DNA of 64,000 nt from Weizmannia acidilactici (GTDB lineage: Bacteria > Bacillota > Bacilli > Bacillales > Bacillaceae_C): NCBI RefSeq assembly GCF_008974185.1, contig NZ_BKZP01000001.1:1-64000 (forward strand), given 5' to 3'. Under the pieces are notes generated by a model. It ran no database searches. It worked only from the letters and a program-made list of their open reading frames with translations, and had not been told where the DNA came from. Positions 1 to 64,000 of this stretch are shown here, piece after piece; positions within the stretch are counted from its first letter, which is position 1; the number at the start of each line of letters is the position of its first letter. Position numbers and translations under genes: made by a program.

Positions 1-132
1 CCATGTAAGAAAACTCTGTCTATATCCATTTAAAGGTGTGAAAACTATTTAGGTGTGAATCAAATACCTATGAAATTTTGAGAATGAGTGAGATATCAAG
101 AGATAATTGTACTATATTGAAGGAGGATGGTT

Positions 133-852
133 GTGAAACATTTACGGTTGAAACTCTCTTATTTTTGGTACAAACTCCTGTTCAAACTTGGGATGAAAGC
201 GGATGAAATTTATTATATTGGAGGAAATGAAGCACTGCCCCCGCCGCTTTCAAAAGAAGAAGAAGAAATGCTATTGAAGAAATTGCCGTCCGGAGATAAA
301 GCGGCACGATCGATTTTGATCGAGCGGAATCTGCGGCTTGTCGTTTATATCGCGCGTAAATTCGAAAATACCGGCATCAACATTGAAGATTTAATCAGCA
401 TTGGCACGATCGGCCTCATTAAAGCTGTAAATACTTTTAACCCTGAAAAGAAGATCAAATTGGCAACATATGCATCCCGCTGTATTGAAAATGAAATTTT
501 AATGCATTTAAGGCGGAACAACAAGCTGCGGTCAGAAGTTTCGTTTGACGAGCCATTAAATATCGATTGGGACGGAAATGAACTGCTGCTTTCGGATGTA
601 CTCGGCACGGATGATGACATCATTACGAGAGACCTCGAGGCAAATGTGGATAAAAAATTATTATACAGCGCGCTCCATCAGCTTTCTGACCGTGAAAAAC
701 AAATTATGGAACTGCGTTTCGGGCTGAAGGGGAAAGAAGAAAAGACGCAAAAAGATGTCGCGGATATGCTGGGTATTTCGCAGTCTTATATTTCCAGGCT
801 GGAAAAAAGGATAATTAAAAGATTACGAAAAGAATTCAATAAAATGGTATAG
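133..852 (+). CDS. sigE: RNA polymerase sporulation sigma factor SigE (pro-sigma-E)
   Basis: Mother-cell sporulation sigma factor of the sigma-70 family. The protein has 239 codons from the GTG at 133, the length I recall for B. subtilis SigE. That GTG is preferred to the in-frame ATG at 127 because the AAGGAGG ribosome site (120-126) abuts the ATG but lies six bases before the GTG. The first ~30 residues form the amphipathic pro-sequence ([15 protein letters not shown]) that SpoIIGA removes in B. subtilis. Region 2 ([16 protein letters not shown], then [14 protein letters not shown]) is followed by a C-terminal region 4 helix-turn-helix ([14 protein letters not shown]). spoIIGA should lie just upstream; bases 1-120 contain no part of it that I can identify. 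Sequence identity to the family is very high, so the assignment is firm. Confidence 0.98.
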
Positions 853-1008
853 CAGAAAAATTTTTTAGGCGGCCGGAAAGCACAGCCGGCAAAGTTTTTG
901 ATGCGCTCTGCACCCTGCCCTTGCATTGGGCGCGGTGCATAATTTTCCCTCCCGGGGAGATACTGTTTTTGAACAGCAGCTCCTGATTCCTGATAGGGGG
1001 GAAAAGAT

Positions 1009-1785
1009 TTGAAGCGCAACAAAGTGGAAATTTGCGGGGTGGATACCTCCAAACTCCCCGTTCTGAAAAACGAGGAAATGAGGGAACTTTTAAAGCAAAT
1101 GCATGCCGGCGATGCATCTGCAAGGGAAAAGCTCGTCAACGGCAATCTGCGGCTTGTGTTGAGCGTGATCCAACGCTTTAACAACCGCGGGGAATATGTG
1201 GACGATCTGTTCCAAGTTGGATGTATCGGACTCATGAAATCCATCGATAACTTTGATTTAAATCAAAATGTCCGCTTTTCTACGTACGCCGTTCCGATGA
1301 TTATTGGGGAAATCCGGCGGTATTTAAGGGACAATAATCCAATCCGCGTATCACGCTCATTAAGAGATATCGCTTATAAAGCCCTGCAGGTAAGGGAAAA
1401 ACTGATGAGCACCACTTCAAAAGAACCGACAACAGAAGAAATCGCCAGGGAGCTGGATGTTCCGCATGAAGATATTGTGTTTGCGCTCGATGCGATCCAG
1501 GATCCCGTGTCGCTGTTTGAGCCAATTTACAATGACGGCGGCGACCCGATTTATGTCATGGACCAGGTGAGCGACGAAAAAAATAAAGATTCCCAATGGA
1601 TTGAAGAAATTGCGCTACATGAAGGGATGAGGCGCTTGAATGAACGGGAGAAGATGATCATCCGGAAACGGTTTTTCCAAGGCAAAACACAAATGGAAGT
1701 CGCGGAGGAAATCGGCATCTCCCAGGCACAAGTTTCCCGCCTCGAAAAAGCAGCCATCAGGCAAATGAATAAGAATATTCAATAA
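1009..1785 (+). CDS. sigG: RNA polymerase sporulation sigma factor SigG
   Basis: Late forespore sigma factor. The 258-aa protein starts at a TTG preceded by AGGGGGGAAAAG; its N-terminus (KRNKVEICGVDTSKLPVLKN) is the typical SigG start, which also carries the segment bound by the anti-sigma factor in B. subtilis. Region 2 covers roughly residues 45-95 (RLVLSVIQRFNNRGEY, GCIGLMKSIDNFD) and the C-terminal helix-turn-helix is EVAEEIGISQAQVSRLEK. It follows sigE by 156 bp in the same orientation, as in B. subtilis, where readthrough and a forespore promoter both matter. A GCATA at 937-941 fits a forespore -35, but I see no convincing matching -10, so the promoter is not called. Confidence 0.98.
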   Translation: MKRNKVEICGVDTSKLPVLKNEEMRELLKQMHAGDASAREKLVNGNLRLVLSVIQRFNNRGEYVDDLFQVGCIGLMKSIDNFDLNQNVRFSTYAVPMIIGEIRRYLRDNNPIRVSRSLRDIAYKALQVREKLMSTTSKEPTTEEIARELDVPHEDIVFALDAIQDPVSLFEPIYNDGGDPIYVMDQVSDEKNKDSQWIEEIALHEGMRRLNEREKMIIRKRFFQGKTQMEVAEEIGISQAQVSRLEKAAIRQMNKNIQ

Positions 1786-2264
1786 GAAAGCGTAGGCGCT
1801 TTGGGCGTATGGATTTCATAATATTAGACTTAAATAAAGGAAACACGCTGTGCTCTTAGCGACCCGATGCTGACTTATTTCATGGAGAATGCTTAGAAAT
1901 CCACTAGAACCATGGCGCCGCAGCTGGATCAAGAAAAGCGGAGTCTGCCCCCCGTTTTTCTTTTTGGTTATGCTATTTTTTGTTGATGATTGCTCATTTC
2001 TGAGACTCCTGCGGGATAAGCGTGCAAGAAGAATCCCTGTGCTGAGGTATCGGCGGGGAGGCTCGCGGACGCAGGGAGCGAAGCGGATTTCGCGATTATC
2101 ACAGCCTTCTTTTTTTCTGTGAAAAAATAGTTCGAATGTGTGCAGAAGACCTTTTTCATGCAATGGTTGCGAGTAAGACGATTATGGATGTTTTATTCGT
2201 AAATCCCGCCCGGTGCGCATAAACTTGTATTATAGAGCAGCACGACAACAGGGGGGGAGAGCGC
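1786..2264. other. Gene-free spacer between sigG and ylmC
   Basis: About 480 bp without a supportable gene. It begins with a small inverted repeat (AAAGCG/CGCTTT, 1787-1802) lacking a T-run, and contains the intergenic repeat listed at 1973-2130. B. subtilis has ylmA (an ABC-transporter ATPase) at this point; no trace of it is readable here. A 77-codon open frame at 1889-2122 runs through the repeat and has no ribosome site, so it is not called. Confidence 0.6.
1973..2130. repeat. Bacillus-type intergenic repeat, copy A
   Basis: The core 20-mer TTTCTGAGACTCCTGCGGGA (1997-2016) recurs exactly at 51563-51582, and the two copies continue to align downstream through GTGCTGAGGTA and AGGCTCGCG. 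This copy is bracketed by a perfect 9-bp inverted repeat, CTATTTTTT (1973-1981) and AAAAAATAG (2122-2130), so the whole unit could fold into a long hairpin. It carries no coding sequence. Elements with this GACTCCTGCGGG core are, from memory, common between genes in Bacillaceae; their origin and role are not known to me. Confidence 0.65.
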
Positions 2265-2543
2265 ATGGTCCGTATTTCGGATTTTCAAATCAAAGATGTT
2301 GTTAGCATATCGGACGGCAGGAAACTTGGAAATGTGGAGGATATAGACATCAATTTGGATACCGGGACGATCGAAAGCATCATTGTAGGCGGTGCATCAG
2401 GGAAAATGTTCGGCCTGTTCGGAAAAGATGATGAAATTGTCATCCCTTGGAACAACATCGTCAAAATCGGCACCGATGTTATATTAGTCCGCTTTAAAGA
2501 ATCGCCTTATACACAGCAGCAGCTCCAGGAACCGAAAAAATAG
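2265..2543 (+). CDS. ylmC: PRC-barrel protein, YlmC/YmxH family
   Basis: A 92-aa single-domain PRC-barrel protein, the family linked to sporulation in bacilli. The start ATG follows a strong GGGGGGGAGA site. The visible pattern is MVRISDFQIKDVVSISDGRKLG, a short beta-barrel module with conserved GKMFGLFGKDDEIVIPWN, ending in a brief Gln/Pro-rich tail. It sits between sigG and ylmD as in B. subtilis. CATAAACT at 2218-2225 resembles a sigma-E -10, but no clear -35 accompanies it. Molecular function is not established. Confidence 0.88.
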   Translation: MVRISDFQIKDVVSISDGRKLGNVEDIDINLDTGTIESIIVGGASGKMFGLFGKDDEIVIPWNNIVKIGTDVILVRFKESPYTQQQLQEPKK

Positions 2544-2560
2544 GCAGCAGGAGGAAAACA

Positions 2561-2586
2561 AAAAAACGGCGGACAGCCGTTTTTTA
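2561..2586. terminator. Bidirectional terminator between ylmC and the 3D-domain gene
   Basis: AAAAAACGGC, a 5-base loop and GCCGTTTTTT form a perfect 10-bp hairpin with T-runs on both strands. It lies between two convergent genes and can end both; the stop codon of the minus-strand gene falls at its edge. Confidence 0.85.
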
Positions 2587-3123
2587 TTTATAAACTTTAA
2601 TCGTGATTGTTTTGACGCCCCATTGGATGGCTTTCTTTTTGCTCGAAATAAAAACATCAATTTTTTTACCCTTAATGGCGCCGCCGGTATCTCCGGCAAT
2701 TGCCGTTCCGTAACCCGGAACGTAAACTTTGGAACCGAGCGGGATGACTTTCGGGTCAACCGCGATCACTTTCGAATTCGGATGTTTTTTTAGGTTGATG
2801 CCGGTAGCCGTAATTCCGCTGCCGGAACCTGCCGTATAAGCAGTTGCTTTTACCTTAATGGTCCGGTAAGAAACGGATGAAGTTGAAACTTTTTTTGAGG
2901 ATGAGCTGCTTTGCACTTTCAGCTTTTGTTTGACTCTAATCATATCCGATTTTAAGTGGTTCCAGCTTTTTAACTTAGCCACGGTAACATGGTATTTTTT
3001 TGCGATTTTATATAATGAATCTCCTGCTTTTACTGTGTAAGTCGTCGTTGCTGCAAATGCTCCATGGCCTGTACCAAAAGAAAAGATGCAGACTGTGAAT
3101 AAAGATAACCAAATTTTTTTCAA
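2584..3123 (-). CDS. Secreted LysM plus 3D-domain cell-wall protein (YocH-like)
   Basis: 179 aa from a TTG start with an AGAGG site upstream. Residues 1-25 form a signal peptide (KKIWLSLFTVCIFSFG, then AFAA). One LysM peptidoglycan-binding motif follows (~27-70, TYTVKAGDSLYKIAKKYHVT), then a Ser-rich linker. The C-terminal 3D domain shows the three acidic signatures VDP, GDTGG and DVF. B. subtilis YocH has two LysM repeats and the same 3D domain; this protein has one. 3D domains are related to lytic transglycosylases, so a peptidoglycan-cutting role outside the cell is likely. A WalR-type box sits upstream, matching the known control of yocH. Exact orthology is uncertain. Confidence 0.85.
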   Translation of the reverse strand: MKKIWLSLFTVCIFSFGTGHGAFAATTTYTVKAGDSLYKIAKKYHVTVAKLKSWNHLKSDMIRVKQKLKVQSSSSSKKVSTSSVSYRTIKVKATAYTAGSGSGITATGINLKKHPNSKVIAVDPKVIPLGSKVYVPGYGTAIAGDTGGAIKGKKIDVFISSKKKAIQWGVKTITIKVYK

Positions 3124-3161
3124 ATCTAGTACCTCTTTTATGTAAGTTTTTTGTTATTCAT

Positions 3162-3227
3162 AGAATAGCAGAGTTGTATAACAGGAAAGTAACAACGGTT
3201 TATTAGTTATATTACAAACCGGTTACA
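3162..3227 (-). promoter_or_regulatory. WalR-type box and promoter of the 3D-domain gene
   Basis: Read on the minus strand, TGTAAC-CGGTT-TGTAAT (3227 to 3211) is an exact match to the WalR consensus TGTWAH-N5-TGTWAH. A candidate -10 TATTCT lies at 3167-3162 with a poor -35, as expected for an activated promoter. The box lies upstream of the -35 position, the arrangement of WalR-activated wall-hydrolase genes in B. subtilis. Confidence 0.7.
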
Positions 3228-3410
3228 TTTGTCGAGTTGCAGGCGTATTTTTCCTATCAACATAAAAAGTTGCGAATTTTGGGTAAATTTGTTATAAATA
3301 AAATCAGAATGGGAAAAACGTATTCAAAAAGAAAAGATATAGAAGATATCGGCGTAAAACGTTATAATAAAACAAACAGAATTTTTCCAGGAAAGCCGGG
3401 TGAAGGCCAT

Positions 3411-4235
3411 ATGGAAGAACCGTTTACCAAAACGGCAGCCGAATATTATACGGTCGGAAGCTGGGAGAAAAGCGGGATTGCCGCAGGGTTTACCGTAAAA
3501 GGCGGCGGTACAAGCAAAATGTTTAACGGCAGTTTAAATCTCGCTTTTCATGTCAATGACAATATTGATTTTGTGAGGCAGAACCGGCAAATTGTTGCGG
3601 AAAGGACCGGTTTCCCTTTATCATCTTGGGTGGGAGCCGAACAGACGCATGAAGACCATGTGCAAAAAGTTACCCTCCATGACCGTGGAAAAGGCGCGGC
3701 TGATTACGGATCGTCTTTTCCTCATACTGATGGATTATACACCGATGAAAAAGACATATTACTTGTGCTGGCCTTTGCGGATTGCGTGCCGATTTTCTAT
3801 TTTGCCCCGAAACATGAGCGGATCGGGATAGTGCACGCAGGATGGAGAGGGACAACCCGTGGCATCGCGGCTAAAATGGTTGAAAACTGGGTAAAGGATG
3901 GTGTGCCGGAAAGTGAAATTGAAGTTGTCATCGGGCCGTCCATATGCCGGAATTGTTATGTCGTTGACAACCGTGTTATCGAGGCTGCCCTCCCCTGGCT
4001 CGGAAAGGCCGGAGATTTGCCGTATGTTGAAAAAACTCCGGGGCAGTACGCCTTGGATTTAAAACATTTAAATCAAATCATATTGCAGCGAGCAGGCATT
4101 CCGGAAAGCCGCATACAGATCAGCAATTTGTGCACAAGCTGCCGGGAAGAAGATTTCTTTTCGCACCGGCGCGACCGCGGCCGCACCGGAAGAATGCTCG
4201 GCTTTATCGGGATAAAAGGAGCACCAGAGAGATGA
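3411..4235 (+). CDS. ylmD: Multicopper-polyphenol oxidase / YfiH (LACC1) family protein
   Basis: 274 aa from the ATG at 3411; the open frame extends upstream to 3237, but that extension is Lys/Arg-rich and outside the family length. Metal/active-site signatures of the YfiH/LACC1 family are visible: [28 protein letters not shown] and, near the end, [17 protein letters not shown]. Family members have been described both as laccase-like oxidases and as purine-nucleoside phosphorylase/deaminases, so the in vivo substrate is open. A TATAAT at 3363-3368 may be its -10. The stop overlaps the start of ylmE (ATGA), so the two are translationally coupled. Confidence 0.93.
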
Positions 4236-4915
4236 AAGTTTCTGAAAACCTCGCAAACATCAATGAAAGGATCGAAAAAGCGTGTGAACGCGCAGGAAGG
4301 AAACGCGGGGATATTGAAATTATCGCAGTGACAAAGTATGTATCTGCAGATAGGGCACAGGAGGCGCTTGATGCGGGGATCCGCCATCTCGGCGAAAACC
4401 GGGATGACGGCCTGCTTGAAAAATATAAAACCCTCGGCAACCGCCCTGTTTGGCATTTTATCGGGACGCTGCAGACAAGAAAAGTAAAAAATGTTATTGA
4501 TAAAGTAAGTTACATACACTCTTTGGACCGCCTCAGCCTTGCGGAAGAAATAGAAAAACGGGCGGCTAAAGCCGATAAACAAATGAAGTGCTTTATCCAA
4601 GTGAATGTTTCGGGGGAAGAATCGAAACACGGGATGGAACCCGGGCAAGTGCTTGATTTTGTCCACAAAATGAAGGATTTTCCGCATATCCTTGTTGTCG
4701 GCCTTATGACAATGGCACCGCTGACGGATGACCAAAACACGATCAGAAGCACGTTCCGCGGATTAAAGCAGTTGCAACAGGAAGTTGAGAGCCTCCACTT
4801 GGATTACGCCCCATGCCATGAGCTATCGATGGGCATGTCGAACGACTTCGAAATTGCTGTAGAAGAAGGCGCAACTTTTGTAAGGATTGGTACCGCACTT
4901 GTCGGTTCACGTTAA
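4232..4915 (+). CDS. ylmE: Pyridoxal-phosphate homeostasis protein, YggS family
   Basis: 227 aa, starting within the ATGA overlap with ylmD. It is a single-domain PLP-binding TIM barrel related to alanine racemase. AVTKYVS near residue 30 carries the PLP-binding lysine, and [14 protein letters not shown] and [14 protein letters not shown] are family signatures. Family members buffer free PLP in the cytosol rather than catalysing a defined reaction. It precedes sepF as in most Firmicutes and many other bacteria. Confidence 0.95.
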
Positions 4916-4936
4916 AACAAACGGAGGTGTAAAGGA

Positions 4937-5389
4937 ATGGGATTAAAAACAAAATTTAAGTCGTTTTTTTTGCTTGATGATGAATACGATGACCAGGAAG
5001 AAGAAATGATGGAAAAAGAATACGAACCGGAGCCTGAACCGCCGGCACAAAAACCGGTAAGGCATGCGCGGCAAAACGTTGTCAGCCTGCAGAGTGTCCA
5101 AAAATCATCAAAAGTTATTCTTGAAGAGCCAAGGGTATATGCCGATGCACAGGAAATCGCCGACCATTTAAAAAACCGCCGGGCTGTCGTCGTCAATTTG
5201 CAAAGCATGCCGCATGACCAGGCAAAGCGGATTGTCGATTTTTTGAGCGGGACGGTTTATGCAATTGCGGGTGATATCCAAAGGATCGGAAGTAATATTT
5301 TTCTCTGTACGCCGGATAACGTCGAAGTTTCCGGAAAAATTTCCGAATTCCTGCAGGAGCAGGATTATAACGATACGAGGTGGCCTTAA
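4937..5389 (+). CDS. sepF: Cell-division protein SepF
   Basis: 150 aa with a GGAGGTG ribosome site. The N-terminal ~15 residues ([15 protein letters not shown]) form the amphipathic membrane-targeting helix, followed by an acidic, Pro-rich linker (~16-60). The C-terminal DUF552 domain (~62-150) includes VVVNLQSM and [11 protein letters not shown], then [15 protein letters not shown]. SepF forms rings that tether and bundle FtsZ at mid-cell in B. subtilis. Neighbouring ylmG and divIVA make this a division-gene cluster. Confidence 0.96.
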
Positions 5390-5394
5390 ACCGA

Positions 5395-5667
5395 ATGGAT
5401 TCAATTTTAGGCTCAATTTTAACAATCATTTTACTTTTAATGAGAATCTACTCCTACATCCTCCTGATTTACATTTTTATGTCATGGTTTAATATCAGGG
5501 ATACCGAGATCGGGCGCCTGTTTGCGCGGATTTCGGAACCGTATTTGGAACCGTTCCGCCGGATTATCCCGCCGATCGGCATGATTGATATTTCTCCGAT
5601 TGTGGCTTTTTTCGTTTTGGATTTGGCAAGAGCTGGGATTGCGCAGGTTTTCTCGTGGTTGATGTGA
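5395..5667 (+). CDS. ylmG: YggT-family membrane protein YlmG
   Basis: 90 aa from the ATG at 5395. An alternative GTG at 5380 overlaps the sepF stop and would put the AGGTGG inside the coding sequence. Two hydrophobic segments are visible (~5-30 and ~65-85) separated by the conserved loop EPYLEPFRRIIPPIGMIDISP, the YggT signature. The family is associated with division or membrane organisation; its molecular role is unresolved. Confidence 0.92.
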   Translation: MDSILGSILTIILLLMRIYSYILLIYIFMSWFNIRDTEIGRLFARISEPYLEPFRRIIPPIGMIDISPIVAFFVLDLARAGIAQVFSWLM

Positions 5668-5691
5668 GTAAGATTGAACGTTTATTTTTCC

Positions 5692-5721
5692 AAAAAAAGG
5701 GACATGTCTGTTCCTTTTTTT
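5692..5721 (+). terminator. Hairpin after ylmG
   Basis: AAAAAAAGGGAC, a 6-base loop and GTTCCTTTTTTT give a 12-bp stem with one G-T pair and a T-run. It ends 19 bp before ylmH, so it may be only partly efficient, or ylmH may have its own promoter. Confidence 0.65.
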
Positions 5722-5740
5722 CATTCAAAGGAGATTTTCT

Positions 5741-6517
5741 ATGGATTCAATTTATCAGCATTTTCGGCCGGATGAAAAAGAGTTTGTCGACAAGGTGATT
5801 GCCTGGAGGCAGTATGTAGAGGATGCTTATGCGCCAAAACTAACGGATTTTTTGGATCCGCGCATGCAGCAAATTGTGGAAATGATTATCGGGACGCAAA
5901 GCGGGATTCGCGTACAGGCTTATGGCGGCAGGCCGGAGAGCGAGCGGAAAAGGATGTTGCTTTTTCCCGACTATTTTTCACCTGAAACGCAAGATTTTCA
6001 AATCGCATTATTTGAAGTGGAATATCCGTCCAAATTTGTTTCATTTGAGCATAAGCATGTGCTCGGATCCCTGATGTCCCTCGGCTTAAAACGGGAAAAA
6101 TTCGGGGATATCCTGATCCGCGGCGGCCGTACCCAATTTTTCATTGCGGCGGAATATACGGACTTTATCCAAATGGAGTTCCGTCAGATCGGCAAAACGA
6201 CAGTCCGGATAGTGAAAAAAACACTGGAAGAAGCCATTAGCGTTGAAGAGGAATGGCAGGAAAAAAAGGCAACGGTCAGTTCGCTGCGCCTTGATGCGGT
6301 CCTATCCGCTATTTACAATATCTCAAGGCAGAAAACGCAAATGCTGATCGGGCGCGGTCTTATAAAAGTGAACTGGAAAACGGTTGAAGACCCGGCGTTC
6401 CAGTGCCGGGAGGGCGATTATTTTTCGGTGCGGGGATACGGCAGAAGCCGGATGTTCCGGGTGGAAGGCAAAACAAAAAAAGAAAAATGGCGAATTGTGG
6501 CGGGTATATTAAAATAA
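5741..6517 (+). CDS. ylmH: S4-domain RNA-binding protein YlmH
   Basis: 258 aa with an AAAGGAG site. The N-terminal two-thirds is the YlmH-specific domain. The C-terminal ~70 residues are an S4 domain (SSLRLDAVLSAIYNISR, then LIGRGLIKVNWKTVEDP). YlmH has been reported to bind stalled 50S subunits and to substitute for RqcP in poly-alanine tailing in B. subtilis. rqcH lies at 33.7-35.4 kb of this window. Position between ylmG and divIVA is conserved. Confidence 0.93.
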   Translation: MDSIYQHFRPDEKEFVDKVIAWRQYVEDAYAPKLTDFLDPRMQQIVEMIIGTQSGIRVQAYGGRPESERKRMLLFPDYFSPETQDFQIALFEVEYPSKFVSFEHKHVLGSLMSLGLKREKFGDILIRGGRTQFFIAAEYTDFIQMEFRQIGKTTVRIVKKTLEEAISVEEEWQEKKATVSSLRLDAVLSAIYNISRQKTQMLIGRGLIKVNWKTVEDPAFQCREGDYFSVRGYGRSRMFRVEGKTKKEKWRIVAGILK

Positions 6518-6630
6518 TTTGATTTATTAGCAGGATTTTCCCAAAAAATCGTCGAATTCCAGTATAATAACAAGGAGGGAAGGCAATCTTTTGAAAAAGG
6601 AAGAAGGCAAATTGAACAGGAGGTGGCCAC

Positions 6631-7140
6631 ATGCCTTTAACGCCGTTAGATATACATAATAAGGAGTTTAGCAAAGGGTTCCGCGGTTATGATGAAGACG
6701 AAGTAAATGAATTCCTTGACCAGCTCATTAAAGATTATGAAATGCTGATCCGTGAAAAGAAAAGCCTGGAAGATAAAGTGGCTTCTTTAAATGAGCGCTT
6801 GAGCCATTTTACTTCCATTGAAGAAACGTTAAATAAATCCATTGTTGTTGCCCAGGAAGCAGCGGAGGAAGTGAAGGGAAACGCACAGAAAGAAGCGAAA
6901 CTGATCATCCGTGAGGCGGAAAAAAACGCCGACCGGATCGTCAATGAAGCGCTCTCGAAAGCAAGGAAAATCGCTTTGGAAATTGAAGAGCTGAAAAAGC
7001 AGTCGAAAGTGTTCAGAACACGCTTCAAAATGCTGATCGAAGCGCAGCTTGACCTCATCAATAATGATGATTGGGATAAACTGATGGAGTTTGAAGTCGA
7101 CGCAACGGACCTCGAACTTGAAGAAGAAGAAGTAAATTAG
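6631..7140 (+). CDS. divIVA: Septum-site and pole-targeting protein DivIVA
   Basis: 169 aa, started by an AGGAGGTGG site. The N-terminus MPLTPLDIHNKEFSKGFRGY holds F17 and R18, the residues that insert into curved membranes. Two coiled-coil stretches follow (~30-60 and ~75-140), and the C-terminus is acidic (DLELEEEEVN). The protein marks septa and poles and organises MinJ and chromosome anchoring in B. subtilis. A TATAAT at 6563-6568 upstream suggests a private promoter with a weak -35. Confidence 0.96.
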   Translation: MPLTPLDIHNKEFSKGFRGYDEDEVNEFLDQLIKDYEMLIREKKSLEDKVASLNERLSHFTSIEETLNKSIVVAQEAAEEVKGNAQKEAKLIIREAEKNADRIVNEALSKARKIALEIEELKKQSKVFRTRFKMLIEAQLDLINNDDWDKLMEFEVDATDLELEEEEVN

Positions 7141-7142
7141 GC

Positions 7143-7172
7143 TTGACGAAAAGGAAAAAAACCACATATAAT
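7143..7172 (+). promoter_or_regulatory. Sigma-A promoter of the ileS T-box transcript
   Basis: TTGACG (7143-7148), an 18-bp spacer and a perfect TATAAT (7167-7172) stand just after divIVA and ahead of the T-box leader. Confidence 0.8.
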
Positions 7173-7194
7173 GAATTACATTAAATACTGTATA

Positions 7195-7440
7195 TGAAAA
7201 AACGATGACAGGGCAGTAGGGTTACGCCAACTTTCAAAGCGAACCGGGGACAGTGGGAGCCCGGCAAAGAACGTAACTTGAATATCCCCCTTGAGTTCTT
7301 GCCTTGAACGCCGAAATGGCCAGTAGATAAAAGCGCCCCATCCACGTTACGGATGTCGAGCGGGCATCGTCTTATGCCTACTAGGGTGGTACCGCGGGAA
7401 ACCTTCTCGTCCCTATTTTTGGGGATGGGAAGGTTTTTTT
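7195..7440 (+). ncRNA. T-box leader, isoleucine specifier
   Basis: The leader contains the invariant T-box AGGGTGGTACCGCG (7383-7396), whose GGT pairs with the tRNA acceptor end. The specifier-loop context GAATATC (ATC = Ile at 7284-7286) agrees with the downstream ileS. AGCGAACCGGGGACAGTGGGAGCCCGG-like stem I elements are visible near 7236-7265. The leader ends in a strong terminator (AACCTTCTCGTCCC paired with GGGGATGGGAAGGTT, T-run at 7434-7440). Uncharged tRNA-Ile would stabilise the antiterminator and allow ileS expression. Confidence 0.95.
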
Positions 7441-7511
7441 AATGGATTTTTGGCAAGGATGAACCTAACGGAAAATTCTAAATTGCATTACAAGAAGGCA
7501 GGAGGATCAGA

Positions 7512-10280
7512 ATGGATTATAAAGACACACTATTAATGCCAAAAACAGACTTCCCGATGCGCGGAAATTTGCCGAAAAAAGAACCGGAAATCCAGGCAAG
7601 GTGGGAAGAAATGAACATCTATGAAAAAGTGATGAAACGTACGGAAGGCAGGCCGCTGTTTGTCCTTCATGACGGGCCTCCGTACGCAAACGGCGATCTC
7701 CATATGGGCCATGCGTTAAACAAAACATTAAAAGACATCATCAACCGCTATAAATCAATGTCCGGCTACCATGCGCCGTATGTGCCGGGCTGGGATACGC
7801 ACGGGCTGCCGATCGAGCAGGAGCTGACGAAAAAAGGCGTGAACCGGAAAGCCATGTCGGTTGCCGAATTCAGGAAGCTCTGTGAAGAATATGCCTATGA
7901 ACAGATTGACCGCCAAAGAAAAGCGTTTAAACGCCTTGGCGTGCGCGGCGATTGGGAACATCCCTATTTGACGCTGCGTCCGGCATATGAAGCCGAGCAG
8001 ATTAAAGTATTCGGCGAGATGGCGAAAAAAGGCTATATTTACAAAGGCCTAAAGCCGGTTTACTGGTCCCCTTCGAGCGAATCGGCGCTTGCGGAAGCGG
8101 AGATCGAATATAAGGACATCAAATCGCCTTCCATTTATGTTGCTTTCGACGTGAAAGACGGAAAAGGCGTCCTGGACACAGATACGAAAATCGTCATCTG
8201 GACAACGACCCCGTGGACGATTCCGGCAAACCTTGGGATTGCCGTGAATCCGGATATCAACTATGTCGTTGCAAAAGTAAACGGGCAAAAATACCTTGTT
8301 GCCGAAGCCTTACTGGAAGAAGTCAGCGGGGTGCTGGAATGGGAAAATGCGGAAGTGGTTCAAACCGTTCCGGGAAAAAATTTGGAATATATTGTGGCAA
8401 AACATCCGCTTTACGGCCGCGACTCGCTTGTCATGCTCGGCGACCACGTTACCACCGACAGTGGTACCGGCTGCGTCCACACCGCCCCCGGACATGGGGA
8501 AGACGACTTCATCGTTGGCAAAAAATACGGGCTTGATGTGCTTTGCCCGGTTGATGACAAAGGTATGATGACAGAAGAGGCACCGGGATTTGAAGGCTTG
8601 TTTTACGACAAAGCGAATAAACCGATTTGCGAAGCATTGGAAAAAGCGGGTGCGCTGTTGAAACTGAAATTTTTGACGCACTCGTATCCACATGACTGGC
8701 GGACGAAAAAACCGGTCATTTTCCGGGCGACATCGCAATGGTTTGCCTCTATTGACATGTTCCGCGATGATATTTTGGAAGCCATCAAAGATGTAAAATG
8801 GACGCCGGTTTGGGGCGAAATCCGCATGCATAATATGATCCGAGACCGCGGCGACTGGTGTATTTCCCGGCAGCGTGCGTGGGGCGTGCCGATTCCGGTA
8901 TTTTACGCGGAAAACGGCGAAGCGATCATCACGGAAGAAACCATCCAGCACGTATCCGATCTGTTCCGCCAGTACGGATCCAATGTCTGGTTCGAACGGG
9001 AGGCGAAAGACCTGCTTCCGGAAGGATTCACGCATCCGGGCAGCCCAAACGGCATTTTTACAAAAGAAACGGATATTATGGATGTTTGGTTCGACTCCGG
9101 ATCTTCGCATCAAGGCGTTTTGGCTTCTCAGGAAGGTTTAAAACGCCCGGCTGATTTGTATCTTGAAGGTTCAGATCAATACCGCGGCTGGTTTAACTCT
9201 TCCCTGATTACCGGTGTTGCTGTAACAGGGCGCGCTCCGTACGACGGTGTTTTAAGCCACGGCTTTGTACTTGACGGGGAAGGCCGCAAAATGAGTAAGT
9301 CGCTCGGCAACGTCATTTCCCCGGGAAAAGTGGTCGACCAGCTTGGGGCAGACATTATCCGCCTGTGGGTCGCATCAGTTGACTATCAGGCTGATGTCCG
9401 CATCTCCAATGATATTTTGAAACAAGTGTCAGAAGTTTACCGGAAAATCCGCAATACGTTCCGTTTCATGCTCGGGAACCTGAACGATTTTGATCCGGCA
9501 AAAAATAAGGTTGCTTACGAAGACCTGCGCGAAGTCGACCAATTTATGCTTGTGAAATTGAACAAACTCGTAAAAGAAGTGCGCGATGCTTATGAACATT
9601 ACGAGTATGCAACCATTTACCATGCCGTCAACAATTTCTGCGCAGTCGACCTCAGCTCGTTCTATATGGATTTTGCAAAAGACGTGCTGTACATTGAACT
9701 GGCGGATAATCCGGAACGCCGTGCAATGCAAACCGTTTTGTACGAATGTCTCATTGCATTGACAAAATTGCTTTCACCGATTTTGCCGCATACAGCTGAT
9801 GAAGTTTGGCAGTATATCCCGGGCGTCACGGAAGAAAGCGTGCAGCTCACCGATATGCCTGAATATGTCGATTATCCGAATGCTGCAGAACTGGAAGAAA
9901 AATGGAATGCCTTCATGGCGCTGCGGGATGATGTCCTGAAAGCATTGGAAGAAGCACGGAATGCAAAAGTGATCGGGAAATCGCTGACCGCAAAAGTAAC
10001 TTTGTATGTCAATGATGAAACAAAAGCGTTGCTGGACAGCATTTCGGAAAGCAAAAAACAATTGTTCATCATCTCCGGGTTTGAAGTGGCGGGTTCGCTT
10101 GATGAAGCGCCGGAAAATGCTTTAAAATTGGAACATGCCGCGATTATTGTGGAAAAAGCGGAAGGCGAAACGTGCGAACGCTGCTGGGTTGTTACACCTG
10201 ATGTCGGCCATGACCATGATCATCCAACCCTTTGCCCGCGCTGCGCATCTGTCGTGAAAACGTTGAATGCGCAAGTGTGA
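7512..10280 (+). CDS. ileS: Isoleucyl-tRNA synthetase
   Basis: 922 aa, a class I synthetase charging tRNA-Ile. The HIGH motif is [11 protein letters not shown] (57-67) and the KMSKS loop is at 593-597. An editing (CP1) domain lies between them, and a C-terminal zinc site shows CERCW...CPRC (~886-905). Length and the zinc finger fit the ordinary bacterial form found in bacilli. It follows the isoleucine T-box and an AGGAGG site at 7500-7505. Confidence 0.98.
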
Positions 10281-10290
10281 TTTCGGTGAA

Positions 10291-10330
10291 GCCGGTGCTG
10301 CTTCTATTACGGGTGCAGCGCCGGTTTTTT
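10291..10330 (+). terminator. ileS terminator
   Basis: GCCGGTGCTGC and GCAGCGCCGG pair across a 13-base loop and are followed by six Ts, just downstream of the ileS stop. Confidence 0.85.
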
Positions 10331-10449
10331 ATGCTGGAAAAACAGCTTACCATTACATGATTTTGTTACTTTTAGTAAACGTTTTTCCGAAAATCCGCCG
10401 GCAGCCCGGGAATGCTAAAAGCAACAACCTGAATGGGGGGCTGGGCGAA

Positions 10450-10710
10450 TTGGGCAATGAGATCGAGACGTTACTGCAATCCCTGAAAGAAGAATTAAGC
10501 GCTTATGAATCGAAGCACGAGGTTGTGCAAAGCTTGATTCAAGAAGAACTAAAAGATATCGAAACGGCTTTATCCAGAATCAATACCGTGGATGAAGACG
10601 CAATTCCGCAGGAGTGGCTGCAGGAAATCCCGACGCTTCTGTCGCCGGCGGACTGGCAGAATATCTGGGTGTATGGAAAAGTACCCGTCCCATATGACAT
10701 ATTCCATTAG
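10450..10710 (+). CDS. Hypothetical 86-aa acidic, helical protein
   Basis: Not recognised. The start is placed at TTG 10450 because GGGGGG (10435-10440) lies nine bases before it; the frame is open further upstream to 10267, but that part crosses the ileS terminator. The protein is acidic. Its first ~55 residues look like a coiled coil (heptads of Leu/Ile among Glu/Lys), and the rest reads WLQEIPTLLSPADWQNIWVY with no cysteine. B. subtilis has ylyA (DksA-like) in this position; this protein lacks the DksA zinc motif and length, so it is not an obvious homologue. Confidence 0.6.
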   Translation: MGNEIETLLQSLKEELSAYESKHEVVQSLIQEELKDIETALSRINTVDEDAIPQEWLQEIPTLLSPADWQNIWVYGKVPVPYDIFH

Positions 10711-10718
10711 TCCTTTTC

Positions 10719-10747
10719 TTTTCGCTGCCCTTTGTTTATGGTAAAAT
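10719..10747 (+). promoter_or_regulatory. Possible sigma-A promoter of lspA
   Basis: TTTTCG (10719-10724), a 17-bp spacer and TAAAAT (10742-10747) lie about 70 bp before the lspA start. The -35 is weak. Confidence 0.4.
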
Positions 10748-10819
10748 GCAGAAAGAAAACATGCGGCCGGCGGCAAAGTAAGTCGTGCGGCCACACAAAC
10801 ATGGGCGGAGGAAAACCAA

Positions 10820-11317
10820 TTGTTTATTTTATATTATGCTATTGCACTCATTGTAATCGGCATTGATCAGCTGACAAAATGGCTTGTCTTAAAAAATATG
10901 TACATCGGGGAGAGCATCGAAGTCATCCCGAACTTCTTTTTTATTACATCGACACGCAACACAGGCGCTGCCTTCAGCATACTGGAAGGGCAAATGTGGC
11001 TGTTTTATGTGATTACTGTGGCCGTGGTTGCCGGTATTATTTATTACATCCAAAAATACGCCAAAAACAGGTTATTGCTCGGCATCAGTCTCGGGCTCAT
11101 TTTGGGCGGTGCGGTAGGCAATTTTATCGACCGCCTGTTCCGCAGCGAAGTGGTCGATTTTGTCCATTTGCGCTTCGGCAGCTACGATTTTGCCGTTTTT
11201 AACGCGGCTGATTCCAGTTTAACCATTGGCGTTGTGCTGTTATTTATTTTTATGCTTTTTGATGAGAGGAAGACAAAGGAGAAAATTGATAGAAAAAATG
11301 GACCACACCGTTCTTGA
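10820..11317 (+). CDS. lspA: Lipoprotein signal peptidase II
   Basis: 165 aa from a TTG with a GGAGG site. Four transmembrane segments are visible (~3-20, 60-80, 88-108, 128-150). The catalytic aspartates lie in GNFIDRL (about residue 100) and [11 protein letters not shown] (about 131), the two aspartyl-peptidase signatures of this family. It removes signal peptides from prolipoproteins after diacylglyceryl transfer. The C-terminal ~15 residues are charged and overlap the start region of the next gene. Confidence 0.95.
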
Positions 11318-12200
11318 ACATGAAGCAAATGAAAGGCTTGATAAAATCGTTTCCTCCATGCAGGAAGAATGGTCGAGATCGCAAGTCCAGCAATGGATCA
11401 AAGATGGAAATGTAATCGTAAACGGGAAGAAAGAAAAAGCGAATTACAGATGCGCCGCGGGGGACATTATCGGGGTGGAAGTGCCTGAACCGGAAGTGCT
11501 TGATATTCTGCCGGAAAATTTGGATCTTGATATTTACTATGAAGATGTTGATGTGCTTGTCGTCAACAAGCCAAAAGGCATGGTTGTCCATCCATCAAAC
11601 GGGCACATCTCGGGAACGCTTGTGAACGGCTTAATGTACCATTGCAAAGATTTATCGGGTATTAACGGCGTGCTCCGCCCCGGCATTGTCCATCGCATTG
11701 ACAAAGACACATCAGGGCTTTTAATGGTCGCCAAAAACGATATGGCACATGAAAAACTGGCGGAGCAGCTAAGCAAAAAAACGGTAACGCGCAAATATTA
11801 TGCGCTCGTCCACGGCAATATCCCGCATGATGCAGGGACGATTGATGCCCCGATCGGAAGGGACCCTGCTGACCGGCAGCGCATGGCTGTAGTGGACAAT
11901 GGCAAGCCGGCGGTCACCCATTTCCGCGTCTTGGAACGTTTTAACAAGTATACGTTTATTGAATGCCAGCTGGAAACTGGGCGCACCCACCAAATCCGCG
12001 TCCATATGAAATATATTGGCCATCCGCTTGCCGGCGACCCGAAATACGGCCCGAAAAAAACGATCGATTTCGGCGGGCAGGCGCTCCATGCCGGGGTGCT
12101 CGGGTTCCGCCATCCGCGCACGGGGGAATATCTTGAGTTCGAATCACCGCTGCCGGACGATTTCCAAGCGCTTTTAAACAAGCTGAGATTAGGTTTGTGA
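11298..12200 (+). CDS. 23S rRNA pseudouridine synthase, RluD/RluA family (YlyB)
   Basis: 300 aa from the ATG at 11298. A TTG at 11286 is an alternative: AAAGGAG (11275-11281) is four bases before the TTG and sixteen before the ATG, so neither start is ideal. An N-terminal S4 domain ([19 protein letters not shown]) precedes the catalytic domain. [12 protein letters not shown] carries the catalytic aspartate (about D135), and [13 protein letters not shown] is the second family signature. The B. subtilis homologue in this position is ylyB; which uridines it modifies is inferred from RluD only. Confidence 0.93.
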
Positions 12201-12208
12201 AAAAAGAA

Positions 12209-12237
12209 TTGACAAACCGCCGAAAAAAGTTTAAGGT
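12209..12237 (+). promoter_or_regulatory. Sigma-A promoter of the pyr operon
   Basis: TTGACA (12209-12214), a 17-bp spacer and TAAGGT (12232-12237, four of six consensus bases) lie directly upstream of the first PyrR attenuator. Confidence 0.7.
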
Positions 12238-12251
12238 AAAAATAACTTCAT

Positions 12252-12902
<651 letters not shown>

Positions 12903-12985
12903 TCCTTTTAAAACATGTCCCGTGAGGTGTGCAAAGGATGGTTTTAGGGCCCTCTTTGCACCCTCGCGGCAAAGAGGGCTTTTTT
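12903..12985 (+). promoter_or_regulatory. PyrR attenuator 2 (after pyrR)
   Basis: Binding loop TGTCCCGTGAGGTG (12916-12929) keeps the core TCCNGNGAGG but has U and G at the outer positions in place of the consensus A and U. It is closed by ATCCTTT and AAAGGAT. The terminator pairs GCCCTCTTTGC (12949-12959) with GCAAAGAGGGC (12969-12979), with six Ts. In B. subtilis the attenuator at this place precedes pyrP. Confidence 0.88.
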
Positions 12986-13032
12986 GGGAATCGCTGAAAT
13001 CGCGTGGCCTAGATATGAAAAGTCAATACGGA

Positions 13033-13143
13033 ACACCTTTTAATCACAAGTCCAGAGAGGCTTGAAAGGGTGCCGGCGTAGCATGGCATTCGCCTTGCTG
13101 TGCCTGTTCTCGCGCACCCTGCTTGATTGCAGGGTGTTTTTTT
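13033..13143 (+). promoter_or_regulatory. PyrR attenuator 3 (before pyrB)
   Basis: Binding loop AGTCCAGAGAGGCT (13049-13062) is an exact consensus match, closed by CACCTTTT and AAAGGGTG. The terminator pairs CACCCTGC (13115-13122) with GCAGGGTG (13129-13136), with seven Ts. Only ~50 bp separate it from attenuator 2; no gene lies between. Confidence 0.92.
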
Positions 13144-13221
13144 ACGGAACTGCAGGATGGCGATGAAGCTGGAGAAACACGAGCACAGGCTGCCGCTTGA
13201 AAAAATAAGGAGGATGTTAAC

Positions 13222-14115
13222 ATGCAGCATTTCCTGACGATGTCCGATTTGAGGAATGATGAAATTCTTGAGCTGCTGGAAGAAGCGGATGCTTTTTCAA
13301 AAGGGGCGCAATGGAAAACACCGGAACCGGTTTTTGCAGTAAATCTGTTTTATGAACCGAGCACGCGGACAAAATGCAGTTTCGAAGTGGCGGAGCGACG
13401 GCTCGGTTTGGAACTGCTCCCGTTTGAAGTCGGGGCATCCAGCGTGCTGAAGGGCGAAACTTTGTACGATACGGTGAAAACTTTGCAGTCGATCGGCGTC
13501 AGGGTCGTTGTCATCCGCCATCAGGAAGATGAATATTACAAAAAACTGGCCGGGAACGTGGAACTTTCGATTGTAAACGCGGGCGATGGCAGCGGCCAGC
13601 ATCCGTCCCAGTGCCTGCTGGACCTTTTAACGATCCAACAAGAATTTGGCACGTTCCGCGGCTTAAACGTTTGCATCATCGGGGACCTCGTGCACAGCCG
13701 TGTGGCCAGGTCGAACGCGTGCGCCCTGCAAAAGCTCGGCGCAACCGTAAAGTGCTCGGGGCCTGTCGAATGGTATGATCCGACAATGAACATTGATTAT
13801 ATATCCGTGGACCAGGGCGTCAGGGAAGCGGATGTGGTGATGCTTCTTCGGATCCAGCATGAGCGCCATAAAGAAACCGCGCATCTTTCCAAAGAAGAAT
13901 ACCACCACGAATACGGGCTGACAGTGGAAAGGGAGCGGATGATGAAGCCGAATAGCATCATTATGCATCCGGCGCCGGTCAACCGCGATGTTGAAATCGC
14001 AAGCTGCCTCGTGGAATGCGGCCGCTCGCGGATTTTTAAACAGATGGAAAACGGGGTTTTTGTCCGGATGGCAATTTTAAAAGCAATTTTACAAAAAGAA
14101 AAGGTGGTTTGCTGA
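13222..14115 (+). CDS. pyrB: Aspartate carbamoyltransferase catalytic chain
   Basis: 297 aa; condenses carbamoyl phosphate with aspartate, the committed step of UMP synthesis. The carbamoyl-phosphate motif [13 protein letters not shown] lies near residues 40-52, and [12 protein letters not shown] near 250 is the aspartate-side signature. No regulatory chain (pyrI) follows, as in other bacilli. It begins after an AAGGAGG site and abuts pyrC with no gap. Confidence 0.97.
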
Positions 14116-15402
14116 ATGGGCTGGTTGATCAAAAACGGCGTTGTATTGGATAAAAACGGAAAGCTGGTGCAAAAAGATATCCGAGTAAAGGGAGGCAAAA
14201 TTGCGGAAATCGGAGCGGGCCTGAAAACCGCAGGCGAGGCTGTATTTGAAGCGGAAGAGCTTGCGATTTTACCGGGCTTTGTAGATCTGCATGTGCATTT
14301 GAGGGATCCCGGGTTTGAACATAAAGAAACGATCCGTACCGGGACGATGGCGGCGGCAAAAGGCGGATTTACGACAATCGCCGCGATGCCGAACACAAAC
14401 CCGGTGACCGACCGGCCGGAGAGGCTAGCGGCTGTGCAGGAAAAAATCAAACAGGATGCGGTGGTGCGCGTACTGCCTTATGCGGCGATCACGCTTGATG
14501 AACAAGGAAAAGAGCTTTCCAATTTTGCCGGTTTAAAAGCACAAGGCGCCTTTGCTTTTTCTGATGACGGCGTGGGCGTGCAGGAAGCGGACCAAATGCT
14601 TCGCGCTATGGCACAGGCAAAAGCGCTTGGAATGGCGATTGTGGCCCACTGCGAAGACAACTCGCTCATACACGGCGGCTGCGTGCATGACGGGAAATTT
14701 GCGGCAGCGCACGGCTTGAAAGGAATCCCTTCCGTATGCGAGTCGGTGCAGATTGCCCGCGATGTACTGCTTGCGGAGGCAACCGGCTGCCATTACCATG
14801 TCTGCCATATCAGCACGAAAGAGTCGGTCCGGGTTGTCCGCGATGCAAAAAGGGCCGGTATTCCGGTAACGGCGGAAGTAACGCCGCACCACCTGCTTTT
14901 GTGCGAAGACGATATTCCGGATGCGGATGCAAACTGGAAAATGAACCCGCCACTTCGGACAAAAGAAGACCGAGACGCATTAATTGGAGGCCTTTTGGAC
15001 GGAACGATCGATTTTATCGCAACCGACCACGCTCCACACGCCGCGGAAGAAAAAGCAAAGGGCATTGAACTGGCACCGTTTGGCATCACCGGATTTGAAA
15101 CTGCTTTTCCGCTTTTATATACGCATTTTGTCGAACAAGGAATTTTTACGCTGAAACAGCTTGTCGACTGGATGACGGTAAAACCTTCAAAGGCATTCGG
15201 CCTTCCGTACGGCGTGCTTGAAGTGGGGGCAGCCGCCGACATCACGGCAGTGGACATAAAGGAGCGGAAAATCATCATTCCGTATGAATTTTTATCAAAA
15301 GGGAAAAACTCCCCGTTTGGGGGCCGCGTTTGCACAGGTTTTCCGGCAGCAACATGGGCAAACGGGGAATTGGTATGGGGAAAGGAGTTGGCGGTAAAGT
15401 GA
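14116..15402 (+). CDS. pyrC: Dihydroorotase
   Basis: 428 aa zinc amidohydrolase that cyclises carbamoyl aspartate. [17 protein letters not shown] (~55-71) supplies the metal-binding HxH and substrate residues. Further metal ligands are in AHCEDNS, HVCHIST and FIATDHAPH. This is the class I bacterial form. The start immediately follows the pyrB stop and the stop overlaps the GTG of carA. Confidence 0.97.
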
Positions 15403-16496
15403 AAAGACAATTGATCTTGGAAGACGGCACCATTTTCAAAGGGGAGGGGTTTGGCAGTTTAAAAGATTCATATGGGGAGATCGTCTTTACAACCGGAATG
15501 ACCGGCTACCAGGAAACATTGACAGACCCGTCATTTTACGGCCAAATCGTGACATTTACATATCCATTGGTCGGGAATTACGGCATCAACTGGAACGATT
15601 TCGAAGCGTCAAGGCCGTATGTAACAGGTCTCGTTGTAAAAGAAGCGGCGGAATACCCGTCCAACTGGCGGAGCACTTTGTCGCTTGGTGAATTTTTAAA
15701 GGAAAAAGAGATTCCGGGGATCGCCGGCATTGATACAAGAAAATTAACGCGGAAAATCCGGGCGTTCGGAACGCTGCGGGCGGCGATCTGCGCAGAAAAT
15801 GAAGATGCTGATACGGTAATTGCCGGCCTGAAAGCGAAGCCGTCCGTCCGTGATGCGGTCGCGCAAGTTTCCCCAAAAAAGCGGTATGAAATAGATGGGC
15901 CGGGCAAACATGTCGTTCTTGTCGATTTTGGCGCAAAAAAAAGCATTTTAACAGAGCTCACGAAACGGAATTGCCGCGTTACGGTGATGCCTTACAACGT
16001 TACGGCAGCTGAGATTTTGTCGCTCCGGCCGGATGGCGTCATGCTTTCAAACGGCCCCGGCAATCCGAAAGATGTCGCATGCGGGATCCAAATGGTCAAA
16101 GGCCTGCTTGGAAAATTGCCGCTGTTTGGGATCTGCCTCGGCCACCAGCTGTTTGCCCTTGCCTGCGGCGCCGATACGTTTAAATTAACATTCGGCCACC
16201 GTGGCGTCAATCATCCCGTCCAGGACATCCAAACGGGCAAAACGGTGATCACATCGCAAAACCACGGCTATGCAGTTGATGAAAAATCGCTATCGGGAAC
16301 CGGCCTGATGGTGACGGAACGGGCATTAAACGACGGTACGATTGAAGGGCTGGCCCATACAATATATCCGGCTTTCACCGTCCAGTATCATCCAGAAGCA
16401 TCACCCGGCCCGCACGATTCAAACCGGTTATTTGACCAGTTTTTAAACATGATCGATCAGCATCAGGAGGAACACAAATATGCCAAAACGCACTGA
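15399..16496 (+). CDS. carA: Carbamoyl-phosphate synthase, small (glutaminase) chain
   Basis: 365 aa from GTG 15399, which overlaps the pyrC stop (GTGA) and has AAAGGAG at 15381-15387; the frame is open further upstream inside pyrC. The N-terminal CPSase small-chain domain is followed by a class I glutamine amidotransferase with nucleophile Cys in GICLGHQL and the His/Glu pair in [12 protein letters not shown]. It feeds ammonia to CarB. Called pyrAA in B. subtilis, the pyrimidine-specific enzyme. Confidence 0.97.
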
Positions 16497-19400
16497 TATT
16501 CAAAAAATCCTTGTGATTGGGTCCGGACCGATCGTCATCGGCCAGGCTGCTGAATTTGATTACGCGGGAACGCAGGCCTGTCTTGCCCTCAAAGAAGAAG
16601 GCTATCAGGTCGTTTTGGTCAACTCCAATCCTGCGACGATTATGACCGATACGGAAATGGCGGATAAAGTTTATATTGAACCGCTTACCGCTGAATTTGT
16701 CAGCAGCATCATCCGGAAAGAACTCCCGGACGCCCTGCTCCCGACGCTCGGCGGCCAGACCGGCTTGAATATTGCAATGGAATTGGCGAAATCCGGCATT
16801 CTCGACCAGTACGGCGTTGAAGTGCTCGGGACAAAACTGTCCGCGATCGAACAGGCGGAAGACCGCGAAGCATTCCACGACCTGATGGGAAAACTCCATG
16901 AACCTGTGCTGGAAAGCATGATCATCCACTCGCTGAAAGAAGCATACCAATTTGTTCAGAAAGCAGGCTATCCGGTCATCGTGCGCCCGGCTTACACATT
17001 GGGCGGAACCGGCGGCGGCATTTGCCATGATGAAGAAGAATTGGTTGAAACGGTCACTAACGGCCTTCTCCAAAGCCCTGTCCGTCAGTGCTTGCTTGAA
17101 AGAAGCATCGCCGGCTTTAAAGAAATCGAATACGAAGTGATGCGCGACAGCGAAGACCACGCCATTGTCGTATGCAATATGGAAAATATCGACCCGGTCG
17201 GCGTCCATACCGGCGACTCGATTGTTGTCGCTCCTAGCCAGACGTTGAGCGATAAAGAATACCAAATGCTCCGCAATGTTTCTTTAAAAATTATCCGTGC
17301 GCTCGGCATCGAAGGCGGCTGCAATGTGCAGCTTGCGCTTGACCCGAACAGTTTTGACTACTATGTCATCGAAGTCAATCCGCGTGTGAGCCGTTCATCG
17401 GCGCTTGCATCAAAAGCGACCGGCTACCCGATTGCGAAACTGTCGGCAAAAATAGCGGTCGGCCTGACGCTTGCCGAAATGAAAAACCCGGTTACCGGCA
17501 CCTCTTACGCCAATTTTGAACCGGCGCTCGATTATGTTGTCACAAAAATCCCGCGTTTTCCGTTTGATAAATTTGAACAAGCATACCGCAGGCTCGGCAC
17601 CCAGATGAAAGCGACCGGCGAAGTGATGGCGATCGGCCGCACGTTTGAAGAATCGCTGTTAAAAGCCGTGCGCTCGCTTGAAATCGGCCTCCAACATTTG
17701 GAGCTGGAAAACGGCGGGGAAATCAGCATGGAAACGATCGAAAAGCGAATCCGCAACGCCGGGGATGAACGCCTATTTTACCTGGCAGAAGCGTTAAGAA
17801 GGAGGATTTCAATCGAACAGCTTCACGACTGGAGCAAAATTGACCTGTTCTACCTGTATAAGCTCGAAAAAATCATCCGCTTCGAAAAAACGCTGCTTGA
17901 TTCATCGTGGGATGTTGAAGCTGCCCAAAAAGCAAAAGTGATGGGTTTTGCGGATCGCGTGATCGCCAAATTGTGGAACACGGGAGAAGAAAAAGTATAC
18001 GAGTGGAGGAAACAGCATGGAATTTTGCCGGTGTATAAAATGGTCGACACATGCGCAGGGGAATTCGCATCGGAAACGCCGTATTTTTACGGTACATATG
18101 AAGAGGAAAACGAATCGGTTGTCACAAACAGAAAAAGCATCATCGTTCTCGGGTCAGGCCCGATTCGAATCGGTCAGGGGATTGAATTCGACTATGCAAC
18201 GGTACATGCTGTCTGGGCGATCCAGGAAGCGGGTTATGAAGCGATTATTATCAACAACAACCCGGAAACGGTCTCAACCGATTTCAGCATCTCCAATAAG
18301 CTCTATTTTGAACCGCTGACAATTGAAGATGTCATGCACATTATTGATCTTGAACAGCCGGAAGGAGTTGTAGTCCAGTTTGGCGGCCAGACGGCAATCA
18401 ATCTCGCGGAAAAACTGGCTGAACGCGGCGTGCGCATTCTCGGCACTACGCTTGAAAATTTGGAACGTGCTGAAGACCGCGACAAGTTTGACCATGTTTT
18501 AAGCCAACTCGGCATTAAACGCCCGCTTGGAAAAACCGGTACTTCAGTGGAAGAAGCGGTCGCAATCGCGGAAGAAATCGGATATCCGGTCTTGGTGCGC
18601 CCTTCATTCGTGCTCGGCGGCCGTGCGATGGAAATTGTCTACCATGAAGATGATTTGCGCCAGTACATGAAGACGGCGGTAAAGGTAAGCCCGAACCAGC
18701 CGGTGCTCGTTGACCGCTATGTTACCGGCCAAGAGTTTGAAGTCGATGTCATTGCGGACGGCAAAGATGTGCTCATCCCCGGCATTGTCGAACATATCGA
18801 ACGCGCCGGCGTCCATTCGGGAGACTCGATAGCGGTTTATCCGCCGCAGCGTTTGGCAGAAGATCTGAAAGCGGAAATGGTTGAAACATGCAAAAAGCTG
18901 GCGGCAGGACTTGAAATTAAAGGCTTGATGAATATCCAGTTTATCGTTTCAAACAATGAGCTTTATGTGATTGAAGTCAACCCGCGATCGAGCCGAACCG
19001 TGCCGTTTTTAAGCAAAATTACCGATGTCCCGATGGCCAAACTTGCCATGAAAGTGATGATAGGTGAATCGCTAGAACAACTCGGTTTCGGCATCGGGCT
19101 GAGGCCTGAAAAACAGGAAGTGTTCGTCAAAGTGCCGGTCTTCTCTTTTGCCAAATTGAAACGGGTTGAACCGACGCTCGGGCCGGAAATGAAATCGACA
19201 GGCGAAGTCATGGGCCGCGATCTGACTTTCGAAAAAGCCTTGTACAAAGGGCTGGCTGCTGCGGGCACAAAACTGACGTTGAACGGCAGCATTCTGTTTA
19301 CCATTGCCGATAAAGACAAGCGGGAAGCCCTGCCGCTCGCGAAACGCTTCATTGATATCGGCTTTACGTTAAAAGCAACAGAAGGAACGGCAAAATTTAT

Positions 19401-19682
19401 GAGGGAAAACGGGTTAGTTGTTGAAGAAGTGGAAAAAATCGGGGGAGATGGCGATACGGTGCTCGACTCGATCCAAAAAGGCGAAGTGCAGTTTGTCCTG
19501 AACACGATCACAAAAGGGCAGCAGTACGAGCGCGACGGGTTCCAAATCCGCAGGCAAGCGGTCGAAAGCGGCATCCCGTGTCTGACTTCGCTCGATACGG
19601 CAGCCGCGATCCTGTCCATTTTGGAATCGATGAGCTTCTCGATCCGTCCGATTGCACAAGAAGAACAGCAGGTGATACGCGC

Positions 19683-19686
<4 letters not shown>
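16480..19686 (+). CDS. carB: Carbamoyl-phosphate synthase, large chain
   Basis: 1068 aa with the expected internal duplication. The first ATP-grasp half begins [22 protein letters not shown] and the second [21 protein letters not shown] near residue 555. The two halves make carboxyphosphate and phosphorylate carbamate. The C-terminal ~130 residues are the MGS-like allosteric domain ([17 protein letters not shown]). Called pyrAB in B. subtilis. It overlaps carA by 17 bp and pyrK by 4 bp. Confidence 0.98.
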
Positions 19687-22072
<2,386 letters not shown>

Positions 22073-22073
<1 letters not shown>

Positions 22074-22696
22074 TGGAAAATTATATCGCCGGACAATTAC
22101 TGGATATTGAAGCCGTTTTTTTAAAACCGAACGAGCCTTTTACATGGTCATCGGGCATCAAGTCGCCGGTTTACTGCGACAACCGTATTACTTTGTCGTA
22201 CCCGAATTTGCGGAAAGAAATTGCGATCGGGCTGAAAAAGCTGATTGAAGCGCATTTTCCGGAAGCAGAAGTCATCGCCGGAACCGCAACAGCCGGCATC
22301 GCACACGCCGCGTTTGTAAGCGATCTGATGAACCTGCCGATGGTTTACGTGCGTTCGAGCGCGAAAAAGCATGGGAAAGGCAATCAAATCGAAGGACGGG
22401 TCGCACCCGGCCAGAAAGTTGTCGTTGTGGAAGATTTAATATCAACCGGCGGAAGTGTGCTTACAGTTGTCCGTGCTTTGCGTGATGCCGGCTGCGAAGT
22501 GCTTGGCGTTGTCACGATCTTTACATACGAACTGCCGGCCGGGGCGGAGAATTTTACACGGGAAGGCATTACGGCTTATTCCTTATCGAATTATACCACG
22601 CTGCTTGAGGTAGGCGTGGAAAAAGGCCTGATCCGGGAAGAAGACTTGGCAACGCTGCAGGAATGGAGGCAGGATTCGGAGAATTGGGGGAAATGA
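22073..22696 (+). CDS. pyrE: Orotate phosphoribosyltransferase
   Basis: 207 aa; makes OMP from orotate and PRPP. The PRPP-binding motif [13 protein letters not shown] is near residue 120 and the catalytic loop [13 protein letters not shown] near 90. The ATG at 22073 shares a base with the pyrF stop and has GGGGGAAAG before it. It is the last gene of the pyr operon. Confidence 0.97.
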
Positions 22697-22707
22697 CTTG
22701 TGAACTG

Positions 22708-22730
22708 GAGGGCTGGTTGAGGCCCTTTTT
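22708..22730 (+). terminator. Probable pyr operon terminator
   Basis: AGGGC (22709-22713) pairs with GCCCT (22722-22726) and five Ts follow. The stem is short but the placement, 10 bp after pyrE, is right. Confidence 0.55.
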
Positions 22731-23068
22731 ATGTTTAAAGACACAGTACAGAAAAAATTAGGGGAAACTGTCATTTACAAAAGTGGAAAAAGACAAAAGT
22801 CTGTCAAACCCGAAAAGAATTATCTTTTACAGGCAGCTAAAAGGACAAAAGGGATCCGCCCCGTTCAGCAATTGTCTAATTGAGGCAGCCAAAAAGATAA
22901 ATATTGTCTTTTTCAGAGACACAAACAAGACTAAAGGAAGAAAAACAAAGAAACTGCATAATCAAAAGAATAAAGCAAATATATCATTGAACAAACAAAA
23001 ACGCCGCCCTTTACGAAATGTGTTAACTAAAACTTACAGTGTTCTTTAAAAAAATACAGCCAGCAAAA
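22731..23068. other. AT-rich spacer after the pyr operon
   Basis: I find no supportable gene. An 88-codon plus-strand frame (22783-23049) encodes a Lys/Asn-rich, low-complexity peptide without a ribosome site, so it is more likely degenerate sequence. Base composition is clearly more AT-rich than the pyr operon, marking the start of the accessory block. Confidence 0.5.
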
Positions 23069-23970
23069 TTATTTGTAGTAGGACCACCTACCGCTACATG
23101 CTTTATTAAAATTTTTCTCCAGTATTCTATTTAACCTCTTCTTCGAATCCACGATTTTACACCAATCATAGATTCCCTTCGTTGTAATTTTTCGATCAGG
23201 AAACAGCATTTGAAATTCCCTGATACTCCATATGAACGCCGCTTCAACGGTTTCGCGGTGCCCGCAGTTTTCACAAACGATGCTCCTTCCCTGAACAGCA
23301 CAAGAAAACGAACCGCACGATGCGCAAATAATCCCTTTCCGTAACTGCTCATATTCATACCGGGGCAGCTGCATAAAAGGCGATTCTTCAATATGAAGCG
23401 ACAGAAGTTTTTCCGCCAGTCTCTTATGTTTGCCGTTCAGCTTTGCAGGCAATGAATTCAAATGTTTAAAATACCGGTTGATTTGAGTCGGGAAAATAAG
23501 TGGCGTATTCAGAGGGGCATGATAAAGAGTGAATTCGGGGTGAATAAAAATAACGGAAGCAGCGACAGGCATGTCAAATCCGAGCGAATGGAGCAGCTGC
23601 CGGAAAAGCGATTCGCAACGCCTCAATTGAATAAGCGGGTTGCTGATCTCGGACTTATTTCATAAATTCTTTCCCCTTCGTAGTAAAAATCGCCTTCATA
23701 ATTTTTCACTTCAAACACGTAAATGGTTTCCCCGGTAATCACAAGCGTATCTATCTGGAATGTCGTATTGTTCAAGTAGAGACGCAAATCATTCAATACT
23801 AAGCAATCGCATTCAAGTTTCTCTGTCAGCAAGTCCAAGTGACGCTCCCCTTCGTATCCTTTTTCGAGATTCCAATAGTACTGCTTGTCTTTTTCAGTGA
23901 GATCCATTCGTCTGTTTAACGATTTAAAAATAAACAGCTCAAGAGATTTTGTACGATCTTTATAAAGCAT
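23069..23970 (-). pseudogene. NERD-domain (nuclease-related) protein, frameshifted
   Basis: Two adjacent minus-strand frames are pieces of one protein. The first (23970 to ~23655, ATG after GGGAGGAAG) has the NERD signature QIDTLVITGETIYVFEVKNYEGDF. It runs off frame at ~23645-23656. In the neighbouring frame the sequence resumes as SEISNPLIQLRRCESLFRQLL and continues to 23069. The C-terminal part holds a four-Cys zinc ribbon (CASCG...CENCG). One lost base would explain the break. NERD proteins are widespread, poorly characterised predicted nucleases. A sequencing error cannot be excluded. Confidence 0.8.
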
Positions 23971-24086
23971 GGTTCACTTCCTCCCTGATTAAAAAAATTC
24001 AGACTACAAGTTGATTATATATCAAATAGAAAAATTAGGCACCCATTTTTAGTATAATAAAAATATCAATCTATTTAGGTGATGTT

Positions 24087-25214
24087 ATGAACAAATTTCG
24101 CATCGAGTATACCACAGGGTCTGTGCCATTCTGTTCGGGTTTGGCGGTGGTGGGGTTTCTCCTCCAGCAAACGAACCTTGCTTCAAGGCTTGACAATGCC
24201 ATATCGGAAAATATTAAACGAAACCTTGGATATTCGAACGGGGATGTGGCCAAGTCTTATATCGGGCTGCTTTGCCTTGGAAAGAAGGATTTTGGCGCAA
24301 TTGAAGCTTTCCGCAATGACACGTTTTTCCGCTCTTCTTTCAATCTCGAAAGGGTGCCTTCCAGCGCGGTTTTGGAGCACCGGTTGGACGAGGCTGCCTT
24401 ATCGGATGAATGGAACGGCATTTTAATGGAAGAGTCTCTGGAACTGATTCACCAAACCAATGCGCCGGTCAGCCCGGTGTTCATAAAAGATCAAGCGTAT
24501 GTATCAGTTGAGATTGAAGGTCCATTTGCTTTCATCGGTCAGGAAGGGTACTGCATCCAATTTGAAACGGCTACGGAACTGCAATTCATTCAAAAAACCG
24601 TCCAGTCTGCGCAAAAATTGGCAGCCGGCCCTTTTCTTTGGCGGCTTGATACCGGGGAGGACAGCACTGAAATTGTATCGGTATTGCTTGAACATGAAAT
24701 GGATTTTATTTTGAGACAAACTCCGCAAAATACGGATGCATGGATTGAAAACGCCCTGAAACACGGCATGTGCTGCATTGAACGCGAAGGGGAGAATGTA
24801 TATTTTGGATTTGTGCCTGAAAACGTTACTGTAAACGGTCAGGGAAGAACCGTCCGTAAAGTTTTTAAAATGATTGAAAGGACCATTGATCAAAACGGGC
24901 AAATCTTTTTGATGCCGCAATATGAGATGGAATTGTACTGGACAACGCTGGGTATCCCGGCAGCAGCCGTTTTGCAGCTTTACAACGAACATCAGAAAGT
25001 TTGTAATCAAATCAATCGTGAATTCAAGTCTGATCTTCATTTTAAACAGTTGCCATCCAAACATGACAAAACAAACGAACTCGTCCTGCATTTTGGCATG
25101 TTCGCCTATAACCTGCTTCGCGTCATCGGCCAGGGGAACAAGCGAATGAAACGGATCCGGGATGTGATACGGGAATTGCCGAAACGATCGATCCTGGAAG
25201 AGAATGAGAACTGA
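24087..25214 (+). CDS. IS1380-type transposase-derived ORF lacking the first catalytic segment
   Basis: 375 aa, intact frame, start ATG with GGTGATG before it and TATAAT at 24053-24058. Order and wording resemble IS1380-family transposases as I remember them: an N-terminal SGLAVVGFLLQQ...LASRLD, NGDVAKSYIGLLCLGKKDFGAIEAFR, PSSAVLEHRLDEA, then GQEGYC, LDTGEDS (second catalytic Asp) and a C-terminal LVLHFGMFAYNLLR. The stretch that should carry the first catalytic Asp is reduced to VSVEIEGPFAFIGQEG, roughly 30-40 residues short, so the protein should be unable to transpose. No terminal inverted repeats are evident. It may be a decayed or a repurposed transposase; family assignment is from memory. 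Confidence 0.6.
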   Translation: MNKFRIEYTTGSVPFCSGLAVVGFLLQQTNLASRLDNAISENIKRNLGYSNGDVAKSYIGLLCLGKKDFGAIEAFRNDTFFRSSFNLERVPSSAVLEHRLDEAALSDEWNGILMEESLELIHQTNAPVSPVFIKDQAYVSVEIEGPFAFIGQEGYCIQFETATELQFIQKTVQSAQKLAAGPFLWRLDTGEDSTEIVSVLLEHEMDFILRQTPQNTDAWIENALKHGMCCIEREGENVYFGFVPENVTVNGQGRTVRKVFKMIERTIDQNGQIFLMPQYEMELYWTTLGIPAAAVLQLYNEHQKVCNQINREFKSDLHFKQLPSKHDKTNELVLHFGMFAYNLLRVIGQGNKRMKRIRDVIRELPKRSILEENEN

Positions 25215-25438
25215 AAAAATTTCCTCATTCCCCATGTACCCGGGCGGTTTCCCAAGGTTCTTTCATTCCGGTTCTGACCATGAATTTATTATTAAAAATA
25301 ACTTGGCAAATCCATAAAAGCTTGCATTGGGACACCCCCAAGTATACGGCTTAGGCGCTTTTCCTTTTAAACTCCCTGGATAAAATGTTATGATGAAAAA
25401 GAAAAAAATTTTTCATAATGAGCTTTGGAGTTGAGGAA

Positions 25439-25996
25439 ATGGACAAAACGGAACTGCGGAAGTCAATGATTGCCTATTTAAAAAGCCTGGACGCACGGGA
25501 AAAACAGAACATAGAAGAGAAACTGCATGCCCGATTATTTTCATCAAATTTATGGAACCATGCCAAAACGATCGGCATTACGGTTTCCCAAGGATTTGAA
25601 TGGGACACAAAGCCCATCATCGAAACCGGCTGGGGGCAGGGAAAAACAGTTTGTGTGCCGAAATGCGTGCCGGAAGAAAAAAAGCTCCTCTTTTACCGGC
25701 TCGACCTTTTTGGGCAACTGGAGAAAAGCTTCTTTAACCTTTTGGAACCGAAAACTAATGAAACGGAGCAAGTCGACAAGCAGAAAATCGATTTGCTGGT
25801 TGTTCCCGGTCTTGTTTTTAACACAAAAGGCTACCGGATCGGTTTTGGCGGCGGGTATTACGACCGGTTTCTTGCAGATTTTCCAAATGATACGGTCTCT
25901 TTGGTTTATTCCGAACAGATAAGAGAGGACCTGCCTCTCCAATCTTATGATATTGCCGTTAAGCACATCGTTACTGAGAACGGGATTTTAAAGTAA
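25439..25996 (+). CDS. yqgN: 5-formyltetrahydrofolate cyclo-ligase
   Basis: 185 aa; converts 5-formyl-THF to 5,10-methenyl-THF with ATP. The start is the ATG at 25439, preceded by GGAGTTGAGG; an in-frame ATG at 25418 has no ribosome site. Family signatures are the N-terminal KTELRKSM, VCVPKC near residue 75 and the ATP/folate site RIGFGGGYYDRFL near 140. In B. subtilis yqgN lies elsewhere, so its location here is a difference. Confidence 0.92.
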   Translation: MDKTELRKSMIAYLKSLDAREKQNIEEKLHARLFSSNLWNHAKTIGITVSQGFEWDTKPIIETGWGQGKTVCVPKCVPEEKKLLFYRLDLFGQLEKSFFNLLEPKTNETEQVDKQKIDLLVVPGLVFNTKGYRIGFGGGYYDRFLADFPNDTVSLVYSEQIREDLPLQSYDIAVKHIVTENGILK

Positions 25997-26009
25997 AAGG
26001 GGAGAGTAC

Positions 26010-27350
26010 ATGAGCAACAGAACTTCCGTTATGATCAGTATCGTCTTGGCGATGCTGGTGTCATCGATTGATTCGACCATTATGAACACGACGATGCCCG
26101 TGATCGCAAAAGAGCTCGGCCGGTTTGACCTGTATGCATGGGCATTTGCATCCTATATGATTACAAGTACCATTCTTTCTCCGATCGCGGGAAGATTGTC
26201 CGATTTATTCGGCCGAAAGAAAGTGTTTGGATTCGGCATTCTTTTGTTTTTAGTCGGATCGCTTATGTGCGGGCTTGCAACAGAGATGATCGAATTAATT
26301 GTGTTCCGCGCGATTCAAGGAATTGGGGCAGGGTTCATGGTGCCGTTTCCGGCGATTATTGCTGGAGACTTGTTTTCCGTTGAAAACCGGGGGAAAATCC
26401 AGGCCCTGTTTACGGGCATGTGGGGCTTGTCCGCCGTTCTTGCCCCGCTGTTGGGGTCTTTCTTCGTTACATATTTTACTTGGAGATGGATCTTCTTTGT
26501 AAATTTGCCGGTCTGCCTCATTTCGTTTCTCACGCTGTTGCCGTACCAAGAACATTACGAGCCGAAAAAGGCGAGTGTCGATTATATTGGTGCGGTTTTA
26601 TTTGCCGTGTCGATCACGTTATTGCTTTTAGACACGGTTGTCCACCGGAACCAAATTTTATATGCAGTAATTGGCGTTGTTTTTCTTATTGTTTTTTACT
26701 TTTATGAAAAACGGCAAGGTTCACCGATTGTTCCGCTTTCGATGTTCAAAAACAAAACGATCGCACGGATCAATGTGAATAGCTTTATTGGAACGGTGGC
26801 GTTGTTTGGCGCTTCCAGTTATATTCCGCTGTTTCTGCAAAAAGTGACAGGTCTTTCGCTGTTAATGAGCGGGGTTGCCTTGCTTGGATCGTCCATCGGC
26901 TGGATGGCTGCCGCTGTCCCTGCCGGAAAATGGATTTTAAAATACGGTTACCGGATATTGTTTATGATTGGAAATTTGCTTTTGTTGATTTCAGGGTTAT
27001 TATGGATCTTCTTAAATCCAAGCCATGGTTTCTACTATGTCTTTCTTGTGATGATTGTGCACGGCGCAGCTTTTGGATTGATTTCAACGGTAGGGATTAT
27101 TGGTTCACAGCAGATGGTAAGCGGGCACGAAAAAGGAATTTCAACATCGTTCTTTATGTTTACCCGTAATATGGGTACTGCGATCGGGGTGACGGTCATG
27201 GGCGCCTTTTTAACAAGCGGTGCAACGTATATGCAGGGCATACACCACTTGTTCTTGTTTGGCTTCTGCGGCAGTATTTTGGCACTCTTGACATCTTTCT
27301 TTATCCAAAATGATCGTGCGGAGAGGGAAGTAAACGCTGCAGATAGTTAA
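26010..27350 (+). CDS. MFS drug-export permease, DHA2 (EmrB/QacA-type)
   Basis: 446 aa integral membrane protein with an AAAGGGGAGAG site, 13 bp after yqgN. The first segment contains SSIDSTIMNTTMPVIAKELG, typical of the DHA2 proton antiporters. The MFS motif A GRLSDLFGRKKV lies near residue 65, and a motif C-like stretch (MWGLSAVLAPLLGSF) near 145. Around twelve to fourteen membrane segments are visible. The substrate cannot be read from sequence. No TetR- or MarR-type regulator is adjacent. Confidence 0.88.
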   Translation: MSNRTSVMISIVLAMLVSSIDSTIMNTTMPVIAKELGRFDLYAWAFASYMITSTILSPIAGRLSDLFGRKKVFGFGILLFLVGSLMCGLATEMIELIVFRAIQGIGAGFMVPFPAIIAGDLFSVENRGKIQALFTGMWGLSAVLAPLLGSFFVTYFTWRWIFFVNLPVCLISFLTLLPYQEHYEPKKASVDYIGAVLFAVSITLLLLDTVVHRNQILYAVIGVVFLIVFYFYEKRQGSPIVPLSMFKNKTIARINVNSFIGTVALFGASSYIPLFLQKVTGLSLLMSGVALLGSSIGWMAAAVPAGKWILKYGYRILFMIGNLLLLISGLLWIFLNPSHGFYYVFLVMIVHGAAFGLISTVGIIGSQQMVSGHEKGISTSFFMFTRNMGTAIGVTVMGAFLTSGATYMQGIHHLFLFGFCGSILALLTSFFIQNDRAEREVNAADS

Positions 27351-27631
27351 AAAAGCTTTTTCATCTCTTTTCTCTGATAAGCTTGATTCCTTTTTCAACT
27401 GCATTTTCTTATCTTGTTTCTGGGGGGTTCAAACACACCGACCTTTTTAACAGCGTAGGAAAGGATAAATCCGGCTATTCGGTTGATTGTCAAACTGGAC
27501 AACAATTAATTTTTCTTTTGATGCCAAAATGATCCGGTAAATTCTATTCTTTTCAAATATAATCAAGTTAATAAGAAAAGTTGCCGCAAAAACTTCTTGG
27601 TGCAGAAAGAGGTAAAAATGGAGGGGCATGG

Positions 27632-28762
27632 ATGAAAGAAATAAGGTTTAGCTTATTGGTAAAATACATATTGCTGGCGGTTATCGCCGTGCTTTGCGTC
27701 AAATATTTTGGAACGATCCTTAAAGCGATCGGCAATATTTGGCACGTTGCATTTCCGTTGGTGCTGGGGGCGGTGATCGCTTACGTCCTGAATATTTTAA
27801 TGAAAAAAATCGAGCACATTTATTTTCCAAATTCGGGCAACAAAATGATCCGGAAAACACGGAGAACGGCTGGTATTTTGTTATCCTTTCTGGTGATCTT
27901 TGGGATCGTTTCGATATTAATCCTGATTATTGTTCCGCAATTGGTACAAGCTATTACAGTAGTTATCAATGCCATTCCTGAATTCTACTCCAAAACCGTG
28001 GCATATTTCCAGGCGAACAGTGGCCAATATTCCAGTATCGGAAAATTAATATCAAGCCTGCAGGTGGATCTTGATTCGGTCACGAAAAAATTGACATCTT
28101 CTTTATCGAAAATGCTGACCGGGATCCTGAATTCAACCTTTTCCATTGCCGGGGCATTTACAAGCGGTGTGATGAATCTCATCATTGCGATCATTTTTGC
28201 CGTCTATATTTTAGCCAGCAAGGAAAAATTGTCTGCGCAGGCCGATAAAGTGATCCGGGCATTCTTGAAAAAGAAAACGTCGGAAAGAATATATTATGTT
28301 TTAAGGGTTGCAAATGATACTTTTTCCAGTTTTATCGTTGGGCAGTGTGTCGAAGCGGTCATTTTAGGCTGTTTATGTACGGCCGGCATGTTTCTTCTCC
28401 ATTTTCCGTACGCTGCCATGGTCGGGGCTTTCATCAGCGCAACGGCGTTAATTCCGGTCGTCGGCGCTTATTTGGGGGCGGCTTTCGGCGCGTTTATGAT
28501 CCTGACAGTGAATCCGATGCAAGCCCTGTTTTTCTTGATTTTTATTGTTGTACTCCAGCAAGTGGAAGGGAATATTATTTACCCGAGAGTGGTCGGGTCA
28601 TCGATCGGCCTACCTGGTCTTTGGGTGTTGGCTGCGGTGATTATCGGGGGAGGTCTTGGCGGCGTTGTTGGTATGCTTTTGGGCGTTCCGGTGGCTGCGA
28701 CCCTTTATAAATTGGCTGGCGATCAAGTGCATAAACGTTTACATTCTCCGCAAATAGATTGA
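27632..28762 (+). CDS. AI-2E (PerM/YdbI) family membrane protein
   Basis: 376 aa from the ATG at 27632, which has GGAGGGG just upstream; the frame is open back to 27581 but without a ribosome site. There are about eight membrane segments with a large loop (~80-200) and the family C-terminal pattern ALIPVVGAYLGAAFGAF, then QQVEGNIIYPRVVGSSIGLP. The family name comes from E. coli TqsA, but many members transport ions (for example Na+/H+ exchange) rather than autoinducer 2, so no substrate is assigned. Confidence 0.88.
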   Translation: MKEIRFSLLVKYILLAVIAVLCVKYFGTILKAIGNIWHVAFPLVLGAVIAYVLNILMKKIEHIYFPNSGNKMIRKTRRTAGILLSFLVIFGIVSILILIIVPQLVQAITVVINAIPEFYSKTVAYFQANSGQYSSIGKLISSLQVDLDSVTKKLTSSLSKMLTGILNSTFSIAGAFTSGVMNLIIAIIFAVYILASKEKLSAQADKVIRAFLKKKTSERIYYVLRVANDTFSSFIVGQCVEAVILGCLCTAGMFLLHFPYAAMVGAFISATALIPVVGAYLGAAFGAFMILTVNPMQALFFLIFIVVLQQVEGNIIYPRVVGSSIGLPGLWVLAAVIIGGGLGGVVGMLLGVPVAATLYKLAGDQVHKRLHSPQID

Positions 28763-28780
28763 TAGAAAAAAGGTGCCATG

Positions 28781-29291
28781 ATGTATAAACTGGTCAAACC
28801 GGTATTGAAAATGAAAGAAGAATACAAGAAATATTTACAGGAATGGGAAAATCGCGGGGAAAGGATTGTCCCATCCAAATCAAAATTAGGCGGCCGTTCC
28901 TGTGAAGATTTTATCCGGAATTTGCGCTCTCAGGAAACGGATGCCATGTATAGGTGGAGATTTGTGCTGGCGACATTGTATGTTTTGGCAGATGAAAACA
29001 ATAAAATTTACGACGCTAGAGATCAGGCATGATTTGAATGATGCTTTGCTTGAGAGCGGCGGCCACGTCGGCTACGGCATCCGGCCTTCCGAACGTCGAA
29101 AAGGCTTAGCTTCGAAAATGCTTGAAATGCCACTTGAAAAAGCAAAAGAACTCGGGCTTGAACGCGTGCTGCTCACCTGCGATAAAAAGAATACTGGATC
29201 CGCCAAAACGATCGTAAAAAATGGCGGCATTCTTGAAAATGAAATGGACCATGGAGATAGGGTTACACAAAGATACTGGATGACGTTGTAA
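28781..29291 (+). pseudogene. GNAT acetyltransferase, frameshifted
   Basis: The first frame (ATG at 28778/28781 with AAAAAGGTG) gives the N-terminal part through VLADENNKIY and stops at 29032. The sequence continues in another frame as LEIRHDLNDALLESGGHVGYGIRPSERRKGLASKML, the acetyl-CoA-binding core of GNAT enzymes, to 29291. A single-base indel at ~29011-29014 explains the break. The product is truncated unless the shift is an assembly error. Confidence 0.85.
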
Positions 29292-29313
29292 ACGAGGAAA
29301 TGAGAGGAGAAAC

Positions 29314-29504
29314 GTGGAAAAGGAAAAAACAAAACCGGGTTTCTCGTGTTAAATCTGGAGTTGTTTGTTTTCATTGCCGTTATTGCCGCATATCTGTATT
29401 TATGGAAAAAGTCCCAAAATCCGCTTTTTACAGTATGCGGAATCGTCAGCGTAATTGGCATGGTGTTTAATATTATCTTGATTGCCCGGAAAACGAAGAA
29501 ATAG
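29314..29504 (+). pseudogene. Possible frameshifted small membrane protein
   Basis: A GTG at 29314 with GAGAGGAG before it opens EKEKTKPGF and stops after 12 codons. The adjacent frame carries on with LVLNLELFVFIAVIAAYLYL and a second hydrophobic segment ending ...LIARKTKK at 29504. Together they read as a ~63-aa two-helix membrane protein with one frameshift near 29340. No family is recognised; the reconstruction is tentative. Confidence 0.35.
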
Positions 29505-29610
29505 GCCTGTCTATCAAAGAAAGAATCTTTTCTGCAGTGATTTTGGGGTAGACATCAACGGCGGAAAGGTGATGAATGTCTACCCATACCGGCTGGTAAG
29601 TCCTCTTTTT

Positions 29611-30108
29611 TCATATTCCTATGACATTAGGGAAGAAGATCAGAAAAATATTCGAGTGTTGGAACCAATTGATGAGCTTTAAACATTTTTCCAAATCGGA
29701 TTTTGAAACCCATTTTGCATCAATCACTTCTTTTTTTTGGAGTGTAAGGTTATCAAATTGAACGTTTATCCGAATGAGCCAAACTTCGTAAAAATCATAA
29801 AACTGGTCCCGTCCGCGCTTTTTATGCATTCCATTTTATTTTTTGGCAACTCAATCCCAATTTCTTCTTTTACTTCCCAGAGGACGCCCTGAAGGCTCGT
29901 TTCTCCAGCTAAAACAGACCTGCCCGTACATCCCAAAGATTTGGAGGGGGCTTGCCGGGATGCCGTTTTGTGGTAAGATATTTCCCTTCATCATTTAAAT
30001 CCATACATGTACAACCAGATGATAATCCCCTTCAGCCAGTAGAATGTCGCGGATATGTTTTCTGTTTGTGAAATTCCTATTGATATCATAGATATCCCAG
30101 GGCTCCAT
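29611..30108 (-). pseudogene. NUDIX hydrolase, multiply frameshifted
   Basis: Read on the minus strand from ATG 30108: EPWDIYDINRNFTNRKHIRD... then a stop after VVHVWI. The next frame gives LNDEGKYLTTKRHPGKPPPNLWD. A third gives SVLAGETSLQGVLWEVKEEIG, a Nudix box in which the usual Arg before Glu is Trp. The C-terminal piece (VWLIRINVQFDNLTLQKKEVIDAKWVSK) is at 29829-29680. At least three disruptions mark it as dead; the last ~20 codons look unrelated to the family. Confidence 0.8.
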
Positions 30109-30119
30109 GGAAAACTTCC

Positions 30120-30890
30120 TTATTGTGGTTTGGAAGCTTTAAAAATAATCGTCGGCGGGACGAGCGCAGCTTTTTGAGAGACATACCATTCATTTGGATT
30201 GCTGTTCGTATCGGTTTCGCCGAAAAATTCTTCTACCATGTTCTCAATGATAAAACCGTGGCGGATCAGTTCATTAACAAAGGTACTGATTTTCCTTTGA
30301 TGCATCACAATCGGGACGCCATGCCACGATTCTTTTTGAAGCGGCTCCTCATCATGATAAGATTCTTTCATGATGAACTGTTTTCCATTGTATGCAATTC
30401 TGCTGTAAAAAGGATGCTCCCAGCTGAAGATGAACGTTCCGACGGGTTTTAAGTATCCGAAAATGTTCGCCAAGGTTTTTGGAAGGTCTGTTGTCCAGCC
30501 CAACGCAAAAATTGAAAAGACAATGTCAAATATTGGGCAGGTAAACTCGGATTTTCTTCCATGAGGCTGATGAACAAATGGACCGAATTTCCTGCATTTG
30601 CTAAAACGGTTTTCGCTGTACAGATCTGTGTGTCAGAAAAGTCAAGCCCCCATCATTCGCCTACTCCTTGTTCAATGCAGATATTTCAGCGAATGGTCGC
30701 TGCCGCACCCGATTTCTAAAATTTTCTTTCCCCGGACATCCCCGAACAATTTGAGTTCCTTTTCTGCCGGGGTAAAGGGGCCGTATCCGGGCAGTGCGGT
30801 TGCGGCAAAAAAATCCCCGGCCACCCGGTCCCACCCTTTCTTATTTATTTTTAACGCATCCATCCACTGTTCCAGTGGTATAACTTCCTT
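30120..30890 (-). pseudogene. Class I SAM-dependent methyltransferase, broken
   Basis: The N-terminal part (MDALKINKKGWDRVAGDFF, then SAM-binding motif I KILEIGCGSDHS) is readable to ~30672. The middle contains an in-frame stop where GELWGLDFSD would be expected and at least one frameshift near 30510-30530. The C-terminal part (GWTTDLPKTLANIFGYLKP...) runs to 30120. A GGAAAGGAAG lies upstream, but the start codon itself is unclear. The substrate is unknown. Confidence 0.85.
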
Positions 30891-31125
30891 TCCTATTAAA
30901 CTGTTTCTCTCACAAAAATTATAACAATATGAAATATTTTTTAAAAAGGAAGTTGAAAATTTCCGGAAAAGGGGTATATATGTTTTTACCTGAAAATCAA
31001 ATAGAAGGAGGTTTTTTGATTGGATCGTTCCGTCATTAGTCAGCAAACATGAAAAGAACAGTCAAGTACAAATTATAAAAGTGTTAAAATGTCGACTGCT
31101 ATAAAAAATACAATGACTAGTGGTG

Positions 31126-31210
31126 AGAGGCGGGCATGATAGCCTCGTTTGGTGAAGCCAGCCCCAGAGACTACTGGTTTCCTGGCTTGGGAATCATGCC
31201 CGCAGAGGCT
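31126..31210 (+). ncRNA. Candidate structured RNA with H-type pseudoknot
   Basis: GCGGGCATGAT (31130-31140) and ATCATGCCCGC (31193-31203) form a perfect 11-bp stem. Inside it AAGCCAG (31155-31161) and CTGGCTT (31182-31188) form a perfect 7-bp stem. AGCCTC (31141-31146), next to the first arm, is complementary to GAGGCT (31205-31210) just outside the second arm, the topology of an H-type pseudoknot. AGCCTC could instead pair with GAGGC at 31127-31131. Strand is a guess. No known family is recognised; a mobile-element RNA or a chance DNA palindrome are alternatives. Confidence 0.35.
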
Positions 31211-31339
31211 CCATGTCAAGTTGCCTTTATACATTTCGACTCTGCAAGACTATGTATTTTCGTGCTATTTTAAGAACGGTACACCCAGTAGCGAAGTCAA
31301 ATATCTCTGTCCAAATCATGCTCTGAAACGCCCCCATTT

Positions 31340-31493
31340 GGACAACTTAAACGTCACCGCTACTTTTTGAGTTAAAATACTAAAAAACCGGACATTTCAT
31401 TACGTCAAAAAATTACTCAAAATTAAATAAGAACAGCACTTGGACATGTTTACCGTCAAAAAGAGGAAATTTTGTACCGTCAACTTTTGGACA
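31340..31493. repeat. Three bipartite repeats GGACA-N7/8-CGTCA with ~50-bp period
   Basis: Direct copies are at 31340-31356, 31390-31407 and 31442-31458 (spacers of 7, 8 and 7 bases; start-to-start 50 and 52 bp). A fourth pair in reversed order, CGTCA-N6-GGACA, lies at 31478-31493. Regularly spaced bipartite sites are typical of the ends of transposons whose transposase has two DNA-binding domains (IS21-, Tn7- or Tn552-like). Iterons or regulator sites are alternatives. No transposase gene is present. Confidence 0.45.
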
Positions 31494-31694
31494 GATTAGC
31501 TTAGTAGTAACTCCTGGGGAGGAATGCCAGGTGTGGCGAGGGGGGACCAATACCCAGTTATGTACTCAAAAAAATGGCGGATCCTATACCCAAATTCAAA
31601 ATGGATTATTTTTTTAGAAAAGTAACCACAATCCGTATTTGGAAGACGAAGAACGGTTTATGGAAGAATATGGTTTATTTATAGAGGAACATGT

Positions 31695-31716
31695 AAAAAA
31701 GGCCGAACGGCTTTTT
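31695..31716 (-). terminator. Terminator of the Rrf2 gene
   Basis: On the minus strand a short GCCG/CGGC hairpin flanked by AAAAAG and a T-run follows the Rrf2-family stop at 31747 by ~30 bp. Confidence 0.65.
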
Positions 31717-31746
31717 CTCGGCAATTCGGTCTTTTACCTGGAATCA

Positions 31747-32184
31747 TTATGCATTCAATTTTTCCTTCTTTTTAATCTCCTTCACGATATTTTCAAGCGT
31801 TACGTTCCCGAGTACTTTTTCCATCGCTGATTGCGCACAGGCAAATACCGCCTGCACCGTACCCTGGATGTTGCGCCCGACAGGGCATTCCGGATTCGGA
31901 TGGTCGTGAATGCTGAACAATTCATTTTCTTTCACAACATTCACAGCTTTATAGATATCAAGCAGGGTAATTTCATTTATATCTCTGGCAAGTTCCGCGC
32001 CGGCAACTCCAGGGCGGACATGGATGAGCCCGGCATTTTTCAGCATTCCCATAATTTTTCTGATGACAACCGGGTTTGTGTTCACGCTTTTGGCGAGGAA
32101 CTCCGATGCATTCACACCGTTCTTATTGATCTCCAGTAATGCGAGTATATGAATGCCGACAGCAAAACGGCTGCTGATGGACAT
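31747..32184 (-). CDS. Rrf2-family transcriptional regulator
   Basis: 145 aa with a TAAGGAGG site. The N-terminal winged helix reads SISSRFAVGIHILALLEINK, then NTNPVVIRKIMGMLKNAGLI. The C-terminal half has only two cysteines (NPECPVGRNIQ and VFACAQSAM), fewer than the three of Fe-S sensors such as NsrR and IscR, and resembles the YwnA-type Rrf2 branch. The effector is unknown. It is followed, same strand and upstream, by a transporter gene with its own promoter, so control of that gene is possible but unproven. Confidence 0.88.
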   Translation of the reverse strand: MSISSRFAVGIHILALLEINKNGVNASEFLAKSVNTNPVVIRKIMGMLKNAGLIHVRPGVAGAELARDINEITLLDIYKAVNVVKENELFSIHDHPNPECPVGRNIQGTVQAVFACAQSAMEKVLGNVTLENIVKEIKKKEKLNA

Positions 32185-32274
32185 ATTGCAAATCCTCCTT
32201 AAGTGATGACAGCAATCAATCGTGTAACACTTTCATTTATAAGTATACCTTAATATTCGGGAGAAAAGGAATAA

Positions 32275-32309
32275 AAAATGCCCTTAGGAAAAGTTCCTAA
32301 TGGCATTTT
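32275..32309 (-). terminator. Terminator of the BASS transporter gene
   Basis: AAAATGCCCTTAGG (32275-32288) and CCTAATGGCATTTT (32296-32309) form a long stem around a 7-base loop, with a T-run on the minus strand immediately after. Confidence 0.85.
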
Positions 32310-32323
32310 CAAGGTACGAGATT

Positions 32324-33298
32324 TTAGGCGTGCTGACTTGCGGAAGGATCCGAATTGGCGGTTTCGAGATTTTTATCTTTCATCCGGCTGTAAATATTTG
32401 CTAAGACAGAACCCGACAGGTTGTGCCAAACGCTGAAAATCGCGCTTGGAACGGCAGCAAGCGGTGAGAAATGGGCTGTAGCAAGGGCCACGCCCAGCCC
32501 AGAATTCTGCATGCCGACTTCCATGGATACCGCTTTTTGTTTGGCCAGATCCATGCCGCACAAGCGGGCGAAGAAAAAGCCGATGACAAAGCCAAGCAAA
32601 TTATGCAGAATAACTACGGCAAAGACCAATAAAGCCGTCTGTGCTATTTTTTCGGCGCTCCCGGCAACAACGCCCGAAACGATTAGCACGATGGCGACAA
32701 CCGATACGAGCGGCATCGCTTTTGCACCTGTCCTCGCCTGTTTGCCAAAGAATTTTTTCACGATAAACCCGAGCACTAACGGGACGATGATGACTTGCAC
32801 AACTGAAAGGAATAAAGACAGCACACTGACATGTACCCATTTGCTGGCAAACAGCAGAATTAACAGCGGCGTCACGATTGGCGCCAAAATCGTTGACACA
32901 GAAGCAATCGCAACCGCAAGCGCCACATTCCCCCGCGCGAGAAATACCATGACATTTGAAGCGGTGCCGCTCGGGCAGCATCCTACGAGAATTACCCCGA
33001 TGGCAATATCTTTCGGAAGGTTAAGGCTGGCAGCGAGCAAAAAGGCGATGAGTGGCATGATGATAAAATGCCCGATCACGCCAAGTGCTACTTCTAACGG
33101 TCTTTTAAATACTTCTTTAAAATCCGACAAATCAAGTGTCAGTCCCATCCCGAACATAACAATTCCCAATAAAGGTACAATATAATTCCCAATCCATGCA
33201 AAATGCTGCGGTAAGAGATAAGCAATCACCGCAAAAATCAGCACCCATAAGGTGAATGTCTTTCCTGCAAAAGCGCTGATTTTTTCAACAACTGCCAT
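32324..33298 (-). CDS. Bile acid:sodium symporter family (BASS) transporter
   Basis: 324 aa, about ten transmembrane segments. Family features are GMGLTLDLSDFKEVFKRP (~50-67), VGCCPSGTASNVMVFLARGNVALAVAIAS in the fourth to fifth segment (ion-binding crossover) and EVGMQNSGLGVALA near residue 260. In bacteria such proteins carry small organic acids (for example pantoate or pyruvate-like compounds) rather than bile acids, so the substrate is open. A good sigma-A promoter precedes it. Confidence 0.9.
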   Translation of the reverse strand: MAVVEKISAFAGKTFTLWVLIFAVIAYLLPQHFAWIGNYIVPLLGIVMFGMGLTLDLSDFKEVFKRPLEVALGVIGHFIIMPLIAFLLAASLNLPKDIAIGVILVGCCPSGTASNVMVFLARGNVALAVAIASVSTILAPIVTPLLILLFASKWVHVSVLSLFLSVVQVIIVPLVLGFIVKKFFGKQARTGAKAMPLVSVVAIVLIVSGVVAGSAEKIAQTALLVFAVVILHNLLGFVIGFFFARLCGMDLAKQKAVSMEVGMQNSGLGVALATAHFSPLAAVPSAIFSVWHNLSGSVLANIYSRMKDKNLETANSDPSASQHA

Positions 33299-33333
33299 AT
33301 AAAGACCCCCAAAAATATAAAGTGTTTTCTAAA

Positions 33334-33362
33334 ATGATAGAATATATGATAAAATAAATCAA
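33334..33362 (-). promoter_or_regulatory. Sigma-A promoter of the BASS gene
   Basis: On the minus strand TTGATT (33362-33357), a 17-bp spacer and TATCAT (33339-33334) lie ~36 bp before the start codon. Confidence 0.65.
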
Positions 33363-33622
33363 GAACATTATTTTGATATATTAAGATTTTTGAATCAATT
33401 AAGCGCGTAATGCGTTAGTTAAGGCAGCGTTTTAGACTTTAGGAGAGATATAAAGGCAATAGTAAAGGAACCGTAATGGTCCTAAGGGGCTTTGTAAAAC
33501 GAGTAGACAGTTGTAAATTGATCGTTTTGATCATAAGTAACCAAATGAAGACCGAGAGTAATTGTGGGGGAAGTATTTAAAACCATAACGCAATCGGAAA
33601 TTTTACCTTTCAAAAGCAATAT
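33363..33622. other. Spacer between the BASS gene and rqcH
   Basis: No gene supported. A 61-codon minus-strand frame (33482-33667) passes through the rqcH hairpin and has no ribosome site; its last ~25 residues could be a remnant but match nothing I know. Confidence 0.45.
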
Positions 33623-33663
33623 GGAGGGCATTCTGCCAGCTGTCCGGCTGCAGAATGCCCTCC
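33623..33663 (-). terminator. Strong hairpin downstream of rqcH
   Basis: GGAGGGCATTCTG (33623-33635) and CAGAATGCCCTCC (33651-33663) pair perfectly over 13 bp. No long T-run follows on the minus strand, so it may stabilise the 3' end rather than act as a classical terminator. Confidence 0.55.
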
Positions 33664-33679
33664 ACACTTTTGTCTCCGT

Positions 33680-35389
33680 TCACCCTTTCTTCATCACCAG
33701 CACTTTTTCTACATCCGGGGTGACATATACCGTCTGCTGGTTTTCGTAAATGACAAATCCTGGTTTAGCACCGTTCGGTTTTTTCACGTAGCGCACTTTT
33801 GTGTAGTCGACAGGAACGGAAGCGGATTGGCGCGCTTTGCTGAAGTAGGCGGCCAGGTTCGCGGCCTCTAAAATCGTTTCCGGGGACGGGTTTTTGCTGC
33901 GGATCACCACGTGCGAACCCGGGATATCCTTCGTATGCAGCCAAATTTCATCGCGGGCCGCTACTTTATTTGTTAAATAATCGTTCTGTTTATTGTTTTT
34001 CCCGACCAAAATCTCTGTACCGTCAGAAGCTTCGTATTTTTCAAGGGTGATCCTGTGCGCTTTTTGCCGCTGCGCCCTCCGATGGCGGTTCTTCAAATAG
34101 CCTTCTTCCTCAAGTTCTTCGCGGATTTCCTCAATATCTTTCGGGGATGCGGTCTCGAGCTGCTGCAGGAGGTTTTCGAAATACAACACTTCATTTTTCG
34201 CGTTTTCAATCTGCTCCTGTACCACCGTTTGCGCATGTTTCGCCTTTTGGTAGCGCGAAAAATAACTTTGCGCATTTTCCGATGGGGTTTTCAGCGGATC
34301 AAGCTCAATTACCGCCATTGCGCCGTTTTCATCATAATAGTTTTGCACTTCGATTTTTTTCATGCCTTTTTCCACAGCATAGAGATTTGCCGTCAGCAGC
34401 TCGCCATACAACTGGAACTGCTCGGCATTTTGTGCGTAATCGAGCGTCGCTTCAAGCTTTTTAATTTTACTTTCGTTTTTCTCCAGTTCATTTTTAATAA
34501 AACGCTCGAGATCATGGCTTTTCTGTTTGACGCGGTCACGTTCTGCTTTCCCGACATAAAAACGGTCAAGCAGTGTACTTAAACTGCCAAAAGTTTTCAC
34601 TTCACCTTCCAAAGACTGGAGAGGAATCATATAAAACGACTCTTTTTGCGCCCCCGTAATCATGACGGGTTCAATGTCATACACTTTAATTCGCCCCATC
34701 ACGGACAAAAAAGCTTCCGAAACGGCTTCCGGGTTGGAAAATTTCGCGAGGTGCATGATTTCTTTCGCAAGGAGCGGGGAAACCCCGGCAAACTGCGAAA
34801 CGATCTGTTTGTCCATTTTTCCGCTGTTCCAGTCAAGCGCGGCAATTATATCATCTTTCGAAGCCTCCAGGGGGTTCTGTTTGTGCTGCTCCGGCGGCAA
34901 AACATATTCATGGCCCGGCAGGACGGTCCGGTACGTATTCACAGCCAGTGGGACATGCTTGATGCTGTCCATAATCATGTTCCGTTCTTTTTCTACTAAT
35001 ATAATATTGCTGTGGCGTCCCATGATTTCCATATACAGCTGTTTGTACGAAATATCCCCGATTTCATTGCGGCTTTTGATTTCGAACACAACAACACGGT
35101 CAAGGCCGATCTGGTAAATATCTTCTATGACCGAACCTTCAAGGTGTTTCCGCAAAAGCATACAGAACATCGGCGGATCCGGCGGGTTATCAGTTGCTTC
35201 ATTCGTCAGCTGAATCCTTGCGTAACTCGGGTGTGCCGACAAAAGCAAGCGATGGTTTTTTCCGTTCGCACGCACAATCATGATTAGCTCATTTTGGTAA
35301 GGCTGGTGGATTTTATTGATCCGTCCGCCTTTTATCGCGTCACGAAGTTCCTTCACCATGGCCCTTGTAAATAATCCGTCAAAAGACAT
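33680..35389 (-). CDS. rqcH: Ribosome quality-control protein RqcH (YloA, Rqc2/NFACT family)
   Basis: 569 aa. The N-terminal NFACT-N domain (SFDGLFTRAMVKELRD, GRINKIHQPYQNELIM) is followed by helix-hairpin-helix and long coiled-coil segments (~270-430). The C-terminal NFACT-R domain contains EILVGKNNKQNDYLTNKVA and the conserved DEIWLHTKDIPGSHVVI. RqcH recruits tRNA-Ala to stalled 50S subunits and builds C-terminal alanine tails for degradation. Older names call it a fibronectin-binding protein. It is divergent from yloB, as in B. subtilis. Confidence 0.96.
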   Translation of the reverse strand: MSFDGLFTRAMVKELRDAIKGGRINKIHQPYQNELIMIVRANGKNHRLLLSAHPSYARIQLTNEATDNPPDPPMFCMLLRKHLEGSVIEDIYQIGLDRVVVFEIKSRNEIGDISYKQLYMEIMGRHSNIILVEKERNMIMDSIKHVPLAVNTYRTVLPGHEYVLPPEQHKQNPLEASKDDIIAALDWNSGKMDKQIVSQFAGVSPLLAKEIMHLAKFSNPEAVSEAFLSVMGRIKVYDIEPVMITGAQKESFYMIPLQSLEGEVKTFGSLSTLLDRFYVGKAERDRVKQKSHDLERFIKNELEKNESKIKKLEATLDYAQNAEQFQLYGELLTANLYAVEKGMKKIEVQNYYDENGAMAVIELDPLKTPSENAQSYFSRYQKAKHAQTVVQEQIENAKNEVLYFENLLQQLETASPKDIEEIREELEEEGYLKNRHRRAQRQKAHRITLEKYEASDGTEILVGKNNKQNDYLTNKVAARDEIWLHTKDIPGSHVVIRSKNPSPETILEAANLAAYFSKARQSASVPVDYTKVRYVKKPNGAKPGFVIYENQQTVYVTPDVEKVLVMKKG

Positions 35390-35535
35390 ATGACATTCCT
35401 CAATTCTGTGGCGCCCGCGGGCAGAGCCGCAAGCGCCGGTTGTTGGCTTTTTAAATTATATCATTTTTTTGGACAGGGCTGAATATGTTGCTATTAAGAC
35501 GATAATGGGCAGAAGCAGGGGGAGAGTGTATTCCA

Positions 35536-38217
35536 ATGATGTTTCATGAAATGAGCGGAAAAGATGTAGAACAGGCATTGAGCACTGATCTTGAAAAAGG
35601 GCTCACTGAAAAAGAAGCGGAAAAAAGGATCAGGCAGTACGGCTTTAATGAACTGGAGGAAGGAGAAGAAAAATCTGCCCTCATCCTCTTTTTAAGCCAG
35701 TTTAAAGATTTTATGACGCTCGTCCTGCTAGCCGCAACGGTGATTTCCGGTCTTTTGGGCGAGTATGTTGATGCCATTGCGATTATTGCCATCGTTTTGA
35801 TTAACGGCTTTCTTGGTTTTTCCCAGGAGCGGCGGGCTGAAAAATCCCTCGAGGCGTTAAAAGAACTTTCGGCGCCGCAAGTCAATGTGCTGCGCAGCGG
35901 CCACTGGGTAAAAATTCCATCCAAAGAAGTGACGCTCGGCGATATTTTGAAATTTGAAAGCGGGGATCGGATCGGCGCTGATCTCCGGATTGTAAAAGCG
36001 AACAATTTGGAAATAGAAGAATCGGCGCTGACAGGGGAATCGATCCCTTCACCGAAATCGGCAACCCCGATCTCTGGAGAAAATGTGAGCCTGGGTGATT
36101 TGCATAATATGGCGTTTATGGGCACAATGGTGACACGCGGAAACGGGATCGGCATTGTCACCGGAATCGGGATGAAAACCGCGATGGGCGAAATCGCCGA
36201 TATGATCCAAAATGCAGAAATTCTTACAACCCCTTTACAAAGAAGGCTCGAGCAGTTAGGGAAAATTTTGATTGTGGTTGCACTTCTTTTAACGCTTCTT
36301 GTTGTGCTTGTCGGCGTCTGGCACGGGCATGATTTGTATTCCATGTTTTTGGCAGGCGTGTCGCTTGCGGTGGCGGCGATTCCGGAAGGCCTGCCGGCAA
36401 TTGTCACGATTGCCCTGTCGCTCGGTGTCCAGCGCATGATCCGCAAAAATGCAATCGTCAGGAAACTCCCGGCGGTCGAGACACTAGGCTGCGCAACCGT
36501 CATTTGTTCGGACAAAACCGGTACGATGACGCAAAACAAAATGACCGTCACCCACTTGTGGAGCGGCGGGGAGACTTGGAAAGTTTCCGGAACGGGCTAT
36601 GAGCCGAAAGGAATTTTTAAGCAAGGAGAAACGGAAATCCACCCTTTAAAAGAAAAAAGCTTATACCAGCTGTTGACGTTTGGCCTTTTGTGCAACCACG
36701 CCGAACTGAAAATGAAAAATGAAGAATATTTCGTGGACGGCGACCCGACGGAAGGCGCGCTACTCGTTTCCGCCCTGAAAGCCGGTTTGACAAGAGATTT
36801 GCTGTTAAAAGAGTTTACGATTGAACAAGAATTTCCGTTTGATTCGACGCGGAAAATGATGAGTATGATGATCCGCGATAAGCACGGCAAGCGATACGTG
36901 ATCACGAAAGGCGCGCCGGACGTGCTGCTGGATATATGCCGGTCGGTGCTTTGGAGGAGCCGGGAACAACCCCTAATAAATGAATACCGCGAAAAAGTGC
37001 AGGAATCGATCGATGGTTTGGCTGCGCAGGCACTTAGAACAATCGCGATCGCCTTTAAGCCGGTTATAGCCGGGGAAAAAATCAGTAGCGAACGCGATGC
37101 GGAAAAAGATTTGATTTTTATCGGATTACAGGGGATGATTGACCCGCCGCGCCCGGAAGTCAGACAAGCCATCAAAGAATGCAAAGAAGCAGGCATCCGG
37201 ACCGTGATGATCACTGGCGACCATGCTGTTACAGCAAAAGCGATTGCAAGGCAGCTCGGGATTTTGCACAGCGGACATCCAAAAGTGATCGACGGTACGA
37301 TGCTGAACGACATGACGGTTGATGAACTGGAAGATATGATTGAGGAGGTTTCCGTTTTTGCGCGCGTGTCTCCGGACCATAAACTGAAAATCGTAAAAGC
37401 TTTCCAAAACCGGGGCCATATTGTTGCGATGACAGGGGACGGCATCAATGACGCGCCGGCAATCAAAACGGCGGACATCGGCATTTCCATGGGCATCACG
37501 GGCACCGATGTGGCGAAAGAAGCTTCTTCGCTCGTACTGCTAGATGATAATTTTGCGACGATCAAAGCGGCGATCCAGGAAGGTCGCAATATCTATGAAA
37601 ATATCAGAAAGTTTATCCGTTATCTGCTGGCGTCAAATGTCGGAGAAATTCTTGTCATGCTGTTTGCGATGCTCTTGTCTTTGCCGCTCCCGGTCGTGCC
37701 GATCCAAATTCTATGGGTCAACCTTGTTACGGATGGGCTGCCGGCCATGGCGCTCGGGCTCGACCAGCCGGAAGAAGATGTGATGAAGCGGAAACCTCGC
37801 CACCCGCGCGAAGGCGTTTTTGCGCGCGGGCTCGGATGGAAAGTGGTTTCGCGCGGATTTTTGATTGGGCTTGTTACATTGGTCGCCTTTATGACGGTTT
37901 ATTATCAAAATACTGACAATTTGGCTTATGCGCAGACCGTTGCTTTTGCCACGCTCGTCCTCGCCCAGCTGATCCATGTGTTTGACTGCCGCAGCGAGCG
38001 TTCTGTGCTGGCGCGAAACCCGTTCGGGAACCTGTATCTTGTTATGGCTGTCCTGTCATCAGTTTTGCTGATGCTGGTTGTGATTTATGTGCCTGCGCTC
38101 CAGCCGGTTTTCCATACGCTTCCGATTTTACCAAGTGATTGGCTGCTCATTCTTTGTATGAGTGCAATCCCGACATTTTTGCTTGCCGGAACATATTATA
38201 TAAGAAAAAAAGCTTAA
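35536..38217 (+). CDS. yloB: P-type calcium-transporting ATPase YloB
   Basis: 893 aa, SERCA-like P2A ATPase. TGES (166-169) is the actuator loop, PEGLP the ion-binding M4 kink, D326KTGT the phosphorylated aspartate, and GDGINDAPA (634 on) the hinge. Ten membrane segments are expected, with M5-M10 at the C-terminus. The B. subtilis homologue is a spore-linked Ca2+ pump. The start is one of two consecutive ATGs after GGGGGAGAG. Confidence 0.95.
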   Translation: MMFHEMSGKDVEQALSTDLEKGLTEKEAEKRIRQYGFNELEEGEEKSALILFLSQFKDFMTLVLLAATVISGLLGEYVDAIAIIAIVLINGFLGFSQERRAEKSLEALKELSAPQVNVLRSGHWVKIPSKEVTLGDILKFESGDRIGADLRIVKANNLEIEESALTGESIPSPKSATPISGENVSLGDLHNMAFMGTMVTRGNGIGIVTGIGMKTAMGEIADMIQNAEILTTPLQRRLEQLGKILIVVALLLTLLVVLVGVWHGHDLYSMFLAGVSLAVAAIPEGLPAIVTIALSLGVQRMIRKNAIVRKLPAVETLGCATVICSDKTGTMTQNKMTVTHLWSGGETWKVSGTGYEPKGIFKQGETEIHPLKEKSLYQLLTFGLLCNHAELKMKNEEYFVDGDPTEGALLVSALKAGLTRDLLLKEFTIEQEFPFDSTRKMMSMMIRDKHGKRYVITKGAPDVLLDICRSVLWRSREQPLINEYREKVQESIDGLAAQALRTIAIAFKPVIAGEKISSERDAEKDLIFIGLQGMIDPPRPEVRQAIKECKEAGIRTVMITGDHAVTAKAIARQLGILHSGHPKVIDGTMLNDMTVDELEDMIEEVSVFARVSPDHKLKIVKAFQNRGHIVAMTGDGINDAPAIKTADIGISMGITGTDVAKEASSLVLLDDNFATIKAAIQEGRNIYENIRKFIRYLLASNVGEILVMLFAMLLSLPLPVVPIQILWVNLVTDGLPAMALGLDQPEEDVMKRKPRHPREGVFARGLGWKVVSRGFLIGLVTLVAFMTVYYQNTDNLAYAQTVAFATLVLAQLIHVFDCRSERSVLARNPFGNLYLVMAVLSSVLLMLVVIYVPALQPVFHTLPILPSDWLLILCMSAIPTFLLAGTYYIRKKA

Positions 38218-38233
38218 ACTATGCTATAATCTT

Positions 38234-38268
38234 AAAAGTAATAGGGATACCTCTATTACTTTTCTTTT
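38234..38268 (+). terminator. yloB terminator
   Basis: AAAAGTAATAG (38234-38244) and CTATTACTTTT (38253-38263) form an 11-bp stem with an 8-base loop, followed by CTTTTT. Confidence 0.85.
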
Positions 38269-38396
38269 TGGAGAAAATCACCAAACAGTCCCGATTAAAA
38301 TTTCCTTTTCTTCTTAAAACCGGCGCGGTATAATCTCCATAAAAGCGATTTTGCCGGTAAAAATGCGGAAGATGTTATAAGATTGGGCGTGAGAAG

Positions 38397-39272
38397 ATGG
38401 TTTTAAGCATGACGGGCTACGGCAGGGGGCGGCAGCAGACACAGTTGTTCAGTGTGACGGTAGAAATAAAGTCTGTCAACCATCGCTTTTGCGAATACCA
38501 AATGAGAATGCCGAAACAGCTTGTGAAAATAGAAGACCAGCTGAAGAAAATCATCGGCCGCTATATCCAGCGTGGCCGCGTGGATGTATTTGTCACGATC
38601 TCAGGCGAGGGGCTTGTCAAGCGGCAGCTGCGGGTCGACTGGGATTTGCTCGATGAGTATCACCGGTTTTTAAGCCGGCTCCGCGATAAATACGGAATTG
38701 AATCAGGTTTTGGCATCCGTGAGTTATTAAATCACGAAGATTTAGTTACAATAGAAGAAATAGAAGAGGACAATGAAGAGATTATCGCGCTTGTTATGGA
38801 GGCCTGCAGGGAGGCGGCCGGGCAGTTGAGGTTGATGCGCGAAAAAGAAGGAGCCCAGCTGCAGCGGGATCTGGAAAACCATCTTCAGTCCCTTTCAAAA
38901 CTGTTGGAAACAATAAAAGCGCACGCTGCAACACTGGTCCATACATACATGTTAAAGCTTGAAAAACGGATGCAGGAAATCACAAACGGCCAGCTGGATG
39001 AAGCGAGAATTGTGCAGGAAGCGGCGCTGTTTGCCGAAAAATCCGATATTCATGAGGAAATCACAAGGCTTGAGAGCCATCTGCTGCAGTTTCGTGAGAC
39101 TTTGGCGCTTCATGAACCGATTGGCAGGAAGCTGGATTTTATGATCCAGGAAATGAACCGGGAAGTCAATACGATCGGCTCGAAAGCGAATGCTTCCGCC
39201 ATCTCCACAGCCGTTGTGGAACTGAAGTCGGTGCTTGAGAAGATGCGCGAGCAAGTACAAAATATAGAATGA
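38397..39272 (+). CDS. yloC: YicC/YloC-family endoribonuclease
   Basis: 291 aa. The conserved N-terminus SMTGYGRG and SVEIKSVNHRF-like segment (residues 1-30) and the C-terminal EMNREVNTIGSKANA (DUF1732) identify the YicC family, reported as an RNase affecting sRNA stability in E. coli. Coiled-coil regions occupy the middle. It precedes remA and gmk as in B. subtilis. Confidence 0.93.
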   Translation: MVLSMTGYGRGRQQTQLFSVTVEIKSVNHRFCEYQMRMPKQLVKIEDQLKKIIGRYIQRGRVDVFVTISGEGLVKRQLRVDWDLLDEYHRFLSRLRDKYGIESGFGIRELLNHEDLVTIEEIEEDNEEIIALVMEACREAAGQLRLMREKEGAQLQRDLENHLQSLSKLLETIKAHAATLVHTYMLKLEKRMQEITNGQLDEARIVQEAALFAEKSDIHEEITRLESHLLQFRETLALHEPIGRKLDFMIQEMNREVNTIGSKANASAISTAVVELKSVLEKMREQVQNIE

Positions 39273-39311
39273 AATTGTACTATATCAATGGCGAGTGGGG
39301 AGAGGATAAAA

Positions 39312-40398
<1,087 letters not shown>

Positions 40399-40455
40399 TC
40401 CGAAAGCAGGACCCGGCTTTGGCGCCGGAATGGGATGGAAAATGAAACGCTTAGC

Positions 40456-40488
40456 AGGGACTGGCCAGAGTTGCGTCAGCCCTTTTTC
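40456..40488 (+). terminator. Probable rpoZ terminator
   Basis: AGGGACTG and CAGCCCT pair with one bulged A, followed by five Ts. Confidence 0.5.
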
Positions 40489-40512
40489 TTATATTTGCTT
40501 TTTTGCTAGAAT
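40484..40512 (+). promoter_or_regulatory. Possible promoter of coaBC-priA-def
   Basis: TTTTCT (40484-40489), a 17-bp spacer and TAGAAT (40507-40512) lie 50 bp before coaBC. Confidence 0.4.
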
Positions 40513-40561
40513 GAACATAGCTGAATGATTTACCGATAGAATCCAAACAGGGGGCTTACTG

Positions 40562-41770
40562 ATGGTAGGAAAAAAAATATTATTGTGCGTCACGGGCGGC
40601 ATTGCCGTATATAAAGCGGCTGCGCTCACTAGCAAACTGGCGCAGGCCGGCGCGGTCGTAAAGGTGATCATGACAAAATCGGCCTGTCAGTTCGTCACGC
40701 CTTTAACGTTTCAAGCGCTTTCCCGGAACGATGTGTACACGGATACGTTTGATGAAAAACATCCGGAGAAAATTGCCCATATCGATTTGGCCGACTGGGC
40801 CGATCTTGTACTTGTCGCGCCGGCAACGGCCAACATCATCGGAAAAATGGCGAACGGGATCGCTGATGACATGGTGACGACGACAATATTGGCAACCACT
40901 GCGCCGGTTTGGGTGGCGCCGGCAATGAATGTACATATGTACGGTCACCCGGTTGTCCGCCGCAATATGGAAATGCTGCAAAGCTTTGGATACCATTTGA
41001 TCGAACCGGGAGAAGGGCATCTTGCCTGCGGCTATACCGGAAAAGGGAGATTGGAAGAACCGGAGAAAATCGCCGCGCGCATTGAAGATTTTTTCAGAGG
41101 GGCGACTAAACCTTTATTCGGGAAAACCGTACTCGTTACTGCCGGCCCGACGATCGAAAAAATCGATCCTGTAAGATTCCTTTCAAATCGTTCGTCCGGA
41201 AAAATGGGGTTTGCGATCGCTGACGAAGCCGCAAAAATGGGTGCAAAGGTTGTGCTTGTCACAAGTGTGGACAATTTAAAAGCCCCGCACGGCGCTGAAG
41301 TGGTAAAAGCGGAGAGCGCGGCGGATATGTACGAAGCTGTAATGGGACGCTACAAGGAAGCGGATATCATTATTAAAAGCGCTGCGGTTGCGGACTATAC
41401 GCCGGTAAATGTACTGGATAAAAAAATGAAAAAGCAGCCGGGCAACATTGTGCTCGAACTGAAGCGGACAAAAGATATTTTAAAAGAATTGGGCGAAAAA
41501 GCGGACAAGCCGTTTTTGGTCGGGTTTGCCGCGGAAACGGACAATCTGGAAAAATATGCCCTGGATAAATTGGAACGGAAGCGTGCCGATATGATCGTCG
41601 CCAACGATGTCAGCCGGCAGGGGGCCGGTTTTGCCGGGGATACGAATATTGTTACGATTTTTAAACGGGACGGCTCGAAACGGGAACTTCCGCTTCTGTC
41701 CAAACATGAAACAGCAAGGGAAATTTTACGCGAAATTTGCAACGAGATCGAAAAGGACGGCGGAAAATGA
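40562..41770 (+). CDS. coaBC: Bifunctional phosphopantothenoylcysteine decarboxylase/synthetase CoaBC
   Basis: 402 aa; two steps of coenzyme A synthesis. The N-terminal CoaC flavoprotein domain (1-185) has VTGGIAVYKAAAL, the PAMNVHM motif and the catalytic cysteine C156 in HLACGYTGKGR. The C-terminal CoaB domain starts VLVTAGPTIEKIDPVRFLSNRSSGKMG and includes VAAETD-type (FAAETDN) and KRADMIVAND segments. The stop overlaps the priA start by 4 bp. Confidence 0.97.
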   Translation: MVGKKILLCVTGGIAVYKAAALTSKLAQAGAVVKVIMTKSACQFVTPLTFQALSRNDVYTDTFDEKHPEKIAHIDLADWADLVLVAPATANIIGKMANGIADDMVTTTILATTAPVWVAPAMNVHMYGHPVVRRNMEMLQSFGYHLIEPGEGHLACGYTGKGRLEEPEKIAARIEDFFRGATKPLFGKTVLVTAGPTIEKIDPVRFLSNRSSGKMGFAIADEAAKMGAKVVLVTSVDNLKAPHGAEVVKAESAADMYEAVMGRYKEADIIIKSAAVADYTPVNVLDKKMKKQPGNIVLELKRTKDILKELGEKADKPFLVGFAAETDNLEKYALDKLERKRADMIVANDVSRQGAGFAGDTNIVTIFKRDGSKRELPLLSKHETAREILREICNEIEKDGGK

Positions 41771-44172
41771 AGATTGCAAGTGTCATTGTAGACGTTCCGG
41801 CCATGCAGACGGATAAATGTTTTGACTATCTTATTCCGGAAAAATGGGAAAATGTGATCCAGCCTGGCATGAGGGTTATCGTTCCTTTTGGCCCGCGGAC
41901 TGTACAGGGGTTTGTGGCCGGCATAAAGGGCAGCACCGAAGTTGGGCATTTGCGTGAAATCATTGAACCGCAGGACCTCGCTCCTGTCCTGAATAAAGAA
42001 CTGCTTGCGCTCGGGGACTGGCTCGCAAGCGAAACACTTTGTTTAAAAATTTCCGCTTACCAGGCGATGCTGCCGGCAGCCATGAAAGCAAAGTACGAAA
42101 AACGGGTGCGGAGGATGGATGGACATCAGAACCCGTTTCTCGACGAGGTTTTTGGAAAGAAGGATGAAATCGGCTGGAAAGAAGCCGATCAGCGCGGCCT
42201 CTTGCCATTTTTGCAAAAAGAAGCGAAAAACGGGACGGTTGAGGTCGTCTACGAAGTGAAGAACAAAGCCAATAAAAAAACCGTCCGCATGATTTCCTGC
42301 CCGCTTTCTGAAGAAGAAATCCGGAGGCGGATTGAAGAAATTTCGGGAAATGCCAGGAAACAAAAGCAAGTGCTAGAATTTTTCATGAAAAATCCGAAAA
42401 TAAAGGCAACCGTAAGTGATTTGGCCGAGGTTTCCGGCGTGTCCCCGTCGGTCATCAAAACCCTTCTCCAAAAAGGGTGGCTGGAAGAAACAAGCGAAGA
42501 ATTGTACCGGGATCCATATGCAGACCGGAATTTTCAAAGGAGCGTTCCGCATACTTTGACAAGCGAACAAAAGCAGGCGATTGCCCCGGTTCTTTCCGCC
42601 ATCCATGAGAAAAGGAGCGAAATTTTTTTGCTCTATGGGGTAACCGGAAGCGGCAAGACGGAAATCTACCTACAATCGATCCAGGAAGTGCTCAATGAAG
42701 GAAAAGAAGCGATTGTGCTTGTCCCGGAAATTTCGCTGACGCCGCAAATGGTCCATCGTTTTAAAAGCCGTTTTGGAAATGACGTTGCTGTTTTGCACAG
42801 CGGCCTTTCGATCGGCGAAAAATATGATGAGTGGCGAAAAATCACCCGAAAAGAAGCAAAAGTGGTCGTCGGGGCGCGGTCGGCGATTTTTGCTCCTTTT
42901 GAAAATATCGGCATCATCATTATTGATGAAGAGCATGAAAACAGCTACAAGCAAGAAGACAATCCGCGCTATCATGCCAGGGACGTGGCAATATTCAGGA
43001 GCCGGAACCACCACTGTCCGGTCATTCTCGGAAGCGCCACGCCGTCGCTTGAATCGTTTGCGCGCGCACAAAAAGGCGTCTATACATTGCTGAAAATGGA
43101 AAAACGTATGAACAACCACCCGCTCCCGAAAGTTTCTATTGTGGATATGCGGGAAGAAATGCGCGCGGGCAACCGTTCTATGTTCTCAAAGGAACTTTTC
43201 GGGAAACTGAAGGATCGGATTGAGAAAAAGCAGCAGACTGTTTTGCTTCTGAATAAAAGGGGATATTCCTCCTTTGTCATGTGCCGGGACTGCGGTTATG
43301 TGCTGCAATGCCCGAACTGCGATATATCACTGACTTACCACCGGTCCACGAACGAAATGAAATGCCATTATTGCGGATATGAAACGTTTGTACCCACTGC
43401 CTGCCCGGAATGCGGAAGCCCCCACATCCGCTACTTCGGGACAGGTACGCAGAAAGTGGAAGAAGAGTTGGGCAGACTTTTGCCGGAAGCACGCGTCATC
43501 AGGATGGACGTCGATACGACCGGACGCAAGGGGGCACATGAGCGGATGCTGAAAAGTTTTGCGGACGGGGAGGCCGATATTTTGCTCGGGACGCAAATGA
43601 TTGCCAAAGGGCTTGATTTTCCGAACATCACCCTTGTCGGCGTGTTAAATGCCGATACAATGCTGCACCTGCCTGATTTCAGGGCTTCCGAAAAAACATT
43701 CCAGCTTCTGACGCAGGTGAGCGGGCGTGCTGGACGGCATGAATTGAAAGGGGAAGTTGTCGTCCAGACGTACACGCCTGAGCATTACAGCATCCAATTC
43801 GCCGGTGAGCAGGATTACGGGCGTTTTTACCGTCAGGAAATGATGATGCGCAAAATGGGGTCGTATCCGCCTTTCTACTATTTAACTTTGATTACGGTCA
43901 GCCACGAAAATGTGATGAAGGCCGTATCCGCGGCGGAGAAAATCACCCGCTTTGTGCGGTCGCGCGTGTCGGACGGGACGATAATTCTCGGCCCGGCAGC
44001 ATGCCCGATCCCGCGGATGAAAAATAGATATCGTTACCAATGTTTGATAAAATACAAACGGGAAACGCGGCTGAAAGAAACATTAACCGTTTTGCTGGAG
44101 CATTTCCAGCATCAAATTGCCTCGGAAGGATTAAGCATCTCGATTGATGTCAATCCTAATATGATGATGTAA
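41767..44172 (+). CDS. priA: Primosomal replication restart helicase PriA
   Basis: 801 aa. The N-terminal 3'-DNA-binding domain starts KIASVIVDVPAMQTDKCFDYLIP. Walker A is GVTGSGKT (291-298) and Walker B is DEEHENSYKQ. Between helicase lobes lie zinc-binding cysteines (CRDCG, CPNC, CHYCG, CPECG). PriA reloads the replisome at collapsed forks. Start in the ATGA overlap with coaBC. Confidence 0.97.
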   Translation: MKIASVIVDVPAMQTDKCFDYLIPEKWENVIQPGMRVIVPFGPRTVQGFVAGIKGSTEVGHLREIIEPQDLAPVLNKELLALGDWLASETLCLKISAYQAMLPAAMKAKYEKRVRRMDGHQNPFLDEVFGKKDEIGWKEADQRGLLPFLQKEAKNGTVEVVYEVKNKANKKTVRMISCPLSEEEIRRRIEEISGNARKQKQVLEFFMKNPKIKATVSDLAEVSGVSPSVIKTLLQKGWLEETSEELYRDPYADRNFQRSVPHTLTSEQKQAIAPVLSAIHEKRSEIFLLYGVTGSGKTEIYLQSIQEVLNEGKEAIVLVPEISLTPQMVHRFKSRFGNDVAVLHSGLSIGEKYDEWRKITRKEAKVVVGARSAIFAPFENIGIIIIDEEHENSYKQEDNPRYHARDVAIFRSRNHHCPVILGSATPSLESFARAQKGVYTLLKMEKRMNNHPLPKVSIVDMREEMRAGNRSMFSKELFGKLKDRIEKKQQTVLLLNKRGYSSFVMCRDCGYVLQCPNCDISLTYHRSTNEMKCHYCGYETFVPTACPECGSPHIRYFGTGTQKVEEELGRLLPEARVIRMDVDTTGRKGAHERMLKSFADGEADILLGTQMIAKGLDFPNITLVGVLNADTMLHLPDFRASEKTFQLLTQVSGRAGRHELKGEVVVQTYTPEHYSIQFAGEQDYGRFYRQEMMMRKMGSYPPFYYLTLITVSHENVMKAVSAAEKITRFVRSRVSDGTIILGPAACPIPRMKNRYRYQCLIKYKRETRLKETLTVLLEHFQHQIASEGLSISIDVNPNMMM

Positions 44173-44195
44173 AAGGGACGAGTGATGAGATTCAT

Positions 44196-44678
44196 ATGGA
44201 GATCGTGAAATACCCTGCCGCCATTTTGGAGAAAAAATGCAAACGGGTCACGGAATTCGGCCCTTCTTTAAAGGCGGTTTTAAATGATATGTACAAAACG
44301 ATGCAGGAAGCGTACGGGGTCGGCCTTGCCGCCCCGCAAGTAGGCATCGGGCAGCAAATTGCCGTTGTGGATATTGGAGATGGAACCGGCAGAATTGATT
44401 TGGTCAACCCGAAAATCATCGCAAGGCGCGGTGAACAGACCGATGTAGAAGGCTGCCTGAGTTTTCCGGGCGTTTACGGTACCGTTTCGCGCGCTTACTA
44501 TGTAAAAGTGAAAGCACAAAACGCCCAGGGGAAAACGTTCATCATTGAAGCGGAAGATTTTCTGGCGCGCGCTTTGCAGCATGAAATTGACCATCTGCAC
44601 GGCGTTTTGTTTACTTCAAAAATTATCGAGTATGTTGATGAGGAAGATTTAACGTTTGAGGAGGCGGATGCCGAATGA
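44196..44678 (+). CDS. def: Peptide deformylase
   Basis: 160 aa metalloenzyme removing N-formyl groups from nascent proteins. The three motifs are [10 protein letters not shown] (~44-53), EGCLSFPG with metal ligand C87, and HEIDHLHG with H129/H133. The stop overlaps the fmt start (ATGA). Confidence 0.97.
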
Positions 44679-45628
44679 CAAGAGTTGTTTTTATGGGGAC
44701 GCCTGATTTTGCCGTACCGGTCTTAAAGGCGCTCATCCGCGATGGTTATGAAATTGCCGGTGTTGTCACGCAGCCGGACAGGCCGGTTGGGAGAAAACAC
44801 GTATTAACGACTCCACCTGTCAAAGTGGAAGCGGAAAAACACCATATTCCGGTGTACCAGCCTGAAAAGCTGCGGCTGTCGGAAAGTCTCACTCCGATTT
44901 TGGAATTGAAGCCGGATGTGGTTGTGACTTGCGCATACGGCCAGATCCTACCGAAAGCCTTGCTGGATGCGCCCCCTTACGGCTGCATCAATGTCCATGC
45001 TTCATTGCTTCCGGAGCTCCGCGGCGGGGCCCCGATCCATTACGCCATTTTGCAGGGGAAGAAAAAAACGGGCATTACGATCATGTATATGGCGGAAAAA
45101 CTTGATGCCGGTGATATCATCAGCCAAAGGGAAGTTGACATCGATGAAACCGATGATGTCGGCACGCTGCATGAGAAGCTGAGCGCAGTTGGGGCGGAAC
45201 TTTTATCCGAGACGCTTCCGAAAATCCTAGCGAAAGAAATTACCGCCATTCCTCAGGACGAGGAAAAAGCGACTTTTGCCTATAACATTACGCGCGGGCA
45301 GGAAAAAATCAATTGGGAAAAAACAGGGGAGGACATCTATAACCAGATCAGGGGCCTTTGCCCTTGGCCGGTAGCGTATACCGTTCTCGGCGGGAAAACC
45401 ATTAAAATATGGAAAAGCGAAAAAGTGGCGCTTCCACAAAAAATGGATCCGGGTGTAATCGTTGAGCTGCAAAAGGACGGGATTGTCGTTGCAACAGGTA
45501 ACACGACCGGGATAAAAATTACAGAATTACAGCCTGCCGGAAAGAAAAAGATGCCGGCAGCACGATTTTTAAACGGCGCCGGCTCTAACTTTTCTGCCGG
45601 CATGAAATTTGGAGAAGAAGATGAATAA
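44675..45628 (+). CDS. fmt: Methionyl-tRNA formyltransferase
   Basis: 317 aa; formylates initiator Met-tRNA, the partner reaction of Def. [15 protein letters not shown] opens the folate-binding domain, and [18 protein letters not shown] (~108) is the catalytic signature. A C-terminal tRNA-binding domain follows (~205-317). It overlaps the start of rsmB by 8 bp. Confidence 0.97.
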
Positions 45629-46961
45629 AGTAAGGAAAAACGTCCGCGAAGCAGCCCTTGAACTTTTGGAAACTGTGGAAAAAAACCAGTCGTACAGCAA
45701 TTTGATGCTGAACAGCTATATTGAAAAATACGGTTTTGCCGGTCCGGATGCAGGGCTTTTAACAGAGATTGCTTACGGGACCTTACAGAGAAAACAGACG
45801 CTTGATTTTTTCCTCGCCCCGTTTTTGCGGAAAAAAATCGAAACATGGGTGCGGATTTTGTTGCGCTTGTCTTTATACCAAATGGTATACTTAGATAAAA
45901 TCCCTGACCGCGCAATCATTTTTGAAGCAGTGGAAATCGCCAAAAAGCGTGGCCATCAGGGGATCTCCGGGATGGTCAACGGGGTCTTGCGGGCCATACA
46001 AAGAAAGGGACTCCCAAGTTTTAAAGAAATAGAAGATCCGATTGAAAGATTGTCTGTGGCCACGAGCCACCCGCGCTGGCTTGTTGAAAGATGGTTGGAA
46101 GAATACGGCTATAAGACAACAAAAGAGATGTGTGAAGCCAATTTGGCGCCTCCCGTCCAAACAGCTAGGGTAAATGTGAATAAGGCATCAGTAGAAGAAG
46201 TTGTCGACAGGCTCGGGCGCGAAGGCTTTAAAATTGAGCCGAGCCCGGTGATCCCGGAAGCTGTCCGGTCGTTGAAAGGAAACCTTGCCCGCTCGGTATG
46301 TTTTAAAGAAGGCCTGATCACGATCCAGGATGAAAGCTCTATGGCAGTCGCATATGCACTTGATATCCAAAAAGGACAGCATATTCTCGACTGCTGTGCG
46401 GCGCCGGGCGGAAAAACGACCCATATTGCAGAAAAGCTCGGAGGAACGGGAAAAGTTACCGCGCTTGACTTGCATCCGCACAAAATCAAGCTGATCCGTG
46501 AAAACGCGGAAAGGCTCGGGCTCAGCCAGATTGAAGCGGTTGTGATGGACAGCCGGGAAGCAGGGCAGCATTTTGAAAAAGAATCTTTCGACCGTATTTT
46601 GGTGGATGCGCCGTGCTCCGGGCTCGGCGTTGTGCGGAGGAAGCCGGATATTAAATATGTAAAAAACATAAAAGATATGAAGACGCTCCAACACGTGCAG
46701 CTCTCAATTTTAGAGGAAATGGCGGGGTTGTTGAAGCCGGATGGCATTATGGTGTTCAGCACCTGCACGGTGGACCGCGCAGAAAATGAAGAGAACATTG
46801 AAACGTTTTTGAAACAGCACCCGGGCTTTGAGCCTTATCCGCTGCATGTGCCGGAAGCAATGGAGAATTATGTGGACGGGTACCGGACGCAAATTTTTCC
46901 GCAGGATTTCGGTGGGGATGGATTTTTCATCGCCAGCGTCCGCAAAAAAGAGATGGAATAA
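45621..46961 (+). CDS. rsmB: 16S rRNA (cytosine-967-C5) methyltransferase RsmB (Sun)
   Basis: 446 aa. An N-terminal NusB-like domain (1-140) is followed by a Fmu/RsmB catalytic domain. SAM motif I is [16 protein letters not shown], and the catalytic cysteines lie in [15 protein letters not shown] and [14 protein letters not shown]. The start ATG overlaps the end of fmt. rlmN would normally follow; here prpC starts 55 bp later. Confidence 0.95.
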
Positions 46962-47015
46962 AATTGATATTTGCCTGATCATAAACACTTCAATCACTAT
47001 AAAGGTGGGGGTACA

Positions 47016-47768
47016 ATGGAATCTGTCTATAAAACGGATAAAGGCAGAGTAAGGCAGCATAACGAAGACAGTGGGGGAATTTTTAAAAATGCCGAAGGGG
47101 ATCGTCTTGCCGTCGTTGCGGACGGGATGGGCGGCCACCGCGCGGGTGATATCGCAAGCGGAATGGCAGTGCAGTATTTCAAAGAGGAATTTGAAAAAAT
47201 CGGGCCGATTGCGGATGCGGAAACTGCTGAGGCGTGGCTTTCCGAAACAATTCGGGATGTGAACACCCGTCTGTTTGAACATGCCGCAAATCACCCGGAA
47301 TGTGAAGGGATGGGCACGACATTGGTTGCGGCCGTCTGCACCAACCGTTTTATCTCGATTGCCAATATTGGCGACAGCCGCGGCTATATTTTCAATGAAA
47401 ATGGCTTCCAGCAGCTGACGGAAGACCATTCATTGGTGAATGAACTGGTGAAAACCGGTCAAATTTCCAAAGAAGATGCCGAGAACCATCCCCATAAAAA
47501 TGTGATTCTGAAGGCGCTCGGAACGGAAGCCGCCATCTCCCCCGACTTAAAAACGATTGTTTTTGAGGAAAATGATTACCTGCTGCTTTGTTCTGACGGG
47601 CTGTCGAATAAAGTGCCGACGGAAGTGATGAAAGAAGTGCTGGAGAAAGACCTGCCGCTCGAACGGAAAGCGGAAATGCTGGTGAATGCCGCCAATGAAA
47701 ACGGCGGGGAAGATAATATCACCATTGCCCTCATGGCGTTTGGCAGGAATGAAGGCGGGTGCGGTTAA
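47016..47768 (+). CDS. prpC: PP2C-type serine/threonine phosphatase PrpC (Stp)
   Basis: 250 aa from ATG 47016 with GGTGGGGG; the frame is open back to 46971 without a site. PP2C metal-binding motifs are RQHNEDS, VADGMGGHRAGD, IGDSRGYI, CSDGLSN and GGEDNITIAL. It reverses PrkC phosphorylation. The stop overlaps the prkC ATG by a single base. Confidence 0.96.
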   Translation: MESVYKTDKGRVRQHNEDSGGIFKNAEGDRLAVVADGMGGHRAGDIASGMAVQYFKEEFEKIGPIADAETAEAWLSETIRDVNTRLFEHAANHPECEGMGTTLVAAVCTNRFISIANIGDSRGYIFNENGFQQLTEDHSLVNELVKTGQISKEDAENHPHKNVILKALGTEAAISPDLKTIVFEENDYLLLCSDGLSNKVPTEVMKEVLEKDLPLERKAEMLVNAANENGGEDNITIALMAFGRNEGGCG

Positions 47769-49870
47769 TGTTAATCGGAAGACGGATCAGCGGCCGCTAT
47801 AAAGTAAAAAGTCTGATCGGCGGCGGCGGAATGGCAAACGTCTATTTGGCCCGCGATATGATTTTGGACCGTGATGTTGCCGTAAAAGTGCTGCGTCTAG
47901 ATTGTGCAAATGAACCCGAGTTTATCCAGCGTTTCCACAGGGAAGCCCAGTCGGCGACGAGCCTTGTGCATCCGAATATTGTTAGCATCTATGACATCGG
48001 CGAAGAGGACGATTTAAATTATATCGTCATGGAAAATGTGGATGGCATGACGTTAAAACAATACATACAGCAAAACGGGCCGGTTTCCGTTGAAAAAACG
48101 CTGGATATCATGGGACAGCTGACAGCGGCGATCTCGCACGCCCACCAGAACCATATCATCCACCGCGATATTAAGCCGCAAAACATTTTAATCAGCCATG
48201 ACGGGGTCGTCAAAATTACAGATTTCGGCATTGCCATGGCATTGTCGGCAACTTCGATCACCCAGACGAATGCGGTGCTCGGTTCGGTCCATTACCTCTC
48301 TCCGGAGCAGGCGCGGGGCGGCATGGCCACTTATAAATCGGATATATACGCGCTCGGCATTGTCATGTTCGAACTATTGACGGGTAGGCTGCCGTTTTCA
48401 GGGGAGTCCGCGGTTTCGATTGCTTTAAAGCATTTGCAGAGTGAAACGCCGTCCCCGAAACGATGGAATCCGGACATTCCCCAGAGCGTTGAAAATATTG
48501 TTTTAAAGGCAACCGCCAAAGACCCGTTTTACCGGTACAACAGTGCTGATGAGATGGGGGAGGATATCCGGACGGCGCTCAATCCGGAAAGGCTGGATGA
48601 ACCGAAATTTGAAATTCCGGATGACGATGAGCAGACGAAAATCATGCCGGTCTTTTCCGAAACGGCTGCGGGGCCCGGCCTCAATGACGAAACGATCGTC
48701 GTAAACCCTGCTGACGAAAATGAGGAGGAAAAAAAGGAAAGCAAGCGGGACAGGAAGGAAAAGAAACGGAGAAAATGGCCGGTTGTTTTAGGGATCCTTT
48801 TCTTTTTTCTCGTGTTAGCGGGGCTGGCAGCTTTGTTTCTGCCGTCGTTTTTAGGACCGAAAACCGTCAGCGTGCCGGATGTGGCAGGGAAAAGTGCCGA
48901 TGCGGCGGCTGCAGTGCTTGCTGAGCACGGTTTGAAAATCGGGGAAAAACTCAAGGAGACAAGCGAAACAGTACCAAAAGGGCAGATCATCAAAACCGAT
49001 CCCGGTGCGGGGGAAAAAATAAAAGAAGGCTCGGAAGTATCGCTTTATATCAGCGCCGGTAAAGAGAAGTTTTCACTTTCCGATTATACAGGCAGGCAGT
49101 TCAATGACGTTGTCAAGTTGTTAAGCGGGGAGCATTTTAAAGACATCAAAAAAGAAGAAGTGTATGATGACAGTATAGCCGGAACCATTCTCTCACAGGA
49201 CCCGGCGCCGGATAAAAAAATTGTTCCCGAAGATACGATCATTACATTTACAGTGAGCAAAGGCCCGGAAACCGTAACCGTGCAGGACTTAACCGGTCTT
49301 TCAAAATCACAGCTCGACCAGTATGAAAAGGAATCCGGTTTTTCAATTGAAATTTTAGGAAAAGAATATTCGGATACGGTCAAAAAAAACCATGTCATCT
49401 CGCAGTCACCGGCAGCCGGAACCGAACTTGAAAAGGGCGCAACCATTAAAGTCACATTCAGCAAAGGCCCGAAAGAACTTCCGCCGAAAACCGTTACAAA
49501 AGAAGTCACCATTCCTTATGAGCCGTACAACAGTTCAAGCGAAAAGACAGATGGGGGCAGCTATAACAGCGGCGGTACAACTTCGGGTCAGGGCAGCCAG
49601 CCAGACGGTCATACAGGGGATGCAACGGACAATACTACAACAGGCACAACAAATTCAACAACAGCCGACCAGGAAAAAACGAAGCAGGAAGTTCAAATTT
49701 ACATTGAAGATATGAACCACACGATGTCGGAACCGGCGGAAACTTTCGAGATCACAAAAACGGTCAAAAAACAGTTGGAATTCACGATTGAATACGGGAA
49801 AGAAGCCACATACAAAATTGTAAGGAACGGCACCGTCATCACCGAAGAAACGGTTCCTTACCCGAAATAA
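47768..49870 (+). CDS. prkC: PASTA-domain serine/threonine kinase PrkC
   Basis: 700 aa membrane kinase. Kinase domain ~11-270: GGGGMANVYLA glycine loop, AVKVLR lysine, HRDIKPQN catalytic loop (H132-D134) and DFGIAM. An acidic/basic juxtamembrane linker precedes one TM segment (~337-362). Three PASTA repeats follow (~365-570; VSVPDVAGKSADAAAAVL, FSLSDYTGRQFNDVVKLL, VTVQDLTGLSKSQLDQYE). They sense muropeptides to trigger germination in B. subtilis. A Ser/Thr/Gly-rich spacer and a final ~65-residue beta-rich domain end the protein, making it longer than the ~648 aa I recall for B. subtilis. Confidence 0.96.
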   Translation: MLIGRRISGRYKVKSLIGGGGMANVYLARDMILDRDVAVKVLRLDCANEPEFIQRFHREAQSATSLVHPNIVSIYDIGEEDDLNYIVMENVDGMTLKQYIQQNGPVSVEKTLDIMGQLTAAISHAHQNHIIHRDIKPQNILISHDGVVKITDFGIAMALSATSITQTNAVLGSVHYLSPEQARGGMATYKSDIYALGIVMFELLTGRLPFSGESAVSIALKHLQSETPSPKRWNPDIPQSVENIVLKATAKDPFYRYNSADEMGEDIRTALNPERLDEPKFEIPDDDEQTKIMPVFSETAAGPGLNDETIVVNPADENEEEKKESKRDRKEKKRRKWPVVLGILFFFLVLAGLAALFLPSFLGPKTVSVPDVAGKSADAAAAVLAEHGLKIGEKLKETSETVPKGQIIKTDPGAGEKIKEGSEVSLYISAGKEKFSLSDYTGRQFNDVVKLLSGEHFKDIKKEEVYDDSIAGTILSQDPAPDKKIVPEDTIITFTVSKGPETVTVQDLTGLSKSQLDQYEKESGFSIEILGKEYSDTVKKNHVISQSPAAGTELEKGATIKVTFSKGPKELPPKTVTKEVTIPYEPYNSSSEKTDGGSYNSGGTTSGQGSQPDGHTGDATDNTTTGTTNSTTADQEKTKQEVQIYIEDMNHTMSEPAETFEITKTVKKQLEFTIEYGKEATYKIVRNGTVITEETVPYPK

Positions 49871-49901
49871 TACGGTACCTGTATATGGGGGATTTCTCTA
49901 G

Positions 49902-49930
49902 TTCCGCCGGCTCCAGTGCAGGCGGCGGAA
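49902..49930. other. Hairpin between prkC and rsgA
   Basis: TTCCGCCG (49902-49909) and CGGCGGAA (49923-49930) pair perfectly over 8 bp around a 13-base loop without a T-run; possibly an mRNA processing or stability element. Confidence 0.45.
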
Positions 49931-49961
49931 TGATACGATTTTACAATAAGGAAGTGGATGT

Positions 49962-50849
49962 ATGCCGGAAGGAAAAATCTTAAAGGCTTTAAGCGGATTT
50001 TACTATGTAGAGGACCGTGAAGACGGAGAAATATACCAATGCAGGGGCAGGGGCGTTTTTAGAAAAAACAAAATCACTCCGCTTGTCGGGGATGATGTGG
50101 AATATAAAAAAGAAAACGGTCGCGAAGGGTATATTTTGCAAATCCGTGAAAGGAAAAATGAGCTGGTCCGTCCGCCGATTGCCAATGTCGATCAAGCCAT
50201 TTTGGTTTTTTCCGCAAAAGAGCCGGATTTTCATACACTGCTGTTGGACCGCTTTTTGGTTTCCGTTGAAGCGAGCCTTGTCCAGCCCGTCATTTTGATT
50301 ACAAAATACGATTTGCTTAAACCAAATGAAGAAGGGGAGCTGTCGTCGAAGCTTGAAGTCTACCGGAATATCGGCTATCCGGTCGTTTTATCTTCATCTA
50401 AAGAACAAACAGGCATCGATGAACTGGCAGCTGAACTGCACGGAAAAATTTCAGTGGTGTGCGGCCAATCGGGGGTTGGAAAAACTTCCATCCTCAACCG
50501 GCTCGATCCAAACCTGAACTTAAAAACGAGCCAAATTTCAACGCATCTCGGCAGGGGAAGGCATACAACCCGCCATGTCGAATTGCTGCCGGTTGCAGGC
50601 GGCCTTGTGGCGGATACGCCCGGGTTCAGTTCGCTTGATTTCAATGATTTGGAAGCTCCGGATTTGGGAGGTTGCTTTCCGGAAATCAGCGAAAAATCCG
50701 GCACATGCAAATTCCGTGGTTGCTTGCATGAAAACGAACCGAATTGCGCGGTCAAAGCGGCTTTAGGCCAAAACGAAATTGCATCTTTCCGGTATAACCA
50801 TTACATCCAATTTCTTCAGGAAATTAAAAACAGAAAGCCGAGGTATTGA
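49962..50849 (+). CDS. rsgA: Ribosome small-subunit-dependent GTPase RsgA (CpgA/YloQ)
   Basis: 295 aa circularly permuted GTPase. An OB-fold (1-70) comes first. The permuted G motifs follow: G4 ITKYD (~110), then G1 GQSGVGKTS (168-176), then G3 DTPGFSS. A C-terminal zinc domain has [16 protein letters not shown]. It checks 30S maturation. rpe starts within a few bases of its stop. Confidence 0.97.
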
Positions 50850-50851
50850 CC

Positions 50852-51502
50852 ATGGTGAAAATCGCGCCATCTATTTTATCTGCAAATTTTGCAAAATTGG
50901 GGGAGGAAATAAAAGATGTGGAAACCGGCGGGGCGGACTGGATCCATATTGATGTGATGGACGGACATTTCGTCCCGAACATTACGATGGGCCCGCTCGT
51001 AGTCGAAGCGGTCCGTCCGGTCACGAAACTTCCGCTCGATGTCCATTTGATGATTGAAAATCCCGACCAATATTTAGAAGCTTTTGCCAAAGCAGGAGCG
51101 GATTATATTTCTGTGCATGCGGAAGCCTGCAGGCATCTTCACCGCACGATCCAACATATCCGGTCCCTAGGGGTAAAGCCGGGCGTCGTGATCAATCCAG
51201 CTACGCCGGTGGAATGGATTGCCCCCATTTTGCAGGATGTCGATCTTGTCCTGCTCATGACAGTGAATCCGGGCTTTGGTGGCCAGGCGTTTATCGAATC
51301 GGTGGTGCCCAAAATCGCGCAAGTACGCAGCCTTGCAGAAGAGCAGGGGTTGAAGCTTGAAATCGAAGTTGACGGCGGCATTAATCCGGAAACGGCCAAA
51401 AAATGTAAACATGCCGGTGCAACGGTGCTTGTAGCGGGCTCCAACGTGTACAAAAGCAAAAGCCGCAAAAAAGCCATCCAAGCTTTAAAATTTGGGCAGT
51501 AA
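50852..51502 (+). CDS. rpe: Ribulose-phosphate 3-epimerase
   Basis: 216 aa TIM barrel of the pentose phosphate pathway. Metal and catalytic residues lie in [18 protein letters not shown] and DVHLMIENP (~35-75) and [10 protein letters not shown] (~175), with [12 protein letters not shown] between. The ATG at 50852 has GAGGT upstream; a TTG six bases earlier overlaps the rsgA stop. Confidence 0.97.
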
Positions 51503-51513
51503 GAAAAAGAAAT

Positions 51514-51714
51514 GGGGCTGTCCCAAAAGCCTTTAAAAACCGGGAAAATTCGTGATCGTTAATTTCTGAGACTCCTGCGGGAAATGCGAGCCAAGCGAGG
51601 CCCCTCGTGCTGAGGTACGGGCGGGAAGGCTCGCGACGCGTGAGAAAAAGAAGCAAATTTCACGATCATTTAAAACGGGCACCCCTTTTGCCCAGTTTAT
51701 TTTGGGACTGCCCC
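51514..51714. mobile_element. MITE-like element carrying intergenic repeat copy B
   Basis: A 201-bp unit between rpe and thiN bounded by GGGGCTGTCCCAAAA (51514-51528) and TTTTGGGACTGCCCC (51700-51714), a 14/15 inverted repeat. Inside are a second inverted pair (CGTGATCG near 51551, CACGATCA near 51661) and the 20-mer shared with copy A (51563-51582). GGGGCTGTCCCAAAA-like ends are familiar from IS1182-type insertion sequences, so a non-autonomous derivative is plausible. No clear target-site duplication is visible. Confidence 0.6.
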
Positions 51715-51740
51715 TTTTATTTACAAAAGGGGAAGCAGCT

Positions 51741-52397
51741 ATGGAAAAGAAAATTTATATCTTGGCAGGCGGACCGGTGGAAAATGTTCCGGACCTCGGC
51801 GAGTATGCAAACGATAAAGAAGCCGTATGGGCCGGCGTTGACAGGGGTGTATTCCATTTGTTGGAGCAAGGCATTATACCCCGGATTGCCTTTGGTGATT
51901 TTGATTCCGTTAGTGAAGCAGAATGGATGATGATTAGAAGCCGGCTTGAGAATATCCGGAAGTCCCAGCCGGAAAAAGATGAAACCGATATGGAACTGGC
52001 ACTCATGTGGGCCATAAGCCAGGAACCGGAGACAATCCGCATTTTCGGGGCAACCGGCGGGCGGGCCGACCATGCTTTTACCAATATACTGCTATTGGCG
52101 CATGAAAAATGCCTTCAATTTAAAGGAAAAATTGAAATCATCGACCGAAAGAACGAAATTACCATGCTGAAACCCGGCTCCTATACAATCGAAAAAATGG
52201 AGTCCTTCCCGTATGTTTCTTTTCTGCCGATTACGGAAACGGTAGAAAATTTAACATTGAGCGGATTTAAATATCCGCTGCTAAACTGCCGTGTGGAAAG
52301 AGGGACAACGCTCTGCGTCAGCAATGAACTTATCCGGGATTTTGGTACTTTTTCTTTTTCTAGCGGCATATTAATGATGGTAAGAAGCCATGATTAA
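51741..52397 (+). CDS. thiN: Thiamine pyrophosphokinase
   Basis: 218 aa; makes thiamine pyrophosphate from thiamine and ATP. GGPVENVPDL near the start, AFGDFDSVS (~55), EKDETDMELAL (~85) and IFGATGGRADHAFTNILLL (~110) are the family motifs. GGGGAAG precedes the ATG immediately after the MITE-like element, whose insertion left the ribosome site intact. Confidence 0.96.
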   Translation: MEKKIYILAGGPVENVPDLGEYANDKEAVWAGVDRGVFHLLEQGIIPRIAFGDFDSVSEAEWMMIRSRLENIRKSQPEKDETDMELALMWAISQEPETIRIFGATGGRADHAFTNILLLAHEKCLQFKGKIEIIDRKNEITMLKPGSYTIEKMESFPYVSFLPITETVENLTLSGFKYPLLNCRVERGTTLCVSNELIRDFGTFSFSSGILMMVRSHD

Positions 52398-52437
52398 CCA
52401 TTCTTTATCATGAACGAACAGAGCTGTATACTTATCG

Positions 52438-52445
52438 CATACACA
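52438..52445 (+). promoter_or_regulatory. Possible sigma-E -10 of spoVM
   Basis: CATACACA matches seven of eight bases of the sigma-E -10 (CATACAMT) 52 bp before the spoVM start; the -35 is not obvious. B. subtilis spoVM is sigma-E controlled. Confidence 0.4.
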
Positions 52446-52497
52446 TGAATATAATATGCGGGAGACCGGATTGTTATTGTATAGGGGAGGGACACAT

Positions 52498-52578
52498 ATG
52501 AAATTTTATACAATCAAACTGCCAAAATTTTTAGGCGGGATTGTCAGAGCAATGCTGGGGACTTTTAAAAAAGGGTAA
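52498..52578 (+). CDS. spoVM: Spore coat-anchoring peptide SpoVM
   Basis: 26 codons (MKFYTIKLPKFLGGIVRAML, then GTFKKG) after a strong GGGGAGGGA. It is nearly identical to B. subtilis SpoVM, with P9 and the amphipathic helix that recognises the convex forespore membrane and anchors SpoIVA to start coat assembly. It sits in the conserved slot between thiN and rpmB and ends at its own terminator. Confidence 0.97.
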   Translation: MKFYTIKLPKFLGGIVRAMLGTFKKG

Positions 52579-52583
52579 TCATA

Positions 52584-52612
52584 AAAAATCGGCGGATCCG
52601 CCGATTTTTTTT
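52584..52612 (+). terminator. spoVM terminator
   Basis: A perfect palindrome centred on GGATCC (AATCGGCGGATCCGCCGATT) with A- and T-runs on either side, able to act on both strands. Confidence 0.88.
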
Positions 52613-52630
52613 GTGGGGTTTTGCCCTTCG

Positions 52631-52660
52631 AAAAAAAGAAACCGGCCCGGCCGGTTTCTT
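52631..52660 (-). terminator. rpmB terminator
   Basis: AAGAAACCGG (52636-52645) and CCGGTTTCTT (52651-52660) pair perfectly; on the minus strand the stem is followed by a T-run, 16 bp after the rpmB stop. Confidence 0.88.
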
Positions 52661-52675
52661 ATCTGGATTGGAAAA

Positions 52676-52864
52676 TTATACACGTTCCACTTTTCCGGAT
52701 TTCAATGCGCGGGCAGAAACCCAAACGCGTTTTGGTTTACCGTTAACCATGATGCGCACTTTTTGCAGGTTTGCTTTCCAAGTGCGTTTATTTGCGTTCA
52801 TCGCGTGAGAACGTTTATTGCCCGAAACGGTTTTACGGCCGGTAACCACACATTTTTTCGGCAT
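52676..52864 (-). CDS. rpmB: 50S ribosomal protein L28
   Basis: 62 aa basic protein, [20 protein letters not shown] at the start and [14 protein letters not shown] at the end. The ATG at 52864 has AGGAGGAGGG upstream. Cys5 is present but the other three zinc ligands of C+ L28 are not, so it does not look zinc-binding. Opposite orientation to its neighbours, as in B. subtilis. Confidence 0.97.
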
Positions 52865-53171
52865 TTTATTCCCTCCTCCTGTTACGAAGCAGAAATAGAA
52901 CATATTTATGCTTTCATTACTTCATTTTTCCACATAAAATTACTATAATAATTTATCATATTGAACATCACAATGCAAGAACTGTTCCCCAGCCGGTTCC
53001 GTAAAACAGGCGGCGCGCATTTCTGCATGCCGCCCTGTTTTGTGGTAAACTATAACAATACGGGCCGGTTTTTGCTTATTCAACTCCGGCTTTCCATGTT
53101 TTCTATCTTATAGTACAATGGCGGTAGCAGCCAAATCCAGTTTGGCACATTGCAGTAAGGGGGAGCGTTAT
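52865..53171. other. Divergent promoter region between rpmB and yloU
   Basis: 307 bp without a gene. On the minus strand TTGCAT-N17-TAAATT (about 52988-52949) may drive rpmB. A hairpin (AAAACAGG/CCTGTTTT, 53003-53041) separates the two directions. The yloU promoter is listed separately. Confidence 0.5.
53091..53119 (+). promoter_or_regulatory. Sigma-A promoter of yloU-fakA
   Basis: TTTCCA (53091-53096), a 17-bp spacer and TACAAT (53114-53119) lie ~50 bp before yloU. Confidence 0.55.
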
Positions 53172-53534
53172 ATGCCGATTGAAATGAATACGCGTTACGG
53201 TCAAATTGATATATCGAATGAAGTGGTTGCAACGATTGCGGGAGGTGCTGCCATCGACTGTTTCGGTATCGTCGGGATGGCTTCGAAAAACCAGATCAAA
53301 GACGGTATCACTGAAATCCTGCGCAAAGAAAACTTCTCGAGGGGCGTTATTGTGCGTCAACAGAATGAAAGAGTAGAAATTGATATGTACATCATTGTGA
53401 GCTACGGGACAAAAATTTCCGAGATCGCTCACAATGTCCAGCAAAAAGTTAAATATACGCTCAATAAAATGGTCGGCTTATCGGTTGACGCCATCAACAT
53501 ATACGTTCAGGGTGTCCGCGTGACGAACCCGTAA
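53172..53534 (+). CDS. yloU: Asp23/Gls24-family protein YloU
   Basis: 120 aa; a single Asp23 domain (ISNEVVATIAGGAAIDCFGIVGMA, then VDMYIIVSYGTKI-like EIDMYIIVSYGTK). Start ATG 53172 with GGGGGAG. Family members are small envelope-stress or scaffold proteins; it is co-oriented and probably co-transcribed with fakA, so a link to lipid metabolism is possible but not shown. Confidence 0.93.
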   Translation: MPIEMNTRYGQIDISNEVVATIAGGAAIDCFGIVGMASKNQIKDGITEILRKENFSRGVIVRQQNERVEIDMYIIVSYGTKISEIAHNVQQKVKYTLNKMVGLSVDAINIYVQGVRVTNP

Positions 53535-53550
53535 CGAGGAGGAAATTTTT

Positions 53551-55230
53551 GTGGTTACATCATTGGATGGAAAACGATTTGCAGAAATGATTATACAAGG
53601 GGCGAACCACCTGGCGGCAAACGCGAAAACGGTTGATGCCCTGAATGTTTTTCCCGTTCCAGACGGTGATACGGGAACAAACATGAACTTAACTATGACT
53701 TCCGGCGCAAAGGAAGTGCAAAAAAATGTCCAGGAGCATATCGGTGCCCTTTCCGCGGCTTTTGCGAAGGGGCTCCTGATGGGGGCAAGGGGCAATTCCG
53801 GCGTGATCCTTTCACAGCTTTTCCGCGGATTTTCCAAATCGATTGAAGCAAAAGCGAGCATTTCGGCCATAGAGTTCGCGGAAGCTTTTCAGGCCGGAAT
53901 CAAGAGCGCTTTTAAAGCGATTATGAAGCCGGTCGAAGGGACGATATTGACCGTTGCAAGAGAAGCAGCAAAAAAAGGCGTGCAAGTAGCCAAAACGGAA
54001 AAAGATATCGCCGCCGTGATGGAGGAAATCCTAGATGAAGCGAAGAAGACGTTGAGCCGGACGCCGGAAATGCTACCGGTCTTAAAAGAAGTCGGCGTCG
54101 TCGACAGCGGCGGTCAGGGGCTTGTTTTTATTTATGAAGGGTTTCTTGCCGAATTGAAAGGGGAAGAGTTGCCGGATACACCGTCTGCCATCCCGTCAAT
54201 GGACGAGCTTGTGAGCGCCGAACACCATAAACATGTGCAGGATTTTATGAATACGGAAGATATCAAATACGGGTATTGTACGGAAATTATGGTAAGGCTG
54301 GACCGCTCTATACCGGCAAGTAAAGCTTTTTCCGAGGACCGGTTCCGGCAGGATTTAAGCCATTTGGGGGATTCGCTGCTTGTCATTTCCGATGACGATA
54401 TCGTCAAAGTCCATGTCCATACTGAACGCCCAGGTGATGTCCTGAATTATGGCCAGCAGTACGGCAGTTTAATTAAGTTGAAAGTGGACAATATGCGCGA
54501 ACAGCACAGCGCGATTGTCGGAGAAACCCAGCATACGCTCGTCAGCGGGAAAAAAGAAGTGAAAAAAGAAAAGCAGGCATACGGGGTCATTACCGTAGCA
54601 ATGGGGGACGGGATTGCCGAAATGTTTAAAAGTATCGGCGCGGATGTCGTCATTGAAGGCGGACAGACGATGAACCCGAGCACGGAAGATATTTTAAAGG
54701 CGATTGAAGAGGCAAATGCAGAACAAATCATCATCCTTCCGAATAACAAAAACGTCGTAATGGCAAGTGAACAGGCTGCCGAATTGGCGGAAGCGAAAGT
54801 GGTGGTCGTCCCTTCCAAAACGGTGCCTCAGGGAATGGCGGCGCTTTTGGCGTTCAATCCTTCGCAGCCGCTTGAGAAAAATATGCAAGCAATGGAAGAA
54901 GCGCTCGGGCGCGTAAAATCCGGGCAGGTGACGTATGCTGTCAGGGATACGAATATTGACGGGATCTCCATAAAAAAAGACGATTATATGGGTATTTTTG
55001 AAGGCAAAATCGTCAAAACAAGTCCGGCATTGCTGGAGGCTTCCAAGCAGCTGCTAGGGCAAATGATTGGTGAAGAGGATGAGATTGTGACGGTCATTTA
55101 CGGCAAGGATGTCGCCTCCTCCCAGGTGGATGAGCTCGTTTCATATATTGAAAGCCGCTATCCGGATGTGGAAATTGAAGTCCATGATGGCAGGCAGCCG
55201 TTATATTCTTTTATTTTTGCAGTGGAGTAG
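53551..55230 (+). CDS. fakA: Fatty acid kinase subunit FakA (YloV)
   Basis: 559 aa from GTG 53551 after GAGGAGG. The N-terminal DhaL-type kinase domain (1-~200) has VFPVPDGDTGTNMNLTM and GARGNSGVILSQLFRGF, which bind ADP-Mg. Middle and C-terminal Dak1/DegV-like domains (FakB-interacting) follow, including NVVMASEQAAELA. FakA phosphorylates fatty acids held by FakB and feeds PlsX/PlsY-type phospholipid synthesis; plsX is 4.5 kb downstream. Confidence 0.93.
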   Translation: MVTSLDGKRFAEMIIQGANHLAANAKTVDALNVFPVPDGDTGTNMNLTMTSGAKEVQKNVQEHIGALSAAFAKGLLMGARGNSGVILSQLFRGFSKSIEAKASISAIEFAEAFQAGIKSAFKAIMKPVEGTILTVAREAAKKGVQVAKTEKDIAAVMEEILDEAKKTLSRTPEMLPVLKEVGVVDSGGQGLVFIYEGFLAELKGEELPDTPSAIPSMDELVSAEHHKHVQDFMNTEDIKYGYCTEIMVRLDRSIPASKAFSEDRFRQDLSHLGDSLLVISDDDIVKVHVHTERPGDVLNYGQQYGSLIKLKVDNMREQHSAIVGETQHTLVSGKKEVKKEKQAYGVITVAMGDGIAEMFKSIGADVVIEGGQTMNPSTEDILKAIEEANAEQIIILPNNKNVVMASEQAAELAEAKVVVVPSKTVPQGMAALLAFNPSQPLEKNMQAMEEALGRVKSGQVTYAVRDTNIDGISIKKDDYMGIFEGKIVKTSPALLEASKQLLGQMIGEEDEIVTVIYGKDVASSQVDELVSYIESRYPDVEIEVHDGRQPLYSFIFAVE

Positions 55231-55276
55231 AGAAAAAAACTCCGCGCTGCATAAGAAGGTTTAGGTGTGTGGTAAG

Positions 55277-55939
55277 GTGAAGTATAAAAGCGTTTTTGAT
55301 ATTATCGGCCCGGTGATGATCGGGCCGTCAAGTTCGCATACAGCCGGCGCCGCCCGCGTCGGCAGGGTGGCAAGGAGTTTATTCGGGCGGCAGCCGAAAT
55401 GGGCCAACATCCATTTTTACGGTTCGTTTGCGAGCACTTATAAAGGGCACGGGACGGATGTGGCGGTTGTCGGGGGGCTGCTTGATTTTGACACATATGA
55501 CGAGCGGATCAAATCCTCGCTTGAATTTGCAAAGCAGCTTGGGCTTGCGGTGCAATTTTTCGAGGAAAAAGCGGTCCCCGACCATCCGAATACGGTTAAA
55601 ATTGAAATTGGTGACGACTCCGGCGATTTGGAGCTTGTCGGCATTTCGATCGGAGGAGGGAAAATCGAAATTATTGAATTAAACGGATTTGAGCTGCGCT
55701 TGTCCGGGCATCACCCGGCGATTCTCGTCGTGCATCAGGACCGCTATGGTGCAATTGCGGCAGTGTCCAATATTTTATCGAAACACAAGATCAATATCGG
55801 CCATATGGAAGTGTCGCGCAAAGAAGCAGGAAAAATGGCGCTGATGACGATCGAAGTCGACCAGAATCTGGATGATGCCATCGTGGAAGAAATCCAGCGT
55901 TTGCCGAATATCTCGCAAGTTGCGAGAGTTGTAGATTAA
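55277..55939 (+). CDS. sdaAB: L-serine dehydratase, beta subunit
   Basis: 220 aa from GTG 55277, matching family length; an earlier GTG at 55265 is less likely. FDIIGPVMIGPSSSHTAGAARVGR is the conserved N-terminus, and the C-terminal third is an ACT domain (AILVVHQDRYGAIAAVSNIL). With SdaAA it deaminates serine to pyruvate using an Fe-S cluster. Confidence 0.95.
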   Translation: MKYKSVFDIIGPVMIGPSSSHTAGAARVGRVARSLFGRQPKWANIHFYGSFASTYKGHGTDVAVVGGLLDFDTYDERIKSSLEFAKQLGLAVQFFEEKAVPDHPNTVKIEIGDDSGDLELVGISIGGGKIEIIELNGFELRLSGHHPAILVVHQDRYGAIAAVSNILSKHKINIGHMEVSRKEAGKMALMTIEVDQNLDDAIVEEIQRLPNISQVARVVD

Positions 55940-56027
55940 GGATTGGAATTTTGGCGGTGCCTTTTGCCTGACTGGGTCGGTGTAGGGCGATGGTATCGCT
56001 TTCTTTCGGTTTGTAAGGAGGAAAAAT

Positions 56028-56915
56028 ATGTTTCGGAACGTTGCTGAGTTGGTGGCATTAGCCGAACAGCAGAACAAAAAAATCTCGGAGATCATGATCG
56101 AACAGGAAATAGAAGTGACCGGCAGATCCCGGGAAGAGATTATGAAAAAAATGGAGGAAAATCTGGCCGTTATGGAAAAAGCGGTGGATAAAGGCATTGC
56201 CGGCGTCCGCTCCTATTCGGGGCTTACCGGCGGAGATGCCGTTCTCCTGCAAAAATATATTGAGAAAGGAAATTTTTTATCGGGCGAAACGATTTTAGAT
56301 GCGGTGAGCAAAGCGGTCGCTACCAATGAAGTCAATGGGGCCATGGGTTTGATCTGTGCAACGCCGACTGCCGGTTCCGCCGGTGTTGTCCCGGGAACAT
56401 TGTTTGCGGTAAAAAACAAACTGAATCCGACGCGTGAGCAGATGGTGCGTTTTTTGTTCACAGCAGGGGCATTCGGTTTCGTTGTTGCCAATAACGCGTT
56501 TATTTCTGGCGCAGCCGGCGGATGCCAGGCTGAAGTCGGTTCGGCTGCCGGCATGGCTGCCGCAGCGATCGTCGAAATGGCAGGCGGAACACCGGAGCAA
56601 AGCGCGCATGCGATGGCCATTACCTTGAAAAATATGCTAGGCCTCGTTTGCGATCCTGTTGCCGGCCTTGTAGAAGTCCCTTGCGTCAAACGAAATGCGA
56701 TGGGTGCGGCCAATGCAATGGTCGCGGCTGATATGGCGCTTGCGGGGATTAAAAGCAGGATTCCGTGCGATGAAGTGATTGATGCGATGTACCGTGTCGG
56801 GCAAAGGATGCCGGCTGCGCTGAAGGAAACGGCCCAAGGGGGATTGGCGGACACGCCGACAGCAAGGAAATTGGAAGCAAAAATATTCGGCATGCCGCTT
56901 GATGTGCATGAATAG
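56028..56915 (+). CDS. sdaAA: L-serine dehydratase, alpha (iron-sulfur) subunit
   Basis: 295 aa with an AAGGAGG site. Conserved SGLTGGDAVLLQKY, CATPTAGSAGVVPG and GGCQAEVGSA, then LVCDPVAGLVEVPCVKRN, contain the cysteines that hold the [4Fe-4S] cluster. It overlaps the start of recG by 8 bp. Confidence 0.95.
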   Translation: MFRNVAELVALAEQQNKKISEIMIEQEIEVTGRSREEIMKKMEENLAVMEKAVDKGIAGVRSYSGLTGGDAVLLQKYIEKGNFLSGETILDAVSKAVATNEVNGAMGLICATPTAGSAGVVPGTLFAVKNKLNPTREQMVRFLFTAGAFGFVVANNAFISGAAGGCQAEVGSAAGMAAAAIVEMAGGTPEQSAHAMAITLKNMLGLVCDPVAGLVEVPCVKRNAMGAANAMVAADMALAGIKSRIPCDEVIDAMYRVGQRMPAALKETAQGGLADTPTARKLEAKIFGMPLDVHE

Positions 56916-58956
56916 CCCGCTGAACCAGCCGGTATCCGTATTAAAAGGCATTGGGGAAGAAACGGAAAACGTCCTCGGGCAGATGGGGATTTATACAGTC
57001 GGTGATCTGCTCGGATATTTTCCATTCCGGTATGAAGATTACAGGCTGAAAGATTTGCAGGAAGTACGGCATGACGAAAGGGTGACGGTGGAAGGGAGGG
57101 TTCACAGCGAACCTTCTCTTATCTTTTACTCTAGGAAGCGTTCGCGGCTGTCGATGAAAGTGCTTGTCGGGGACTTTTTAATCACTGTTGTATGTTTTAA
57201 CCAGCCTTTTTTGAAAAAGAAAATCCAAATTCATGATGAAATAACCGTTACCGGAAAATGGGACATACACCGGCAGATGATCACCGCGCAAAGTTTGAAA
57301 GCGGGCCCGGCGGAGCGTTCTTCCGGTTTTGAACCTGTTTACTCCGTTAAAGGAAAAATCACTGTGAAAAATTTGCGGAAATATATCAAATCCGCTTTCA
57401 CGGCGTTCGGCAATGCGATTGAAGACGCCCTGCCGGAAGCCATGCTTGCAAAATATAAATTGCTTCCGAAACGCCGGGCGATGTACGCCATGCATTTCCC
57501 TTCTTCGGAACGGGAAGTAAAGATGGCGAGAAGAACAATAGTATATGAAGAATTTTTGGCTTTCCAGCTGAAAATGCAGGCTTTGCGGAAATTTGAGCGC
57601 GAGCATTCGCGCGGGCAGGCGGTCCACTATGACCTTCAGAAATTAAGGAATTTCATCGACTCTCTTCCTTTCCGGCTGACGGACGCGCAAAAGCGGGTTG
57701 TCAATGAAATTTGCGCTGATATGAAATCTCCGTACCGTATGAACCGGCTTTTGCAGGGTGATGTCGGATCCGGAAAAACGGTTGTGGCGGCGATCGCGCT
57801 TTATGCGGCGGTGACGGCAGGCTTCCAGGGGGCGCTGATGGTCCCGACCGAAATACTTGCGGAACAGCATGCAGAATCGCTGTATCAACTGCTCGAACCG
57901 CACGGCGTTCATGTATCCCTGCTGACGAGTTCGGTAAAAGGAAGACGGAGGAAAGAGCTTTTGGAACAGCTCGGAAACGGCGAAATTGATATTTTGATTG
58001 GAACCCATGCATTAATCCGGGAAGATGTTGAATTCCGCCGCCTCGGCCTTGTGATCACGGACGAGCAGCACCGCTTCGGCGTGGAGCAGAGAAGGGTCCT
58101 CCGTGAAAAAGGGGTTGACCCCGATGTTTTATTTATGACGGCCACCCCGATTCCGCGGACGCTCGCCATTACAGTGTTCGGTGAAATGGATGTTTCCATC
58201 ATTGATGAAATGCCGGCGGGAAGGAAAAAAATTGAGACGTACTGGGTCAAACATAACATGCTGGAAAGGGTGCTCGGTTTTGTTGAAAAAGAACTCCGGA
58301 AGGGCAGGCAGGCGTACGTCATTTGCCCGCTCATTGAGGAATCGGACAAGCTTGATGTACAAAACGCCATTGATGCTTATACGGTTTTAAATGCTTATTT
58401 CGGCGGCAGGTATAAAGCGGGGCTGATGCACGGCCGGCTCCCGGGCGAAGAAAAGGAAGCGGTCATGAAAGCGTTCAGCCGCAACGAAATCCAGATTCTT
58501 GTTTCGACGACCGTAGTTGAAGTCGGGGTCAATGTCCCGAATGCAACGATAATGGTAATATACGATGCCGAACGATTCGGCCTTGCCCAGCTCCACCAAC
58601 TGCGCGGCCGGGTCGGCAGGGGGGACGCGCAATCGTACTGCATTTTGCTTGCCGATCCGAAGACCGACATCGGCAAAGAGCGGATGAAAATCATGACGGA
58701 AACCAATAACGGTTTTGTTTTGAGCGAAAAAGACCTTGAACTGCGCGGGCCGGGGGATTTTTTCGGGAAAAAGCAAAGCGGGCTTCCGGAATTTAAAGTT
58801 GCCGATATGGTCCATGATTTCCGCGCATTGGAAACGGCCAGGCAAGATGCGCAAAAGCTGATTGATTCGGATGAATTCTGGAAGGCCGCCGAGTACCGGC
58901 ATTTGCGCCGCCAACTCGAAAAATCCGGGGTGCTTGCAGGGGAAAAACTCGACTAA
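56908..58956 (+). CDS. recG: ATP-dependent DNA helicase RecG
   Basis: 682 aa from ATG 56908, the length I recall for B. subtilis RecG; earlier in-frame TTG/ATG codons lie inside sdaAA. The N-terminal wedge/OB domain (~60-150) binds branched DNA. Walker A is GDVGSGKT (284-291), the DEQH box is D385-H388, and later motifs FMTATPIPRTLA and QLRGRVGRG are visible. It remodels stalled forks and Holliday junctions. Confidence 0.97.
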   Translation: MNSPLNQPVSVLKGIGEETENVLGQMGIYTVGDLLGYFPFRYEDYRLKDLQEVRHDERVTVEGRVHSEPSLIFYSRKRSRLSMKVLVGDFLITVVCFNQPFLKKKIQIHDEITVTGKWDIHRQMITAQSLKAGPAERSSGFEPVYSVKGKITVKNLRKYIKSAFTAFGNAIEDALPEAMLAKYKLLPKRRAMYAMHFPSSEREVKMARRTIVYEEFLAFQLKMQALRKFEREHSRGQAVHYDLQKLRNFIDSLPFRLTDAQKRVVNEICADMKSPYRMNRLLQGDVGSGKTVVAAIALYAAVTAGFQGALMVPTEILAEQHAESLYQLLEPHGVHVSLLTSSVKGRRRKELLEQLGNGEIDILIGTHALIREDVEFRRLGLVITDEQHRFGVEQRRVLREKGVDPDVLFMTATPIPRTLAITVFGEMDVSIIDEMPAGRKKIETYWVKHNMLERVLGFVEKELRKGRQAYVICPLIEESDKLDVQNAIDAYTVLNAYFGGRYKAGLMHGRLPGEEKEAVMKAFSRNEIQILVSTTVVEVGVNVPNATIMVIYDAERFGLAQLHQLRGRVGRGDAQSYCILLADPKTDIGKERMKIMTETNNGFVLSEKDLELRGPGDFFGKKQSGLPEFKVADMVHDFRALETARQDAQKLIDSDEFWKAAEYRHLRRQLEKSGVLAGEKLD

Positions 58957-59015
58957 AGAAGTTTGTTTTTTGCCGGCAATGCGGAAGATGAGGTACAGCC
59001 GCCTGTTGGCAAATC

Positions 59016-59044
59016 TTGCAAACTTCTTTTTCTTTCTATATACT
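59016..59044 (+). promoter_or_regulatory. Sigma-A promoter of the fapR operon
   Basis: TTGCAA (59016-59021), a 17-bp spacer and TATACT (59039-59044). Confidence 0.75.
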
Positions 59045-59048
59045 ACTG

Positions 59049-59065
59049 TTAGTACCAAGTCCTAA
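59049..59065 (+). promoter_or_regulatory. FapR operator
   Basis: TTAGTACCAAGTCCTAA is a 17-bp inverted repeat close to the FapR consensus (TTAGTACCTDRTACTAA), with one arm carrying a C for A. It starts 5 bp after the -10, so bound FapR would block initiation; malonyl-CoA releases it in B. subtilis. Confidence 0.85.
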
Positions 59066-59087
59066 GTTTTGGATGGTGTTTCTTTTC

Positions 59088-59663
59088 ATGAGAATGCAGA
59101 AAAAAGATCGGCAGAGAAGCTTGCAGGAAACAATACGGAAAAATCCTTTCATCACGGATGAAGAGCTGGCGGAAAAATACCATGTCAGCGTACAGACGAT
59201 CCGCCTCGACCGCATGGAGCTTTCGATTCCGGAACTCCGGGAAAGAATAAAAAATGTAGCCGAGAAGCGATTTTCGGATGAGGTAAAAGCGCTGCCGATC
59301 GACGAAGTCATCGGGGAAATTATTGATATTGAACTGGATAAAAGCGCCATCTCCATTTTTGATGTTAAAAAAGAACATGTCTTTAAGCGCAATTCCATCG
59401 CCCGCGGCCACCATTTGTTTGCGCAGGCGAATTCGCTTGCCGTTGCCGTAATCGATGAAGAACTTGCGTTAACGGCAAAAGCAAATATCCAGTTTTTGCG
59501 GTCCGTAAAAGAAGGCGACCGCGTTGTGGCCAAGGCAAAAGTCGTAAATGTTAATAAAGAAATCGACCGGACTACGGTGCTTGTTGAAAGTTATGTAGGG
59601 CATGATCTTGTGTTTAAGGGCGAATTTGAAATGTACCGAAATCATGCCGGAAAAGATGAATAA
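59088..59663 (+). CDS. fapR: Fatty acid and phospholipid biosynthesis repressor FapR
   Basis: 191 aa from ATG 59088; ATG 59094 is an alternative. The frame extends upstream over the promoter/operator, which rules that extension out. The DeoR-like helix-turn-helix is at ~18-45 ([21 protein letters not shown]). The C-terminal hotdog domain includes [20 protein letters not shown], the malonyl-CoA pocket. It heads the operon it represses. Confidence 0.96.
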
Positions 59664-59726
59664 CATGGAAAATGTCGCTCTTCTTGGCGGAAAAGTGTGA
59701 ACAGGTTAGAAACGGGGCTGAACAGA

Positions 59727-60719
59727 ATGAAATTAGCAATCGATGCAATGGGCGGGGACTATGCCCCGAAAGAAATCGTGCTTGGCATCAACCGGGCGGC
59801 AAAAGCGTTTCCGGATATTGAATTTATTCTCTATGGCAATGAAACGAAAATTCGGGAGTATTTGGAAGCCTCCGGGCGCATCACCATTGTCCATACGGAT
59901 GAAGTGATCGCCGGAACCGATGAACCGGTGCGGTCAGTCCGGCGCAAAAAAAATTCTTCGATGGTCCGCATGGCCCAGGCCGTGAAAGACGGTGAAGCGG
60001 ATGCGTGCATTTCAGCGGGGAATACGGGCGCTTTAATGGCATCCGGGCTTTTTGTCGTCGGGCGGATCGAAGGCATTGAAAGGCCAGCGCTGTCCCCGGT
60101 GCTTCCGACAATGGACGGAAAAGGCTTCGTTATGCTCGATCTCGGTGCAAACGCGGATGCTAAGCCGGAGCATTTGCTGCAGTTTGCCATCATGGGTTCG
60201 CTGTATGCCGAAAAAGTAAGGGGCATCGCAAGCCCGCGTGTCGGACTCTTAAATATAGGCACAGAAGAAAAGAAAGGTAATGAATTAACGAAAAAAACGT
60301 TCCAGTTGTTAAAAAATGCGGACTTGAATTTTATCGGAAATGTTGAGGCGCGCGACCTGTTGGAACGGCCGGCTGATGTCGTCGTTACGGACGGATTTAC
60401 CGGCAATATGGTGCTGAAAACGATTGAGGGAACAGCCGGTTCGTTATTTTCTATGATCAAAAAAGTCTTTTTATCCAATATAAAGACGAAGATTGCCGCT
60501 GCCATGATCAAATCGGAATTAACGGGCCTGAAAAATATGCTCGACTACTCCGAATACGGCGGATCGGGGTTAATGGGCCTGAATGCGCCGGTCATTAAAG
60601 CGCATGGCTCTTCAAATGCCAATGCCATTTACAATGCGGTGCGGCAGGCGCGCGAAATGGTGCAGTCGGACGTTACCGGCAAAATCAAAGCAGCGATCCA
60701 ATCGCTTAAAATAAACTAA
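59727..60719 (+). CDS. plsX: Phosphate acyltransferase PlsX
   Basis: 330 aa from ATG 59727; an upstream GTG at 59697 would add ten residues not seen in the family. [33 protein letters not shown] and [15 protein letters not shown] are family motifs. It swaps acyl-ACP and acyl-phosphate, linking FASII (fabD, fabG, acpP here) and FakA to phospholipid synthesis. Confidence 0.96.
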
Positions 60720-60738
60720 GGATGATGGAGGAAAAAGG

Positions 60739-61677
60739 ATGGGAAAAATTGCGTTTGTCTTTCCGGGGCAGGGTTCCCAAACTGTCGGCATGGGGCAGTC
60801 CGTTGCCGATGCAAATGAAAAAGCGGCGGAAGTGTTTAAGAAAGCGGATGAAAAACTCGGATTTGCTTTGACGGATATCATCAAAAACGGGCCGCAGGAA
60901 AAACTGACGCACACCGCAAATGCCCAGCCGGCGCTTTTGACGGTCAGCACGGCGATTTTGCAGGTGTTAAAAGATGCCGGCATCACAGCGGATTATACGG
61001 CCGGGCACAGCTTGGGCGAGTATTCGGCACTGGTGGCAGCAGGAGCTTTAACGTTTGAAGATGCTGTTTATGCGGTGCGAAAACGCGGCGAATATATGGA
61101 TGAGGCGTTTCCAAACGGCGCCGGTGCGATGGCGGCCGTGCTCGGGATGGACCGGGGCGCGCTTTCCGAAGCCGCGGACGAAATCACGAAGGAAGGCGAA
61201 ACGGTCCAATTGGCCAATTTGAACTGCCCCGGCCAGATCGTGATCTCAGGGACGGCGGCCGGCATTGAAAAGGCGGGCGCCCTTGCAAAAGAAAGAGGCG
61301 CCAAACGGGTGCTGCCGCTGCAGGTGAGCGGGCCATTCCATTCGAAGCTGATGGAGCCGGCGGCGGAAAAATTCAAAGCGGTGTTGGATCATATCCCAAT
61401 CCGGGATGCCAAAATTCCTGTTATCGCGAATATCGACGCCGAGCCGGAGACAAACGCGGAAGACATTAAAGTAAAGCTGATCCGACAGCTGTATTCCCCT
61501 GTATTATGGGAAGATTCTGTTGTGAAAATGATCAGCCTCGGCGTTGATACGTTTGTTGAAGTCGGCCCCGGAAAAGTGCTTTCCGGTTTAATTCGGAAAA
61601 TTGACCGCAACGTAAAAACATTCGCTGTTCAGGATATGGAGTCCCTTGAAGCGGCTGTCAATGCATTGCAAAAATAA
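60739..61677 (+). CDS. fabD: Malonyl-CoA:ACP transacylase
   Basis: 312 aa; loads malonate on ACP. FPGQGSQ (8-14), the nucleophile Ser91 in GHSLGEY (89-95), the catalytic His in SGPFHSKLM (~200) and [12 protein letters not shown] near the end. GGAGG precedes the ATG. Confidence 0.97.
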
Positions 61678-61703
61678 TGGATCAGATAATAGGAGGGAAC
61701 CCG

Positions 61704-62447
61704 ATGCTGTTAAAAGACAGAGTAGCGCTGATTACCGGCGCATCGCGGGGAATCGGCCGCGAAATCGCGCTTGAGTTTGCTGAAAACGGCGCACATGTTG
61801 TCATCAATTATGCCGGCAGCGCCGAAAAAGCTGAAGAAGTTGCCGCTTCCGCCCGCTCGTTCGGCGTTGAAGCGTTAGCCGTTCAAGCAGATGTTTCAAA
61901 CGAAGCGGAAGTCCAGGGCATGTTCAAGCAGGTGCTTGAAAAGTTCGGAAAAATTGATATTTTGGTGAATAACGCCGGCATTACCCGCGATAATCTATTA
62001 ATGCGGATGAAAGAATCTGAATGGGATGATGTCATCAATACGAACTTGAAGGGCGTTTTCCTTTGCACAAAAGCGGCCGCGCGTCCGATGATGAAACAGC
62101 GGAACGGAAAAATTATCAACATCGCTTCCATTGTTGGCATCAGCGGCAATCCTGGACAGGCCAATTATGTTGCCGCCAAGGCAGGGGTGATCGGCCTTAC
62201 CAAAACGTCGGCGCGGGAAATGGCAAGCCGTGGCATTACCGTAAACGCGATTGCCCCGGGGTTTATCCAAACCGATATGACGGATAAACTCAATGAAGAC
62301 ATCAAAGAAAGCATGTTAAGCCAAATTCCTCTCTCCCGTTTTGGCGGGCCGGAGGATGTGGCTAAAATTGCCTTGTTTTTGGCAAGCGACTGGTCCGGCT
62401 ATATCACGGGACAGACCATCCATGTTGACGGTGGAATGGTGATGTAG
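61704..62447 (+). CDS. fabG: 3-oxoacyl-ACP reductase FabG
   Basis: 247 aa from ATG 61704, 6 bp after AGGAGGG; an ATG at 61677 overlaps the fabD stop and has no site. SDR features: GASRGIG (12-18) for NADPH, NNAG, and the catalytic S142-Y155-K159. Second reduction step enzyme of fatty-acid elongation. Confidence 0.97.
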
Positions 62448-62486
62448 CGGCGTGCCGCAGCAGAACGGCTTGTTTTCAAGTTTTAC

Positions 62487-62515
62487 TTTATTATTTATGG
62501 AAAATCCTCTATAAT
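62487..62515 (+). promoter_or_regulatory. Sigma-A promoter of acpP
   Basis: TTTATT (62487-62492), a 17-bp spacer and a perfect TATAAT (62510-62515), giving acpP expression independent of the FapR promoter. Confidence 0.65.
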
Positions 62516-62537
62516 ACCTTGAGGGGAGGTGAACCGT

Positions 62538-62771
62538 ATGGCAGACGTATTAGAACGTGTGACGAAGATCATCGTTGACCGCCTTGGAGTCGAAGAATCC
62601 AAAGTTACACTTGATGCGAAATTCAAAGAAGATCTTGGCGCCGATTCACTGGATGTGGTAGAATTGGTGATGGAACTCGAAGATGAATTTGGAATGGAAA
62701 TTTCAGACGAGGATGCTGAAAAAATTGTAACAGTGGGTGACGCTGTGAATTACATACAGAATCAGCAGTAA
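62538..62771 (+). CDS. acpP: Acyl carrier protein
   Basis: 77 aa acidic four-helix protein; Ser37 in DSLD (36-39) takes the 4'-phosphopantetheine. GGGGAGGTG precedes the ATG. Carries all FASII intermediates. Confidence 0.98.
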
Positions 62772-62784
62772 GCGTCTTGATGGT

Positions 62785-62815
62785 AAATGTCCCGCTTTGG
62801 TGGCGGGGCATTTTT
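62785..62815 (+). terminator. acpP terminator
   Basis: AAATGTCCCGC (62785-62795) pairs with GCGGGGCA and the following Ts (62803-62813); the stem is GC-rich and ends in a T-run. Confidence 0.85.
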
Positions 62816-62873
62816 CTCATTCCGGATGCTTCTTTTTGATTTTTGAAAGTATTCAGGCTGAAACCTGGCGATG

Positions 62874-62910
62874 GTAAATGCGTAAAAACGCAACTTTTTT
62901 GCGCATTTAC
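62874..62910. other. Long hairpin between acpP and rnc
   Basis: GTAAATGCG (62874-62882) and CGCATTTAC (62902-62910) pair perfectly. The interior adds five A-T pairs around a short CGCAAC loop, giving ~15 bp. Confidence 0.6.
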
Positions 62911-62928
62911 GACCGTTCGGATTTCAAG

Positions 62929-62955
62929 AATGCCTTTGCGTTCACGGGCATTTTT
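62929..62955 (+). terminator. Second terminator-like hairpin before rnc
   Basis: AATGCC (62929-62934) and GGCATT (62947-62952) followed by Ts, 50 bp before the rnc start. Confidence 0.5.
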
Positions 62956-63004
62956 CTATACACTTAAGTTAAGCTGAAACTAAAAAGATACGGGTGGTTT
63001 AATC

Positions 63005-63742
63005 ATGGCAAAAAAATCAAAACCGGACTATGAATATGTTGCACTTGACCATTTCCGCAAGCTGCAGGACAGCATCCATATCCGTTTTAAAAATCCAGAA
63101 CTCTTAAAGCAGGCATTTACGCATTCCTCTTATGTTAACGAACATCCGGAAAAGCGGCAGAACGACAATGAAAGACTCGAATTTTTGGGCGATGCCGTGC
63201 TGGAACTGACCGTTTCGCACTATTTGTTTAAACGGTTCCCATCGATGACTGAAGGGGAAATGACGAAATTGCGCGCTTCAGTTGTCTGTGAGCCTTCACT
63301 TGTTATTTTTGCAAATGAACTGCATTTCGGCGAGTATATTTTTCTTGGAAAAGGAGAAGAAATGACCGGCGGCAGGACGCGCCCTGCACTGTTGGCTGAT
63401 GTGTTTGAAGCGTTTATCGGGGCATTATTTTTGGACCAGGGCTTGGCGGCAGTCGTTTCACTGCTTGAGAGAATTGTTTTTCCAAAAATTGAGGAGGGCA
63501 TGTTTTCGCATACGACCGATTACAAAAGCAAATTGCAGGAATATATTCAAAAAACGTCATCCGGCGTTTTGGAATACACGATATTGGATGAACGCGGCCC
63601 GGCGCACGACAAGGAATTTGTCTCACGCGTGTCGCTGAATGACGAAGAGCTCGGCACCGGAAAAGGACGTTCCAAAAAAGAGGCGGAGCAACACGCTGCG
63701 CAAACGGCTTTATCCAACTTGCGGAAAAAAGAAAAACAGTAA
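63005..63742 (+). CDS. rnc: Ribonuclease III
   Basis: 245 aa double-strand RNA endonuclease. The catalytic signature NERLEFLGD is at 55-63, and a second acidic cluster in [13 protein letters not shown] near 130. A C-terminal dsRNA-binding domain (~168-240, [11 protein letters not shown]...[13 protein letters not shown]) follows. It matures rRNA and scRNA. smc follows 28 bp later. Confidence 0.97.
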
Positions 63743-63770
63743 AGAAGTGAAAGAATGGAGGGGGAAGTGA

Positions 63771-64000
63771 TTGTTTCTTAAACGTCTGGATGTGATTGGA
63801 TTTAAATCTTTTGCAGAACGGATATCGATCGAATTTGTCCCGGGCGTTACAGCGGTTGTCGGGCCGAACGGCAGCGGAAAAAGCAATGTCATTGATGCGG
63901 TCCGCTGGGTACTCGGCGAACAATCGGCAAAACACTTGCGCGGCGGGAAAATGGAGGATGTCATTTTTGCCGGCAGCGACGCAAGAAAGCCGTTGAACTT
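63771..64000 (+). CDS. smc: Chromosome segregation ATPase SMC (5' part)
   Basis: The first 76 codons, cut by the window edge. TTG start with GGAGGGGG upstream. [17 protein letters not shown] opens the N-terminal ABC-type head, and the Walker [10 protein letters not shown] lies at ~32-40, followed by [17 protein letters not shown]. The remaining coiled coil, hinge and signature motif lie outside. Confidence 0.97.

Follow-up and report, generated by a model that had tools for sequence, protein, structure and literature searches.

Two adjacent PyrR attenuators before pyrB in Weizmannia acidilactici as probable remnants of a displaced uracil permease gene

Introduction

For the pyr operon of Bacillus subtilis, PMC7430163 describes three attenuation regions, before pyrR, pyrP and pyrB, all served by one promoter. 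A stretch of 64,000 nucleotides from Weizmannia acidilactici (contig NZ_BKZP01000001.1, positions 1 to 64,000; here called the window) also carries a pyr operon, but two PyrR attenuators stand there in direct succession between pyrR and pyrB, and the gene for the uracil permease, pyrP, is absent. How such a pair arose, and whether it represents an improved switch or what remained after a gene had gone, is the question addressed here. The window belongs to the same genus as H. acidiproducens and H. ginsengihumi. No paper on PyrR attenuators that stand next to each other with no intervening gene was recognised in the literature, in a search that left subscription papers mostly outside and is no proof of novelty.

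The pyr operon and its three attenuators

The operon of the window runs in the order pyrR (12363-12902), pyrB (13222-14115), further pyr and car genes, and a closing phosphoribosyltransferase gene (22058-22696) that is probably pyrE; operon genes lying outside the profile scans were named by reading their translations. The intact pyrR (+ strand) encodes 179 amino acids and matches NCBIfam NF003549 (269 bits against a cut-off of 138), and the 297-residue product of pyrB (+ strand), the first gene 3' of the doublet, contains the Pfam domains OTCace_N and OTCace. A possible but weak promoter of the operon, TTGACA and TAAGGT separated by 17 nt (12210..12238, + strand), was read by eye. The consensus promoter scan gave no match at this position, where the second hexamer agrees at only three of six bases.

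Elsewhere in the window, a T-box leader (7196-7417, + strand; 101 bits) lies 5' of a long ORF at 7512 that reads like ileS. Shortly 3' of the pyr operon there is a transposase-like ORF (24087-25214, + strand; Pfam DDE_Tnp_1_4, 30.4 bits, below the cut-off). A NERD-domain ORF (23623-23970, - strand) shares four bases with an ORF lacking any Pfam match (23069-23626, - strand), and the whole of 23069-23970 (- strand) is possibly a single gene split by a frameshift.

Sequence analysis of the pyr region revealed three matches on the + strand to RF00515 (PyrR binding site, Rfam), namely the pyrR leader (12252..12346; 49.4 bits), attenuator A (12900..12987; 50.8 bits, E value 8.4e-6) and attenuator B (13032..13144; 60.6 bits, E value 1.2e-7), the E values referring to the 1,081 bases searched. 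Of the three, B alone exceeds 54 bits, the Rfam gathering score; A misses it by 3.2 bits, and the leader, for which folds were also computed, is likewise below it. Attenuator A starts at the stop codon of pyrR and is separated from B by a spacer of 44 bases (12988..13031, + strand) which, by its sequence and ORFs, contains no gene and takes the place of the absent pyrP. The loop cores of A and B are 133 bases apart. The arrangement described in the earlier note on this DNA, i.e., three attenuators in series before pyrB of which two are consecutive with nothing between them, is therefore present.

Chance hairpins were ruled out as the source of A and B by the Rfam matches and by the conserved placement of the loop 3' of pyrR. 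A PyrR loop starts no more than 34 bases from the end of pyrR in 95 of the 108 pyrR-pyrB loci compared (counted as rows; 90 distinct sequences), which makes chance unlikely for A. The consensus scan found no internal promoter between A and B by which A might be bypassed; it found none before pyrR either, so that the absence between A and B proves little.

The consensus of the PyrR loop is given in PMC7430163 as ARUCCAGAGAGGYU. It was scored here as ARUCCNGNGAGGYU, with 12 fixed positions and two loop positions of the published consensus relaxed. The predicted PyrR-binding loop of A (12902..12941, + strand) retains 10 of the 12 positions (model R1, 42.7 bits, this loop being in the R1 training set), and its outer A-U pair is changed to U-G. 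With the loop held open, the antiterminator core of A (12929..12961, + strand) is formed by pairing of GTGCAAAG (12929-12936) with CTTTGCAC (12954-12961). The terminator (12949..12985, + strand), an 11-bp stem followed by six T at 12980-12985, was partly recovered in the terminator scan. The predicted loop of B (13035..13074, + strand) agrees with the consensus at all 12 positions (model R1, 41.2 bits, this loop too being in the training set), and the terminator of B (13114..13144, + strand), a 9-bp stem with a T run at 13138-13144, was found by the terminator scan. Computed energies of the PyrR loop, antiterminator and terminator are -11.7, -16.1 and -21.9 kcal/mol in A and -13.4, -30.0 and -17.2 kcal/mol in B. 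According to the alternative folds, the antiterminator and the terminator exclude each other at each site, and a T run comes after the terminator stem. Attenuator A thus looks able to switch, because all three folds can form, although its affinity for PyrR is uncertain because its loop keeps only 10 of the 12 consensus positions. In the window, these models show A as unbroken and with a strong predicted terminator.

Former presence of pyrP between the two sites

In all, 108 pyrR-pyrB loci were compared, one from the window, 27 on stretches from its family and 80 named ones; identical sequences in 18 pairs leave 90 distinct. The pyrP gene stands between pyrR and pyrB in 60 rows (58 distinct), in which, at the threshold used, both sites were detected in 48, the first only in three, the second only in five, and none in four. 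It is absent with one PyrR site in 38 rows (23 distinct) and absent with two sites in 10 (9 distinct). Deletion of pyrP from the order A-pyrP-B predicts a site of the pyrR-pyrP type (A-type) followed by one of the pyrP-pyrB type (B-type), whereas a duplication predicts two sites of one type. Profiles for the two types were trained on pyrP-bearing loci only (after thinning, 39 sites for A and 48 for B). They assign attenuator A of the window to the ancestral pyrR-pyrP type (29.5 versus 15.0 bits) and attenuator B to the ancestral pyrP-pyrB type (50.5 versus 20.6 bits).

The same succession of an A-type and a B-type site was obtained for G003, G004 (H. ginsengihumi), G005 and Pseudalkalibacillus caeni. 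The first site is tied in G002 (22.6 versus 22.3 bits) and has no clear type in REN10, SAS-127 and FJAT-42315 (Bacillus-like), and the second is B-type in all four. Lone sites in rows without pyrP are A-type in 36 of 38, the remaining two rows representing one genome, H. acidiproducens, with a B-type site. Since A is of the pyrR-pyrP type and B of the pyrP-pyrB type, it is well supported by these sequence comparisons that an operonic pyrP formerly lay between them and has been lost. The earlier note had held that both attenuators outlived a deletion of pyrP, and had suggested a comparison of this junction in related species. The site-type profiles agree with that view, as do members of the family such as H. 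sporothermodurans and H. camelliae, in which pyrP is still located between the two sites. As a candidate pyrP remnant, the string GAATACGGAACACC at the end of the spacer in G002 and G003 was considered because it is similar to GAATAAGGAATCACC where the pyrP of H. camelliae stops; this likeness was noticed by eye and is too short to count.

Location of the uracil permease gene

The genome of the window (123 contigs) contains two further PyrR sites outside the pyr operon, on contigs C17 and C20. The former precedes a solo gene encoding a uracil permease of 426 amino acids, which thus has a PyrR attenuator of its own and shares about 50% identity with the operonic type (50-53% by tblastn in the family genomes). 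Using the C17 permease as the tblastn query, 34 genomes of the family were searched. Each of the 28 genomes that lack operonic pyrP has a solo permease with 74-100% identity to that of C17, and none of the six with operonic pyrP does; for six of the 34 (G028-G033), the absence of operonic pyrP rests on tblastn at E 1e-100 and not on the pyrR-pyrB layout. By hand comparison, an Rfam PyrR site lies just upstream of the solo gene in all 28. An additional permease of about 50% identity is encoded elsewhere in G015 and G020. Outside the family, a solo-type permease (63-69% identity) is present in all four tandem genomes, and an Rfam PyrR site near it in none of the four, so that regulation did not follow the permease there.

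The presence of a solo permease in genomes without operonic pyrP indicates that the operonic gene was displaced and not simply lost, and in the family of the window the replacing gene is predicted from its upstream sequence to be controlled by PyrR. The description of pyrP as gone is accordingly right for the operonic copy and wrong for uracil permease in the genome as a whole: the search of the remaining contigs proposed in the earlier note yielded a distinct permease on C17, and the uptake gene is not missing.

The PyrR site on contig C20 is a strong one (63.5 bits) and precedes genes for a cytosine-permease-like protein and a cytosine deaminase (L013:2986-5859), which is predicted to extend the PyrR regulon to cytosine salvage in this genome.

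Distribution of tandem sites and a second class at MFS transporter genes

A FastTree tree of PyrR and PyrB (51 rows chosen from the 108; two genes only) shows tandem pyrR-pyrB loci in four separated places, with pyrP-bearing loci between them. The first is the genus of the window, whose five species, one of them single-site, have a support of 1.0. G005 joins the H. sporothermodurans group and P. caeni joins Evansella, each with a support of 0.81, and the REN10 group (1.0) makes the fourth place; some of the four are separated with only moderate support. A strict pattern for two successive PyrR loops, by which tandems in the order were counted, matched 13 of 397 genomes and none in the reversed control. 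Of the 13, two lie at pyrB in genomes of the window's genus and 11 belong to a class associated with genes for transporters of the MFS type. The pattern misses the window, because the T run is too far from the second loop, and also misses G002, the REN10 group and P. caeni; G005, which is absent from the 397, would be caught. As known tandems are missed, 13 is a lower bound. The Rfam scan of 120 genomes gave the best matches only.

In four PyrR-site pairs (G004 contig C1, G018, G024, and G026, which is H. camelliae) the gene that follows is not pyrB but encodes an MFS transporter of about 400-410 amino acids; the family closest to it is that of aromatic acid/H+ symport, with a match under the NCBIfam cut-off. 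The gene is absent from the genome of the window, where the best matches have 28-30% identity. Before an MFS gene of Bacillus methanolicus, a PyrR site with a SAM element is tabulated in PMC4342826. In each of the 20 MFS loci examined here (19 distinct), which were mostly chosen for looking tandem, two PyrR loops follow one another ahead of the start codon; for L073 and L210 the first of them, lying outside the stretch scanned, is known from other scans. Among loci fetched for a single Rfam site and containing this gene (L061, L071, L193, L201 and L210), a second loop was found in five of five.

Two forms can be distinguished. In the first, comprising six loci (L078:2050-2260, + strand; L068, L061, L193, L111 and L112), the second loop lies 27-32 bases before the ATG and overlaps the Shine-Dalgarno (SD) sequence, which is contained within its 3' strand. 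In the second (L071, L073, L100, L101, L102/L076, L105-L110, L201 and L210), the second loop precedes a sequestor/antisequestor pair, in which GAATGGA next to the loop and an SD such as GAAGGGTGGA are alternative potential partners for a stretch like TCCATTCCTTC. In nine loci of this form that were tested, the sequestor beats at least 280 of 300 shuffles in five and the antisequestor in seven; four of the nine gave no clear sequestor signal, and the SD of L100 and L210 was probably cut in part by the fixed window of the test. Full folds of eleven MFS-leader sequences do not all show both states. These models suggest that PyrR may control translation on top of attenuation at the MFS genes, which are therefore candidates for dual control, and the class looks more novel than the pyrB doublet. 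Fields and Switzer reportedly found translational repression by PyrR in Mycobacterium smegmatis.

Discussion

From the sites, their types, the alternative folds, the solo permease and the distribution, we infer PyrR binding, readthrough, redundancy and an order of events as follows. A and B are probably the two attenuators that flanked pyrP in an ancestor and were made adjacent by displacement of the permease; the pair would be functional in part, one member being a largely redundant remnant. The ancestral arrangement would have been pyrR-A-pyrP-B-pyrB. Uptake would have passed to another uracil permease, encoded by a solo gene elsewhere that in the family of the window has its own PyrR attenuator, and deletion of the operonic pyrP would then have brought A and B together. 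By analogy with B. subtilis, PyrR with bound UMP would stabilise each loop and block the antiterminator of that site, allowing the terminator to form, and when UMP is scarce the antiterminators would form and transcription would continue into pyrB. The number of terminators before pyrB stays at the ancestral three, and the redundant member would tend to drift; in the window this would be A, which has kept its folds but has a loop off the PyrR consensus.

The state of the sites in the tandem loci bears on this proposal. The loop of A departs from the consensus (10-11 of 12 positions) in the window, G002, G003 and G005, and in H. acidiproducens it is lost, a terminator-like remnant of A being visible by eye in front of the remaining site. 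No terminator was found by the scan for three of the nine tandem A sites, all three in Bacillus-like genomes. The consensus positions kept by loops A and B are 12 and 9 of 12 in P. caeni and 12 and 10 of 12 in G004. The median for tandem A loops is 11 of 12 against 12 for A loops beside pyrP (rank test, p 2.8e-7), and that for tandem B loops is 10 against 12 (p 0.064), the rows being non-independent in both comparisons and compensated pair changes being counted as departures. The antiterminators of tandem A sites are no weaker than canonical ones (median -18.4 versus -14.3), and neither are their terminators where found (6 of 9). The fit of the tandem A loops and the missing terminators are in line with redundancy. 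At the same time, the sequences indicate that drift is not confined to A, since B loops depart as well, which is opposed to a simple story of decay of A. Departure from the consensus or loss of parts in one member, seen in several lineages, speaks against the doublet being strongly selected, if not in every lineage. In the pyrR-pyrB intergenic regions of L178, L180 and L182, the scan found no terminator with the first PyrR loop, i.e., there is a loop lacking the switch.

A wider reading, in which serial PyrR sites are a recurrent and selected design in the Bacillaceae that provides gates in the pyr operon and dual control by one protein at the MFS genes, is tentative, and we hold it to be doubtful. 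If it were true, the two transcription attenuators of the pyr operon would act as consecutive gates once uptake had been split off, the second MFS loop would control the ribosome-binding site either directly, with the SD in its 3' strand, or via the sequestor and antisequestor, and PyrR would govern a single mRNA at the levels of transcription and of translation.

For the pyrB doublet itself, a selected two-stage gate would multiply termination and give the biosynthetic genes a steeper response to UMP, with uptake controlled separately. All three folds are possible at both sites in the window, G004 and G005, the tandem occurs in four separated places of the tree after loss of pyrP, and, as noted, the tandem A terminators that were found are not weakened. 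Three attenuators before pyrB are, however, already a feature of the B. subtilis order; A is degraded in H. acidiproducens and the three Bacillus-like genomes and the loop of B in P. caeni; and the Lederbergia/Siminovitchia group, also without pyrP, manages with one site at this place. We therefore consider such a gate unlikely. The sharper repression expected in the earlier note is subject to the same comparison. Because the three regions of B. subtilis are under one promoter, a transcript reaching pyrB passes three of them there too, and nothing is gained over that species; sharper control than by a single attenuator can be claimed only relative to those relatives that have one site at this place. 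The doublet could nevertheless be useful, given that both sites were kept in four places of the tree. On balance, we favour redundancy of one member over a selected double gate, and the pair resembles a leftover of evolution more than it does an improved switch.

Two other origins would dispense with the displacement of a gene from between A and B. According to the first, pyrP was never at this locus, A and B both being ancestral before pyrB, and other lineages acquired the gene by insertion between the two sites. In the window's genus all five genomes are without pyrP at this place, but loci without pyrP are scattered on the tree among pyrP-bearing ones of many genera, so that the insertion would need repeating, and the present tree does not place all of them at its base; this origin is very improbable. 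Tandem duplication of one attenuator after loss of pyrP, with which the adjacency and common RNA family of A and B would agree, is rejected for the window and is hardly credible, since the two sites differ in type, each matching a different ancestral position, and in their terminators, although the typing is tied for the first site of G002 and unclear in the three REN10-like genomes.

The novelty of the locus lies in the fact that A has no gene of its own. If displacement of the permease is the correct explanation, the pair constitutes a natural experiment on the fate of serial regulatory terminators after a gene has been displaced from between two of them. This outcome is seen in four separated places of the tree, where either member may be intact, weakened or broken, so that additivity and redundancy of serial attenuators become testable against each other. 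Within the family of the window, the displacement (28 of 28 genomes versus none of six) is accompanied by a PyrR site predicted at the permease gene that took over.

Comparison with known systems

The pyr operon of the window resembles that of B. subtilis in its RF00515 sites, in the layout of anti-antiterminator, antiterminator and terminator, in having the same genes, and in the three sites before pyrB. It differs in that no pyrP is located between the second and third attenuators, where there are only the 44 bases without a gene, and in that its permease is encoded by a solo gene with its own PyrR site on another contig. The Lederbergia and Siminovitchia operons likewise lack pyrP, and a solo permease predicted to be under PyrR is encoded elsewhere in the family genomes searched; in contrast to the window, only a single A-type site remains between pyrR and pyrB. 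Glycine riboswitch pairs (PMC3766115) and the tandem T-box of trpE (PMC4342826) are likewise cases in which a gene is preceded by two similar elements in series. The doublet of the window shares this serial arrangement before one gene. Unlike these systems, however, it would have arisen by loss of a gene from between two separate elements, and cooperation between the elements is no part of the explanation proposed here.
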